In this document: positions 1-64,000 of the stretch, in pieces
How the letters are laid out: every line of letters begins with the position of its first letter
Position numbering within the stretch: position 1 is the first letter of the stretch
NCBI GenBank assembly: GCA_032768795.1
Contig: CP136491.1
Coordinates: 2,294,001 to 2,358,000 of the forward strand
Source of the DNA: Tremella fuciformis
Taxonomy: Eukaryota > Basidiomycota > Tremellomycetes > Tremellales > Tremellaceae
Direction: 5' to 3'
Length of the DNA: 64,000 bases
Program-made: the position numbers and the translations under genes
The notes under the pieces: model-generated
Database searches by the model: none
Told to the model about the DNA's origin: nothing
The model's input: only the letters and a program-made list of their open reading frames with translations

Positions 1-2215
1 CCCGGTATGCGGGTGGCATCTTCTGGACGAGTGATCTCCCATACAACCGACTCGGAGATTGATCCGTCCTTGAATCGTCTCAACTCAGCCTTCTCGCCCC
101 ACAATTCGCGAAAGATCTTGCAACCAGCCTCGTCTGACGAGGCTGGACCAATGTCAATGAGTCGAGTGGCATGCGAGGCGTTGAGCAAGACACCGACTTC
201 TAGCACTGCCTCGTTGATGGGCGACACGTGCACAAGGTGCGCGCGGTTTGACAAGCCCCGACGAAGGACGTCGGCGGCACCATGGGCGAGAAGATCTGCT
301 CGTCCAGGCAAGGCAATGCGCTGAGGTAGGGACCCGGAGAAGGCAGACAGAGAAATGTCGACGCTGCCACTTCAGCTAAGACTTCGAGCGGGGCTGTCGG
401 CTTACCGGACAAGCTCGTCCCAGGCTGCCAGGCCTAATGTGCGGTCCCGAAGGAAGACCTCTGGGAAGAGGTCGCGGCCCTCTTCGAGCATCGCAAGACT
501 CTCCCGAGCGTGGTGCCGCAGAAGCTCAACGTCGCCCTCTTCCCATCCCGCGAGAACGTTGACCGTACCGCTGAAGTCTACCAGGACGTGACCGAAAGAG
601 TTCAAAAAGTCGCGAGGGGGTATTTGCGGTTCTTCCGTATTTGCCATCAACACCGGCGACTTTCGAAAGTCGGTCTCAGCTTGCCATCAGCATGGCTTCC
701 CGACGCAGATCGACGCACCAAAAAACTCCCACGACGCCCTGAGGGCTTCCCAAACGTTCAAACCCTTTCCCAATCCTCGGCTCTTGCGCATTCTCCCCCT
801 CGAGCCACTGTTACCACCGATCTCTCCCCCGTTGACAATCCAACCGAGAATCATTTGGGCAAACCACCCGCTCCCACCGCGCTCTCTTCTGATGCCGCGC
901 CGTCTTGCCCAGATTCTCCAAGAAGCTAGGAAACGCTCTACGAGGTTGTCCGGCAGAGACTGCGTTAAGCGGTGTAGATGTAACAAGTTGGCCTTGTGTG
1001 ACGAGTCGTGAGCGAGCGAAGAGGCATAAAGTGGTGTCGGAGAGTCGTCCAGGCTCGCATGTCGCAGCAGGGATCTTGCGGGGGACAATCCTGATGGGAG
1101 AAAGAGGCCTGCAGGGATGCCTACATGTATGATGATTTCGGTCGCATGTCTCAATCCTTGGGCTAGGAGTAAGCTCCAGCTGTGCTAAGATCCAAGACGT
1201 ACCCTTGCCCACCGAGAGTTGCACGACTGGCCGTCGTCGATCGCCATGCGGATATGCCCAAGCGACTTCTGCGCCCTGGAGGTTTGCAGTCTGCTCAGAC
1301 AAGGCCTTGGCGACGACAGCGAGGTAATGCGCCCTCTTGTGGAAGTACCGATAATCCAGACGGTCTTTAGGCGTGAACAGTGACTGCTGCTTAGACCCTC
1401 CCTGTCGTCGTCCGTGAAGAGGACGTACCTCGGGCATGATCAACACCAGATCCACACTCCCACTCTCCCCTTTGGCACGCTTATAACTCCCAGCCACGCT
1501 CCACGTACCTCCGACCATTATCTCAGCTGGCTTCTCCCACCCTAATTTCCACTTCACGTTGTCGCCCAATCCAAACTCGTCGGGCGCCACGAGGGGGGCG
1601 CGCATTTTGCCGAGTCGTTTTAGTGCTTCCTTGGGCGATACGGGCGGTAGGCTGGGCAGATGGGCGATCATGTCGTGTACACCAGACAGAAGAGACTTTA
1701 GGGCGGGCTGCTGTGGGACGATGGTGGATGACAGCAGTGCTGACAAGCTGAGTTGGAACGAGGTCGAGGATGAGGATGAGGAGGAAGGCAGAATCATGGT
1801 GGGCTGCGATGGGGGCGGCTTGAGCGGCGCGTACAGGCCCGTCTTGGGTCTGGACGGCCCAGCCTGCGGCTGATTCTCTTTCACTCCTTCATTTTCCCTC
1901 TGCGCAATTTGGTCGTCGTCTGGGACCTCGTTTTCCATATCTGATGAGGCTGGAGAGTCTTGGGGGTCTATCATCGGATCGATCGTTTCCCCATATTCGT
2001 CTGAACCGTCCAAGTCTCCTTGATCCGTTTCGGAATCAATGAACCCATCGAGGTCGTCAGCAGCAAGGGGAGGGGATAGTCGAGCCGCCTTGATCTGCAG
2101 CTCAGCTGATGCCCCATCGTAGTCAGGCTTGTCTGACCTTCTTATCGACGTCTCGCCCTATAGACACCTTTCGCTTGGTTACGGACATGCTTCCTGCCGT
2201 CTCAAGAAAGGTCAT
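1..2215 (-). CDS. UTP22: U3 snoRNP protein Utp22 (Nrap/NOL6 family), 5' part
   Basis: Utp22 is a nucleolar component of the SSU processome (UTP-C complex) needed for early 18S rRNA processing. The N-terminal exon (MSVTKRKVS..., ATG at 2188, or the upstream in-frame ATG at 2215) is followed by a 37-nt intron (2101-2137) and a long exon with an acidic leader. Nrap-type blocks then follow in order: GTWSVAGSYKR, a LDYRYFHKRAHYLAVVAKAL block near 1300, an intron at about 1163-1202, a block ending in a WIWARRR/GGSGWFAQMILGW region near 800-900, SFGHVLVDFSGTVNVLAGW near 560, and near the left edge a WGEKAELRRFKDGSISESVVW match. The family runs to about 1000-1200 residues, so the C-terminal half lies off the window. 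The gene is divergent from the small membrane-protein gene at 2366. Family assignment is confident; exact splice sites in the 3' half are not resolved. Confidence 0.88.
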
Positions 2216-2365
2216 CGTTGAGAACACTCGAAGATCAGAGAGGATCCTTGGAAATTTGCCAAAAGGCGGAGCCCCGCGGCCATGGCAAAGTGTCCGAATC
2301 TCATTCTCGTTCATCCCTCGTCCATCTTCTCTCTCCTCTTCCCTCGCATACACAATACAGCGACG

Positions 2366-3167
2366 ATGCGCTTCCTCAATGCCGACGCGGGACCTTCTCG
2401 GTTCATCTCACAAGCAGAGCTTCCTGTGCTACCAGAACGTGTAGCAGTTGCTCACCTCGATCACTCCAACCAGACCAAACGCCGGCCGATACCCAAAGTA
2501 GCCGTGTACGTTTCTGGCGCGGCTGTGAGTCTTCCTTGTTCCGACAAGTTTGGCTTGTATCGTTGAGACAAGTTTGCAATCACGGTCGGACTGACGCTGC
2601 TCGTGCTTCCGTATGCGAGGCAGGCGTCCAAGCTGGCCAGGCCACCCAAGGAGACATTCCACACCAACCGATACCTAATTGAACGGCGACACCCTTCGTC
2701 CGACCGTGAACATCATCTTGGTAGCAGAGCAATCTCTACAGATCTACTCTCCAAGCAGTTTAATGCACGAGAAGAAACGGCTCTCTTCGGCTCGCCACTG
2801 TCTGCCGGTACAGCACCTCCTTCCAGAGACGGAGAGACCGAGGGGGTCAGCCCTTTGCTCGGATTTCAGGCTCTCGGAATAGCCACCACCCTTGTGGGGA
2901 GTATGGCCGCTCTCGGCGCATGGGGCGTGGCGTGGGCGCTGGGGGTTAGAGATGTGAGCTGAACGCACGCATCACGCATCTCGTCTGAATTGAGCTGATG
3001 GGTAGATGGAGGGATTCTCTGCGGCTATGCGAGATGGGCTGGCCAGTCGGATGCCGTCGCTGGTGGATAAAGTGAATCGACCCTCCGGGGATACGGTGAC
3101 GGACAACTGGATCGAGGGCGCTGCGGCTGCTCTCACAGAGACAGAGACGGAGCAGCTTCCGAGCTGA
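2366..3167 (+). CDS. Small membrane protein, TMEM242-like
   Basis: Three exons (2366-2524, 2624-2953, 3006-3167) join in phase 0 with GTGAGT/GTGAGC donors and CAG/TAG acceptors, giving 216 residues. The N-terminal half is polar. Near the end of exon 2 lies a hydrophobic stretch (GFQALGIATTLVGSMAALG, continuing to about 28 residues), directly followed by ALGVRDMEGFSAAMR. This hydrophobic segment plus LGV-(K/R)-(D/N) and an amphipathic tail recalls the C-terminus of TMEM242-type proteins, which are known in animals as mitochondrial complex I/ATP synthase assembly factors. That match is made by eye and is tentative. An in-frame ATG also exists at 2282; 2366 is preferred because the residues between look like translated leader. 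The 5' end is about 150 bp from UTP22, so the two probably share a promoter. Confidence 0.6.
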
Positions 3168-3373
3168 ATCTCAATGAAGGGAGTGGATCATTTGCCGCAT
3201 GGGATTGATACCATTGCATTCGGATACCAGAGTGAGTATATCGGTACATGTTTCAAACACGTGACTTGGAAACGGGTCGTCTTGTCTCAACGGCTTCAAA
3301 TGCCCCTGTTCTTCCACGCCTCATCGATGCCCTTACGTCTGCTGATCAGACCACAATCTGAGATTGACCAGAC

Positions 3374-4432
3374 TCACCCAAACTCTGATTTTGGCTGTGG
3401 ATTCCTCTCCTTCAACCCGCCCGACAGGGCCTGCTGCCTGAGGGTCTCATTAGGCGGGTCCACGGCGGTGCTCGAATGCGGCATGTCAGAGGAAGGGATC
3501 ATGTCCTCTTCAGCAGGCGGCGCCGCCTCTTTGCTGTACGCCGAGTCAAGCTGCGGCGGCAAGGCCTCCTGAGGAACGTTCTGAGATCAGCACCTCTCGG
3601 TACCTCTGGGGATCCACCCACATAGCCCGAGGTCGTCTTGGGCTCGCTGTCCATGGCCTGCGCGTACCCGCCAGACTGCTTGGTAGGCATGGCCGACCTA
3701 GCAGAGCTATGCAGCCGTCTCTTGGAGCCGTCCGAGCGCTTGACTGCGTTGCCCTCTTTCTTCTGCTGCGAGGGGAGGTGCGGGTCGCTCGCGGCGTTCC
3801 CGGCCCCGTTGTCCGCCTCGTCCGCGCCTTTGTGTTTGAGGTGCTCGTTCTGCTCTCCACGCAGATTCTCCGTCGGCTGAGCATTCCCCTCGACTCTCCC
3901 GTCGGGAATGCTGCCGGGCGAGGTGGGCCACATCACGCTTGCAGATGTGTGCAGGCCGCGCTGGCATGAGCGACACACGCTGTATCGCGTTTGACCGCGG
4001 AAGAAGACCCACCACCTTGTTGGCGATCGTCTCCGGGATGCTCTCCCCCGCCGCGCCCTCCTTGCCACCTTTGCGCGAGGCACCTCCGCGCTGTCCGCCA
4101 ACCTGGTCCTTCATGCTCCCCTCCCACCCCTTGCCCGGGCCGCGCCCCTCGGACCCGCGCTTGCTCTCTCCCCCCGACCCGCCCTGCCTGGCGGCATCAA
4201 ACGGCTGGTCCGCCCCGTGCCCCTTGCCGCTGCCAGAACGAGAGGAGGCCTTGGACTCGGCTGCAGCTGTGACCGAGGCCGACTGGACATCTTTGTTCTT
4301 GTGAGACGGGTCGGACGACTTGCGCGTGGCGTGTCCTTGCGAGGATGGCGTCGTGAGGGTCGGCAGGGAGGCGCAGAGTCCTCGGGAGAGGCGGTATGGG
4401 CGCGCGGGGGTCAGGCGCGCGAGGCGATACAT
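3374..4432 (-). CDS. Hydrophilic protein with mitochondrial-type N-terminus, unknown function
   Basis: Three exons (4013-4432, 3622-3960, 3374-3580) join cleanly in phase 0 across introns of 52 nt and 41 nt (GTGGGT donors; CCAG and CTCAG acceptors), giving 321 residues. The N-terminus (MYRLARLTPARPYRLSRGLC) is rich in Arg, Leu and Ser with no acidic residue, as expected of a mitochondrial presequence. The rest is strongly hydrophilic and Gly/Ser/Lys-rich, with conserved-looking pieces such as QPFDAARQGG, SMKDQVGGQ, IPDGRVEGNAQPTENLRG and EQNEHLKHKGADEADNGAGN. I see no enzyme motif and no membrane segment. Fungal proteins with this kind of layout are usually labelled conserved hypothetical. 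It is divergent from the F-box-like gene at 4634, with about 200 bp between the two starts. Confidence 0.6.
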
Positions 4433-4633
4433 CTCTCCTTGCTGTTGCTGCGGCTAATGCTAGGATACGAGAACAAGTGGTAAGAGTACTCGCGCAGATG
4501 GCGATCTCGAGTTGAACGTCGCCGAGGGGCCTCTTGACGTCATGACCATCACCACGCCACGTGACGCGAATCCACACCGGTCCACGAGCATGCCGAGGAA
4601 GCGATGCATGGCCACCTTGACGACTTGGTAGCA

Positions 4634-5582
4634 ATGGATATAAGTGAGCTGCTCTCCGCGCGCGTACCGTCCGTGCCAGCCACGCTGACGCGCAGACACG
4701 GACGCCCCGCCGCCGTACTCGCCGATCATCCCGGGGACTGCTCACACGCCCCAGCGACAACCGACGCTCCCCACTCTCCCGCTACACATCCTGCACCTCG
4801 TCCTCTCGTACGTTCTCGACCCCCTGGCCACGCCCAGCAGATGGTACACCTCCATCGAGGAGGAGCTCCCTCGCAGGCGCTACGCGCTGTTCCGCGGGGT
4901 GCGCCCCGTGTGCCGGCCGCTGAGGCGGGTGGCGATGGCCATCCTGCGGCAGCACTACCTGCCAGCATACACCCGGGGCTTGAGCATCGGGTGCACCGCG
5001 GACCCGATGTCGCCTCTCCCGCTCGCCGCGCACTCAACTGATCCTGGCTCCTCGAACGGCGGGGCGACCGAGAAAGGGCCGTCTCTATTGAGGGCGGAGA
5101 CGCAGGCGCAGACGGACGGGGACCGCCGCGAGACACGCGTCCTCGACCGGTTCATCGCCATCCGCCTCGGTCTCGAGCTGCGCGCGGCAGAGTCGGCCCT
5201 GACAGAGGACGACTCGCCCGACTCGCTCCGCGACTTGTTCACGCGCGTCCAGCCGGCCGCCCGGGTCGAAGATCTCCTCTGCGCCCTCCCGCCTGAACTC
5301 GTCAATGTGCAGCGGTCGATGGGCCCCGTGAGCAGACATGGGCTGCCTCTCCCGTGGGACCACGCCGGCGTTGTTCTTACGCCGGGGTGGTGTCAGCTAT
5401 ACATCGCCCCCCTGCCTTTGACCGCCAACGGCGGGGCCCATCCAGGGGAGAGACGAGGGCGAGAGGTCGTGTTGGAGGTGAGAAGAGGTCGGTCGTGCGA
5501 AGAGACAGCTGCCAACGTTGCTGCTGGACTGGGCGCCATGTGTTGGGGCGAGGTGCGCTGGGGAGATCGTTGGATCGGTTAG
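4634..5582 (+). CDS. Conserved hypothetical protein with F-box-like N-terminus
   Basis: A tiny first exon (4634-4643, MDI plus one base) is followed by a 52-nt intron (4644-4695; GTGAGC, GCTGAC branch, GCGCAG) and one long exon to a stop at 5582, giving about 298 residues. After PPPYSPIIPG comes LPTLPLHILHLVLSYVLDPL, which looks like the first helix of an F-box (L-P-x-x-I-L-x-x-V-L-x-Y). It is followed by a Trp/Arg-rich region (SRWYTSIEEELPRRRYALFR). The C-terminal half has no motif that I know. If the F-box reading is right, the protein would be a substrate adaptor of an SCF ubiquitin ligase, but one helix is weak evidence. The 3' end is convergent with the membrane-protein gene ending at 5754. 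Confidence 0.6.
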
Positions 5583-5753
5583 GGCTGTACCAGCATATCG
5601 TTGTCTCTCGAGTGATCGTTGATTGTATTGAGACACAAATACATGTACACGCATGGACTAAGGAATTCTGGTGTCTACACTCTCATTCTCATTATACACA
5701 GCTCAAGTGAGCGGGTGAGAGGTAGGACAAGGGGACAAGCCGCGAAGGCCGGT

Positions 5754-7242
5754 TCATAAAAAGGTGAAGCGTCCGCTCGACACCATGGTCACCTTCTTCT
5801 CCGGCTCCAGCTGCATCGTCATCCCCAGCTCCTCTTCACCCGCATTCGGCGCCTTCTCTGAGTCGTCGGTCGGAATGACATCCTCGACCTTGGGCGCAGC
5901 AGGCACCCAAGTCTCCTTGTACGCCCACCACTCGGCCAGCTCGCCACGCCGCCACGCCGCCAGCGCGGTTCCTGCACATACAACGGGCACCGTGATGACG
6001 ATACCGTTCATCACGCCCAAGGTCTCGGCAAGGAATTTGGGGAGCAGCGACACGGCAAGCTCGCACGTCGCGAGCAAAATGAGCGAGGTGGTGAATAGCG
6101 GAGCGCGCGAGCCCACAGGTTCCGAGGTCGGCACTTCAACAGAGGTGCGCGAGCCGCCAAGACCAGGCTCATGGCGATGGTCAAAGCGCAGGTTGAGGGC
6201 AATCTGTGAGTCAGCTCCATTCTCGGTGAGAGACGGATGAAGCTCACCAAGAGAGAGGGCATCATGAACCCCCAAACATCATTCATGAGCAACATGATGC
6301 GCAACAGCCAGTCGCTCGGGGTGGCCATGTCCGACTTGTCATCCTTATTGGTTGCAGGCTCGGAGGGGGTCTCTGGCGACTTGGATTTGACCTTGTTGAC
6401 GATCTCGACGATAGCAATGACAATGGCGCACACGCCAACCAGCAGACCCTGCGGTTAGTCAAACTACACTTGCTCTGATGGCGCGACTCACCACATAGGC
6501 CATGATGCCACAAACGACCCACTTGGTGTGCAGATTGGGGTAGGTCATGTTGTGAAGCATCATCATGACCCACGCAGCGGACATCGTGCCGAGAACCCAG
6601 TAGTGACCTGTCATCGCGGCCGCATAGCAAGCGCCGGTCATTGCGGCAGCCAGAGCAATACGGACGGGGTTGCGCGAGACAAGCCCGTCTTCTGGGGTGT
6701 GGATTTGGCGTTTCGAAGTGAGGTATGGACCGTTGGGATCGGGGCGTGTGTAAGACAATTCGACGGGACGTGGGAAGGCGACTTCGAGGGCCTGTGAGTC
6801 AGCTACACCCATCCTCGGTCTCGGGCGCATCGATCGACACGTCGCAGTCGCAGGTAGGTCTTCGAATGAAGAGACTCACATTGTAAAAGACCAGCGTGAA
6901 GAGCAGCGCCTCAAGCGAGCCCCAGAACAGGTCCAATGCCAGCCTGGTCCCGTACTTTGGCAACAAATACGCCACCGCGAATTCCACCGACATGATGATA
7001 CTGAAGAACAATGTAAACGTTGCACATTTGTTCTTCTTCACGCGCTGCCATACCGAAGGCTTCTCCTCGCCCTTCTTGACAGGCGGAGCGGGCGGTGCTT
7101 CGGCCAAGTGAACGGGTGGGACCAGTGTCTGCACGGCTCTCCAGCGGGTGAGGAGGCGGCGAGAGGTGAGAGTCACTCCCGCCACGGTGAGGAAGCGAGA
7201 CACGACCGTGTCGAGGGGTACGTCGGCGAGAACGGTGGGCAT
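5754..7242 (-). CDS. Multi-pass membrane protein, paralog A
   Basis: Four exons (6880-7242, 6492-6791, 6248-6448, 5754-6203), all joined in phase 0, give 437 residues. About seven to eight hydrophobic segments are visible, among them CATFTLFFSIIMSVEFAVAY, IALAAAMTGACYAAAMTG, VGVCAIVIAIVEIV, LFTTSLILLATCELAVSLL and GIVITVPVVCAGTALAAW. A WWAYKE motif follows, then an acidic cytosolic tail. It is a clear paralog of the gene at 10588-12025: same exon count, same intron phases, and shared YLLPKYG...LDLxWG, ALEVxxPxPxExSY, VWGxxPxL, LNLR(F/Y)D and ITVP(I/V)VCA blocks. I do not recognise the family and no transporter signature is evident. Its start lies only 176 bp from the end of an inserted Harbinger element, so its original promoter may have been separated from it. 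Confidence 0.75.
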
Positions 7243-7417
7243 AATGTCGATGTGATCGATGAGAGATGGATGGAAGAGAAAGATAGACAGAGAGAGAGAT
7301 AGACAGATCGAAGAAAGAGAGTGGGGCTGTGAAAGGGGGAGACGGAGTTCAGGGTTCAGAAACACGGACAATTTAAAGTTCAGTCACTCGCCCGATTTGC
7401 TACTCTACTCGAATACT

Positions 7418-7475
7418 AGTGGGTGTCAATTGCATTTTTCCGTTGTGTTTGGCTGGGAGGTGACAATTGACACCC
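7418..7475. repeat. Left terminal inverted repeat with subterminal hairpin
   Basis: Positions 7418-7433 are the left TIR. The 12-bp inner part GGGTGTCAATTG (7421-7432) recurs as its exact inverse CAATTGACACCC at 7464-7475, so the left end can fold into a hairpin with a 31-nt loop. The right end carries only the terminal copy. Subterminal repeats like this are often transposase or Myb-partner binding sites, which is an inference here. Confidence 0.85.
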
Positions 7476-7631
7476 CCAACGGGAAATTGCGAAGATGAGA
7501 ACCACGTGACATGCACGTGACCTCATTTTGCTCTGACGGATCGGTTTGTTGATCATCTACAGGCAAAAGTCCATGTTTGTCGCCTCATTACTCCAGCTAC
7601 ATCGCACCTGCAGCCTTGAGCCCTCGCAGAT

Positions 7632-8975
7632 ATGCCCAAGGTATCCCAAAGATTGATTCTGCTGAGAAAGATCGAAGCTTGCATCGCTCGATTGGTCGAA
7701 TTTCGACATCGGCCTTCCATCCGCAGACAACTCATCTATCTTTCGGCATATCGCCAGTATATCCTCGATAGACGATATATCGTCCGGTCTGACTACATGG
7801 CGGTCGTCCCTGTACATATGCCGCAGTCCTCAGCCGCCCTGCACATGTCCATGCGCGCTCTGGACCATCGACACGCCTTCAGAATGACTCCCAGGGAAAT
7901 GGACCGCCTTGTCGACATGTTTGGGGATCATGAGGTCTTTAGAAGCACCGGGACGCGTCCGCAAGCACCTCCAAGGATCCAGATAGGTCTTCTGGTCCAT
8001 CGGCTAGCTCATGGGCACTGCACAGCCACGATCGCACGGACATTTGGCCTATCAAGTGAGGATGATGAATCTCCCTTCCTGTCGTCTCGGCTGACGGTCT
8101 TAGGAGGTTCGGTACATCATTACACTGTTCGCGCATCGCTGGCTATCGCCTCAAGACTCTCACAATACGTCTCCTGGCCGGATATAGACCGTCGCGAGGT
8201 CATCAAAGAGCGAATTCTCGACGATCACGGGATCCCAGCCTGCCTGGGGTACATCGACGGTGTCAACATGAACCTTGACCGAGCACCATCGCAAGGTCCT
8301 GCTGCAGGGAGCTATCACGGCCGCAAGGAGCGCTATGGCTTCAACCTCTTGGCTGTCTGCGACCACCAGAAGCGCTTTACCTTCGTCCATTGGGGCTTCT
8401 CGGCCAGATCGTCCGACATGCGACTGCAGTCGGTCTGCGGGCTGAATGTCAGCCCGGAGCGGTTCTTCGCTCCTGGCGAGTTTGTCCTTGCCGACTCGGG
8501 GTTCAAATGCACAGCCAACATCATACCAATGTACAAACGCTCGGCAGGGCAGCTCGAACTGGTCGGGAGAAAGGTGAGCTCATAAGGTGTGTCCGGACTG
8601 CGGGCTAAATTATGGGCTTTCTTCAACACCAAGGCCTCTCCGGCCCGTGTGGCGATCGAACACGCCTTCGGCATACTCAAGGGCCGCTGGCAGCTCCTGC
8701 GGAACGCCAAACTGCGTCTCAAGAACGCCAGAGACGAGGCCCAGGCCTACGCGATGATCCAGGCTGCATTCGTCCTTCATAACCTCACCATATCAACATA
8801 CGATCAGTTCCTGACAGCTGCAGAGCTCCGGGACATGCGGGGGCAGCTCCCAATGCAGCCCACGCCTGCCGAAAGCCCGGACAAGTCATATGAAGACATC
8901 CGACCCGATCACCTCCGTCGAGAACGGCTGGTAGACGAGATGATGACGTATGACGCTGATGTGCATGCATTCTGA
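7632..8975 (+). CDS. HARBI1-like DDE transposase (DDE_Tnp_4), in-frame TAA
   Basis: This is the PIF/Harbinger nuclease-transposase. The DDE triad reads GYIDGVNM (Asp near codon 209), LADSGFKC (Asp near codon 288) and VAIEHAFGILKGRW (Glu near codon 343). The typical Y-x-GRKERYGFNLLAVCD stretch lies between the first two, and a weak N-terminal helix-turn-helix-like region (RIQIGLLVHRLAHG) lies upstream. The frame is open from 7632 to 8975 except for one TAA at 8583-8585, after LVGRKVSS; the frame resumes unchanged with GVSGLRAKLWAFFNTKASPAR. Either this is a nonsense mutation, or a 63-nt intron (8574-8636, GTGAGC...ACCAAG) removes it. The intron would also delete FFNTK, which aligns with a normally conserved FN-x-x-x-S-x-AR block, so the mutation reading is slightly favoured. 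Confidence 0.8.
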
Positions 8976-9025
8976 TTGATTCTAGGTTCCCCAGGCCGGG
9001 CGGCTGATCATTGATCGTGCTGCGC

Positions 9026-10313
9026 TCATTCGTCGGTGATCCCAAGCTCTATTCGGGCCTCTGACTTGCAATCATCCCAGCTCCGTGCGGGGTCTAGGTC
9101 TTGCAGGATCTTCGCAGCCTCAATGATTGCCTTGCCGACATGCGCCCGGACCTTGCGGGCTTGAATGACATTGGCCTCTTCAAGCTTGGCCAGCTTTGAC
9201 GTCCTGTATTCGTCATCGCGACGGAGCAGGTCAGCCCCGAAGTCGAACTCATGGGCGGGCGCTCGACGCTTTCCTGTCAAGTCTTAGCTACATGGGGGCC
9301 TCTTTGACGCCACGGGCTTACGATGATTGCGGTCAGAGATTGACGGCGTTGTGCTGGTTGCCTCTTGCGACCGAACAGATCCGCGACGCTCAGAAACCGT
9401 TGAGGCCGCCATGGACGGCGGTGGTGAGAATTCAAGCCCGTCAGGATCGATCTCACGCTCGCTAAGAGGCCAATCAAGCTCTGGCTGGCTCTCTGGTGCG
9501 ACCGATGATTGCTGCATTGCAGCCATGAGAGTTTCGACCACAGGGTTGACGAATGACCCGCTATCCGCTCGTAGGGCCGCATGACCGCCGTCTCGCTCTG
9601 AGAAGATGGGGTCTAGCTGGTCCCAATGCGGGCAGAACGACTTGATCGATCCTAGGCGTCCCATCAGCAATAAGCCAAGCTAGGGACGGGCTGACCGCTC
9701 TTACTCTCAACCCGTATCAGAGCATCATCGATTTCGGCCTGAGAACCACTCTCTTCAGCCCGGAGAAGGGCTGTGGCCCCGCCGCCGTTGCCTGTCGTGT
9801 GCTTGTAGTCTTGTGCCTTCTTCCAGCTCTCGAATAAGCTTCTTATCTGGCCTTTAGCGTCCATGGGGCTGAGAAAGGCTAGGTGGAAGGGTGTACGGCC
9901 GGACTGACCTTGAAGTTACATGACTCGGCATCCCTGGGCGTTGGGACGTCCCGGGATGCGAGCCAGTCTGCGCATAGCCTTGCTGCTTCCTTCTGCTTGG
10001 TTCCCATGAAGCCATTCCGCCATTTATCGATGTTTCTGGGTATAGCCATCCATTCCAAGAGTAGGTCGAGACTTGACGGCCTGCCATCCACCCCATCTCG
10101 TGCCCAGTCCGGCACCCGTCGCTTCTTAGCCTTTCCAACGCTCTGGGAGTCTTCTATGGGTCCTAGGGCACCCAGGACAATCGGTGTTTGGATGGGAGGA
10201 AGCGTATCCGTGGATTGAGAGGCTGCCGGGATCTTTAAGGTGATTCGAGGTCCGGATGGGACGGTTGAAGGGCCTGCGGAATTTCTCGCCGAGGGATCGC
10301 TCTGGGGCTGCAT
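9026..10313 (-). CDS. Harbinger partner protein with SANT/Myb-like domain
   Basis: Four exons (9909-10313, 9705-9846, 9322-9651, 9026-9273) join with consistent phases (introns of 62, 53 and 48 nt; GTCAGT/GTAAGA/GTAAGC donors), giving 374 residues with no disruption. After a Ser/Pro-rich leader comes a trihelix/SANT-like block: Trp in PDWARDG, then LDLLLEWMAIPRNIDKWRNG, TKQKEAARLCADWL, and VQIRSLFESWKKAQDY. The C-terminal part has SIKSFCPHWDQLDPIF, a Ser-rich linker, a basic RKRRAP, and a probable coiled coil. Fungal and plant Harbingers encode such a protein, which binds subterminal DNA and brings the transposase to the nucleus. It is transcribed toward the transposase gene. Intactness here contrasts with the stop codon in the transposase. 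Confidence 0.85.
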
Positions 10314-10511
10314 AGGAGCTATCGGTCGATGCGCCTGGATGAGTAGAAGTCGTTGAACGCGTCGGGCGCGTCGATTTCGAGCCTGGTGACAAGATTGTCA
10401 GAAGTAACAACTGCATTTTGGCGTTGTGAGAAGAAATTGTGAGATGTGACAATAATTACCGCATTCGGCAAGTCATTGTGACGAGTCACAATTCGTGCCT
10501 GAAAGGATGTG

Positions 10512-10530
10512 GCAATTGACACCCACTACT
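10512..10530. repeat. Right terminal inverted repeat and target-site duplication
   Basis: Positions 10512-10527 are the exact reverse complement of the left TIR (7418-7433). They are followed by ACT at 10528-10530, which matches ACT at 7415-7417 on the left side. No mismatch is seen in the 16 bp, so the insertion looks recent. Confidence 0.9.
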
Positions 10531-10587
10531 CGTAGTGTCTCGAGGGGGATGCATGCATGACTGCTCGTCACAGACAAGCCTGAAGCG

Positions 10588-12025
10588 CTACGAGTACATC
10601 TTCTCTACACCGTTGCCCTCACGCCCTGCGACCTTCTCCTCATCCTGACCCGCGAGCGGAACCATATCCGTTGCTGACGTCTTCTCGTTCAGGATCCCCG
10701 GCTCCCAGATCTCTTCGTACCGCCACCAATCGGCCCATTCGCCCCTGATCCAAGGTAGGTATGCCGAGGCAGCACATACAATCGGCACGGTGATCAGCAC
10801 CGTGCCGAATGGCCCCACCTGGTCTGCCTGCTCCTTGGGCACCAATCCGTACACGAGTATTGATCCTGCGAGAGCGAGCAGGGAGGCCATGAACGTCGGC
10901 GAGGTGAATGTGGACGACAGGGATGGGCCGACCGTGGGAAGCGTGGCAATCTCGGTCCTGGATGCAGTGGGCACCCGGCGCTGATCGTAGCGCAGGTTCA
11001 TGGCAACCTGCATTCAGTGTGTGGCTCTGCTCGTAAAAGGATGTGTGACAGGGGTGACGTACCAGATAGAGGGGAGGGATGTACCCCCAGACATTGTTGA
11101 CGTCCTCCATGAGCTTCTGCACCCACTTGCTCGGGACAGCCCTGTCCGCTGGCGGGGGCGAGTTCATCGGTTTGCCAAGCAGCCAAAAGACCCCACACAC
11201 ACCGCCGAATACTGCAATAAACACCGTCTAAGCATTAGCTTCACCCGAACAGTGTTAGATGTACATACGCAAGCTCCACCAAGGTACAGGACGAATCGCC
11301 GAGTGCTGATCCTCTGGAAGTGATATTGAGACAGCATGAGCACAAACGCGGCCCCGGGCAAGGCCAGCGCCACTGCTGACCACTCCGAGTCGATATGCAT
11401 CGCCGCGAAGAAGCACAAGCCAGTGAGCAGGGCCGACATGATATACCGGGTGTTCGGGCGATGCAATAGATCTTGCGGACCGTCTGGATCGCGTGAGGCA
11501 AGCGCGTACGTGCCCGAGCGAGGCATGGGGACGTAGGATATCTCTGTCGGGCTGGGCAGTACCACTTCGAGAGCCTACGCATCAGCCTTTCAGCCAGCGC
11601 TACTGGTCCAAGTAATCACACGCCTTTTTGAAATTGAAGACGTTGAGCGTCGCCTCGACATTGCCCCACAACAGATCGAGCATCCAAGCCGCACCGTACT
11701 TTGGCAGCAGGTAGATCACCACAAACTGCGCCGATGCCGACGCCAACCCTGCCAAGAGCGCGCCAAACCACCTGCTCTTCTTGATCCTTCTCCATAGTGG
11801 AAGCTTGGCGGTCGGTTCATTGATCGCCTCAGTTATAGAGTCATTGGAGCCAGAGATTGCGGGGGGCGTCAACGCTCGGGTGGCGTGCCATTTGACCTGC
11901 AACCGGCGAGAGGCCACGATCACCGCAGCGAGACATAGCACATGAGGCGCGATCCGTGCCCGCAGTGTCGCTGTCGACATTGAAGGCGGCGTCGGCGTCG
12001 GAGTAAGTGGTGTTGTCGTCATCAT
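10588..12025 (-). CDS. Multi-pass membrane protein, paralog B
   Basis: Four exons (11624-12025, 11269-11574, 11063-11227, 10588-11007) give 430 residues and match paralog A exon for exon. Hydrophobic segments include GALLAGLASASAQFVVIYLL, ALLTGLCFFAAMH, VFIAVFGGVCGVFWLLG, FMASLLALAGSILVYGL and VLITVPIVCAASAYLPW. Motifs shared with A are YLLPKYGxxxxLDLLWG, ALEVxLPxPTEISY, VWGxxPPL, MNLRYD and RGEWADWWRYEE. The start chosen is the upstream of two adjacent ATGs (12025). Intron 1 (11575-11623) lines up with intron 1 of A only if a GC donor (AAG|GCGTGT) is used; no GT donor in the right phase exists at that point. A Helitron lies 204 bp upstream of the start and a Harbinger element 60 bp downstream of the stop. 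Confidence 0.75.
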
Positions 12026-12228
12026 CTCTTGCCCGCTCGCCGCCGGTGTGTGGGCCAGGTGGCGGAGGCAAAAAAGGCAACCGCGATTCAATTAGGAAGG
12101 GGAATACTAATATGCTAATCGGGATTAGTCGGGCCCATGTCCCGATGGTCCCACCGGGTAATTGGAATAGCCGCCACCGGGTCAGTAGCGAGTGGTCAGT
12201 GGAACCCAATAGGACTGGGCTACCATTT

Positions 12229-12911
12229 TCAGCGTAGCTCTTACGGGGCGAATTTCTGCGGGTGTCCCTGGAACGAAAACGGTAAATGGGGGAATTAAAT
12301 AAGAAAATTCCGGCCATTCTGATTTCATCAGCACAATCCTAATATGCATTGTGTCCTTGCCAAATTGCCTTTCATCAGAGAATAAAGATCTATGCATGAG
12401 GCTGATGCATGGAATGATCTCTGTAGCAGAACCAATCGCCTACATAGCTACTGCCATACCCTGCCCTATCATTGCACCAAAATGGTTACAATAGCGCAAG
12501 TCTGACAAGACTGCAATAGGCTTGCCAGGTGGCAGCTGTGACATAGCCCCTGTGACCAGCTTGGCATGCCTATGATCATCTGATCAGCCTAGCATGCCCA
12601 ACAAGCACTTGCGCATCTCTTGATGAAGTGCTTTAGCTTGCAACTAATCAATGTTCTACAGTACATCCGGCTTTGCCGGATGCTTGACCCGTAAGGGCTG
12701 CGATGGCTGCGCCGCTAGGCGCAAGGGGGGGTCTTGGGGGGGTGTCCCACCCCCCCATGTCTAACGGAACCAAAGAACAAGGAATTGCATTAGGTTTTCC
12801 AAATTGCCTGAGAACCAATAACTTGAATACCTGATTAGAAATTCAGAGCTAAAAAAGAATTGAAATAACGAGCTACGCCCTATCGCGCACTTTCCTGCAC
12901 GATCTACCTAG
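12229..12911 (+). mobile_element. Non-autonomous Helitron, copy 1 (683 bp)
   Basis: The element begins TCAGCGTAGCTC and ends CTACCTAG, so it has the Helitron 5'-TC and CTRR-3' (CTAG) termini. Eight nucleotides before the end lies the 3' hairpin ATCGCGCA-CTTTCC-TGCACGAT (7 of 8 pairs). The base after CTAG is T, as in Helitron targets; the base before TC is T here rather than the usual A. The same 683 bp recurs in reverse orientation at 51713-52395, which defines both ends independently. Inside are two short palindromes (12664-12682 and 12708-12723) and a C/G-homopolymer tract, but no Rep/helicase gene, so movement would need an autonomous relative elsewhere. The terminal sequences GCGTAGCTC and GAGCTACGC are also inverted repeats of each other. 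Confidence 0.85.
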
Positions 12912-13212
12912 TTCAGACTCGACACCACGTACAAACCCATCTCACCTTTGTCTTTGCTTCCATCCGTTCATACACCTACTCCAAGACATCATCAGAGGGT
13001 CGTCAAACGGACAGACAGACCGATAGGCAGACACGACAAGCTGTGAGACCTCATCGATCGACCGTCACCTCTTTGCTGCTTGTCCCGCCTCGGCCCGACT
13101 CGACGCGACTGGCTCTCGCTTCGCAGCGTAAAACGAGCAAGTATAGCACAATCCGCAACAGAGGGCCTCTTCACCCCCTCCTCTTCCCGCTACCCAACGC
13201 ACCCCTGACACA

Positions 13213-14900
13213 ATGTCCCGCTTCAAGATCTCGCCAGCGCTATGGGATCGCATACACCACTTTGCTTCTTTCCCCCAAACAGGCGGTGAGTCTGGCTTGG
13301 CGCCCTTTCTACGGGATACATATTGATTGGCAGTATCCCTGCAGCAGATGATCCTCTTTGGCCAGAATCCCTCACAAGGCACGCTCCTCAAAGCGTCCCA
13401 ATTCCTCTCGGAAGAGTTGCCCATCCGTCTCAGTCATCGCGTGGTCGAGCTCGAGAGCCTGCCCGATGGGCTGGACAAGATGCCCAGTATAGAAAAGGTC
13501 AAAGAATGGTACGCGCAGAGCTTCGAGGTGGGTCGGTCAGGACTGCAAGCCCGCACGACGACTGACCAACAGGAACTCGTCACCTTTCCCAAACCCGTCT
13601 TGCCCCCTGATCTCGCGGAACGACTCAGATTGCCGCCTTCCAGGTCCGTCAGCGCTTACGCTGTTTTGCCGCACGGCTGACACTCAGAGCTGCTCCGTTC
13701 CCTTCCGCCACCCCGAATCCATCTCTCGATCCACTCATGAACGAGGGACCATCCGGCTCCAAACTCCCTTCCCCCTCGTCGTCCCTCTCCTCCTCGTTTC
13801 TGCAACCGCCAGAAACGAACGGTACCTACGGACCACAAGGATCGGCGGGACGTATGCGGATACCCATCGAGCGGAGATACTTCTCCCCACCGCCTCCCAA
13901 CACGCTCTACCCACCCGAAGTGCACGATTATAATGATCGTTTCACGAATCTCCTTCAGAACATCAAAAAGAGGCACGATCCTACTGTGACTACCGTTGCT
14001 CAGGGAGTGCTGGAGTGGAAGAGGAAGCAGAAGACGGGACGGATAGGGCAAGGTGTGCAAGAATGGCTGGATCGATTTTACATGACGCGAATCGGTATAC
14101 GATTTCTGATCGGACAACGTGAGCTGTGATGTGGTAGCCAAATGGGCGACAGTGACTGATATCCAGATATCGCTCTGAACACGCTTCAACCGCATCCAGA
14201 CTACGTCGGTATCATTTGCAAACGAGCCGTCAGTCAAATCGGGCTGGTTGACCCAGCTGATGTGGCAGAATGTTCACGATATCTGCCACGAGGCAATTGA
14301 GAACGCCCGTTTCGTTTGCGAAGAGCACTACGGTCTGTTCAAGGGACCGCCAATACAGCTGCTCTGCGACCCGAACCTCACCTTTCCCTATGTCCCGGGC
14401 CATCTGTGAGCTACCTCCTCTCACTTTCACTGTGCGACCTGAGCTGAGCCCAGATCTCACATCTGCTTTGAATTGCTGAAAAACTCTCTGCGAGCTGTGG
14501 TGGAGCGGTACGGAGTCGAAAACGAAGACCAATTCCCTCCAATCAAAGTCGTCGTTGTCGAGGGCAAAGAAGACATCACCATCAAGATCTCCGACGAAGG
14601 CGGCGGCATCCCTCGTTCGGCCATTCCCATGATCTGGACGTACCTATACACCACCATGTCTGACGAGGGCCTCGAGGCGAACATCGAAAGTTCGGATTTC
14701 AAGGCGCCCATGGCTGGATTCGGTTATGGACTGCCACTCTCTCGCCTGTACGCCCGGTTCTTCGGCGGAGACCTCCGCTTGATCTCGATGGAGGGGTACG
14801 GAACGGACGTGTATATCCACCTCAACAAGCTGTCGTCGAGGTGGGTCTTCAGGAAATTGGCTGCGAATCGCTGACAAGCAGTCGTGAGCCTCTGCAATGA
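13213..14900 (+). CDS. Mitochondrial pyruvate dehydrogenase kinase (PDK family)
   Basis: This kinase phosphorylates and inactivates the E1-alpha subunit of the mitochondrial pyruvate dehydrogenase complex. Conserved blocks appear in order: ALWDRIHHFASFPQTG, SLQQMILFGQNPSQGTLLKA, FLSEELPIRLSHRV, KVKEWYAQSFEELVTFP, RHDPTVTTVAQGVLEWKR, FYMTRIGIRFLIGQHIALN, then the GHKL ATPase motifs ELLKNSLRA (N box), DEGGGIP (G1), GFGYGLPLSR (G2) and FFGGDL. At least seven short introns interrupt it. The last (38 nt, starting after LNKLSS) restores the family C-terminus SSREPLQ and places the stop at 14898-14900. A long Ser/Pro insert near residues 95-150 is typical of basidiomycete copies. Yeast has two relatives (PKP1/PKP2) and I cannot say which it matches best. 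Confidence 0.92.
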
Positions 14901-15007
14901 CCTTTGGCTATGTGAAGTTCGGAACGTGAGGGGCGATTGTACCGGACCAAATTCAAAAGTGTAAAACATGACTCTTATGCATATGCGCATGCTCCCTCAG
15001 CCGTCCC

Positions 15008-16555
15008 TCACGGGCCCTTGGGATCCTTGTCCTTTCCCTTTTCCTGTTCCTTCTTGGCCTTTTCCACATCTTCCGCCTTGACACCGGCGGCGAGAGCTTT
15101 CGCCTCGTTTGCCCGTTCCTCTGGCGACTTGGCGTCTTCCAGCTCCTGTCGGGCATTGCTGATACGGTTTTCGACTGCTCGTGAGCACACTGCTCACGCC
15201 TTACGAGCCTACCGAGGAGCGGGACAGGCTGGGGGGAGGGAGACCCACTCAGATCATGCAGGGCGAGAACAGTCCGAATGAGCGCCGACAGGTACACGAC
15301 CATCCCGCTGTCGTTTCCCTGCGTCCTGAACGCCTTGCCCAGCTCCACGTCTGCCCCCAGCTGCGGCAAGAGGCCCACGACCTCCTGCAGCTGATACGCG
15401 ATCTGGTGGTTGACCGGCAAGTGGCCCGCCCTGACCGCGCCGAGGTACTCGGTGATCTCGCCCAGGCGTGCGTGCAGCCCGCGCAGCGCGCTCAGCTGGG
15501 CGGTGACGCGCGAGCCGAGCGATTCGGTCGTTAGGAGCGATGTGGTCGTCGGGCCATCAGCGTTGCCAGCCGGTGCGCCGATCGACGATGCGGAGGCGGA
15601 AGAGATGTCTCGCAACAGGTGCTCTACGCCAATCTCCTCGGCCTCTTCTGCTTCGATCATGGTCGGAATATGGGTGAATGTGCGCTGGGTGGCGGTGCCG
15701 TCCTACATCCGTCAGGTTCTGTCTTTCTCACGGGGTACCCCATGATCGGCTGCAGGGGGTGTGCGATTGGCCTCGCGCGAGGGGAAAGACGGGGACAATG
15801 TGGCCAAGAAGGGCGAAGGGCGCATTCAAACAAGGTACTCACATCGCGAATCTCCTCCACTGCAAAGTACGCATCCGTTGGGATACCCGTGTCTCCCCTC
15901 CCTCCCGACGCCCTCACATCCACAATGACCATTACCGGCCTTGGGCAGAACCGCTTGAACAACTCTGTGATTTCCAGGTCGGACGACCTTAGACGAGGTC
16001 CGGTATGATAGAAGCCAACAGGTCGTTCTTTTGCTACTACGTCAGCTCTGCGCCATTTCCACCTCCCTGTGCTCTTGTTACTGCGAGCCCTTGCTCCTTG
16101 CCCCCGCGTGTGCCCCATATAACCAGAAGACCAGACCGACCGTTGACCTTCCTGAACATGCGCCACATCTCCTCGACGAAATCCAAATCCAGGAAGAACG
16201 TCCGGGGATCCCGATCATCCTCCTCGAACGGCACGGCGAACCTGATCTCAGCTCGTGACCTTGGAGGCACAGAAAGGGAGCGCGCGAGTTGGCAACATTG
16301 ATGGTGCTTCCATTATCTTGCCCCAGCAATACGCCCAGTACTCTCTTCCTATTCGGCAGATGTACTCTCGACGCATGATCTACCACCGAGAGCAGCACCA
16401 AAGGGTGAATCACACTGCCCTCATCAGCCCCGTCTCCTTCCAGTGACCCAGCTGATCTCACACATTCGTCCCCGACAGCTCGTTGACCTGAGATCAGCAT
16501 TGATCGCTCCCGTCTCACAGCTCTAGCGTACCTGGGCGGTCGTCAAGCCCACCAT
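15008..16555 (-). CDS. RPN8: 26S proteasome regulatory subunit Rpn8 (MPN domain)
   Basis: Rpn8 is a lid subunit that pairs with the deubiquitinase Rpn11. From the N-terminus: [78 protein letters not shown], then the C-terminal helical part [46 protein letters not shown] and [16 protein letters not shown], ending in a Lys/Glu-rich tail. In the JAMM position the second His is replaced (YHTGP), as in all catalytically dead Rpn8 proteins. The start at 16555 (MVGLTTAQ) precedes a GTACGC intron. At least six introns are present; the last exon (15008 onward) encodes [20 protein letters not shown]. Confidence 0.93.
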
Positions 16556-16917
16556 GGCGCACCGCCTTAGAGTCCAGGTCTATCTGAGCGGCACAAGTGG
16601 GTCCCCTAGCCTTGAGGGGATGCTTGCGGGCAAAGACAAAGTGTGTAGCGATAAAGATGACAAGAGAATGCACTCACCTCCCATACACGCGTCAGCGCCG
16701 CCTCACGTGACTCGCGCCCAATGCCGGATTCGATTCTCCTTTTTGAATCTTCGCTTTTTGCAGGAGTTCCATCTTTCGCGGATCATAGCTCATTAAAATC
16801 TCATTATTTTGTTCTTCTCTTGAGCTGCAACAAAACGAGCAAACTGCGTGCTTCATACTGGTATGCTCAAACAGCGCATTTGTGGACTCCAATGGGAAAC
16901 GGAAATGGCAAAAACGA
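16556..16917. other. Intergenic, RPN8 upstream region
   Basis: No convincing coding segment is present. The stretch from 16740 to 16860 is A/T-rich with several T runs. The A5 at 16910-16914 is the T5 pol III terminator of the tRNA 3' half on the minus strand. Confidence 0.5.
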
Positions 16918-16957
16918 TGCGCCAACCGCGACTCGAACGCGGGTCAACTCGTTTGAA
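16918..16957 (-). tRNA. tRNA 3' half (T arm and acceptor strand), split gene
   Basis: Read on the minus strand this is CGAGT (3' side of the anticodon stem), TGAC (variable loop), CCGCG-TTCGAGT-CGCGG (a perfect 5-bp T stem with canonical loop and B box), TTGGCGC (acceptor 3' strand) and A (discriminator), followed two bases later by a GTTTTT pol III terminator. No matching 5' half lies next to it. The matching half is at 25379-25408 on the same strand, 8.4 kb away, beyond the LINE. Split inside the anticodon arm, this gene should be non-functional. Confidence 0.85.
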
Positions 16958-17213
16958 TTTCGGGATGGAAGCTTGATGCATCTTGGAGTCGCTCAGAAGT
17001 CTATGACAGCGAACGACAGATCCGAGTACTTACGTAACCGAACCGCAGGTGGTCCCGAGAGACCGAGGGGGTCCTCTTCGGCGGTGAAGAGGCTTGAAGT
17101 GATGGCGAGCACCCTCCATGGTAGTGTTATTGTGAAGTACGCGTGAAAAGATCCCCTCGGCCGCCGCGACACGAGCGCGGGGATCCCGGAGCGTTTCAGA
17201 AACAAAAGGACAG

Positions 17214-17301
17214 TACGCCATCGGGGACTCGAACCCCGCGCCGGAGCACGTACCGGACTGTGCCTGGAAAGCTCCAATGTTGACCCCTACACCAATAGCG
17301 T
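17214..17301 (-). tRNA. tRNA-Gly(UCC) with a short intron
   Basis: The minus strand folds as a complete tRNA. Acceptor ACGCTAT pairs with ATGGCGT (one G-U). The A-box-like TGGTGTAGGGGTCAACA is close to fungal tRNA-Gly(UCC). The anticodon stem is GGAGC/GCTCC with loop TTTCCA interrupted by a 16-nt intron just after the anticodon. The T arm is CGGGG-TTCGAGT-CCCCG with discriminator A. A CTTTTG run follows. The total is 88 nt. It lies between the LINE stop codon (17407) and the split-tRNA 3' half, so it is either part of the LINE 3' region or a neighbouring gene trapped there. Confidence 0.85.
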
Positions 17302-17406
17302 ATTGTACATGAAACGGCGGCGTGCTCCGCCCGGAACCAGATTGCCAATTTTCGTTGCCCCTTTCCCCCTTCGGTGGGATGGAGGTAGGGGTAGAGGTGA
17401 TCACGG

Positions 17407-20400
17407 TCAGTATTCTGCGGCGAGGTGCTTATTCCAGATCATCGCCGCTGTCCTCGTGCAGATGCCCGCAATCTTGTTGTACAGGGCGTCGTGCCCCTCC
17501 TTGTAGGCGAAATGCTTGGGCAGGGCACCTTTCCAGAAATTCGTTCTACCGCTGCCCCACATATCACAGTCGAAGAATAGCGAGTCTGCCAGCTCGACGT
17601 GGGTTGCGGTATCTTCTGCCGTCCAGTCGTCACTCTTCTCTGCGTGTGCATCGATCGCCTTGGCCACTTCGTTGTATTGCCTTTCGCGCATTCTTTGAAC
17701 GCCGGAGCAGGATACAAAAATGTGATGCTCATCAATCTGCCTCGAATCTGCAGCGCAAAGGGCGCAATGCGGAGTCCGGGGCTCGCGACCACTATGTCGC
17801 ATTCGGACCGGAGTTCCGAGGGTGTTTGACCTTGTCAGCATAGCTGTCTTGGCTGACGACGCGGATATGGCGGTCGTAAAGAGCCGCTTTTCCTGGTATC
17901 GAAGCACGTCCCCCGACACTTCAATTTCATTTCTGTGTTGCTTCTCCCACACATGGCGCAGGAAGGTGGGGACGTGAGCATGAGAAACACCCGTTTCCGG
18001 GTGGTACAGACAGTATAGATCGGCGTGATAGGCCGGGATGCGCAGTGTGATGTTGCTATCTCTGGCCTCCTTCGCCGCCTTGTCGGCTGCCGCGTTCAGG
18101 CGCGCTGCTTCTGATCTTTCGTCGGTGTGGGACTTCTGATGCACCATTTCCATGTCCGGATTCGCAATCGCCGCTTCTTGAAGCCACCGTAGGGCGTGGC
18201 GCGAAGGAAGGTGTGGTTGCACGACTATTCCTTCGAGGGTCTTGCTATCCGCCAGACGACGAATGGTGTTCAAGTGGTCAGAATAGATGACCGACTTCAG
18301 GTCGGCGGGTAGCTCGAAACGCTCGCGTATGAGGCTGTCAAGTGTCATGGCCACAGCAATCGCTGTGACCTCTGCATCCTGGATGGTCGCCAGACGGTCT
18401 CCTAGCTTGGCGCTGAAGTTGATCGGTCCGACTACCGCGAAGCCAGTTCTGCGGGCCTCTAAAGGCTTCGCATCGTCCGTACTTCCGTCGGTTGCCCAGA
18501 TCATCTTATAGTCTTTCGGGTCGATTTCAACTTCCTCCAGATCATCGACCAGGTCTTGGAGCAGTTGTTGGGTCTCGAGGTCGAGCGAAAGCCCCTCCTC
18601 GAATTTCTGCCTATGGTTGGATTTACTGTTGTGTTGTTCTTCGCTCGAGCCATCGTCCCAGGCAGGGACTATAGACAGCCCGAGGTCGATGATGTACTCC
18701 CGTGCAATCTCCCATGTGAGGAAGTTGTTCGTCCGGGGCCCATTATCCTTGCTCCACGTCACCACCGGGGCAGCGAAGGGGAGGTAGCAGCGGTGGCTGC
18801 GGATGCCGAAGCACTGCATGCTCGAGTGCATAATGGTGAAGGCATTCCGAAACGTCTCGTTCTTAGAGTTCAGGCATCGATGTAAGCCCGCGATACTCCA
18901 TACCGCGTTGAGCTTGGCAAAGTCTGGAAAGCCGAGACCACCTTGGTTTACCGGTGCGACCAGCACCTGTGGGGATGCGCCGAGCGGATGCTCGTAGTAG
19001 TCCTGTATCTTGTTGTTCACTATGGTAATGAGCCCCTTTGCCCTACGGCGCGTCATCGGGTGGGCCTGCAGCCTCGGTAGGACCTTGCCCCCGAGCGTTA
19101 CCGCTGCGATCTTGATCAGAGCTGTGATTGGTATTTTCTGCCCTGGCCTAGGAATGTTGAACGCCTGCACGATCCGCTCTATGTCAGTGCTATGGGCGTC
19201 CGGTGCGTTGATCGGCGTCTGCAGGAAGCGCCGATCTCGCGATATCGGTAGCGACACCTCCCGGCCGTCGGGGAGCGTCAAGGTTATGCTTGTGGCAGAG
19301 GATAGAGCTGAATCCCCATTGCCCTCGACCGCGGCGTCACCTGGCGTTTGACTGGGAGAGCTCCCGCTGTTCGAGCTCGAGCTTGCTTGGGAGGTAAACT
19401 TCTTCTGGTCGATCTTGTAGTTCTTGGTACTTTTCTTGGCCTTCGTCATGCGCTTGTCCGATCCGGTGTGCCCAATCAGGAACGCCGTTGTCTTGTCAGG
19501 TTTCTCCCATTCAGTCTCCATATTATAGGCCGCTTGAAAAGTTTCCATGCGTGTTGTGAGGCGTTGCAGGTCTGGGACACTCATCCCTATCAGAATTGTG
19601 TCGTCCATCGCGAGGACGAGGTTGATGACCAGAGACATGTCATCGACTGGAGTGTGCCAGTTATGCCTTTTCGCTTGGCTGAGTGGGGTCTTGAGGAGGA
19701 GCCCAACATTGGGCAGGGTGTCCTGTAGCCAGTATTGGGCCATTGCCATGACCAGAACGTATTTGATAGGGCTCATGCTGTCCCCTTGTTTGGTCAACCC
19801 TGACGTGTTGAAAGGCTCGGAGAGCATTTGGCGACATTTCACCCTGAGCTCGATATCCGTGTTTCTGGTGGTGTCGAAGTCCAGGACTGATTGTGGTAGT
19901 CCGAAGAACTCTACCGCATCCCGGAATCCGGACCGGTGCATGTAGTCGAAACCCTTCTTCTGGTCTCGTTTGAGGGCAAAGGCTGTCAAGCGTAGGTGTT
20001 TCGCGTAACCATCCATTGCATTGAGCAAATTAGTCATGTCACTGACCCGTGCGCCTGACTGCGCTGCAATCTGGGTGTCGGGTATGATTCTCATGTCCCA
20101 GAGATATTTCATGAATCGGCGATTGAACCACGATGTGACTGTGATCTGAAGGGTGTTGGCCAGCACGATTCCTCGGTAGTTTCCTGGGTCCAGAATGTCG
20201 CCCTTCTTGTATAGCGGAACGATGTAGTTGCCTTTGATCGCAGGCGGGAAGTAGTTGTGTTGTATGATGTAGTTGGCCAGAGGCGCAAGGACGGCTAGCC
20301 AGTCATCACCGCTGTGCAGCAAGGCCCACTTCTCCCAGTCTTCCGGGCCGGGGGCTGGCGTGTCGTTGCCTCGTCTGAGGACTGAGCGCAGATCAGCTAC

Positions 20401-23400
20401 GGTCATGGGTACTGGCCATTGAAATGGGTTGGCCGCGGTTGTTCGTTTGAACGTCTGAGATGCTGGGGTGCTCATCCAGGGTTTATCCATCGCAGGCGGC
20501 TCGTCGCGTTGGTATAGCTTTTGAAAATGCTTTCTCCACACCTCCATGTATTGCTTCTCTTCGTCTACGTATTGGCCCGGATTGTCCTTGTCCATGAGGA
20601 TGGGCGGAATCCTGATGGCCTGGTTTGGGCTCATGCGTTTAACTGACCCGGTCTTTATAGCCCAGGCGACTCTTGCCTCGAACTGAGCCTTTGCTCGTTC
20701 TCCTAGCGCGTCTAGCTCCAGTTTGGTGGCTTTCGCCTCCGACGCCTTCAGTAAGGCCTCGATTTTAGGCAGTACTTCCTCGGGTGGGAGCCGTGCACAG
20801 TCTTTCAAGACCTCCTTGTCAACGAAGCCGGTCCCGTGCCAGAACCGCTTCCACTTTCCCTCCGCTAGCGCTTTCTGTGCGTTATTGCACAGCTTGATAG
20901 CATGCCTTGCATGCCTTTCTTCCCTGGACATTTCACGGGGCCTAGGGGCCGCTGGCGGTGGCGGTCTCTCAAAAGTTTCCTCACAGATTGCGTGGAAGAT
21001 TTCGGACATCATCTCATATCTTTCGTCGAACTCCTCGTCGGACTGGATCTCGGTGTCCGCCAAGTGGTGCAGGTGGATGGCTTCTTTCAAGGCTGTCCGT
21101 AGGTCCTCATAGGGCCCATCATCGCCTTCCGCCGGTTTTATCAGCCGCGGTCTGTTCCGGGATGTGCTCCATTTCGCGGATTGCCGCAGAGGCAGCGGTA
21201 TGCGCGAGAACACAGCCCTGTGTTCTGTAGAGGGGATGATCTCTGTCAGTGTCTCGATGTGGCCAGCGGGCACTTCTGGGCCGATTGCGATCCTGTCGAT
21301 GATGGAATGGGTGGTCTGCGGCTCTCCTTGCTGGATGAACTTCCGGATGCAGGTGTATTGCTCCCGGAGTTCCAGCTCGTCTTGGTGCGTCCAGAGGTCG
21401 CTACCGCCGGTGTGCTCCAGGAACAGTCTGTAATAGTTCCTGTCTCCGAAGGCCAGTGTCGAGAGGCGGTGGGTTGTTGACGCCTCCTCAGGTCGAAGGA
21501 TCATGTTCATGTCCCCAGCGATGATCCATCGGGTGGAGCCTCCGGTAAGCTCTCTTACAGCTTTCCAGAAAGCTTGTGTGTTTTCGGCCACGGCCTGAGG
21601 CGCGTAGAGTCCGATGATCTGTGTCGGTACTACAGCTTTGGACCCTGCTCGATCTGGCGACCGTATCGAGATGTTCAGGATGTTCCTGCTGAAGTCTGTA
21701 TGGGGGTTCGGCAGCTGTTGCGCCGGGACCTCCTGTGCGACCCCGATCGTAACCCCTCCTCTGTTATGCGTGGCTGGGGGGGTGGTAAAGAAGTTGTACA
21801 GGTGTCGGAGCCGTCTCCAGAGATCATTGTGAACACCGTCATGGATGAGGGTCTCGGTCAATACGAATATGGTTGGTTTGTGTGCGAGTATGAGCGATGC
21901 TACCCGTTCCGCTTTTAGCGTGCCAGCAGCCGACAGGCGGTCTGTGTTGAGAGTGAGTAGTGTAAGGGTGGGGTTGGACGCTGCCTTTGCGAGCGGTAGG
22001 AGCGCAAGTATCACCCACAAAGTGTGGGGGATGAATATAACCCTTCCCCTGCGACGTTGAAGAGCAATCAGTAAAAGTAGAGCACTGCAGGCAGACGTGA
22101 GTTTCTCCATCGCCAAGCTGCCGTACTTGGACGACGCAGTGATCGCCCGTAGCTCGCTCCATGCGTTCCGAGACATTCTGCATACTGGCAAGCTGAGAAC
22201 TACCACTTCCACGCGGAGGTGCAGCGGACCAGCCGCGTCGGCCTCCGCGGATGAGAGAAACGGGTATATGAAGAGAGATCTTGTCGCTACGAGCGGCTTG
22301 CTCACACGGCGGGATCGCCACGTCGCGGTCCGCCCTGAAGTGTGAGCACAGGCATAGCAGTAGGATGGATGGCGCACGCGGATCGGCTGCTCTGCACCCC
22401 CCGAGCGGTCCTTGCGCTTCAGTGGGCTAGAGACGTTGGGGTTGCCAAAAAAGTTGGACGGGCCAGGCTGGTTCAGGCGAAGCGCCGTGGGCCGGTGTGA
22501 GGCTCTGAAGGTGAAGGCGGGCTCTATCCTTGACGGCGGCGCCGGGTCGGACAGAGTGAAGCCCGCCATGAACGGGTTCGACGCGGCGAGCGACTGGTCG
22601 GGCACGCCGCGAGTGTTGGTCTTCTTGAGGATCTGGCCCTTGACAACCTTCAAATCTTCGTCAAGACGACGCCTCTTCTCCTGCGCCGCTGGCGAGTGGT
22701 CGTTCTGGCTAGCGAGATCGCGGATCTTCCGGACGAGAGAACGCTCCTCCGACTGGAGGATGGCCAGGTCGCGCGTTCTGTCGCGCTCGAGCATCATGCG
22801 GAAGCCATTGGCGGTGCCAGCGGCGAGAACATTGAGTTTTCCGTCGGTTCGCTTCTCGCTGCTCAGGATCAAAGCCTCAATGGCCTCACGATCCTCGATT
22901 CTCTCGGCGAAACGCTCCGTCTCCTGATACTTCCTCAGCAGCGCGAGCCGTCGCTCATGGATGTTCTTCCTATTGAAGTTGCTGCTCTGCTCGTTGAGGT
23001 CGTAGACCCGCTCGCAGAAGAAGCCGTTGCCCTGCGGCATCTGGCAAAGGTAGGTGGCGAAGTGGGCTTCGCTCGGCTCGAACAAGAAGAATCTGCCATC
23101 GTCGGAGAGGCCAGGTTCGCCGATGCCAACCTTGACATTGAACTTCTGCTCATACTCCTTTGCTAACTCTTCGAGGCCGAGCCGATAGGTATCGTCGCTC
23201 GTGCAAGCATCGTCACCGATGTATAGCGCCAGAGCTGTGAAGTAGTGAGGCTGAATGAACCGCGGGCGGCTGAAAGAGACTCTATATCCGTTGTCCAAGA
23301 CGAAGGGCGATTTCTCCGCCAGACGCTTGGCCCTGAAGGGGCGAGTCTCCGCACAGGCTCCAGTCATGATACCGGTAGACCTGTCCCTCTGCCAGTTCCA

Positions 23401-25188
23401 TTTGTGCGCCAAAGTGCATCTCTCCTTGGTGAACACGCTCTCGAGCGTTGTATCGGCTACCGTTTTGGTCAGCTTGCTGATTAGCTTGGAGTCGATCTCA
23501 ACGCCGAGCGGAGGCCGGATCTCGTAGTTGAGAGCGGTGAGCCTGTCGTTGCCTTGGGCTGTGGCGAAGTGACACTCATAGCCGGCGTTCTCGCAGGCCA
23601 GCAGCACCGCCGCGAGGCAATCCTGGGACACTCGGCCATACTCGAGGTCGTTCGCCGAAAACGAGACCATTGCCGTGCTGTCCTTGCGATCAGAGGCCTT
23701 GTTGGCATTATCGAAGATAAGCTTGTCCAGCGGGACGCGAATCGGATTGGTCGAGCCGGAGAAGGGGTTGGGCGTGGCGTAGATCGGACCAAGACTGTGC
23801 ACAATGCGGTGCGCCTCGTCTCTGGCTGAGTGCTTGGTTGAGTCATCGAGCTCGTAGATCTTGAAGGACCACGGTGCCCATACCTCGGCTAGTTCGCGCG
23901 GCAGGGGCGCCACAGTGCCAGGGGCGATTGCCTTGGGCTTGACGAGCAGAGAGGTGGCGACGAAGGCGCCGGGAGGGGGAGGAGGAGGTGGGGCAGGCCC
24001 CGCCCCGCGAGCGCCGAGGGGAGGGTTAGAAGAAGTCGACAGCGGCCGGCCAGGATCGCCGTCACGAGGAGGGTTGGGCGGTGCCAAGGCAGGGCCATCG
24101 GGAGGGCCGTTGGGAGGACCATTGGGAGGATCATTGGGAGGACCGTTGGGAGGACCATTGGAAGGACCATTGGGAGGGCTACCAAAAGGACCGTTGGGAG
24201 ATCCACCAAGAGGAGCTTGGAGAGGACCGCCGGGAACGACATTGGGAGGACCGCCGGCTGAGCCGTTGGGTGGGTCGTCAAGCGCACGAGACGGAGTGAG
24301 AGGGGTGCGGTTGTCGAGCGGCTCCGAGACTTCTGTAGGCGACAGAGTGTTACCGAGGAGAAGAGGGAAGGCAGCCGTGCCAGCCGCCCCGGTCGATCCT
24401 GCAAGGAATTCCCTGACGCGATCTGGATTGGGATAACCGCCAAGGGGATCATGCTGTTCAGTCAACAGCTGTCCGTCCCCGCCGGTATGAGTCGATCCGT
24501 TCTGCGTGTGCTCGTCATCAACGTCGACTAGCTCTTCATCCTCGAAAGGGAGCAAAGCGTTGCCGTCTCCGGCAAAGTCACCGAGGGGCTCGTCGATGTC
24601 CATGTTGGACATGCTGATGCTGGTCAAAGGAGGTAGTAACTGTGTCAAAGGAAGAGTGGGCGATAGGTACTTCGCGCTCTCATCTGCGGTCTCATTATGT
24701 ATTTTGACCGTAGTTGTGGGCGATTCTTTTGTCTCGCTACGGTACAATAGCTTCAGGTCTCCTTCCTGAAACGCGGGGGGATTGGGAACAATAGAGAAGT
24801 GGTCTGTCCTCCCGGCCGGGCCCGGGATGACTTCCCGAGGCCTTTTGTTCTTGTGCGAGAGGTCAGAGTGGGTGAGGCTGCCTGGCAAGTTGGGATAGTC
24901 TGGAGGTCCTGGTCGCCACCCAGAGATCCCCACGTCGGTCTCACCGGTGTACGTGGGCTGCTCAGCGTAGGCATAGAGGTGATGTGCAGAGCGAGCGTCA
25001 TGAGCGCCGCTGACCTGCCCCTCACATGCAGTGAGGGTGATAATAGTAGTAGAGGTAGTGTTGGTAGCCTGAGACGGCACACCGCTCCTGCAGGACGCGG
25101 AGGTGAGACCTCGACTCCCGTAGGCAGTCGGGCAAAGTGTTGGTAGGAAAACGAGCAATTGGGCGATCTTCACCGGGAAGTCACGCAT
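17407..25188 (-). CDS. LINE polyprotein: ORF1-like region fused to APE-RT-RNase H
   Basis: One open frame of 2593 residues. Approximate positions: a Ser/Thr-rich leader; MSNMDIDEPL near 192, a possible true ORF1 start; Pro-rich PPNGPPNG repeats at about 305-372; a basic, helical ORF1-like part to about 925; MSRNAWSEL near 1003, a possible ORF2 start; APE domain from TLLTLNTDRL near 1080, with LTETL, GLYAP, IIAGDMNMIL near 1224 and STEHRAV (canonical SDH replaced by TEH); RT with ALKRDQKKGFDYM (motif A, about 1743), TKQGDSMSP (motif B, about 1803) and LAMDDTILIG (motif C, about 1865; MDD instead of F/YADD); RNase H with WATDGSTDD (about 2234), DAEVTA, YSDHLNT and a late His/Asp-rich segment; and a zinc knuckle (HCALCAADSRQ...HHIFVSC) near 2480. 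Most LINEs separate ORF1 and ORF2, so the fusion is unusual. Confidence 0.9.
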   Translation of the reverse strand: MRDFPVKIAQLLVFLPTLCPTAYGSRGLTSASCRSGVPSQATNTTSTTIITLTACEGQVSGAHDARSAHHLYAYAEQPTYTGETDVGISGWRPGPPDYPNLPGSLTHSDLSHKNKRPREVIPGPAGRTDHFSIVPNPPAFQEGDLKLLYRSETKESPTTTVKIHNETADESAKYLSPTLPLTQLLPPLTSISMSNMDIDEPLGDFAGDGNALLPFEDEELVDVDDEHTQNGSTHTGGDGQLLTEQHDPLGGYPNPDRVREFLAGSTGAAGTAAFPLLLGNTLSPTEVSEPLDNRTPLTPSRALDDPPNGSAGGPPNVVPGGPLQAPLGGSPNGPFGSPPNGPSNGPPNGPPNDPPNGPPNGPPDGPALAPPNPPRDGDPGRPLSTSSNPPLGARGAGPAPPPPPPPGAFVATSLLVKPKAIAPGTVAPLPRELAEVWAPWSFKIYELDDSTKHSARDEAHRIVHSLGPIYATPNPFSGSTNPIRVPLDKLIFDNANKASDRKDSTAMVSFSANDLEYGRVSQDCLAAVLLACENAGYECHFATAQGNDRLTALNYEIRPPLGVEIDSKLISKLTKTVADTTLESVFTKERCTLAHKWNWQRDRSTGIMTGACAETRPFRAKRLAEKSPFVLDNGYRVSFSRPRFIQPHYFTALALYIGDDACTSDDTYRLGLEELAKEYEQKFNVKVGIGEPGLSDDGRFFLFEPSEAHFATYLCQMPQGNGFFCERVYDLNEQSSNFNRKNIHERRLALLRKYQETERFAERIEDREAIEALILSSEKRTDGKLNVLAAGTANGFRMMLERDRTRDLAILQSEERSLVRKIRDLASQNDHSPAAQEKRRRLDEDLKVVKGQILKKTNTRGVPDQSLAASNPFMAGFTLSDPAPPSRIEPAFTFRASHRPTALRLNQPGPSNFFGNPNVSSPLKRKDRSGGAEQPIRVRHPSYCYACAHTSGRTATWRSRRVSKPLVATRSLFIYPFLSSAEADAAGPLHLRVEVVVLSLPVCRMSRNAWSELRAITASSKYGSLAMEKLTSACSALLLLIALQRRRGRVIFIPHTLWVILALLPLAKAASNPTLTLLTLNTDRLSAAGTLKAERVASLILAHKPTIFVLTETLIHDGVHNDLWRRLRHLYNFFTTPPATHNRGGVTIGVAQEVPAQQLPNPHTDFSRNILNISIRSPDRAGSKAVVPTQIIGLYAPQAVAENTQAFWKAVRELTGGSTRWIIAGDMNMILRPEEASTTHRLSTLAFGDRNYYRLFLEHTGGSDLWTHQDELELREQYTCIRKFIQQGEPQTTHSIIDRIAIGPEVPAGHIETLTEIIPSTEHRAVFSRIPLPLRQSAKWSTSRNRPRLIKPAEGDDGPYEDLRTALKEAIHLHHLADTEIQSDEEFDERYEMMSEIFHAICEETFERPPPPAAPRPREMSREERHARHAIKLCNNAQKALAEGKWKRFWHGTGFVDKEVLKDCARLPPEEVLPKIEALLKASEAKATKLELDALGERAKAQFEARVAWAIKTGSVKRMSPNQAIRIPPILMDKDNPGQYVDEEKQYMEVWRKHFQKLYQRDEPPAMDKPWMSTPASQTFKRTTAANPFQWPVPMTVADLRSVLRRGNDTPAPGPEDWEKWALLHSGDDWLAVLAPLANYIIQHNYFPPAIKGNYIVPLYKKGDILDPGNYRGIVLANTLQITVTSWFNRRFMKYLWDMRIIPDTQIAAQSGARVSDMTNLLNAMDGYAKHLRLTAFALKRDQKKGFDYMHRSGFRDAVEFFGLPQSVLDFDTTRNTDIELRVKCRQMLSEPFNTSGLTKQGDSMSPIKYVLVMAMAQYWLQDTLPNVGLLLKTPLSQAKRHNWHTPVDDMSLVINLVLAMDDTILIGMSVPDLQRLTTRMETFQAAYNMETEWEKPDKTTAFLIGHTGSDKRMTKAKKSTKNYKIDQKKFTSQASSSSNSGSSPSQTPGDAAVEGNGDSALSSATSITLTLPDGREVSLPISRDRRFLQTPINAPDAHSTDIERIVQAFNIPRPGQKIPITALIKIAAVTLGGKVLPRLQAHPMTRRRAKGLITIVNNKIQDYYEHPLGASPQVLVAPVNQGGLGFPDFAKLNAVWSIAGLHRCLNSKNETFRNAFTIMHSSMQCFGIRSHRCYLPFAAPVVTWSKDNGPRTNNFLTWEIAREYIIDLGLSIVPAWDDGSSEEQHNSKSNHRQKFEEGLSLDLETQQLLQDLVDDLEEVEIDPKDYKMIWATDGSTDDAKPLEARRTGFAVVGPINFSAKLGDRLATIQDAEVTAIAVAMTLDSLIRERFELPADLKSVIYSDHLNTIRRLADSKTLEGIVVQPHLPSRHALRWLQEAAIANPDMEMVHQKSHTDERSEAARLNAAADKAAKEARDSNITLRIPAYHADLYCLYHPETGVSHAHVPTFLRHVWEKQHRNEIEVSGDVLRYQEKRLFTTAISASSAKTAMLTRSNTLGTPVRMRHSGREPRTPHCALCAADSRQIDEHHIFVSCSGVQRMRERQYNEVAKAIDAHAEKSDDWTAEDTATHVELADSLFFDCDMWGSGRTNFWKGALPKHFAYKEGHDALYNKIAGICTRTAAMIWNKHLAAEY

Positions 25189-25312
25189 TTCGATGCTTCA
25201 AAGACGTGCTGGGATGCGCGGGGAGTGCTGGGATACGATAGCGACACGAAGAGATGCTTGCGATATGGCGATTCGCGAGTAAATCGACAAAGATGTGAAT
25301 CGCATTCGTCGA

Positions 25313-25377
25313 TAAAGTAAAGTAAAGTAAAGTAAAGTAAAGTAAAGTAAAGTAAAGTAAAGTAAAGTAAAGTAAAG
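25313..25377. repeat. Perfect microsatellite (TAAAG)13
   Basis: Thirteen uninterrupted TAAAG units (CTTTA on the minus strand) sit exactly at the junction between the 5' end of the LINE and the 5' half of the split tRNA. On the minus strand the first CTTT coincides with what would be the start of the tRNA anticodon loop, so the tract may have grown by slippage from target sequence during insertion. Confidence 0.95.
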
Positions 25378-25378
25378 T

Positions 25379-25408
25379 GAGTTATCCTAACCACTAGACT
25401 ATTGGCGC
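25379..25408 (-). tRNA. tRNA 5' half (acceptor strand and D arm), split gene
   Basis: On the minus strand: GCGCCAA (acceptor 5' strand, perfect complement of TTGGCGC at 16919-16925), TA, then the D arm with A box GTCTAGTGGTTAGGAT, then A and ACTC. ACTC pairs with GAGT of the 3' half at 16947-16950. The D arm resembles fungal tRNA-Glu/Gln/Asp genes. The following CTTT hints at Glu(UUC), but the anticodon lies at the breakpoint and cannot be read safely. Just upstream, TTGGCGC and GCGCCAA (25402-25408 and 25413-25419 on the plus strand) form a 7-bp palindrome with a TTTT spacer. Confidence 0.85.
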
Positions 25409-27721
25409 TTTTGCGCCAAAATGGCGGGTTTGATGTCTATATTCTGTTTGGCAGCAGGCTGCCCGAGGTGGTGGGATTAGAGGTACAATTATCGCAGATC
25501 GACTGGCTGGTCTGGAGTCCCTTTACAATCTCGTCGGCATGTTTCTGACGACCACCAATGACGGCAATTACTCCTACTCACAATGATAGAGACCCATGGT
25601 GCAAGTGAGACAGGCGGGATTCTCCGCGTGACCGCGTAGGCTGAGCCCAAAACCAGACGATCGTGTTTGGATTGTCTGCTGCTAGTGCTTCAGAGACACG
25701 GAATGGGGTGAGAGACTGCGGCCGAGGTGCTAGCCCTGCAACCCGAACGCAATATGTGGAGCACGGCTCACAATAAGCGTAAAGAGTAGAACGGCCACTG
25801 TAGCCGGGAGTGATCAACATGGGGAACGCGACGATGACCGAGAGAAAGCGCCTGTCGAGAGTTTGGTATAATGTAGCCTGAGCCGTGTCCCTCCGGAAGT
25901 TGCGTGCCTAATTGAGGGCAATGCGCAACGAGCGAGCTTTCGGGGCGACAGCTCCGGGGGCGCCGTCCCTCAAACCTGGACTCTGAAACTACTAGCCCCC
26001 TCCCCGGCGCTGCCCTTCCGGACCTTCGGCACGAGACACCTAGCGTCTAACGTGCTGTGCAAGGAGCCCTTGATGCTCTGACGTGTACTTACTCGTATCC
26101 GGGAAGGATCACGGCGGTTGTGGTACCCTGCCACCAGCAGAGCGATATACAGTTGCCGATTGCTCAAGGGAAGAGTCAGAATCTATAAGCGCAACGAGAG
26201 CTGTATCATTGTCTGCTCGGTCGGCTTGAGCGATACCAAGCGGTGATGGCAGGTTTCTCGCTAAAAGAGGTCATCGATCAGATCCTATATGAAGTACTCG
26301 CCGGCGTTATCACCGACAAGGTGGTGTGCATGGTCGCAAGCACGCGGAGAAGCATTCAGCCGCCTTGGAGTTTCCTCCTACGCCATGGAGAAGCTATGCC
26401 ATTCACGGCCGAAAGGCTCTCCAATCAGTTGCGTGATACCTGATGGTCAGTCCAAAGGTCCATGTGTTGTTACAAAGGAACAGACCGCAAACTCTGCGAT
26501 AGGCAATCAAATGAGTGATGGAGTGTTTTGCGGATTGCATAAGCCGAGAGGGTGAGGATTGGGTGCGTCGCGATTATCTGGATCACTTGGAGGGATCGCA
26601 AGGTGGACACACATGCTCGTTCCGCTACCGATGCGATGCATCTGGGTGTGTCACTAGCGGCTGCTTCGAAGTATCAAAGAACGCGGAGGAAAGACGACAG
26701 TATGGTACGATCCCTTCCTGAGTTATTCGAAGGCGTGAAGGTGAGCTGGGCCATCTCCGACGCAGAAAAGGAGCAGGACCCGTCGAAGGCAGAATGGAGC
26801 GTACACATCACTGCTGGGCCCAGCTAAAATACGACCGTCGCTTGTTGCTCTTGCCGACCTGGGCACCGGTGTCTATGAGTCTTGTAAAGAGGAGGGATGT
26901 TAGAAATGGGAAGTGGGACGTACTCAAGGCCTCGGTGATTCAAAAAGCCCGGAGAGGACAGATTATGGGTGTGGCACGATCCGACAAGCGGCGACGGCAG
27001 GATCGCAGGATGACAGCTGGTCCGGACACTATGCACCCATCGAGTCGTCTCTGAGGACAGGCCCGCAAGACCAGTGCATCAATGTGCCCTGCGATGTCAA
27101 ATTGATGGGTCCTCGTTCGCAGCGGCCACCCTTGATCGGAAACATTTGGGGGTGGCCCTAGTGCCTTTGCATCAAAGGTCCGCGGAAACCACCCCATGAG
27201 GAGGGCGAGACTTTTTAGCGGAGCGTCGCCAGCGTCTCTTGCGCGAGGAACAAGGGCACACGTGCGAGTGAGTGATCCGTGCGGCGACGCACGTAGATTT
27301 TTGCCCTGTCCCTGGTACTTGGGAAAGGAGGGAGGGTGGGGGTGGGTGACGAGAAGGCAATCTCCTTTGTTTCCACCACGTCCTATGGTCTGCCCTGCCC
27401 GTGCGGAGATCAATCAAGCATCGTCGCCTCTCCTGGTCAGGTATAACCGAGCCGAGAGCTTCGGAACACAGCGAGCCGATCGGACCACGGTCGATTTGGC
27501 CATGGCCGTGCGCGATCACCCGTCCGGTCGCGTCACTGTGAACCGCAACCCAACGACCAAGCGCATCACGGTGCTCTCTCGTCCTGCTCGTAACGACTGT
27601 ACCCCTTGCAGGTCCTCGGTCATGCACCAGCGTTCCTGCTCGCGACGGAAGTACTTGCTCTGATAAAGAGCGCTCCATTCGATGAAAGGCTCCATACCAA
27701 GCTCCCACCCTTCCGAACAAC
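25409..27721. other. 2.3-kb region without recognisable gene
   Basis: Only short, unrelated ORFs in all frames; none shows a family motif, a plausible splice chain or a consistent coding pattern over more than about 100 codons. The segment 27200-27700 is G/C-rich with competing ORFs on both strands. It may hold promoter sequence of the SDR gene at 27722, decayed sequence or a non-coding transcript; I cannot distinguish these. Confidence 0.5.
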
Positions 27722-28970
27722 ATGGCCATCAATACAATCAAGAACGCAGTGTCGGCGCAGGGGCTCTTCAAGTCGGTCGGACAGGGAGCGCTACACATCT
27801 CGAAGCTCTTCACGGTGGACGGCTGGGTGGCGGTCGGTGAGTTTCTGCGAGGCCTGAGCTCAGCTGAGGAGTGATGGCGCTGACGGTCTGTCAGTGACGG
27901 GCGGTGGGACCGGTCTGGGTCTCGTGACGGCGAACGCGCTGGCGGACAACGGCGTAAAGGTGTACATTACCGGTCGCCGCCTCGAGCCGCTCGCGCAGGC
28001 GGCGCGTCAGGCGAGCTGCGCCGCTGGGACGGGCGCCATCATCCCCATCCAGGCGGATGTGAGTACCAAGGAGGGTATTCTGAGTACGTCGATGTTCGCC
28101 TTCATCAGGCACCATGAGGAGAGCGACGTTGATCGGCAGGGTTGCGAGAGTGTCTCGAGGCAGAGGAGAGATTCATAAACATCCTCATCAACAGTACGCC
28201 CCTCCTGGTCTGTTGGACCCATGACACGGGCTGATGAAACGACCACGGCATCTCGATAGGCTGCGCCGACATCAACGCCGTAGACCAGACGCCCGAGGCC
28301 CTCTCGGCTCAGATGTTCGACAATGAGAGCTTTGACGCTTGGCTTGAGACGTACAAGATCAACACGGCGTCGTATCACTTCACCTCTTTCGCTTTGTTGC
28401 CCCTCCTCGCCGCGGCAAAGTCTGTCGGCGGATTCGCGGAGCCCGGAAACATCATCAACTTGTCATCCATGAGCGGCATCACCAAGACATCGCAACGGGG
28501 CCAATTCAACTACAACGCCTCGAAAGCGGCCACGATCTCCCTCTCCCACCAGCTGGCGACTGAGTTTGCCAGACGCAACTTGGGAATCCGGGTCAATGTC
28601 GTCTGTCCGGGATATTTTCCGTCGGTCGGTTTCGGATTCGATACCACTTGTTGGACGCCTGCTAACGCCAAGGGAATGACTGTGATCAATCCGGATGAGA
28701 ACACCGGATCCAAGGAGCACTATGCGGAGTTCAGACAAAAGTGGGGTATACCGTTCGGGCGACCAGGTTCGGCCATCGACTACGCCCAATGCATCCTAGG
28801 CCTTGTCAAGGCGAGTCGTTGCTTCGTGTCATCGTCAGGCGAGAATTGACCTCAGAATCAATACGTGACAGGTACCGAATTTGTCATTGATGGCGGATGG
28901 CTGCTCGAGTCGGGTGAGGCATCAAGGGCGTTGAAGCACAGAGCCTCCGCTGACCTTCTCAGCGTTCTAG
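27722..28970 (+). CDS. Short-chain dehydrogenase/reductase (SDR)
   Basis: An NAD(P)-dependent oxidoreductase of the classical SDR fold. Exon 1 (27722-27836) encodes MAINTIKNAVSAQGLFKSVG. After a 58-nt intron comes the nucleotide-binding motif VTGGGTGLGL and VYITGRRLE. Later exons give RFINILIN (the NNAG position, here altered), NIINLSSMSG (catalytic Ser), QFNYNASKAA (YxxxK), RVNVVCPGYFPS and YVTGTEFVIDGGW. The intron at 28811-28855 uses a GC donor (AAG|GCGAGT). A further intron (GTGAGG...CTGAC...CTCAG) near the end gives a stop at 28970; reading through would end at 28999. The gene is convergent with the Zn2Cys6 factor gene and lies beside a Gfo/Idh/MocA dehydrogenase and a sugar transporter, so a role in the same sugar or polyol pathway is likely but unproved. 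Confidence 0.88.
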
Positions 28971-29047
28971 ATGGGATTCCTGCCGGTGCTTGCAAGTAGA
29001 TGACATGTGTACGATAAGGGCGGTTCTCCTAGCATTTGTGGCCGGTA

Positions 29048-31760
29048 TTACTGCTGCTCCGTATCTTGCATACTCTGCGCCGCCAGAGCACCAGTGGCGA
29101 TCTGCATACCTCCCATCGCCTGTAGATCCGTGTCTGAAGCCAATGCCGCAAAGATCTGATCCCATCCGCTCGTATTGAGATTTGCAGGTGCAAGGTCGTT
29201 GCCCCAAATCTCCGACCTGCATGTCAACTCAGACCTCGGGCCTATGACCCTCCAGCAGCTGACTGACCAGTAGCGATTCACATCAAGGGTACTAGACTGG
29301 CCCGGCGTGTCTCCGCTCGTCGCAAATGGCCAGTTGAAGGGACTGTCAGATGGAGCGTTCTGCTGTCCCAGAGCCATCAGAGTCGTTGGAGAGGGCAATG
29401 ACCCCACGATGTTTTCGAGTATCTGCGCATATGATGTGGCAAGCTGCATGTGAGTCGGCGTCAGATGGATTCCAGTGCCCGGATCTCACCGGTTGCATTG
29501 AGCTCAGTCGTCGGAACCACGCCGCCGTGGTGGATATGTATTGTCGCCACGCCGACGCGTCCACATGACCCGGCTCCCCAACCACCGACAACATCAAGGT
29601 TAACGACGCCTGAAAGGCGAAGTAAAGGGTGTACCATTCGCTGCCCCTACACGGATCGTTTTCAGTTTCGACGAACGCTGCAATATCGCGAAGATTATCC
29701 TGTGCTAGAGTGCGGCAGGTTCTGTCCGTCAACATGTCGACTCAAGATGGTTCTCCGCAACGGTCAACGCACGCGATAGCCGCTTGTACCACCGGACTGA
29801 GCTTCTTGCTTCGGCTCGCGTCCCATGCCGAAGCGAGCAAGACTGGCCTGTACAGTATTGCCCGAAAATCTCTCAATCGCCACAGCTGCACACTCCTCGC
29901 GAGACGGTACTTTCCATCTCCGAGATCAAATGTGTATCTAGGTAGGGCTTCAATCGTTGCGACAATCTTGTCATCGCACCACTTGACCTGCTCAACCGTG
30001 GGCGCAGGCCTGGATTTCAGAATCCGGTCATGCACGCTACATGTCGCGAGAGCCAGATGCGCCTGCACGATGAGAGCCGTGTGTCGCGTCGGAAAAGGCA
30101 TATCATCTGGAGGTTCGAGTGTCGAGACAGTCAGATGCTCGTCTTCGCAATTGATAGGCGCTCGTAAAGAGTATAAAGCTGCCGAGCTGAGCGCGTGAGG
30201 TCGACCGAAGGTGATGGAGCAGCCCGTTTCGAGTGTGACCAGGGCCCACCAAACACGGGCACGCATCTCCTTTTCTAACGGAGATGAACGCGAGCTGGTC
30301 GTCGGAGTGTGCAGCCCAAGCGCGAGCGCCATGCGGAGGGCCATACCGAGGCAGATATAGCCTGCGTTTGGGCGGTGACTCCTTTGCAGATAGTTGGCCA
30401 TGATAGCTAGACCTTGCACCAATTGTAGCGTGCCCTCCTCCAGCATGTCATTCTTGAGCGCCGACCAGGCGATCTGGTAGTAGCCGTCGCCGTCGTTTCC
30501 ATCTAGGCCGGTAGCCAGATCGAAGGCACCCATCGCAAAGATCATGTTGATCAGCACCGCTGAGCCGGCTTTGTTGGATAAGGGGATGGCGCCGTAAAGT
30601 TGAGCACGGATTGTTGGCTCGTGTACGAGAGGAGTGAGAGAGTCTGTCACGAGTCAGTAATGCCCACGTCAGAGTAGCGGAATACGCTCACGGAAGTACT
30701 TGAAGTAGCTGTCGATCAATGGTTGCACCTGTGACAAAGGGGGAATCTGCATCGTCGTCCGGTTGTCCGCTCTCGAGTGGTCCACTGTCGGAGGTGGCAG
30801 CCCACCTAAGACAGCCGCAACACCCAGACCAAGCGGATGGCCATCTGGAGCAGAAGTATACTTGCTTGAGAGCCGTCGGATGGCATTGAGCAGCGTCGCT
30901 CCGGACGACAGTCCCATGTAGCTGACCCCGTGCTCGCCCATGGCGCCGCCCATGCCGTCCTGCACGCCCCTTGTTCCATCAGATACCGAAGTCGGGGGGA
31001 ACAGAGGCACATCAGGACGTATGTCCTCGTGCCATTCGTACGCGGACGGTTCTGCGTCATGCTCGGTGAACGTCGGGAGTATCGTGATAGAGGGTGAAGC
31101 CGGGCGCGTAGGGGGGTAGCTTTGGGTGTTACCCGGAGGCGTCTGTTTTCTCGAGTCGCTCAGGGCCAGCGCAGCGCCCGTCGGCCGCGAGAGGGAAGAT
31201 TGGGGGAGCTGCAAGTTTCAGTCTGACGGCTGGTTCCAGATTTACGATCACCCACGTATCCTTGCGACTGCAGTGCAACTTGAGCGAGTTGGACCACATG
31301 ATGCGTCCCGAGCTCCTTGCCCAGGCTATACACCTCGTGAACAGCAAGGCCAGGGACCAAATCCTCCCATGCTCTCTCTAGGAGTTCTAACCTGCGGTCA
31401 GTGGCTGCCCACGGTGTCGGTATCTGAGGTACTTGTTCTCCAATTCCGACATCCTTGCCCGCGTCAAGGGGGTGCGCTCCGGCCGGTCCTCGAAGGCGCA
31501 ATGCCGCGCTTCTGATACGCATCTACCACATGGCCGCCGACCATCGCAGCCGAGTTTGCGGCTACCTGTATCATTAGCAGCTCCAAATGTCTCCCCAAGC
31601 GGGCCTGTCCAGGAGGAACGGGAGACGCAGGGAGAAGTGGTTGACACCCACGACAGGCTTCGCAAGCAGCGCTCACTCGAGGTCGTTTGGACCCGATGGG
31701 GGTCGAGCTATTACGTGGGACCGTGGGAGGCGAGCTGTTGTCGTAGTCGCCCGCGGTCAT
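29048..31760 (-). CDS. Zn2Cys6 fungal transcription factor
   Basis: A Gal4-type regulator. The first exon (ATG 31760) ends SAACEAC; after an intron the cluster continues RSRKLGCDGRRPCGRC...HCAFE, giving the C-x2-C-x6-C-x5-C-x2-C-x6-C pattern. TRARMSELENKYLRY is the usual following dimerisation helix. After a Ser/Pro-rich linker comes the fungal-specific TF (MHR) domain: LIDSYFKYFRERIPLL, LVHEPTIRAQLYG, AIMANYLQRSHRPNAGYICL, MALRMALALGLH, EMRARVWWALVTLETGCS and FGRPHALS. Further exons encode YRPVLLASAW, a segment with WYTLYFAFQASLTLML, and a C-terminal part ending at 29048. Its place between the SDR and the oxidoreductase/transporter pair makes it the likely pathway regulator of this cluster. 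Confidence 0.9.
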
Positions 31761-32179
31761 GCTCGAGGGTAGGCATCTAAAGCATGCACATGACCAGATA
31801 GTCCAAAGGCATGCATTCGAGGAATCGAACATTTGTTTGCTTCCGTCTCTCTACATGCTTGGGAAGTACTGTGCATACTCTCTTGCATCGCAGACGTCAC
31901 AGCGACTGAGACTCACGCCCTCTCGAGCCGCTGGACCATCACAAGAATGATGCATGGAATGTGTCAGAAGAGGGAAGTGAGGCCAGCTTCGCATCAACAC
32001 GCAAAGTCGACACTACACGGCGTCCCACTGTTCACGCCAACTTTGACACCTACGTGCTGCCTCCACGACTCGCAACAGCCGGCGAGCGTGCGAAGCGGGC
32101 ATCGAGCACGACGGAGAGAAGAACGCAGGCTCCACCCATTCTGCATGATGCTCTGCGGAACGCTGGCGGTGTACGACTG
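31761..32179. other. Intergenic, upstream of the transcription factor gene
   Basis: About 420 bp between the TF start and the 3' end of the oxidoreductase gene; no coding segment supported. It should contain the TF promoter and the oxidoreductase 3' UTR, as both genes read leftward. Confidence 0.5.
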
Positions 32180-33655
32180 CTACTTCCTGGGCCTACGAGT
32201 CTTCTCACTTGCCAAACGAATCGCCCACGTTGTCTCGTACGTTTTGACGGCTGATATCAGCAAATAGAACCACCGACCCGCCGTGTACTCACCGTCGGCG
32301 AACGAGGACAGGATCGGTAGCTTGGCCGTCCCTTTGCTGGCAATGTCGATGAAAGTGGCCATCTCCGAGTAGAACGCGTCGTCGCCGTGAAAGGTATGCA
32401 CCTCCTCGACATCAGATCCAGGCCGTCGCACATATAGTGTCGGGCGGTTGTACGGGTCGACCAACTTGAGCTGAAAGCCGTCCGCAACTTTCGATCAGTC
32501 ATGCCCCAGTTCGAGTCGCTCTCGAGCTCACAGACAGCGAGCTCGGTCGAGAATTCTTGTCCTTGCAGAGCTACTCCATGCTCGAGATGACCGATCGCCC
32601 CGTTCTGGTACTTCCACGAAGCGGATGTGAAACGCGGTATACGGTCGTTCTCCGGGATCAAGCTTTCGTCGACCATAATCTGACCATTCAGTGCGCGCCT
32701 CAACCCCAGCGGATGACCCACCTTGCTCAACGCTCCTGGCTCCTCGTACCACTCGATAGAGTGAGCCATGACCGACTCGATATCAACTTCGCCGCCAAAG
32801 TACCTGCTCAAGTCCACAAAGTGCGTTGCCTGCTCCACAATCGGTCCGCAGTCAATCGCCTTGTTCCACCACGCCAATTTGCGGCTTGCCTCATATGCTA
32901 TCATGAGTCTCACACCCAAGTCATCGGCTCGACCGACTCACCCATGATGTATCTCGCCGAGGTCATCATGACTGTGATCTTGTTCTCCTCAATGATATCC
33001 TTCATCTTCTGCACCGCTGCCGAGTACCGCAGCATGTATCCCACGCTGACAAGATTGCCTTTCCGGCTTTCCAGCAAATCTGCCACCTTTTTGGCGTCTT
33101 CTACGCTGCCCGTGCTGACGGGCTTTTCGATGAACAAGGCGGATGTGGGGAAAGCATTCGTGATGACCTCCTCCAAGTTGAAGCCTCTGGACGGGTCAGT
33201 CGTCCCACGGAACGCGGGCGGACAGCCGAGCAAAACGAGATCGGGAGGAGTGGAACGGAGCGCTTTGGTTGCGGCTTGGACGGAACGGAACACGGTCGTA
33301 TTGGCGTATGCGGATGCGGCAAAAGACTGGCGCTTCTGCTCAAGAACGGCCTCGGCACGAGCTGTCGCTGGATCGACCAGTCCAATGACCTTGAGCCGGG
33401 GCCCAAGCTTGAGCTCGATGCGTTGCGAATGGTTCCAAGGCTGGACTCAGCATACTGCACAACTGCAAAACTTTTGCACGAACACCTTCATCAGAACCAA
33501 AGTTGACTTGGATCAGTTCTGTATCGGCTCTACCTAGCGGAGAGCTCACTGTTTCCAGCCCCAATGATAAGAACGCACACATCTGGACCAGGCTCTGGAT
33601 GAACATTTGCAGATGGTATCTTCGAGCTGTTCGGGGAATGGGTGGTGACTGCCAT
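32180..33655 (-). CDS. Gfo/Idh/MocA-family NAD(P)-binding oxidoreductase
   Basis: Rossmann-fold dehydrogenase of the Gfo/Idh/MocA family, which acts on sugars, inositols or related polyols. Exon 1 starts at 33655 and ends PDVCVLIIGAGN; two short introns follow and the frame continues INFGSDEVQPWNHS, LKLGPRLKVIGLVDPATARA, PPDLVLLGCPPAFRG, ALFIEKPVSTG (the EKP motif with the catalytic Lys), SVGYMLRYSAAVQKMK, then AWWNKAIDCGPIVEQATHFVDLSRYFGG, and a C-terminal part with FTSASWKYQNGAIGHLEHG and YSEMATFIDIA. The last intron joins FADG to VKTYETTWAIRLA, with the stop at 32180. The gene is divergent from the MFS transporter gene with 586 bp between starts. The substrate cannot be told from sequence. 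Confidence 0.88.
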
Positions 33656-34241
33656 GTCGTTGCGTTGACCGACACCTGGGTATCTGCGGCAAGTCTCGGC
33701 CTTCGTCGAGAATAAGTCTTGAGCGTCGGTGTCAATCTCCTACAACGGCTGAACAATCTTGAGTCCGACCTTGTCACGGGGTCGTGACGGACATGTGGCC
33801 ATCGTCACCGTGCCGAGCGCCGAAGAGGCCGGCCCGCGGATCACAGTCTATTGTCGCGCGTCAGCAATGTCAAAGTTCGGAACGCAGTCGGCGCTCCAAT
33901 GCCCGGATCCGCCAGTGCGACGCTCAAACATCGTCGGGACAAGCGTGTTGTTGCACAGCAGGCAGAGTCAGGCGAAATCTGTTCCGCAGGTGGGGTGCTC
34001 TGCTCTTCGGGACAGTGTCGTCCTTGTCGTCAGCTCCGAGGCCGGAAGCTCTTCGGATCACTCTTTGCGAGTCTCACATTCCGCGTGAAACGCTTTCGGG
34101 TCGATATGACCCGAACTTCCGCACGGTAATAGTCGCCCCGTGGGTTCCCGACTGGGGTGTCAGCTTCTGTGGACGCATACATATACTCTCTGCGGGGGTT
34201 CCAAGTAGGCAACAGGTAACAGCATCAGAGACTCACTCGCA
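33656..34241. promoter_or_regulatory. Divergent promoter of the oxidoreductase and MFS genes
   Basis: 586 bp between two opposing start codons. It holds a CGG/CCG palindrome, CGGATCCG, at 33904-33911, the type of site Zn2Cys6 dimers bind. A CACG-rich near-palindrome (CACGGGGTCGTG) lies at 33776-33787. Whether the neighbouring transcription factor binds either is an inference. Confidence 0.45.
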
Positions 34242-36254
34242 ATGTCCACCGAAGAAGAAAACGTGCAATCAAACTCCGCATCCGATGTCAAGGAGGACGC
34301 CATTCACATCGATGATCGCACGATGGCCCCGGACGCCGTATTCGAGACCCGTTATGCTGGTGAGTGCTCTCGTGTCACCGCATCTGACATCAGGTCTTGG
34401 TCGCGTGCAGATCGCCAAGATATTCTGGCGGGCCATGCTGTTTTGTTTGATCCTCAACTGGGCGGCCCTCAATGATGGGGTCAGCTTTCACAATCTTTCG
34501 GAACTGGAGAACTCTAGACTTAGATTGCAGTTTCAACAGCAAGTACCGGGCAACATTATCCCCATGCAGGCTTTCATCAACCAATTCGCAGACACCACTC
34601 TGAATGGCCAGCCCGAGGTCAGCGCCAAAGTGGTCTCGTTTTGGCAAGGCTTCCCGGAAATGTCGAAGACCCTCGGTATGTTTGTCGGTGGGCCCCTCGC
34701 CGATCGCTTCGGTCGCAAGTGAGTACAGGACGTTGAGAGATGCGCGGCTCACGATTCATAGACCCGCGATGATGTTTGCCGTGGCCGTCCTCCTCGCTGG
34801 CTCGATCGCCCAGATCACGGTCTCAAACTGGCAGGGATGGCTCGGGGCAGCCGTCCTCGTTCGGCTCGGTGTCGGTCTGGCTCAGGCTATTCTGGTAACT
34901 TACGTGTCGGAAATCTCCCCCACTCAGATTCGGGGTTTCATGATCGGTTCTTACCAGCTCATGCTGGCTCTCGGTCAACTGGTTGTCGCCGTCGCTGCCC
35001 AGCTGGTCACGGTGCACACTCCGACTAAATACAAGCCCCTCATCGCCATAGAGTTCCTCTTCACAGGTGTGAGTCAGCGGACAATTTGATCAGTTGGAAA
35101 ATGACAATCAGTCTCTCATCTGCGTGATTTGGCTCGTTCCTGAGTCCCACCTCTATCATGCACGAAAGGGCAACGACGAGGCCGCGAAAAAATCCATGCT
35201 TCGCTTGTACGGCAACGCAAAAGATTACGATGTCGTGAGTCTCCCGATCGTCATTGGGAAGTGCTCATCACAGGCATGGGAGTATGCGGTCGTCAAACAC
35301 GGAATCCAAGCTGAGCGCGAGCTCGCGGCCGCACATGGCAAAGGGAACTTTGTCGAGATCTTCCGCGGTACCAACTGGAAAAGGACGTTGGCCGGTTGCG
35401 TCGGTATTTGCAGCCAATGGAGTGCAGGTGCTCCGATCGTCTTCAGTTACTCTACCGTACGTCCCTCTCTCCGCTTTCTGAGAACAACGCATCATGCTGA
35501 TTGAAGTACTTCTTCAAAGTCGCCGGCCTTGAGGATCCGTTCCTGGTCTCGGTTCTGACCTTCGTCATCTTGATCGTCGCCATCTCAGTCTCACTCGTCG
35601 CGTGCGAGTATATCGGGCGCCGGCCGCTTCTTGTTGGGTGCGTACAACAGGACCCGAAACCTTGAGAGACAGGCGATTGATGACCCAGTGGCTGTGCTGC
35701 CATGTGCCTCTTCAACATAGGTCTCGCCACCTCTGGGCTCTTTGACTCAAAATCTGCTGGCAAAGCCGCTCTAGGATGCCTTCTTTGCTGGGTGTTCTGT
35801 TACGGCGCCTCGGCTGGTCCGATTGGATTTGTCGCGGCTGCCGAAACTTCCACGCCTCGCTTGCGAGCCCAGACCACTTCCTTCAACTTGGGCTGCTACG
35901 GATTGGGATTGTGAGTCTCGATCTTGGTTTGTCCTTGCTGACGGGACAGTGTGGTCTTCCAGTGGTCGATCTCTTATATGATCAGCCCCGACGCTGCAAA
36001 CTTGGGGATCAAGGCCATCTACGTCTGGGCCGGCCTCTTAGTTCCCACCACGATTCTGCTTTTCTTCTTCTACCCTGAGGTGCGTTCCCTGACTGGGCGG
36101 AACGGGGCAGAAATGGGCAGCGCTTATCGATCAGACCTATGGCCGAACATACTGGGAGCTGGATGAATTGTACGAGCGCCGTATTCCCGCTTGGAGATTC
36201 AAGGAGACGGCCACTTTGGCTGACAGAAGTGGTTCCAAAACTGCAAGGCGTTAA
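34242..36254 (+). CDS. MFS sugar transporter
   Basis: Plasma-membrane sugar porter of the major facilitator superfamily (Sugar_tr). An N-terminal acidic tail is followed by the first membrane segment (FWRAMLFCLILNWAALNDG). Then come GGPLADRFGRKPAMM (the D-R-x-G-R-(K/R) loop between TM2 and TM3), GWLGAAVLVRLGVGLAQAIL, YVSEISPTQIRGFMIG (PES-like motif with E-x-x-P-x-x-x-R-G), WLVPESHLYHARKG, a central loop, VACEYIGRRPLLVG (second G-R-R motif), ETSTPRLRAQTTSFN and AIYVWAGLLVPTTILLFFFYPE before a charged tail. Eight or more short introns interrupt it. The length is about 530 residues, normal for the family. The position beside the divergent oxidoreductase points to uptake of that enzyme's substrate. 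Confidence 0.9.
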
Positions 36255-36515
36255 GGAGATGTCATTTTATGGGTGACATCAGCCCCTCAAGGAGCGGGTG
36301 TGCGTCCTCTCGGACGTTGCGATGGAGTGGTCAGAGCTGCGAGCTGTGGGAGAGGAAATATCAGGTGTGGTCCGGTGGGAGGATCGCGGGGACGGGACTG
36401 AAAGACAACCGTGTTCTATGTCGTCCTCACATGAGAATACCTGACTCAGAATTGGGTCAGGATAGAAGCCAGTGCTGCCGAGGTCGCATGCATCGCAAAA
36501 GAGTGATCGTGACGT

Positions 36516-37579
36516 CTAGCACGAACGTCTTATGCCTCCAAAAAGCAAACCAGCCAGCAGCGCTCCCAACTGCCACACGAGCATGCCACTGATGGGTGCA
36601 CGGGCGATTTTCTTGTGCCCGGCCGCCGTTGATGCAGTCGCTGTGCTCTGACTGACCGTCAAGGCGTCGGGAATCTGCTGGTCGGTCACGTCGGCCCACT
36701 TTGGTGAGGAACCGGTACAGTCGTTCTGCAGGTGGCTACCCATCGTCGTGGTCGTGTCGTTCCCGCGTATGCCGGGAATCATATACACTCTGATCATCAG
36801 CTCCGTGCGCCACGCTGAACCCTGAAGGTCCGTTTGGGGCAGTCGACACGCACGCGGCCTTGTACATCTCGTACATGCATCCAGTGCATTGTGCTTGCGA
36901 GAACACGCTGGCGGTATACTGCGAAAGCCCTTGCGAGCTGACCAGAGCGTCGAAGAAGGTGTTGGAGTCGGCATCGGACGATGTGTTCAGGACCGAGGGG
37001 AGGCACAGGTCGGACGTCCCGTTGCTGCTGCTCAGCTCGGCGCATGGGAGACATGAGGGCGTACTAGTGGACATTACAGGCAAGGGTACGGTAGCTCGAG
37101 CTGTAGCTGTCGAGTATACTGGTCAATGACCAGATGAGCGCGTTGCTCTGCCCACTGCAGCCCAACGCCAGCTGGCTCTGGGCATCCGAGATGACCGAGT
37201 CCGAGCAGGCGGTTTGGGCGCACGTCGTGGTCAGGTAGCTGTCGAGCTGCGAAGAGAAAGACGAGCCAGAAGCCGGCTTGGCGATAAGCCCCGCTAGCTC
37301 GGCGAGGTTCAGGCAGTCGCCGATACCCTGCGTCGTCATGTTGACGAGGGCGATCAGGCAGGACATGGAGGTGATTTCCGCCGCTTGGAGTGTCTGCAAA
37401 AACCCGACTTCCGAGGTGTCGATACCGGACGAAGAGTTGCTGGAGGAGGTGCCGGGACTTGTGCTTGTCGTCTGGGCAGAGGCAGACTCTGAGGACGTCG
37501 AGTCTGAGGAGCTGCCAAACAGGCTTGCAAAGCCCGCTGGCAGGAAGAGGAACAGGGGGAGCACTCCCAGGAGCCACAT
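36516..37579 (-). CDS. Secreted Cys-rich, Ser/Thr-rich protein, probably GPI-anchored
   Basis: The N-terminus MWLLGVLPLFLFLPAGFAS is a good signal peptide. It is followed by a Ser/Thr-rich stretch and several paired cysteines (SMSCLIALVNMTTQGIGDC, TTTCAQTACSD, CLPCAELSSSNGTSDLCLP, CTGCMYEMYKAAC). The C-terminus ends in a Ser/Thr-rich spacer and a hydrophobic tail (SGMLVWQLGALLAGLLFGG), as in GPI-anchored wall proteins. The three coding segments (start at 37579, a middle part near 36800-37083, and the end at 36516) are in different frames, so at least two introns are needed; their exact borders are not resolved. The family is not recognised. Confidence 0.65.
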
Positions 37580-38581
37580 CTTCAGCTTCCCTCAGTGAAC
37601 GAGCCAGGCAAGTCAAGATCTGTGCTCATACAGCAAGGCTTGACGGCATAGCAATAGCAAGTGACGGTCTCCGCCGTATCTGACACCAAAGGAGCCCAAG
37701 TAGGGGTAGGGGTGCGCATAACAATGGAGAGACGACCAGGCTTTCAACTTATGCAACGCCTCGAGGCGAACATTCGAGGAGGCCAATTTCCCTTCCTGTT
37801 CGAGGGCTCTCAGCTCTTAGACTCCTCTTCTTGCCTCATGCATTCCAGTTTGAGGCAGGTTTACCTATTCGTAATGTCCTCACTGGCGATGATCCCCGCC
37901 ATACAGTGGAGATCTTGACCAACTAGGCGCACTGACCTAAAGACGGTCGAACAGACGGGTGGTGTCTGCCTGACTGCTCGCTTGTGGCTATGAAGGGACT
38001 GTACCTTGTTTCGTATCTTGTTTGTGTCTTCGCATGACCGTGCCGTCAGATGCGCAATAGGCGGTCCAAAACACTTAGCATCGCGAGCAGGACGACAGCG
38101 CATACCTCCTCGCTTTGGTTGATTGGCCGAGCAGTATGTTGAAGTATACCTGAGTCAAGTTTCACGCTCTTGGGACTTCTCACCAAGAAGCCAAGCGCAA
38201 TCGGGTTGGGCGGAGGAAGGAAGTCCTGAAATTGGTTTTAAAGTTGTGGTGCGGGCTTAGATTTTCGCAGGAGCGCCTCCAAAAAACCTGATACATCTCA
38301 TACAGGTCACTCAGCTGTTCTGCTGCAGGTGGACTCAATTCTCATGGTATGTCCTAAAGACGTTTACGGGGAGACACAGGGTAATCCATGGAGCACAGCT
38401 CAGCGACTCACAGGGATGGGATACCGTGCGATCCGGCGTGCGCAGCCCGTGCGGCCTACCTTGCTGCACGCGCGACAGAGGCCGGAGTCTGCTTCTTGCT
38501 CCAGAGATGAAAATGCAGAGATCGACCTGTATTCCCCATGCTATATTTACAAGTTGGCAGAAGTAAGCCCACCGTTACAGA
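37580..38581. other. 1-kb intergenic region
   Basis: No supported coding segment or RNA gene. It contains the promoter of the secreted Cys-rich protein gene (reading left) and the 3' flank of the first gene of the PxDFxW-domain array. Confidence 0.5.
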
Positions 38582-39676
38582 TTACAGAGCAGGAAAGGTG
38601 CGTATCTGGGATGAAAAATTTCGTCGACCGCTCGACTTACAGCTGTTCAGGAGTTCTTGGTCTGTTCGGGCTGCCAGGCTCTTGGCATGGAAAGGGATGG
38701 GCCGAGGTAATCCACGGTCGTCCGATTCAAATGCGTCGGCCTGACTGACCAAGTTCACTATCAAGTCCTGCACTGATTGAGGGTCCAGAGCCTCCTCGCA
38801 GGGACCCAACGTCTTACGAATTGTGTGCAGAGTTGCGACAAGAGATGATCTCATCGAGCCCACACCCACGTAGTAGACCCCTTGACGTAGGAGGGATGTT
38901 TCAAGGTACGGAAGCAAGTGATCATCTCGCTTGTAGGTGTGGCCGTAGTTGTACTTCTTCACTTGGGCATACCTATTAGTACTTGAATTTCTCAGCATGC
39001 AAGTGGGCGACCCCGACACATCGGTGTCCTCCCATGTGAAGTCGGCTGGCTCGAGGATCTTTATATGCTCTCTGACAGGCGGCACGTCGGAGCAGCGATC
39101 TACACTAGGTCTGCGTATCTGGGCTTGACCGGTGGATGTGGGAAGAACGGTATTCTGGGTGGTGCCAGTGGATGGAGACCTCACAATGGCTCCACCAGGA
39201 AAGTCCTGAATATCAGCAGGCCGTCGCCCTGTTCCCAATTGCGTGCCCGTCTGCTTCTTGTGCCCTGTAGAGCCGGACCCCAGGCGGCCTTGAGAACATT
39301 TAGAGAGGCTTGGTTCTGCGACAGCATTACTCCCGTAGTCTTGGTCAAGAATGGAGGTTGAGGGCCCTAGAGTCGCTGATATCGAAGCTGGCTGCAGTGA
39401 GACTGGCCTTGCGCTCATGTCCATGGTCTGTTGTCCTTGAGCCCTAGTTTCTGGCATCTGGGCTTCTGTCGTGAGGCAATGTCTGGTATTGACCATGTCC
39501 ATGAAGTTTCCGGGCGATACATGAATTGGTGGCTCCACTGTACTTAGGGGGCTCGCCTCCTGTTGGTGGCTACTGAGTGTGACTTGGGTTGTGCAATCCG
39601 AATTGCAGTCATGCTGGTGGGTTGCGCCGAGCACGCAAGTATGACAAGACCCAACACTAATGTGTACCTCTTCCAT
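38582..39676 (-). CDS. PxDFxW-domain protein 1 (unknown function)
   Basis: A single-exon ORF of 364 residues with ATG at 39676. The N-terminal two thirds are Ser/Thr/Pro/Gln-rich and look disordered. The C-terminal part holds a domain of about 130 residues beginning ILEPADFTWEDTD and followed by LRNSSTNRYAQVKKY, HLLPYLETSLLRQGVYY, SLVATLHTIRKTLG and SVQDLIVNLVSQ. The same order of blocks is found twice in the next gene and once in the third. I do not recognise the domain. No signal peptide or membrane segment is seen. Absence of introns is notable against the intron-dense neighbourhood. Confidence 0.6.
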   Translation of the reverse strand: MEEVHISVGSCHTCVLGATHQHDCNSDCTTQVTLSSHQQEASPLSTVEPPIHVSPGNFMDMVNTRHCLTTEAQMPETRAQGQQTMDMSARPVSLQPASISATLGPSTSILDQDYGSNAVAEPSLSKCSQGRLGSGSTGHKKQTGTQLGTGRRPADIQDFPGGAIVRSPSTGTTQNTVLPTSTGQAQIRRPSVDRCSDVPPVREHIKILEPADFTWEDTDVSGSPTCMLRNSSTNRYAQVKKYNYGHTYKRDDHLLPYLETSLLRQGVYYVGVGSMRSSLVATLHTIRKTLGPCEEALDPQSVQDLIVNLVSQADAFESDDRGLPRPIPFHAKSLAARTDQELLNSCKSSGRRNFSSQIRTFPAL

Positions 39677-40293
39677 GGCCCTTAGGATCGTCCTTTTATG
39701 GAGCTGGAGCAGACCTGAGGCATTTCAGGCGAGTCTTGTTGCTGCACGAGTTAATGTGCGGCACAGCGAACGGCCTATTTGACAATCGCACCCATTAACA
39801 AAGGGACGTGGAAGGATTTGGCGATCGCTGATTTCACATCATGCATTGTAGAAAGACAGAGGAAAGTATCTCGAATGAGTGTCCTCTAGGGGAATATTGC
39901 TCTGCCTTGTAAGAGGGGACGCCGGCATGGTTTGTCTCAAGACATTGTGGTGCGGCGTGAAAAGCTTGCACTCTCGTCTTGCCAGCTGGTTAGAAAGGGT
40001 GCTTTGAGCAAAGAGAACGATGTCTTGTACATCTCTCGAAGATCGCATCACATTGACCTCACAATCTGTCCTGTCCTGATGCACTACTGCAATTGATTCT
40101 ATGCTTCTGTGCAGACCAAGCACGGAGATGGACAGATCTTAGATGACGTGCATATCCTGGTTGTCGAGTCATAGGGAATAGAGATCTCCTGGCAATCATT
40201 CATTCTCAAGGACGGGTATGTACAGCTTCAGACATAAGCGTGGATCCGTATATGGGCATACAGCTAAAGTATAGTAATGGCAATATCTCTGTG
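39677..40293. other. Intergenic between array genes 1 and 2
   Basis: 617 bp with no supported coding segment; only short ORFs without motif. It should carry the promoter of array gene 1 and the 3' flank of gene 2. Confidence 0.5.
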
Positions 40294-42534
40294 TCAGGAA
40301 GATGCCTGATCATAGACGGCCACTTGCGCGTCTTTTCTCGAAGTCTCCCACTCCGCCCTCTGCTCAAGGGTTCTGAAGTCGACGCTAACGGGACGCGGCA
40401 ATGCAGCCAGTTCCGTCGAAAGCTGCCCGAGCTGGCACAGCAGCGACATGACCACACTTTCCATTGAGTTTGGCGTCACCCTTTTGTCGTCCCCCTGGAT
40501 CGACATGGTGATGGATCGCACCATTGCGGTGACATCACGCTTTCTGGCATATGTGTCCGAGCTATGTATCCCTCGAGCGCTGACTGACAAGAGGAGGTCC
40601 GGAATAAGCGTGTCATTTTGACTAGCTGCTGGGCGATGTGTGTAGGGTCGCACTCGCACCTTCGTGCCCGGAGTCAAAGTCGTATTGGTTAGTGCGAGAA
40701 ATTCACCTTGGCAATCTCGACAGCTGCTCCATGAGAAATGGATGGGGTCGAGGGCGAGAGGGTCCTTGGGCTCGCTCCCTTTGCCAAACATGGTGGGCGG
40801 TGCATGCTGTTCCGCTTCGAGGCTAGCATGCTCGTCATGGTCGGGAATGATATTTACGTAGTCGCGCTTGGGTCGTTTGGGTCTCGGTTGATTCATCTCT
40901 ACCAAGACCGTCGGCAGCGCGGTGTACCGCGACGACTCTGGCGCCTCACTGAGTGAGCGGAGCACCCGAGCGATCGAGTAGGCTTCACATTGAAGGCCGT
41001 CGGGGAAGGTGGAAGTAAGCCGGCGTATGAACCGGGTCACACGCACTTTCTGGCGGCCCTCCGGATCGCTCTTGAAGCCTTGTGTATCGAAGCAGCCGCT
41101 AATCTCATCGATCAGATCATCGTTGCTGTACGCAGCGGCCGGGTACGGTCCTTGCATGCGTGCTCTTAGATTGGTGGACCGGTTAGAAATGTACAGCTCA
41201 GGAGCGTCGCGGTTCTGGTCATTTCCTGCTGAAGGGGCGGTAGTCCAAACAAAGTCGGCGGGATCCAGCTTTGACCGGGGTAGGCCACTCTGTGACCTCT
41301 GATCATCGGCCTTTCTAAGTGCTGCGAAAGCGGTCTCTTCCTGTTCTTTACTAATGAGTTCCGCCAGTCTTTTGGGCTCCGCCAGTTTGCACTTGCTAGG
41401 CTTGTTGGGCGCCCGGACCCGCGTTCTCTTCGTGGCATCTTCCGTCCGGAGCCTCGTGGACTGGTTCGGTGCAGGCTTGGACTTTCCCACTTGTCGCTCT
41501 ACCTGGACGGCGACAGAAGTTGGACGAGTTGATCGCTGAGATGAATTACCGCCCGATTCGCTGCTATACTGAGTGCCAGAGTCACTTTCGGAGCCCGAGG
41601 TTGCGCATGGCGATGCATGTCCCCTCAAAGGCGACTCTGTTCCGCGGGTTTCTCCCTCTTCGACTTGTATACATGCGGCTTCGGAGGTGCCGCACATTTT
41701 GATATCCACGTCAGCATCGGCAGACATTGTTGCAGTACTGACGTGGGGAATGCAGCCATCTTCAAGGACGCCGGTGGCTGTGGGCGAGCGAACTATAACT
41801 TGCGGTACGCTGCGTCGCGCTGGCGGCTGGTCACCGAGAGCCGCGACGGGGGGAGAGAGGTGAGCAGCACGTTCACCATGATCACTGTCGAGATCCATTG
41901 CCGAGATCGAATCGTCGGGTCCGGTATTCCTGGCGTTGCCCTGAGCGCGCCAGAGAGCCAAAAGAGCAGGGCCGTGCAAGGTCACCTCGGATGGCGAGTA
42001 ACCTGAAGCTGGCTCTATCTGCGTCAATGGCGCCAATTTGTTGGCCGTCCTCACAGATTCTAAGCGAGGTCCACAAATCGCAGAGACGCTGGAAGGAGAG
42101 CAATCATAGAAGCTGGCCGATCGGCTAGAGTGACTATGACTTTCGCCGTCAGCCATCGAGCCGGTCGACGACGAGTGACTGTGACGTCGGCTCGAATTGC
42201 CGCTGTCTAAGGGGTTGGATGGGCCAAGATGGACAGCAGGCTGGAGAGGGGTCGGAAGGCGGATTGGGGCCAACGTCAGGCTTGAATCCTCCTCGATGCC
42301 GTGCGAGTCTTCCGCAGGCGATCCAAGAGAGAGGCGGCTGTCTCGCATATGCGCAAAGTCCCCGGGCGCAGGCGGCTCCGAGGGCGGCTCTCTCGTGGTG
42401 AGCCGCCCCAGGTAGTCACAGAGCGGAGCTTGCACGCAAGCAGGGTTCTCCGCGCGGTCGTCGAGCGAGTTTCGATAGGGGTCATAATCTACACTGGGGA
42501 CACCACGAGAGCCAGAGGAAGCCCCAGCCGACAT
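40294..42534 (-). CDS. PxDFxW-domain protein 2, two domain copies (unknown function)
   Basis: A single-exon ORF of 746 residues with ATG at 42534. A long Ser/Pro-rich, acidic N-terminal part leads to a basic stretch (TKRTRVRAPNKPSKCKLAE, like a nuclear signal) and then two tandem copies of the array domain. Copy a: LDPADFVWTTAPS, YISNRSTNLRARM, DDLIDEISGCFDTQGF, VRVTRFIRRLTSTFPD and AYSIARVLRSLSEAP. Copy b: LDPIHFSWSSCRD, LALTNTTLTPGTKVRV, DTLIPDLLLSVSARGIH, DVTAMVRSITMSIQGD and SMESVVMSLLCQLG. A second basic cluster (PRPKRPKR) separates them. The acidic/Ser-rich leader and basic clusters would fit a nuclear protein, which is only an inference. Confidence 0.65.
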   Translation of the reverse strand: MSAGASSGSRGVPSVDYDPYRNSLDDRAENPACVQAPLCDYLGRLTTREPPSEPPAPGDFAHMRDSRLSLGSPAEDSHGIEEDSSLTLAPIRLPTPLQPAVHLGPSNPLDSGNSSRRHSHSSSTGSMADGESHSHSSRSASFYDCSPSSVSAICGPRLESVRTANKLAPLTQIEPASGYSPSEVTLHGPALLALWRAQGNARNTGPDDSISAMDLDSDHGERAAHLSPPVAALGDQPPARRSVPQVIVRSPTATGVLEDGCIPHVSTATMSADADVDIKMCGTSEAACIQVEEGETRGTESPLRGHASPCATSGSESDSGTQYSSESGGNSSQRSTRPTSVAVQVERQVGKSKPAPNQSTRLRTEDATKRTRVRAPNKPSKCKLAEPKRLAELISKEQEETAFAALRKADDQRSQSGLPRSKLDPADFVWTTAPSAGNDQNRDAPELYISNRSTNLRARMQGPYPAAAYSNDDLIDEISGCFDTQGFKSDPEGRQKVRVTRFIRRLTSTFPDGLQCEAYSIARVLRSLSEAPESSRYTALPTVLVEMNQPRPKRPKRDYVNIIPDHDEHASLEAEQHAPPTMFGKGSEPKDPLALDPIHFSWSSCRDCQGEFLALTNTTLTPGTKVRVRPYTHRPAASQNDTLIPDLLLSVSARGIHSSDTYARKRDVTAMVRSITMSIQGDDKRVTPNSMESVVMSLLCQLGQLSTELAALPRPVSVDFRTLEQRAEWETSRKDAQVAVYDQASS

Positions 42535-42961
42535 CGTTGGTGCACTTGTGGCGGATGTTGGTTCTCTCCAGAATTGACTTGAACGCGGACTGGCCAGTTG
42601 ATCGATATAGTCTTGTTTGGGGCATGAGCATACAGAAACGAGGACAAGGGAGCTGGTTGCACAGCCTCGTGAGGATTGGCAAACGAATGCCTCGCCATCA
42701 GAGCCTCAGACAGCCATCGCGAGAGGTAACGAGAAGGCACGCTCAGTGTCATTCGAGAAGCTTCTTCGACTTTGGTGAAGAGTTGTGAAGCAGGTCAGAG
42801 ACGAAACCGAGTTCAAGGCTCCGCCTCCATGATGATGAGTATAGCTGGTATAGTGGCATGTACAAGCTTCGGAATGACAGTCTGGGAAGCGGCATACGTG
42901 GTCATGCTCTATCATCAAGTCTGCACCGTCATCCGTGTGGTCGAGAGGGCGGAGATGCGTC
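42535..42961. other. Intergenic between array genes 2 and 3
   Basis: 427 bp with no supported coding segment. It probably contains the promoter of array gene 2 and the 3' flank of gene 3. Confidence 0.5.
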
Positions 42962-44008
42962 TCAGCGACCCGTTGACCGAGGAGTCAATGACCGGGCCCC
43001 TCCAGCAGCCGGCATTCGCATGGTGAGCTCGCAGTACCCTTCCGGCACGGGTTCAGTGATGAGAGAGCGACACACGTCGAACAGTGAGACGGCCGACACC
43101 TTCTGGACATGGTCCGGCGTGGTGAAGGTGACGCGTGTGATCAGGTATTTCACGCGGGTGGAAAGCGCTGGACCGTGCCGTCGGCTCGCTACTGTCAAAC
43201 CAAAGTGCGACAGACAGTTCGTGATCGGGATGGCGAGCGCGTCGTTGCAGTGGCACTCGTCGGGTCCCCGGAAGCTTCCCATCTTGGCTGTGAAGCCCGT
43301 CGCCTTGTTCAACACCGAGGCGTATACGGTCTCGGTGACCCTGCCAATTCGGTCCGCGCGCTCGACGAGACGTTTACTCAATTTGGTCTGGTACGGGGTC
43401 GAATCCCAAGAGAAATCTTCCGGTTGGAGGTCCACGAGCTCGATGCCTGCCGACCGTCTCTCCTTGTCCAGCTGAGCGAGTAAAGAGAGGGCCTCCTGTT
43501 GCGTTTGATGGTTGAGTGGCGGGGTCCGCCTTGACCCGCGCCCTTTTCTCGGAGTGGTCCGAAAAGCCCTGTCACGGCCGAGGGATTCCCGGGAAGGAGC
43601 TGGATGGAGTGATACGCATGCTCGGGATGAGCTGAATGAGACTGCCAATGACGTCGACGCTGGTGGAGACAAAGGCGACTGCGACCACTCTAATGGGCTT
43701 TGCCGGTAAGAGAGGGGTCCTGTTGTGTTGGATCGGTACTCCATGTGCCCCTCAGGAAAGGTGAGATTATTTTGTTGGTCGGGCCGGCAGTCTCTTGCGG
43801 GCAGGTAGTCGAGATTCGGCGCAGATTGGGTGAAAGGGGTGAGAGCATAGCTTGCCTGATCGGTCCTTTCAAGGCTGACTGGTGATGGACTTGCAATCGC
43901 GCCAAAGGCCTCGTCAATCGTTCGTTGACGCTCCCGGGCCTCCTGGAGCCACATGGGTTCATGCCATCCGGAAACGGCGACAGACTGGGAGACCCACTCA
44001 CTGGACAT
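42962..44008 (-). CDS. PxDFxW-domain protein 3 (unknown function)
   Basis: A single-exon ORF of 348 residues with ATG at 44008. A Ser/Pro/Gln-rich N-terminal half is followed by a basic segment (RTTPRKGRGSRRTPP) and a helical QEALSLLAQLDKERR. The array domain then reads LVDLQPEDFSWDSTP, YASVLNKATGFTAKM, NDALAIPITNCLSHFGL, TRVKYLITRVTFTTPD and SAVSLFDVCRSLITEPVP. It aligns block by block with the domain copies of the two genes to the left, best with copy a of gene 2. Close spacing and the same strand suggest origin by tandem duplication followed by strong divergence. Confidence 0.6.
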   Translation of the reverse strand: MSSEWVSQSVAVSGWHEPMWLQEARERQRTIDEAFGAIASPSPVSLERTDQASYALTPFTQSAPNLDYLPARDCRPDQQNNLTFPEGHMEYRSNTTGPLSYRQSPLEWSQSPLSPPASTSLAVSFSSSRACVSLHPAPSRESLGRDRAFRTTPRKGRGSRRTPPLNHQTQQEALSLLAQLDKERRSAGIELVDLQPEDFSWDSTPYQTKLSKRLVERADRIGRVTETVYASVLNKATGFTAKMGSFRGPDECHCNDALAIPITNCLSHFGLTVASRRHGPALSTRVKYLITRVTFTTPDHVQKVSAVSLFDVCRSLITEPVPEGYCELTMRMPAAGGARSLTPRSTGR

Positions 44009-44438
44009 TTGCCTTTTGTGTTCGGTGCAACGCGCACGGCGCAGTCGAGGAGATCCGCGATCGTATATGAAGTCAAGATGAGATCTGCTTCCAGAGATCG
44101 TAGCTGCCGCTACCAGGTCCTACGGGCGATGTACACCCTCAGTGGTTGGAGGGTACGGGTTTGCTGACGGCGAGATTACAGGCAGTGCCGCTACTTGTTT
44201 TGTAGTACTTGTTGGACCCGTTCATTCAAAGGAGTGATTGGCAAAACTCCCTCGGTTTTGTGCTCTAAAGCAAGTGGAGGTGTCAGTTTCACAATGCGGA
44301 CATGGCAATCTGCTGCCAGTCGAAGCGTTGCCTCGAGGAAGGCTGCAGGCCCAAAAGGCGCTCCGCCGCCGGGCTTAAGCCTCACGCCCGATGCAAGATA
44401 GTGGAAAGTCCCCTCTAGATATCTACGTCGTTGAGTTG
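44009..44438. other. Intergenic between array gene 3 and the SGNH hydrolase gene
   Basis: 430 bp. A minus-strand ORF runs through it but overlaps the spliced 3' end of the SGNH gene in another frame, so I treat it as a shadow. No other coding signal is seen. Confidence 0.5.
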
Positions 44439-46705
44439 CTAAGTCGCCATGACCGCCACTATCCTGAAATGATGAGCATCCGGATCGTCCGGATGCGAAC
44501 TTGTCCTTGCCACTTCGCACGTCACGCTACGTGTCAGCTGGCATCATGAACAGTGTCGCCCAGGAGACGCACTAATGATCTCCAGGTGTGACCTTTTCGT
44601 CGATATACGCCACTCTGCACATGTCAGGCATAAAACTTGTTCTGGCAAATTGAGACTGACACAGCCACGTTGTACTGCTTGGTCCAGTATCCCGCCAGTG
44701 TCACTGCGCCACCTTCGTTGTCATCGACCCAGCATTTGGCATCGCCCAAATGATAGTTTTGGCTGCGGTAGTAATACACGGCGACCCTTGTTATCAGTCT
44801 TGGGTCACAGTCAAAACTTGTAGGACATACCGCCCGGCGTTGACCTTGATCTCCACCCTGATTCGCGCTCCGACGGTCGACGACACCCAGAAGTGCTTCT
44901 CGCCATTCCAGACAAACGGCTCCCAGCCGTCATGGGTCGTGGGCACCATGGGATTATCATGGTCGTTGGCGTCCGCACAAAACATTTTAGGCTGTGGGAG
45001 TCCAAGCAGATGTCGGGGCGAGTCAGGGTCCGGCTTGAAGGGATCTACCACTTCTCGAAGCGGTGTGAACATGTTGACGAGCGGCACAGAGTAAGGTGTG
45101 GCGGGGAGCACAAAGTGGCGTGACTCGTTGAGTAGTGCTTGCAGCGGCTCTTCGTCAAAGGTTGTTTCCCAGCCTGACGGTGGGCGTGCGGGGTCTGTCA
45201 TGTGCGGCGAGTCCAGCGCAAAGGGAATGTCGACGAGCTCGGAGGAAGGGTTGGTGGTGGAGGTGGTGCGTTGATGAGAAGGTATGACGGGCAGACCATA
45301 TCGATTCAGCTGGCAGAGTTCTGTCTCGAGATACGCGATGAGCAGGTCGGCCAGTATACGCTGCGCATCAGTGATCGTCGAATCATGTGCATCGAGGAGC
45401 TTCACATGACCTCGAGCGTTAGGGTGAAGAATGTCTCGCTGGTAGAATGACCGGGCGACGGACTCTGGGAAGCGGAGGTAATGATTCCACACGAGGCGCT
45501 TCATCCTGCCAGTCAGCTTCCCTCTAGGCGATAGGCGATGATAGATGTTCACGAGATATAGGGGATGTCGTAGTAGTGGGAAATTGGCAAATGCACCATT
45601 TGGGGGTCCGCATACCCGAGGTCGTTTCCTACGAGCGGTGACCATGCGCCCAGAATGACAATGGCGGGCTCGGATTTGAATTCCGTCAGGACACGGAGCA
45701 GCTGCTCAAAGAAGTTCTGGTAGATGTCGTCGGGCTGGTCGTTGACGTCGAACTCGAGGATGATCAGGTCAACATCGGCGGGTATATGATGTGTCTGCGA
45801 TCAGCGTCCCTGCTGTTCACCGGCCGTACGTGAGACATACGCCACAGAAAGCATAGTAACTGGGATCAGCTCTGCCTACTGCGACTAGGTCCAACTCGCC
45901 TCGAGTCCATGCCGCCTATCGCGCCATTCATGAACTCGTGCTTGGACTGCCATCAGCGGCGCACCAGCACGAGAGAGAGGGGAGACACATTCGGGAACGT
46001 GTCGGAGAACCACTGATCCACCAAGCTCGTATAGCACCCCGGGCCGGCCGGGTCGCCCTGCGGGAACGACGGACTCGGATGCACGCCGTGGCACGCCGAC
46101 ACTGCGCATCAGCCTCGCCTCTCATCTCCAGAGCCGCTGGACCCACCTGACCCCCCCAATACGCCCACTTTGACCCGATGGCCCTCTCTGGCCTTCTGCA
46201 ACACGCGCTTCATCCTCGCTCCAGTCCCGTCCACCAACCTCGACCGTCTCAGCCCCTCCGGACTGTACACCCCACACAGCCTCTCCCCCTCGTCCGTCAG
46301 CCCACACATACACCCCAGGGCACCGTCGTTCACGTCCACGTCCACCCCGTCTATCAACACCCCCTTGCCATTAGAGGCACCGCCGATAGAGACGTGCGGC
46401 AAAGGCGGCAGTCCCGGGACGTGCGGGTGCACCGCCGCGTAGATGAGGAGCAGGAGGAAGGGCGTGCTCAGTGCTGCCAGGGGCCAGTAGCGCTTCCATC
46501 TCCCGTGGGCGTGGGCACGGGGCGGGTAACGCGAGCGCGGGTGGGCCTTGTGTTCTGGGGAGAGGGACGGCGAGGAGGGTGGATCGGGCGGGTCGTGCAG
46601 GAGCGGACGACGGGATGACGAGGCGCCCGACGAGTCGAGTTCGGCGTCATGTGGATACGCGGAGAGCTCGTGTTCTGGGTAGGCACCTCTATCCCTTGCT
46701 GCCAT
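44439..46705 (-). CDS. Membrane-anchored SGNH/GDSL-type hydrolase
   Basis: A type II membrane protein. ATG at 46705, a cytosolic acidic/Ser-rich leader, a basic HGRWKRYW and a transmembrane helix (WPLAALSTPFLLLLIYAAV). After a lumenal linker the SGNH block I is completed across an intron: VGVLGGS joined to VSACHGVHP. Then follow CYTSLVDQWFSDTFP, FMNGAIGGMDS (block with the oxyanion Asn), a DLIILEFDVND region, RDILHPNARGH (late catalytic Asp/His block), ADLLIAYLE, and a beta-rich C-terminal domain ending GDAKCWVDDNEGG, LAGYWTKQYNV, VTPGDHYVTCEV and FRIVAVMAT with the stop at 44439. Introns of the C-terminal part fit exactly. Such proteins are probable Golgi esterases or acyl-modifying enzymes of cell-surface polysaccharide; the substrate is unknown. 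Confidence 0.85.
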
Positions 46706-47005
46706 GCTGTCAGTCGAGAGACGATATATGGACACCGGTCAAGAGACAAGAGACGCGGTTTAAGAATGTCTCTACGCGCCCCATATCCAGGCACGAACGA
46801 GACACGTTATGAGTATATATGATAGCTCTGACTCTACAATGATGCAAGTTGCCATGTGCATGCTGTAGTGGATAGAACGTAGATGCTGTGCAGATTTGAC
46901 GATGGGCAGAGACACGTGCAATGCTATAGATACTGCAATGTCAGCGGCGACACAAATCGTTTGACCATCCCGACCGACCAGACTGGCGGCGAAGACGACT
47001 GTCTA

Positions 47006-50000
47006 TCAGTCTTCATCCCCATCCTCCTTGGAGAACCGTATATAGGATGACTCACTGTCCCGCTTGATCAACGCCTGTGCCTCTTCCATCTTCTGGAACA
47101 GCTCGGCGTCCCCAATGACCCTCGCAGCGTCTCGAACCTCACGACACGTCTCATCGAGGCGCGTGATGACCCGTACGATCGTACCTTCCTGGACGTCCGT
47201 CAGGGCGGTAATATCAGAGAAAGGCTACTCGATTAGCCAAGCTAGCGAGGAGTGTTGTGTACAACGCACCATCCCCTTGGCCCACTCGTAGACCACTTCC
47301 ACCAGTCCCACCTTGTACTTTTCGTCAAAGTTCTCGTACTGGACCTGGCAGGCATCTTGCTGTCGCTCCACCTCGCCGGCAATGCGGTAGATGACCTCTA
47401 GCCCTTGCGACAGTTTGGACGGAATTTGTGGGACAGAATCAGACTTTTCCACAAAAACAAACACGGAGAGCAGAGCGACCACCTCCTCGGGCGTATAGTC
47501 GGCAAGGATATTCTCAAGGATGAGCTCGGTGAGAATGAGCTCGGGGGCCGAGTTTATCTGTGGATCAGTGAAGAGATCGAGGAAGCAAACGCAGCTAGCG
47601 TACCTCACACGCCACCCTGCCCTTGAGCAGCACCGTGGCATTCTCATCGATGAAATGCAAACGCTTCAAAACCTCGACGCGGCTCTCGTAATCGGGCAAT
47701 AGCTCCAGATTCTGATCCGAAAGGGCCAGCTTGAGAGATGTCAAGGAGGCCTCGACAAGCTTGATCTCGTGCTGTTGAGCATACTGAACATCAGCCAACA
47801 CTCAACTGGTTTCGAGGAGTACGCTCACATGCTCCTCGAAGTCTGGGCATAATTGGCAGCCCATTTTATTCAGACGATCGACCAGCACCGCCCGGCCCCG
47901 TAGTTCCTCTTGAAAGTGAATGTCCCTCATCCGGCTCCAGTCCACCTCGGGAAGTTCGGAGAGGGCCGAAAGCTCCTCTTGCAGCACAACAAGGTCATCC
48001 ATCGTCTTTTTCGACGCTTCTTTGTTCTTTTTGTCAACGATAGCGGTAAAGTCGACCTACACAGTCAGCCAGGATCTGAGCAGGAAACGCCCACCTTCAA
48101 GATGCGATTGACAAGAAAAGAGATGGAAGCGGCGTCCACGGTCGCGAGCTCGTAAGCTTGTTTTGGAGGGGTACCTCTGGACAGCACCGGCGGCCAACGA
48201 GGAGTGACATCGGTGGACTTGATGTCTGGACATAAGTCTTCGTACACAGCAAAGGCTCTAATGACGCACCGGACTTGCCCGACTTCTGCTCGGGTGAGAC
48301 GAGAACGAGCGCCCAGAAAGCTTTCGAATCAGATTTTGAACCATCTTTGACTATAGTCGGTGCACTGCGCAGTAATACCGCCAGATTGCCTGGGTAATGC
48401 TTGACCGTCAGTCATACGACCTGTGTCAAGATGGGGACTTGCCCCATTCCTCAGCACAGCCACACGGCCAGGCGCAAAGATCTTGCCCCCGGCTTGAGCC
48501 CAAGAAGCGGTTTTGACAAGGTTCTCATTCGACCGCACTACCTGGGCCGATATATCGTAGAACGCCTCGATATCCCCCAAGCAGGCATCACAAGTGAGCT
48601 TGGGCAGGCGGGCAAGCTGCTTTTCGGTCTAAAGCTTCAGCGAACGAACCAATAGAGGAACAGCTCGCTCACGTGGGCAATCTGGCGTTGGGTTTCGGGA
48701 GCAAGCTTTTGCGTGGCATTCTCAGAGAAAGAGCGCTTGATCATCTCCTCGACTCGCAATGCTTCGACGCGGAGAAGATTCAAAATCATATTGTATGTTA
48801 AGCGGAATTGCGAGGACAGTCGATTCGGCGTGCCGAGCATCATCTCTTTGAGCTCATTGACCTGTTGTATCAGAACCAAGGGCTCCCGAAACGCGGTCAC
48901 TCACAGAAGGCAATTCATCGCCAGAGAGGATGATGACCGTTCCTGTGGTGTCCAAACCTCGTCGTCCGGCTCGTCCGGCCATCTGTGTATACTCTCCAGG
49001 AAGGAGATTGCGGAATCCATGGCCGTCGTGCTTCCGGATACCTGAGAATACCACACACTTTGCGGGCATATTGACACCCTGAGAGTGAGCTTGCCAGCCT
49101 TGCTCGTGGACATGCGTACCATCGCGAAGGTCTCGGTGGCGAAGAGAACCTTGACCAGCCCGCGGGAGAAAAGGATTTCAACAACCTCTGCGCCTGTCAG
49201 CTGGGACATTTGGCACAGATTGACTCGCCTTTCACGAGAGGCAACAGTCCACCGTGATGCACGCCGATTCCGCGACTGAGTAGATCACGCATGCGCGTGA
49301 TCTGAGGCAAGACCTTATCGGTGCCTGTAAATCAATCGAGAGCATCAACGACACGGGGAAAGCCAACCTTTCAGGCGGTTGAGGGCTCGCTCCCAAGTGA
49401 TATGCACCTCGCTCTTCTCCTTCTGATCGCACAGATCCATGCTGCCAAGTGTCTGCGCATATTCCTCACAGCGCTTTTTGCTGAAAACAAAGTTGACTAC
49501 CGGCAGAAGGTTATTCTTTTTGAGGTGGTTGATCAAATGCGTCCAGACATTTTGATCCAATTGGTGTCCTCCGCGACGAGGAGGTCCAAATCCACCTCCT
49601 CCGCCCTGCTTAACGGCCGCCGACGGGGCGTGTATCGGCGCACCATTGACTCCACCGCCTCGATTGCTGTGATTACGACCGGCCCCGATCTTGGTGAAGG
49701 GCGCGCCACGACCCGTTGGAAGCTCTCGAGCCCTTGTGGCCGCGCCACCCCGACCACCCGATCGCTGCACTGGCGGTAGCCCAGCCGCTTCTCGCTCCTT
49801 ATCCTGTTTTCGTCGCAAGGCCTCGGCGGCCGAGTGATAACCTTCGCCAATGAATTGTGATTTGGCAGAGACGATCTTATGCAGCTCTTTTCCGGCCCAC
49901 AGGAAATGCTCCAACGGCACCGGGCGCATGGGCGTGGATATGACATAGATGTCCTTCTTCTTGGTCCGACTACATGTCAGCTTGGGCGGAAGGAGGTCCC

Positions 50001-51667
50001 ATGCTTACTGACCCGACCCAATCTGCAAACTCCTTGGTATTGGGTACGGTAGCAGACAGCAAAATGATGTTGACATGCTCAGGAAGCATGATGATGACCT
50101 CCTCCCACACCACACCTCGCTGCATGGTCAGCCACGTCGTCTTGGACAATCTTGCTGAAGCTCGCCTCTGCGTCGTTGACATAGTGCACCTCGTCGAAGA
50201 TGACGAATTCGACATCTCTGATGAGGTCGGCGCCCTTGTATAGCATGCTCCGCAAGATCTCGGTTGTCATCTATCGAGTCAGCTGCCACAGCCGCCTTTA
50301 CGACTTCACATACAATGAGGCAACTTCCCTCGGCGTTGATCTGCACGTCGCCGGTCAGTATACCAACCGTGGACGGATCAAAAGTCGTCTTGAAATCTCG
50401 GAATTTCTGATTCGAAAGTGCCTTGATCGGTGAAGTGTAGATGGCCCTGCTGATGAGCTCATCAGACCCTCGACTCAAGTAGCTTACCTAGTCATGTGTT
50501 TCGCAGCCAGGGCAATAGCATACTCGGCCACGACCGTTTTACCTGCAGACGTATGCGCAGCAACGAATACGCTGTCTCCCATCTCCAAGCGATATACTGC
50601 CTCTTTCTGGAAGTTGTCGAGTTCAAAGGGGTATTCTCTCGCCATCTCGGGAACAAGCTCGTGGAACTGCTCATAAGTATAGTGCGGAAATGGTCATTTC
50701 GGCCCACGTTGACCAGGTGTTTGTTGATGTCCACGACATGCGCCCACTCCTTCTTGGGACCTGCTTTGAACTGCCGTCGTGGAGTTGTCGGTACCGGTAG
50801 GCGCTGTCGATCAGCGGCGCTGGACTGGAAGGTCGTCTGCTCACCCCTAAAGGTAAGAGATCGTCCACATTCTTGCGCCCGGGTACATCGTGCCCGTTCA
50901 TCTTCCTCTCCTCCCCACTCCCCTCCCCTTCCTCCTCAAGCCTAGACACTTCCAAGGTAGGACTCGTCTCGCCATCTCTGCGTCTGCGGTGCGCCTTCGG
51001 AGCTACGCTCGATTCTCCCAACATCCGACTCAAGAATTCCTCCGCGCCCTCAAGCTGCATCCCTCTCCTGAGTCCCGGTGCCCGCGTCCGCCACCCCTGC
51101 TCCTCCTCTTGCTCCTCCTCCTCCTCTGCGGGCTGCTCCACTGTGGCTGCGACCTCCAAGCCTCCTGGTAAGAACGGCGCATAGCTTCCCTTGCCCCGGA
51201 CGAAATTGGCCAAAGATCCCGGTGCTCGGGTTGTAGAGGAAGACAACGTGGGATGGGCCGGAGGGCGAGGTGCCAGTGACTCTCGCCAGTGTGTGAATGT
51301 GCCATCGATACCTCTACACGTCGGCGTGACGGCGTGGGTCTGGTACATCGGTTCAAGCGACAATGGCGGTAAAGGCAGCTCAACCTCGGGGGGTCTGCGA
51401 CTATGAGAGCTTGCCCCAAGCCAGCAGTGTTACTTACAATTGCCAGCGCCATAGGTCAGGTCCACTCAAGTCCCTAGCAGGGGAGAGAACCCCCTCCTCG
51501 AGTTCTTGCCGTGCTTGTGTAGGGGTCGGGATGCCACCGATGCCAAGTGATGTTCTGAGCTGGTCGAGGTCTATGCGAGATGAGGTTGGGTCGGCGATGC
51601 TCTCCAACAGAGAGACGAAGCCGAAGCGACATCTCGAGGGCCCAGCCTCTGCCTCTGTGCCACTCAT
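47006..51667 (-). CDS. SKI2: Ski2 DExH-box RNA helicase of the SKI complex
   Basis: Ski2 feeds mRNA to the cytoplasmic exosome for 3'-5' decay and also limits viral dsRNA. ATG at 51667 ([17 protein letters not shown]), an N-terminal arm, then the helicase core: [34 protein letters not shown] (motif I), [49 protein letters not shown] (motif II), [33 protein letters not shown] (motif III), [32 protein letters not shown] (motif VI) and [13 protein letters not shown]. The insert/arch region and a DSHCT C-terminus ([41 protein letters not shown]) follow. Many introns of about 50 nt. The stop is placed at 47006-47008 by read-through; splicing of the last possible intron would alter only a few residues. 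A Helitron ends 45 bp upstream of the ATG. Confidence 0.92.
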
Positions 51668-51712
51668 ATGATCCGATCTGGTCTGCACTGAGGAGAGGCG
51701 ACTGACTGACGA

Positions 51713-52395
51713 CTAGGTAGATCGTGCAGGAAAGTGCGCGATAGGGCGTAGCTCGTTATTTCAATTCTTTTTTAGCTCTGAATTTCTAATCAGGTATTCA
51801 AGTTATTGGTTCTCAGGCAATTTGGAAAACCTAATGCAATTCCTTGTTCTTTGGTTCCGTTAGACATGGGGGGGTGGGACACCCCCCCAAGACCCCCCCT
51901 TGCGCCTAGCGGCGCAGCCATCGCAGCCCTTACGGGTCAAGCATCCGGCAAAGCCGGATGTACTGTAGAACATTGATTAGTTGCAAGCTAAAGCACTTCA
52001 TCAAGAGATGCGCAAGTGCTTGTTGGGCATGCTAGGCTGATCAGATGATCATAGGCATGCCAAGCTGGTCACAGGGGCTATGTCACAGCTGCCACCTGGC
52101 AAGCCTATTGCAGTCTTGTCAGACTTGCGCTATTGTAACCATTTTGGTGCAATGATAGGGCAGGGTATGGCAGTAGCTATGTAGGCGATTGGTTCTGCTA
52201 CAGAGATCATTCCATGCATCAGCCTCATGCATAGATCTTTATTCTCTGATGAAAGGCAATTTGGCAAGGACACAATGCATATTAGGATTGTGCTGATGAA
52301 ATCAGAATGGCCGGAATTTTCTTATTTAATTCCCCCATTTACCGTTTTCGTTCCAGGGACACCCGCAGAAATTCGCCCCGTAAGAGCTACGCTGA
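51713..52395 (-). mobile_element. Non-autonomous Helitron, copy 2 (683 bp, inverted)
   Basis: This is the reverse complement of 12229-12911. I compared the two copies along the full length and saw no difference. On the minus strand it begins TC (52395) and ends CTAG (51713), flanked by host A (5') and host T (3'), the exact Helitron A|T target rule, and carries the same 3' hairpin. It lies in the divergent promoter of SKI2 and CWC2, 45 bp from the SKI2 ATG and 148 bp from the CWC2 ATG. It must therefore be inside their 5' UTRs or core promoters. Confidence 0.87.
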
Positions 52396-52543
52396 TGAGC
52401 CGAAATCGAGAAAGTGGACGCTCAATTGATCGACGACAGTCAGCGAGTTTACGTAATGACAACTTCTAAACAGCGTCGGCGGCGACACTGAACCAAGAGC
52501 AAGCTGCCGTCGTCGCTCAACCTCTCTACAGATATCCAGAGCC

Positions 52544-53815
52544 ATGTCGCAGACAGCGACAGTGCCGGCAAAGCGCAAGCTGAGACCAGCAAGGAAGCAG
52601 GTGGGGCATGGGGATATCGACAAATCGGAAGGGCCACAGCCAGGAAAGGAGTACAGTGGGTGTCTACCCATTTAACAGTCGTCGGCACCTGACAGCAGAC
52701 ATCTGGTACAACAAATGGGCGGGAGGTGACAAGGAAGACGCTCTGGCCAAGTGTGTCCTCCGTGAGATGTCGTGGGCGAGCTGACTCGACAGCAAAACGC
52801 TATCACAATCTCGGTGCATCATCGTTCGCGACGCAGGTTATACACGCGCAGATGCTACGGGCAACAAGTTTTGCTGCCTGTTCTTCGCCCGAGGATGTTG
52901 TCCGTATGGTCACGAGTGCAACTTTCTGCATCGACTACCTCTAGTATCACGTCTGTTTGGCATGTATTCGGCGGTGCAGAGCTGATGCCCAGAATTGACC
53001 GATCATTCGCGGGATTGCTTTGGGCGAGAAAAGCACTCCGAGTACCGAGACGACATGGGAGGCGTGGGATCGTTCAACCGGTCAAATCGTACGCTGTACA
53101 TTGGCAAGATACAGGAGAGTCCGGACAAGAAGCAGTCGGAGGAGACGCTTCTGCGGCATTTTGGCGAGTGGGGCGAGATTGTCAAATGTGAGTTGGCTTG
53201 TCTACGCGGGGCTTGCACCTGACAGTAGGGAACATACTGTACAATCGGGGCATTGGATTCGTGACATACCGGAACGAAGCCAATGCGCAGTTTGCCAAAG
53301 AGGCCATGGCGAATCAGTCGATGGACGGTGACGAGATTCTCAATGTCAGGCGAGTATACTCCCTGATGGTATGAATGCCGCTGACTGCCAGATGGGCGAC
53401 AGAGGATCCGAATCCCGAGGAGAAAGTGGCCGAGGCAAAGAGAATACAGGATGAAGGGCAGAAGCATATCGGTCAGATGCTGGACGAGGAGCTCATCGAG
53501 GCGGCACAGACGCTTCGAGCGCTCGAGGATGGCGACGAGGACGACTTCTATCACATCGACGCCTCAGTGCCGGAACCCTCAGACGAACAGAGGCGACCTG
53601 CTGCCAAACGACTAAAAGGGGCAAATGGCGACGTCGAGTCTGTCGTAGTGGGAGGGAATGGGTTGTTGAAGGGAGATGCGCTGGAGAATGTGCGGTTCTA
53701 CGCCGAGATGCGGCGGAAACAAGCGGAAGAAGAGAAGCGATTGAAGGAACGGAAAACGCCTGCTTCTGGCATGGCTCTGCTGGGAGGCTACGGCAGCGGA
53801 GACGAGAGTGACTAG
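52544..53815 (+). CDS. CWC2: Pre-mRNA splicing factor Cwc2 (CCCH finger, RRM)
   Basis: Cwc2 is an NTC-related protein that contacts U6 snRNA in the catalytic core of the spliceosome. ATG at 52544 (MSQTATVPAKRKLRPARKQV), then WYNKWAGGDKEDAL, a CCCH zinc finger in the Torus domain (KFCCLFFARGCCPYGHECNF with LH following), FGREKHSEYRDDMGGVGSF, an RRM (NRTLYIGKIQ, HFGEWGEIVK, NRGIGFVTYRNEANAQFA), WATEDPNPEE and an acidic/helical C-terminus ending GLLGGYG-like ALLGGYGSGDESD at 53815. Several introns separate these parts, among them ones near 52660, 52755, 53185 and 53355. Order and spacing match the family throughout. Confidence 0.93.
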
Positions 53816-54033
53816 TCACCCAATGCACTTATAAATGCATAGCATGCTCTCTTGATCTCTGGACAATCGCATGGTACATCTATGTGTACCACCAGTGTGT
53901 TCCGACCTCCACTTTGAGTTCTCCTCACTCACACGACTGGTTGCTTTTGCTTTTACCCTTTGTCCTCTCGCCTAGACCTACGCCATGCTACCGAGCGACT
54001 CATGACGGGCAGGAGGCGACAGATCACGACGAC

Positions 54034-56958
54034 ATGTCCGACCCTCCAACGTCGCTCTCTCTTCCGGCCAATCTCCCGTGGCCGGTCCAGATAGCCCGGG
54101 TGCTGGTGAGGCCAGGGAGTCGAGTCGATCGAGGTTACACACTGCTCGAGTACAAATTCACCGCTTCTTCCACCTCACGCGAGCTATCGCGGCGTCAGCG
54201 CGAAGCCGATGGTCTGAGAGCAAAAGGCGAGGCGCCGAAAGTGTACAGCGATGGCCTGAGACAATGGGATATGGTCGGGACATGGCAGTCGCCTCTAGAG
54301 GGGGAAGTGACCGAGGTGGAATCCTGGGTTGTACCGGGCGAGCGACTGGAAGAGCGGCATTCCGGGTGCGTCGATCCATATGAGGTGGGAAGCTGTCCGG
54401 CGCTGACAAATGGCCGGACTGCATTGCAAGTGCAGCAGCCGTGTTCGCACCCTGTACAGTTGCACGGCATGTGCGGCATCTGCGGCAAAGATCTCAATGC
54501 CGACGACTATCTCGCCCCTCCTCTTGGTTTGGATGGTACGGCATCAGGCGAGCACGCCTCCTCGTCCGCGGCAGGTCCCTCGCGCTATCCAGGGGGATAC
54601 GAGATGGGACACGACTCGTCCGGTGTGACGGTCAACCAGAACGAGGCCAAGAGGCTTGATGAGCAGACTCGCTTGACCCTGCTCGCCGCTCGTCGTCTGT
54701 CTCTCATCGTCGACCTCGACCAGACGATCATACACACCACAGTCGACCCGACGGTCGGAGAGTGGATGGCAGAGCTGCGTAGCGTCCTTCCCCTTTCCGA
54801 CGATCCTGAGTCTACTACGCCCCCTGGGTCGCCCAAGGGCAAGGTGAAGGACCCCAACCAGAACGCCGTGGCTTTGCAGGACGTAGCGCAGTTCCAGATC
54901 CCAGACGACGTCCCCGATGGCTACGTTCCGCATCGTGGTGCCCGCCAGGAAGGGCCGCAGAGGTGGTACTACACCAAACCCAGGTGGGCTCTCGCCCTCT
55001 CGGGCTGCATCTGCTTATGCCAGACCTGGCCTGACGCACTTCCTCGAAAGCATGTCCGAGATATACGAGATGCACGTCTATACGATGGGCACGAGGGCAT
55101 ACGCCGAAGCTATCTGCGCTGTTGTCGATCCGGAGCAGAAATACTTCGGCGGGCGCATTCTAAGTCGAGACGATAGTAGGAGTAGCTCTACTCAATTGCA
55201 AGGCAAAACCCGCACTCACGCTCAGATTTCACCTCCAAGAATCTGAAAAGACTATTCCCTACGGATACGAGCATGGTCGTGGTCATCGACGACCGGGCCG
55301 ACGTGTGGGGCGACTGCCCAAACCTTGTCAAGGTCGTGCCATGTATGTCTCGTCCTGTCGTGAAGGCTTCCACTTGGACTGACTGGTAGACGACTTCTTC
55401 CTCGGCATCGGGGACATCAACTCTTCCTTCCTCCCACCCACGACGAACCATCCGACAACTCCTCTTGCAGACCCAGCCAGCCCTGATCCCTCAGACGCAT
55501 CGACCCCGCCACTATCCACGCCCGAACCCGTCCTCGAAGAAGGTCTCATCGCCCAGAAAAAGCTCCTAGACGAAGTCAGTGAGGCACGGCCGTTGGCGAA
55601 GCTGCAGCAGGAGCTCGAAGACCATCCTGTCACGCAGCAGACGGATGACACCACGCCAATGGATGCCCCGCTTGCTGACGCGATTGTCTCGGCCAAATCA
55701 GAGGTGCCCAGCCATCATTTGATCCCAAGCAAACCTTTGTTGAATCCGTACGACGGAGAGCTTCATCGTGTGGCTCAGGTCTGTGTTGAATGCGAGCTGA
55801 TTTGTTGACGCTCATTTGCAGATACTGCGCGAGGCGCACTCCATGTTTTACGCTGCTTACGACAGTCGCCTCAGCGATCAAGACGTGCCTATAGGCTGCG
55901 ATATGGAGCTAGTTATCCCAGAGATCAAGGCAAGAGTGCTAGACGGCTGCCAACTCGTGTTCTCAGGCATCATTCCCAGACATATAACGTCGGAATCGTG
56001 AGTCGGCATCACTCGATGGCTTTCAGGAAATTGAGAGTCCGCTGACGAAAGATCTGAGATCTGGACAATGGCAGAGGCTTTCGGAGCCATTCCCACGCAC
56101 GCCTTGACTCCACAAACCACCCACCTCATCACGGCAACACTCGGCACTGAAAAGACGTATCGCGCACAAAAGCTTCCGAACTGTAAAGTCGTCTGGGCAG
56201 CATGGTTTTGGAACTCTGTGGCCCTCTGGGAACGCCAGCCCGAGTCTGTCTACCTGGCCTACCCACCAAGCAAACCCGCGACACCGGTAGACACGCCCGT
56301 GGCCAGTCGACCTGACAGCCCGAAGGCGATCCCGAATGGTTTGACAAATCGAGGTCACGAGAACACGGAAGATGAAGACGAGGACGAGATGGAGCAAGAA
56401 GGCGTGGGGCTTGGCGATGGGTGGGACGACGATGCGCTCAAGGAGCTAGAGGCCTTTGCTGCTGGAGACGATGGCACAGAGTCAGAGTACGGCCTGGGGT
56501 CATCTCAAATTGAGGGGCGAGTGGCAGACATACCGTGAAACGTGGGGCTCATGACAGGTCGCCGAGTCCGCGGAGCAGAGAGAGTACTCCTGGTACACCC
56601 GGGACGCCAAGGAAGCGGGTCAGATACGCAGATGAGGAGCACCTTCCGCTCGAGACCTTCAAGGATCCTTCGCCGAACGAGTAAGGTTTCTCTTCTCCAC
56701 AGGCAGAGGGATACTCACTGTCATAGTGTCCCTTCTCCCCCTCGGAAACGGAAAGCCCTGTTGCTTGGACCGGCAGAACCCGGAGACGTGCCAGAAGCCA
56801 ATCGGTTCAAGTTGAAAACGTCAAGAGTGGGCAAATTGGACCTCGAGCCAGCCATGGAGGACGAAGCAGATACCGGGGTCAGTGAGGCGGATGGGGATGG
56901 AGACGAGGATGGGGAGGATGAGTTTGCGCAGATGGCGAGTCCTTTGTTGAGACGGTGA
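54034..56958 (+). CDS. FCP1: RNA polymerase II CTD phosphatase Fcp1
   Basis: Fcp1 dephosphorylates Ser2/Ser5 of the Pol II CTD and recycles the polymerase. A long first exon from 54034 encodes the N-terminal beta-rich part with a Cys pair cluster (CSHPVQLHGMCGICGKDL), then LSLIVDLDQTIIHTTVDPT, the DxDxT catalytic motif near residue 226. Next come WYYTKPR, PGLTHFLESMSEIYEMHVYT, AEAICAVVDPEQKYFGGRIL, NLKRLFPTDTSMVVVIDDR (second catalytic acid region) and DVWGDCPNLVKVVPY. A BRCT domain follows an intron-rich middle: CQLVFSGIIPRH, EAFGAIPTHALTPQTTHLIT and CKVVWAAWFWNSVALWERQP. The C-terminus is acidic with a basic patch (RVGKLDLEPAMEDEAD). The stop is at 56958. Confidence 0.93.
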
Positions 56959-57122
56959 ATGAGCGGCTGATCGTGGCCAGCTGGCGAACAGTCTTGCGGA
57001 TTAAGACGCAGCAGCGGTGAACAGCGGATCAAGAAGGAAAGAAGCGTGCGAGTACAGTGTCAGAAGTTCAAGGTGTGCAACATTACATGATGCATTGCGT
57101 CGCGACGCGACGCGACCTCACC

Positions 57123-57947
57123 TCAAGCTACCGCTGTTGAAAAACTCCTCCGCCCCAATAGCAGCCCCTTGATCGCGCGCACCTCTCGCCGCGCCGCGTC
57201 CCATTCTGCTCCCTGCTCGTTCCCGTCCCCCTCCATCTTCTCCTTCTCCCTGCCGGTGAGGCCGAACGCAAAGTTGGCCCCCATTGCGGGGTGCGCGCGC
57301 AGAAACACGCTCCGGTGCAAGTTGGACGTATACGACTCGAGCGTCGACAGCAGGGACGTCCGCGTCGTCTGGGTCGCCTGCAGCGCCAGCCCAAGCACGC
57401 GCAGCGACGTGGCCAGCTCCCCCGCCCGCTCCAGGGGCAGCAGCGCCGCTGCCCGACGTGTCGCTCTCCCTTTGCCGGTATCTCCGTCTTTGTCCGTGTC
57501 GGTGTCTATGGGTTTGGCAGGCCCACCCTCGTGCTCGTCCTCCTTGCAGTCGGTCTTGTCGTATACCGCAGCACGAGACACAGCCTTGAGCCGCAGGACG
57601 AGCGCCTCCCACCGCCCAACCTGCGCCTCGGCCAAGGCCCGCCGCGCCGAGAACGTCGCGTGCAGCATGGGCAGCACGAGCTTGCCCCATATCAGGCCCA
57701 GAAGCGCCCCGGTGCCGACGACGAGGGACAGCACGTAGCTCAGGCGCCGCAGGAAGTGCGCCGCCGTCGGCGGCGGCGGCGGCGGCGTTGGCGCTCGGGC
57801 GGGGGCGAAACTGGACGGAGCAGCTGTGGTGGGAGGCATGGCCGGCGCGATGTAGGGATGGAGTGGTTTGTCGTTCGGGCGGGTCGGCCTGGGCTCTGCT
57901 GAGCGTGCCGGTCCTGCGTCTGAGGGCCGTGGCCCGTCGTCGCCCAT
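57123..57947 (-). CDS. Single-pass membrane protein, Pex14/Pex17-like
   Basis: One exon, ATG at 57947 (MGDDGPRPSD), 274 residues. A Pro-rich leader (including a P6 run) precedes HFLRRLSYVLSLVVGTGALL and GLIWGKLVLPMLHATFSARR, that is, one transmembrane helix followed by a long amphipathic helix with ARRALAEAQVGRWEALVLRL. This TM-plus-coiled-coil arrangement resembles the membrane part of peroxisomal Pex14/Pex17 docking proteins of basidiomycetes, but no diagnostic motif is visible, so the call is tentative. The C-terminal part is helical and ends LLLGRRSFSTAVA. It is divergent from ATG12 (133 bp between starts) and convergent with FCP1. Confidence 0.5.
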   Translation of the reverse strand: MGDDGPRPSDAGPARSAEPRPTRPNDKPLHPYIAPAMPPTTAAPSSFAPARAPTPPPPPPTAAHFLRRLSYVLSLVVGTGALLGLIWGKLVLPMLHATFSARRALAEAQVGRWEALVLRLKAVSRAAVYDKTDCKEDEHEGGPAKPIDTDTDKDGDTGKGRATRRAAALLPLERAGELATSLRVLGLALQATQTTRTSLLSTLESYTSNLHRSVFLRAHPAMGANFAFGLTGREKEKMEGDGNEQGAEWDAARREVRAIKGLLLGRRSFSTAVA

Positions 57948-58080
57948 CTGGGTAGAGATGCAGTCGAGTTGCAATGCCGAGTCACGCCTGACCCTCCCTT
58001 TGGCTCTCCATTGACCGACCTCCACCACCAACTGCTCGCCGTGCCTTTACTTCCGCTTCCTCACCTACCTTACAGATCAA

Positions 58081-58760
58081 ATGAGCGCACACCCCATGAG
58101 CCCGCCGCTCGGGGGACGACCAGGTGGGCGCATCGGATCCCACATCCCGCTCTCACACAAAGAGGAAGAGAGAGACGCTGAGCGCAGGTGCGGCGGCGGG
58201 TGCTTCGGGCGTGACCGCCAGGCGGGCCCCCCGACCCAGCGCGCTCGCAGCGCTCGACACTTACAAGGTGAAAGACGCGTCCAAGGGTGGGTCAGGCAGG
58301 CGCGCACGATGGGACGCCGTGCTGATGCGCACAGTGGTGGTGCGCTTCAAGTCGATCGGCTCGGCGCCCATCATGAGGAACAACGTGTTCAAGGTGACCG
58401 CGGGCAACAAGTTCCAGGCGGTCATCGTGTTCCTGCGCAACCAGCTGGGCTACAAGCCCGGGGATCCGCTCGTCAGTCTCAGTCCTCTGTACGGTGCTCG
58501 TCGGGATCTGAGCTGAGGCGCGCTGCAGTTCACGTACATCAACGGGGCGTTCGCGCCCGCGCCAGACGACACGGTTGGCAACCTCTTCAAGGTGGGCGGG
58601 CCGGGGTCGCAGACGTGCGAGACGCCAGGCGTGATGGTGTGCTGATGCCAGTGTTTCGGCACCGAGGGCCACCTCATCGTCAACTACAGGCGAGCCCGCC
58701 CGACTCGCGACCGCCCGCGCGCCCGCGCTGACCAGCAGCAATACCCGAGCTTGGGGATGA
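58081..58760 (+). CDS. ATG12: Autophagy ubiquitin-like protein Atg12
   Basis: Atg12 is conjugated to Atg5 and acts as E3 for Atg8 lipidation. Exon 1 ([15 protein letters not shown]) is joined by an intron (GTGGGC...CTGAGCGCAG) to [13 protein letters not shown]. The fold follows: [48 protein letters not shown], then after an intron [20 protein letters not shown], after another [12 protein letters not shown], and a last exon giving SNTRAWG with the C-terminal Gly needed for conjugation. The last intron (58690-58738) has a GC donor (AG|GCGAGC). Without it the conserved C-terminus is lost, so the GC site is well supported. The stop is at 58758-58760. Confidence 0.94.
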
Positions 58761-58896
58761 GAGACGGCCGACGAGGGCACCTGCCCCTTCTCCCACCATG
58801 TTGTATGCATATCACGTCCAGATGGACGATTGGCATCTACTGCGCGCACGACCCAATCAAGACTGTGCACCATACGAGATACTGCTCTATGCCGGT

Positions 58897-61800
58897 CTAC
58901 GGCGACTCCACGTCTAACAGGTCACTGCTGACGATACCCAGGCCGAAGGGTGAGGGGAACGTTCCACGCAGTTCGGCAAGAAGATCGGGAGTAGCGCCTC
59001 GCTCTCCCTCGGCTTGACGAATGTCAACCACAGGACCCTCGTCAGCACGCGGTGTAGCTGTCGCGCGGCCAGCTCCAACTGCCGGACAAGACTTGACCTG
59101 CTCGCTGTGCTTGCGATCGCTGTCGACACTCGGCCCACTCGTCGGCGCCGACATGCCAGACTTGCGCTGCCGAATCATGTCCATCAAGCCTCCCAACTCT
59201 CTGACAACATCCCCCTCCAGCCTTTTACGTTCGTTGTCCGCGCCAGCTGTCGGTTCTTGGCCATTGAGCATGTCGCTCAACGTCATACCCTTGTCCCGCG
59301 CAGCCTTCATCAGCGCAATGCGTTCATTCCTGCCCATAGACCCGAGCTGGATTTTGACAGGATCAGAGATCACCGGTGCGCCTTCAAACACCTCTTCGAT
59401 GCCTATAGGCGGTAACTCTGCGAACGCGTCGTTGGGCACGCTCGGCAGACAATTCGAGCCAGGCAGACTCTCGAGCGATAAAGGGCGATTCGACTCGACC
59501 GACGAGTCTTCCATGTCCGCCTCAAACTCGGGCGGTCTACTCCCCACGTCGGCCTCTTCCCACGTCCTCAGGAAGTCAGGGGTGTCGTCCGTGTCCTCTA
59601 GCTCGACGTCTTGCATTTGTTGTGCCGAGGCGAGTCGTGAAATAGCCTCCTTACCCCGTTCCCACTCCCGTACAAGCCTGCCGAGGTGTTCGCGGAAACC
59701 CCTCCACTCGTATTCAAAACTAGTCGATGGGTTTGAGTCTTCCAGAAGAGTGCTCTGGACTGCGGCCAGGTCCGCCCAGGCGTGATGCAGCATCTTCTGC
59801 ATCTCGCCTATTCCCTCGAGCAAGACGGCAGCATCGCTCGAGCGAGGCGCGAAATCAGTGTTGGAAGAGGCCATTGGGACGCTGTTCGAGGTTGCGGGCC
59901 GGTGAAATGGGCCGACGAGAGGCAATGGTGGCAAAGTCGGCGGCTTGATATCCTCCAGTGCTGTGGCCATTTTGGCTCTCGCAGATAGAAAAGCCGTGCT
60001 CAGGTCTCCCAGCACCTCTCGGACGTCCTGCGCATATGCCTCTGACGCCAAGTTGGCAAAATCCAACCCAAGCAGACAACATGCTAGTCGCCTACGCTTG
60101 TTATGTACTCCTAGACAGCTCGCCTTCAGAGCAGGAAGCGTGAGTGGGGAGACAGACGGCACTCGAGAGGAGCGGTATGGCCGGGAAGGGGTGAGCATGA
60201 GCGGCCGACTGCTGGATGGGCTCAAGTACACATCCTGTGGGAATGGCAAGTTGTCGGGACCATGCGGAAGAGGTCGTAGGGGTGAGTGTAGAACCGCACC
60301 GGACGCCGAGTGGATACTGTTCCGCCTCGAGCCCGTCGCATATCGTGATCGCAGCTCTTGCAAGTCGGACGCGGAATGCGGAAGAGATCGAGTCCGCTCG
60401 AGACCCTCTCCCTTGGGAATGACTAGAGCCGTCTGAATGCCTGATGAGATGTCGCTTTCCACCGATCGGTAGTAAGGCATGTTCTGGAGCGATAGACGCT
60501 TCGTGCTCTTCTGCGCCTTGCCAAAAGCTGGCTGCGGGGTCGACCTTGTTTCGTGTTGTCGCCCAGGATCGGAGAGACGATAAGCGTAGGGCGGCGCGGA
60601 GCTGGTGCTGGCTGGTGGGTGATCAGAGTCGGACTGTTCGGGGGGAGAGAGCGAGTCGCTGTGATCTGGTCGGGATAGGGGAGACGCGCGTCTGGGAGTA
60701 TGCGGCTGTGCATTCGGGCTCAGCGATGAGTTGGACACGATAGATGGTCTCTTCTGTCTGAGCGAGGTAGTACCGATAAAAGCGGAAGGGGGTAAACTTG
60801 GGAACATTTGCACTGAAGAAGGCGGTGGAGAGACAATCGGGAGAGGCGGGTCCAAGTTTGCAAAATTTCGAGAAGCATCGTCCTTTATTGGGGGGAGTGT
60901 GCCTTCAAGCTCAAGCTGCGGGCCATCGTCCGTCTCCTCGCTCGCTTCTGTGATCCGCCTCTCGTGCTTTGGACGCGAAACAGCCTGATCTCGAACGATG
61001 GCCCATATCTCTCGATCGTACGAGCTTCGCTTACTCAGCCTTGGCGTCCGTCGGGGTAACGAGGTGAACCGATCCTCCATCGATGCTGCCGGCGGCGGCG
61101 GACGTCGACGCCCGCTCCCTTGAGCCGACATGGGAGGAGCGGACAAGCCGAATACAGCTCCGGAGCTGATTGCAGGCGCCGGTCGTCGAGGACTTGGGAT
61201 ATTTCCATGAGCTGCAGCCAATTCGTCGCCCAGGGGGCCGACGTTGGACTTAGTCAGTGTGGCTGCAGCCTCGCCCTCTCCAGGAACACTTGTAGCGGCG
61301 CGTTTATACATAAAGCTGCGTCCGACAGGGATGTCGTACATCTGGCCAAGCACGGCGAGCTCGTCCTTGTCCACCATGCCAAGAAGTGTAGAGGTCGCTG
61401 CGGCGATAGCGTCAACCATGTCATCGAGCACGCGGTAGAGCGTGAGTCTCAGAGGCTGGAGCGTCGTGGTAGTGGAGGAGTGGGGCTGTAGTATGCGCAA
61501 AACGGAGTCGATGGTCGCGTCCACACCTCGAGATATATCTAGGAATGTCGTCAGAGAGTCTGTGATGGCTTGATTCGTGGGGGCGTCGGGCCGAGCTGGA
61601 TCCGCCTGGGCAAGTCAGCTTTTGGTGGACAGGGCTCAAGCGCAGGTTTCACCTTGCTGAACGATTTCCGTGACCACATGACAGCTGAGGCGGCAGAAGC
61701 CACAATCACAAGCATCAACGTCCGAGGCCCGACCAGTATCCTGAGCCCCAGAGCCAAAACCGCGACGGCAACGGAGATGTTCCAGTGGTCTCTGGCCAGA

Positions 61801-62478
61801 TCCCACAGCTCGACTGCATCCCGTCGGGCGTCATGCTCGAAGCTTCTCACACTGTCCACCAGGCTGACGGGCATGATCGTTTCCTCGGCGCCATCTTGTG
61901 TATCCTCCTTCGCTTGCGACCCATCCTGGTCACTCGCGCCGCCACCGAGCCCGGGGACATAGTCTTTTTCGAGAATGCCGGAGGAGCAAACCAGATATTT
62001 GAACCGCTCCGCAAACGCGTCGGCTTGAGCATCGCCTGAGCCTCCTCCCTGCTTGATGCTGGGCTGATGCGCATCGGCCGGGGCGGACGGATCGATCTTG
62101 CGGTTGGATTGCACATCAATTTGAGGGGGAGTGATTCGCGATGGCCCCGGGACAGCATTGATCGGTCCTGTCCAGCCTACTTCCTCCGTTTTAGACGTCA
62201 TCACATCTTCTTCTGAGCGGAGCGAGGTGTCGTGCCCCGAGTCAGAGTCGTCGTCTGGAAAGTACGCCTGCACGTCAGACTGGCGGATGTGGCGACGTGG
62301 TGCTGGCCAACCTCGTCGTACGCCTCCAAAAGGGACATGTGATCTTTGTGCTGGCGCTCGACCTCGTACTCCTCTACACAGGTCAGCGCATCCCGCATGA
62401 CGGCCTGGGCGAGCATGACACACCCCGGAAGCCATCGTCCAGCGGCGTGTCCGAATCATAGTCCACCCCTTCCAGCAT
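58897..62478 (-). CDS. Vezatin/Inp2-like membrane protein
   Basis: The N-terminal exons (start between 62478 and 62416, not settled) encode VEEYEVERQHKDHM and LLEAYDE joined by an intron to AYFPDDDSDSGHD. Then comes FKYLVCSSGILEKDYVPGL, two adjacent hydrophobic segments (WNISVAVAVLALGLRILVG and LMLVIVASAASAVMW), and after an intron a large exon beginning DSLTTFLDISRGVDATIDSV. The middle is Ser/Pro-rich and probably disordered. A helical region follows (AVLLEGIGEMQKMLHHAW, EWRGFREHLGRLVREWERGK), then an acidic stretch and MGRNERIALMKAARDKGMTL. This layout matches the fungal vezatin-type family (myosin-binding motif of peroxisomes), whose yeast member Inp2 links peroxisomes to Myo2. That role here is inferred. 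Confidence 0.7.
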
Positions 62479-62728
62479 CGCCCCGGCTGTCCTCTGCGGA
62501 TGCCGCGCTCGCCTCATTGCTTCTTCTTGGAGGTATGCTCAGCGTCCGGGAGCTCAGCATCGGTACGATGAGGGTGGAATGAGGGGATTGCAAGAGGAGA
62601 AGGACCGAGGCGGAGGCGGAGGGGTTGAAACACCTCCCATTCGGGACCACGTGGCCTACAACGGGGGTGTAGGTAACCGTGCCTGTTTCATGCGTTCAAC
62701 TTTCGACCTCATGTATGCTGCTGCAGCT

Positions 62729-63411
62729 ATGGCGAGCGAGACGGGCCACGACGACGACGAGGCGTCAGAGGACCGACTGAAGATAGCCCTCCAACACCCG
62801 CCGAGCTTGCCCGGCGACATCATCCAATCGGGGCTCCATCTCCCCCTGACGTCCCTCTCGACCGCTCACATCGGGCGCAAGGTCCGCATCGTGGCACAGC
62901 GAGTCTCCTCTCCTTTTGCTGAGAGAGAGGTAGCTGAAGCGGCAGAGCTGTGCACTTCGACCCTGCCTCCGGCCTGGCGATCCTTGCCTCACCGCGGGCG
63001 GGCGCGTCGGCCGGTCGTGCTCGTCCGGTCTTGCTTGTCGATCTGTCGGTCGCCCTTCTGGGCCAGAGCCCCGCGGCCGTGGACGTGTCGGATGCTTCTG
63101 GTTCAGCCTGGAGCACCGGTCATACGGGCGCCGCAGGCCATGCAGGTGCCTCGGGCTTGGCGAGAGGTGATCGAGGTGGTCGGGCGATGGTTTCGATTGA
63201 GAAGGGGGAATGGATGTGCGTAGTCGGATGGCTGGAGAGGGACGAACGCGGGCTACCGACCGGTGTGGATCTCGGCGATGGGCCCTGCCAGTCGCTCGGC
63301 ATGATCATGGGCGCTATCCATATATCAGCGGCGCGGGAGCCGCCTAGCGGGGCCATCTTTCGAGGAAACATCGAATGTTGGGACGGCAGCACGCGTCGAG
63401 CGCAAGGATGA
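62729..63411 (+). CDS. Small OB-fold-like protein, possibly Ten1-like
   Basis: Start MASETGHDDDEASEDR (62729; an in-frame ATG also at 62711), then LPGDIIQSGLHLPLTSLST, HIGRKVRIVAQ, an intron, and a second exon with VHFDPASGLAILASPRAG, RPVLLVDLSVALLG, a Gly/Ala-rich insert, EKGEWMCVVGWLERDE and CQSLGMIMGAIHISAARE. The order G-x-x-V-R-I-x-(A/G), a short strand with D-x-x-x-G-x-x-x-L, and a later Trp-x-C-V-V-G strand is what an OB fold of the CST subunit Ten1 looks like. Such folds are poorly conserved and this is a guess from pattern. The intron borders between 62880 and 62950 are not fixed. Confidence 0.4.
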
Positions 63412-63515
63412 CCCCATATCCGGACGCACTGCATATCTAGCCTACAAGCAACAGGGGGGCAGTGGGTCCATGTTTCATCGATATCGATGAGGCGTCAAGC
63501 TGAGCGCCTGCAGCG

Positions 63516-64000
63516 CTAGTCCTCGCCTACCCGCTTGACGCCCAAAAGACCAGCCGCGCCCGGCGTACCTATCTTTGGAGGCAAGATCAACACCCTGGTA
63601 TTGCGCCGCCAGAAAGTAACGATGGTCTCGGCCAATTTGGCCGGGTCGTCCTGAGCGTCAGCGTGCCACTTTTCGGCCTCGCCGCTCGAGACGAGAGGCG
63701 ACGCACTTCGTGCAAATAGTGTCCGACGTTCTGCATCACCTCGAGCTGGAACTTGCCTTGCCTGCACGTTAACTTGCCTGTTTGAGATGCATAGGCATAC
63801 ACCACGTACATCTGCCCCACCATCAGCTCCTTGTCGAGGCGTTCCTGTCCGGCGAGGACTAGTAGCCGCGCGCATTTGGCCCCAATGAAGCGCCTGCTGA
63901 GACCGTCGTACCATCCTGAGCGTCAGCTTGCCGAGCTGACGAGGCGCGATGGAATCTCGCCTTGCCAGTATGGCTCGGTCGCCAGTAGGTTCGTGCGCCA
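63516..64000 (-). CDS. PPE1: Protein phosphatase methylesterase Ppe1 (C-terminal part)
   Basis: Ppe1/PME-1 removes the C-terminal methyl ester from the PP2A catalytic subunit; it is an alpha/beta hydrolase. The visible part starts WRTNLLATEPYWQG at the right edge, crosses a GC-AG intron (63916-63960, AAG|GCGAGA) to WYDGLSRRFIGAKCARLLVL, then AGQERLDKELMVGQM, an intron, QGKFQLEVMQNVGHYLHE (the catalytic His lies in VGHYLHE), a last intron and DDPAKLAETIVTFWRRN, with the stop at 63516. The nucleophile Ser motif lies beyond the window. The order of blocks is diagnostic of the family. Confidence 0.88.
   Translation of the reverse strand, partial: AHEPTGDRAILARRDSIAPRQLGKLTLRMVRRSQQALHWGQMRAATSPRRTGTPRQGADGGADVRGVCLCISNRQVNVQARQVPARGDAERRTLFARSASPLVSSGEAEKWHADAQDDPAKLAETIVTFWRRNTRVLILPPKIGTPGAAGLLGVKRVGED

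Follow-up and report, generated by a model that had tools for sequence, protein, structure and literature searches.

The window, a stretch of 64,000 nucleotides (G000:C2:2294001-2358000) of a genome searched over 28.14 Mb in 11 contigs, holds a LINE on its minus strand that lies between the two halves of one tRNA gene. The element is called W here; C1, C2, C5, C5b, C3, C5r, C1f and C6 denote related elements, and C1:, C2:, C3: or C5: followed by a position denotes a contig. Minus strand 25408-25379 reads GCGCCAATAGTCTAGTGGTTAGGATAACTC and forms the 5' half of the broken gene, and 16951-16918 on the same strand reads CGAGTTGACCCGCGTTCGAGTCGCGGTTGGCGCA and forms the 3' half. Across the insert, the acceptor pairs in 7 of 7 positions and ACTC pairs with GAGT, and the T arm is paired in 5 of 5. 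A structural script that sought a 5' half upstream of the ORF and a 3' half downstream returned this one pair of halves and no second, and none of 200 Markov-shuffled flank pairs gave any. The reading of the earlier note, that a LINE interrupts a Pol III gene within its anticodon arm, was thus upheld. Its 3' half, which was taken to start at 16957, stands for 16951-16918; TTCAAA at 16957-16952 need not be stem and could belong to the loop, an intron or the element. At the other end, ACT at 25378-25376 can be read as tRNA or as repeat, and the insert measures 8424 nt provided that the break comes after ACTCACT. All features are collected in Table 1.

Table 1. Features of the window and of the related elements with their tRNA genes.
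Element	Feature	Position	Strand	Evidence
W	tRNA 5' half: acceptor GCGCCAA, D arm with A box, ACTC of anticodon stem	25379..25408	-	sequence, structural script
W	(ACTTT)13 at 5' junction, first part of insert	25314..25378	-	sequence
W	LINE ORF, 2593 aa counted from first ATG, stop within coordinates	17407..25188	-	ORF reading
W	APE-type endonuclease domain PF03372, residues 1079-1242	21463..21954	-	Pfam 29.2 bits, cut-off 24.5
W	Reverse transcriptase domain PF00078, residues 1662-1900	19489..20205	-	Pfam 30.1 bits, cut-off 29.6
W	Intact enclosed tRNA-Gly(TCC), 16-nt intron, 105 nt after ORF stop (stop excluded)	17214..17301	-	ARAGORN; Rfam RF00005 36.8 bits, gathering score 29
W	Spacer from enclosed tRNA to 3' half, 262 nt; may include remnant of target loop or intron	16952..17213	-	sequence
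W	tRNA 3' half: anticodon stem, variable loop, T arm with B box, TTGGCGC, A73	16918..16951	-	sequence, structural script
W	T5, Pol III terminator-like	16910..16914	-	sequence
C1	Element with tRNA Pro(TGG), 271 nt after stop	C1:2.60 Mb		no Rfam match at E 0.1
C2	Element with tRNA Arg(TCT), anticodon by eye, on 5' side of LINE	C2:0.98 Mb		Rfam 47.8 bits
C5	Element with tRNA Pro(AGG), 101 nt after stop	C5:1.27 Mb		Rfam 49.1 bits
C5b	Element with tRNA Arg(TCG), anticodon by eye, inverted, 1347 nt after stop	C5:1.60 Mb		Rfam 37.9 bits
C3	Element with tRNA Gln(TTG) by eye, Glu per ARAGORN, 338 nt after stop	C3:1.89 Mb		Rfam 54.5 bits, one non-standard pair
C5r	Remnant with tRNA Ser(GCT)	C5:1.33 Mb		Rfam 40.9 bits
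C1f	Truncated piece with tRNA Arg(CCG), inverted, 89 nt after stop	C1:3.16 Mb		Rfam 44.5 bits
C6	Relatives in a cluster or tandem array	C6, 438-484 kb

The protein of W carries its APE domain upstream of the reverse transcriptase, both above the Pfam cut-offs, and judged by these domains W is an APE-type non-LTR retrotransposon (LINE). An RNase H domain gave no Pfam match in this protein, and among three relatives scanned only P0004 from Kwoniella reached 22.5 bits for PF00075, below the cut-off of 25.8. Among named proteins, the nearest relative comes from Kwoniella newhampshirensis (IAR55_006511, hypothetical protein; 38% identity over 98% of the query), which points to the Tremellomycetes and agrees with the earlier note's 'yeast-like basidiomycete'. 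A profile search returned three proteins, all among the five of the first protein search. A PDB search gave 0 matches, and a single scan of viral contigs with one protein found no relatives. W is a single copy, as its 5' kilobase, its 3' kilobase and the 3' flank each matched only themselves in the genome search. The repeat at its 5' junction has a comparable counterpart, (ATCTTC)7, at that of C2. No clear target-site duplication was seen; the longest words common to 5' flank and 3' junction were 3-6 nt at four loci. In target-specific LINEs, such duplications are sometimes absent.

An intact copy of the broken tRNA, which the earlier note had proposed to look for, was not found in the whole genome at up to 3 mismatches, and each half matched itself alone. 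Scored against 36 tRNAs collected from the genome, the halves of W came closest to Thr(TGT) with 25 and Glu with 22, and the lost tRNA may accordingly be described as Thr- or Glu-like. A reading as Gly, from G1-C72 and A73, was dropped because of these scores and because the Gly(GCC) and Gly(CCC) tRNAs of the genome start with A. The perfect pairing of the halves and the missing twin would also suit two halves that still yield one functional tRNA, by way of a giant intron or trans-splicing. This is very improbable: runs of T4 or longer occur 11 times on the coding strand of the W insert, each a possible Pol III stop, and the acceptor stem of C2 contains a mismatch (6/7).

Within the insert, the enclosed tRNA-Gly(TCC) shows zero non-standard pairs by Rfam RF00005. 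It was missing from a larger Rfam search and appeared in a smaller one. Of the tRNAs present, the larger search showed just those of C3 and C5r and the smaller ones recovered the others, so that absence from the former proves little. A second Gly(TCC) gene was sought with a pattern that combined T33, the anticodon TCC and the B box. It gave 46 matches (143 in the reversed control), and none of these was read by eye as a Gly(TCC) gene outside the LINE. This B box is present in 21 of 26 tRNAs, counted by eye, so that a second gene could escape the pattern. Within that coverage, the gene inside the LINE appears to be the only Gly(TCC) gene found. Under usual decoding rules, GGA codons require the anticodon TCC. 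The earlier note was silent on this intact tRNA at 17301-17214 and on tRNAs inside the inserts.

A protein search of the genome with the LINE gave 33 matches, the window itself among them, and those above 250 bits were 33-51% identical. The structural script was applied to seven elements (W, C1, C2, C5, C5b, C3 and C5r; C1f and C6 were left out). It found a pair of halves in W, C2 (acceptor 6/7) and C5b (7/7), and 0 of 200 shuffles gave a pair in each of the seven; C1, C5, C3 and C5r yielded none by this script. In C1f, halves were recognised by eye, the 5' half from C1:3162471 and the 3' half at 3163394-3163428, with 7/7 acceptor pairs including one G-T. C5b and C1f are 5'-truncated copies. 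C5 retains a tRNA 3' half 338 nt past its Pro(AGG) tRNA, and its 5' half was not found. In the stretches examined of the C6 relatives, neither a T arm nor a tRNA was present.

Both halves are thus present at four loci (W, C2, C5b and C1f), in four different tRNA genes. At each of them, LINE and broken tRNA share one orientation, the insert starts at the tRNA break, and this break falls at about nt 30-34 (positions by eye). The comparison of flanks that the earlier note had proposed therefore speaks for its site-specific lineage as far as the near-identical breakpoint is concerned. It does not do so for one target gene: since family members lie in different tRNA genes, the specificity concerns the anticodon arm. 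Random insertion with no preferred target, or an assembly artefact, would accommodate the C6 relatives and the several others lacking tRNA halves, but is hard to believe given four different loci with halves, the same orientation and a similar break. Targeting of tRNA anticodon arms is well supported.

The most unusual part of the inserts are the enclosed tRNA genes. One intact tRNA lies between the halves in 4/4 of these loci, and a tRNA gene lies inside or beside the element in 8/8 cases outside the C6 array (W counted), 7 of the 8 scoring above the Rfam gathering score. Six of these seven have no non-standard pairs, and that of C3 has one. They are usually intron-bearing. In a control, LINE coding sequence lay within 1.5 kb of only 1 of 26 Rfam tRNA loci, namely at the C3 element, and the association of tRNA and LINE is thus not a matter of general crowding; the 26 loci came from 63 scored out of 484 candidates, an incomplete tRNA census, and another set was the first part of 121 matches. 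Between elements, no significant similarity was seen in the UTRs next to the tRNA (3' UTR best 25.4 bits against a shuffled maximum of 28.3 and mean of 23.5). W, C5 and C2 share the word TTACGTA in their 3' segments, and it occurs in tRNA introns too.

Elsewhere in the genome, a tRNA-Val and a tRNA-Ser(CGA) begin directly where a 5' tRNA half ends, with no LINE sequence nearby, so that tRNA genes seem to enter tRNA genes unaided. A D-arm pattern search gave two matches, the C3 tRNA and one not readable as tRNA. Scanning the surroundings of the 26 tRNA loci for halves under looser criteria produced nothing usable and missed even halves found by eye. Nested tRNAs such as the Val and Ser(CGA) cases would permit two steps, in which a tRNA came to lie in another tRNA and a LINE later landed beside the inner one in the manner of TRE elements, the inner tRNA being landmark and not cargo. 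In W and C5, the 3' end of the LINE does face an intact tRNA no more than about 100 nt away, and C1 and C3 are without detected halves. We nevertheless regard this order of events as unlikely, as the insert starts at the break in all four loci with both halves and both LINE ends of C2 directly meet the tRNA break, with the intact tRNA on the 5' side.

The relationships of the elements were examined in a reverse transcriptase tree of 17 rows, built without reference sequences of named clades such as Tad1 or other fungal LINE clades. W falls into a group with P0001-P0005, C1, C5, C2 and C5b (support 100/100), and its internal place in it is not fixed. C5 and C1 are sisters (100/99) and both have Pro tRNAs; C5b and C2 are sisters (93/90, under the star level of the tool) and both have Arg tRNAs. 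These sister pairs with like tRNAs are compatible with a tRNA inherited along with the element. C3 groups with the C6 relatives. C1f has an Arg and not a Pro tRNA, yet its C-terminus comes nearest to C1 (57.4 bits) and C5 (45.4).

The broken halves of six elements were scored against the same 36 tRNAs, the enclosed ones among them. The own enclosed tRNA was the best match in 3/6, all Arg: clearly in C2 (48 vs 37) and C5b (64.5 vs 32.5) and probably in C1f (35 vs 31). In W, the enclosed Gly was outside the top seven matches. The 3' half of C5 suggested a Pro target by its C73; it scored best instead with the L079 tRNA (23; Val(AAC) by eye), and its own enclosed tRNA was likewise outside the top seven. 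The 5' piece of C5r reached 9 at best and 6 with its own tRNA, too weak to judge a match. The mismatches in W and C5 would be expected if anticodon arms are targeted and the enclosed tRNAs simply ride along as passengers, acquired for instance as pre-tRNAs by template switching of the LINE reverse transcriptase, with no rescue involved. The varying position and direction of the tRNA and the nested tRNA-Val and tRNA-Ser(CGA) without LINE fit such passengers as well. Random passengers need not have stayed intact, as 7/8 have by Rfam score, nor be the best match to the broken gene in three elements, and we consider the passenger reading doubtful, if by no means far-fetched.

We favour, with slightly better than even confidence, a LINE lineage of the APE type, resident in a Tremellomycete-like fungus, that directs its insertion to the anticodon arm of tRNA genes. 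Its inserts include an intact tRNA, perhaps kept as a replacement. The APE would nick the anticodon arm and target-primed reverse transcription would follow in the tRNA direction, splitting the tRNA gene into two halves; slippage may have produced the repeats at the two 5' junctions. The enclosed tRNA would be part of the LINE transcript and travel with the element. Selection would keep it because it replaces the tRNA lost through the insertion, as elements that hit a low-copy tRNA gene would not persist without it. For this reading speak the four loci with both halves, the intact tRNA in all four and the similar distance from stop to tRNA (105 nt in W, 101 nt in C5 and 89 nt in C1f). So do the best matches of broken halves to their own enclosed tRNA in C2, C5b and C1f, the rarity of LINE coding sequence at the 26 tRNA loci, and the like tRNAs of the sister pairs C5/C1 and C5b/C2. 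Against it stand the differing target and enclosed tRNAs of W and C5, the lack of a script pair in C1, C5, C3 and C5r and of any tRNA in C6, the variable place and direction of the tRNA, the dissimilar UTRs, the Arg tRNA of C1f despite its kinship with C1 and the lack of a clear target-site duplication. Rescue of the lost tRNA by the enclosed one could go further. A self-rescuing LINE would destroy low-copy tRNA genes at the anticodon and bring a diverged intact tRNA, which can become the sole, essential source of an isoacceptor, so that the element could no longer be lost. We put this forward as a tentative possibility only.

Cleave-and-rescue gene drives are engineered selfish units that break a gene and carry a working, diverged version of it. 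The likeness lies in the broken gene and the version of it carried; here, however, the unit is a natural LINE, and carried and broken tRNA match in part of the copies only. Among natural elements, the LINEs TRE5, TRE3, NLTR-A and NLTR-B of social amoebae are similar in that APE and RT elements choose tRNA genes in gene-dense genomes. According to the portion of the source available, they insert outside the tRNA at 2-6 bp to about 150 bp and leave it intact (PMC5911963). W, C2, C5b and C1f do not show this placement and cut the tRNA itself, and that portion describes no enclosed tRNA for amoebal LINEs (PMC5911963). Dada DNA transposons sit within tRNA genes, in some cases near the anticodon, and different families use different tRNAs (PMC8869645); they thus resemble the present family in insertion near the anticodon and in the several tRNAs hit. 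They differ as DNA transposons of multicopy fish tRNA genes, in opposite orientation at the anticodon site and with no enclosed tRNA mentioned in the part of the account at hand (PMC8869645). W has RT and APE rather than a DNA transposase and is not a Dada element. In the openly licensed PMC literature, as far as the best-ranked titles and abstract openings go, neither a LINE in a tRNA anticodon arm nor a LINE with an enclosed tRNA gene was described.

Known tRNA-targeting LINEs, as far as described in the portion cited above, avoid harm by landing beside tRNA genes (PMC5911963), whereas the lineage of W lands inside them. No intact twin of the tRNA broken by W was found, which directly raises the question of how the host survives. 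Should the enclosed tRNAs be the working copies, part of the decoding machinery would have passed to a retrotransposon family, and LINE insertions would carry tRNA genes around the genome.

The start of the 5' half of the tRNA gene broken by the LINE is overlapped by a palindrome whose 7-bp arms match perfectly across a 4-nt spacer (window 25402-25419; TTGGCGC AAAA GCGCCAA on the minus strand). At the C2 element, the relative of the LINE at 0.98 Mb of contig C2 that also lies between two halves of a broken tRNA gene, the 5' half has an inverted copy approx. 100 nt upstream (L071, region C2:990065-990020).

Upstream of an intact tRNA-Val(TAC) at locus L044 and of an intact tRNA-Ser(CGA) at L066 lies a 5' tRNA half, and the intact gene begins directly where this half ends. 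No LINE sequence was present within 1.5 kb of either pair, and a search for matching 3' halves found none. Both arrangements look like tRNA genes nested within other tRNA genes. Locus L046 contains an 89-bp inverted duplication with 96.6% identity between the copies; it includes the 3' half of a tRNA-Ala(TGC) gene together with sequence flanking it downstream. Rfam detected 26 tRNA genes (L044-L069), and according to ARAGORN 23 of them have an intron.

A unit of B box and terminator, GGTTCGATTCCTGGTTGGGGTACACTTTTT, recurs at several contig ends of the genome with a spacing of about 2.5-2.8 kb among the matches listed. It is preceded by a tRNA-like D arm at L083; ARAGORN called no tRNA on the contig-end units.

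Coordinates of the duplication and of example stretches with the contig-end unit
Feature	Location	Coordinates
Inverted duplication, first copy	L046	1443-1531
Inverted duplication, second copy	L046	1733-1820
B-box/terminator unit	C1	4992-10092
B-box/terminator unit	C3	5851-8533
B-box/terminator unit	C5	2471-8036
B-box/terminator unit	C6	2291824-2299383

In the examined parts of L022-L043, the relatives of the LINE on contig C6 (G000:C6:438181-484457) are arranged head to tail on one strand; one ORF, for example, ends at 451013 and the next begins at 450884. No tRNA T arms were found in these stretches. They are perhaps a sister lineage with a different target.
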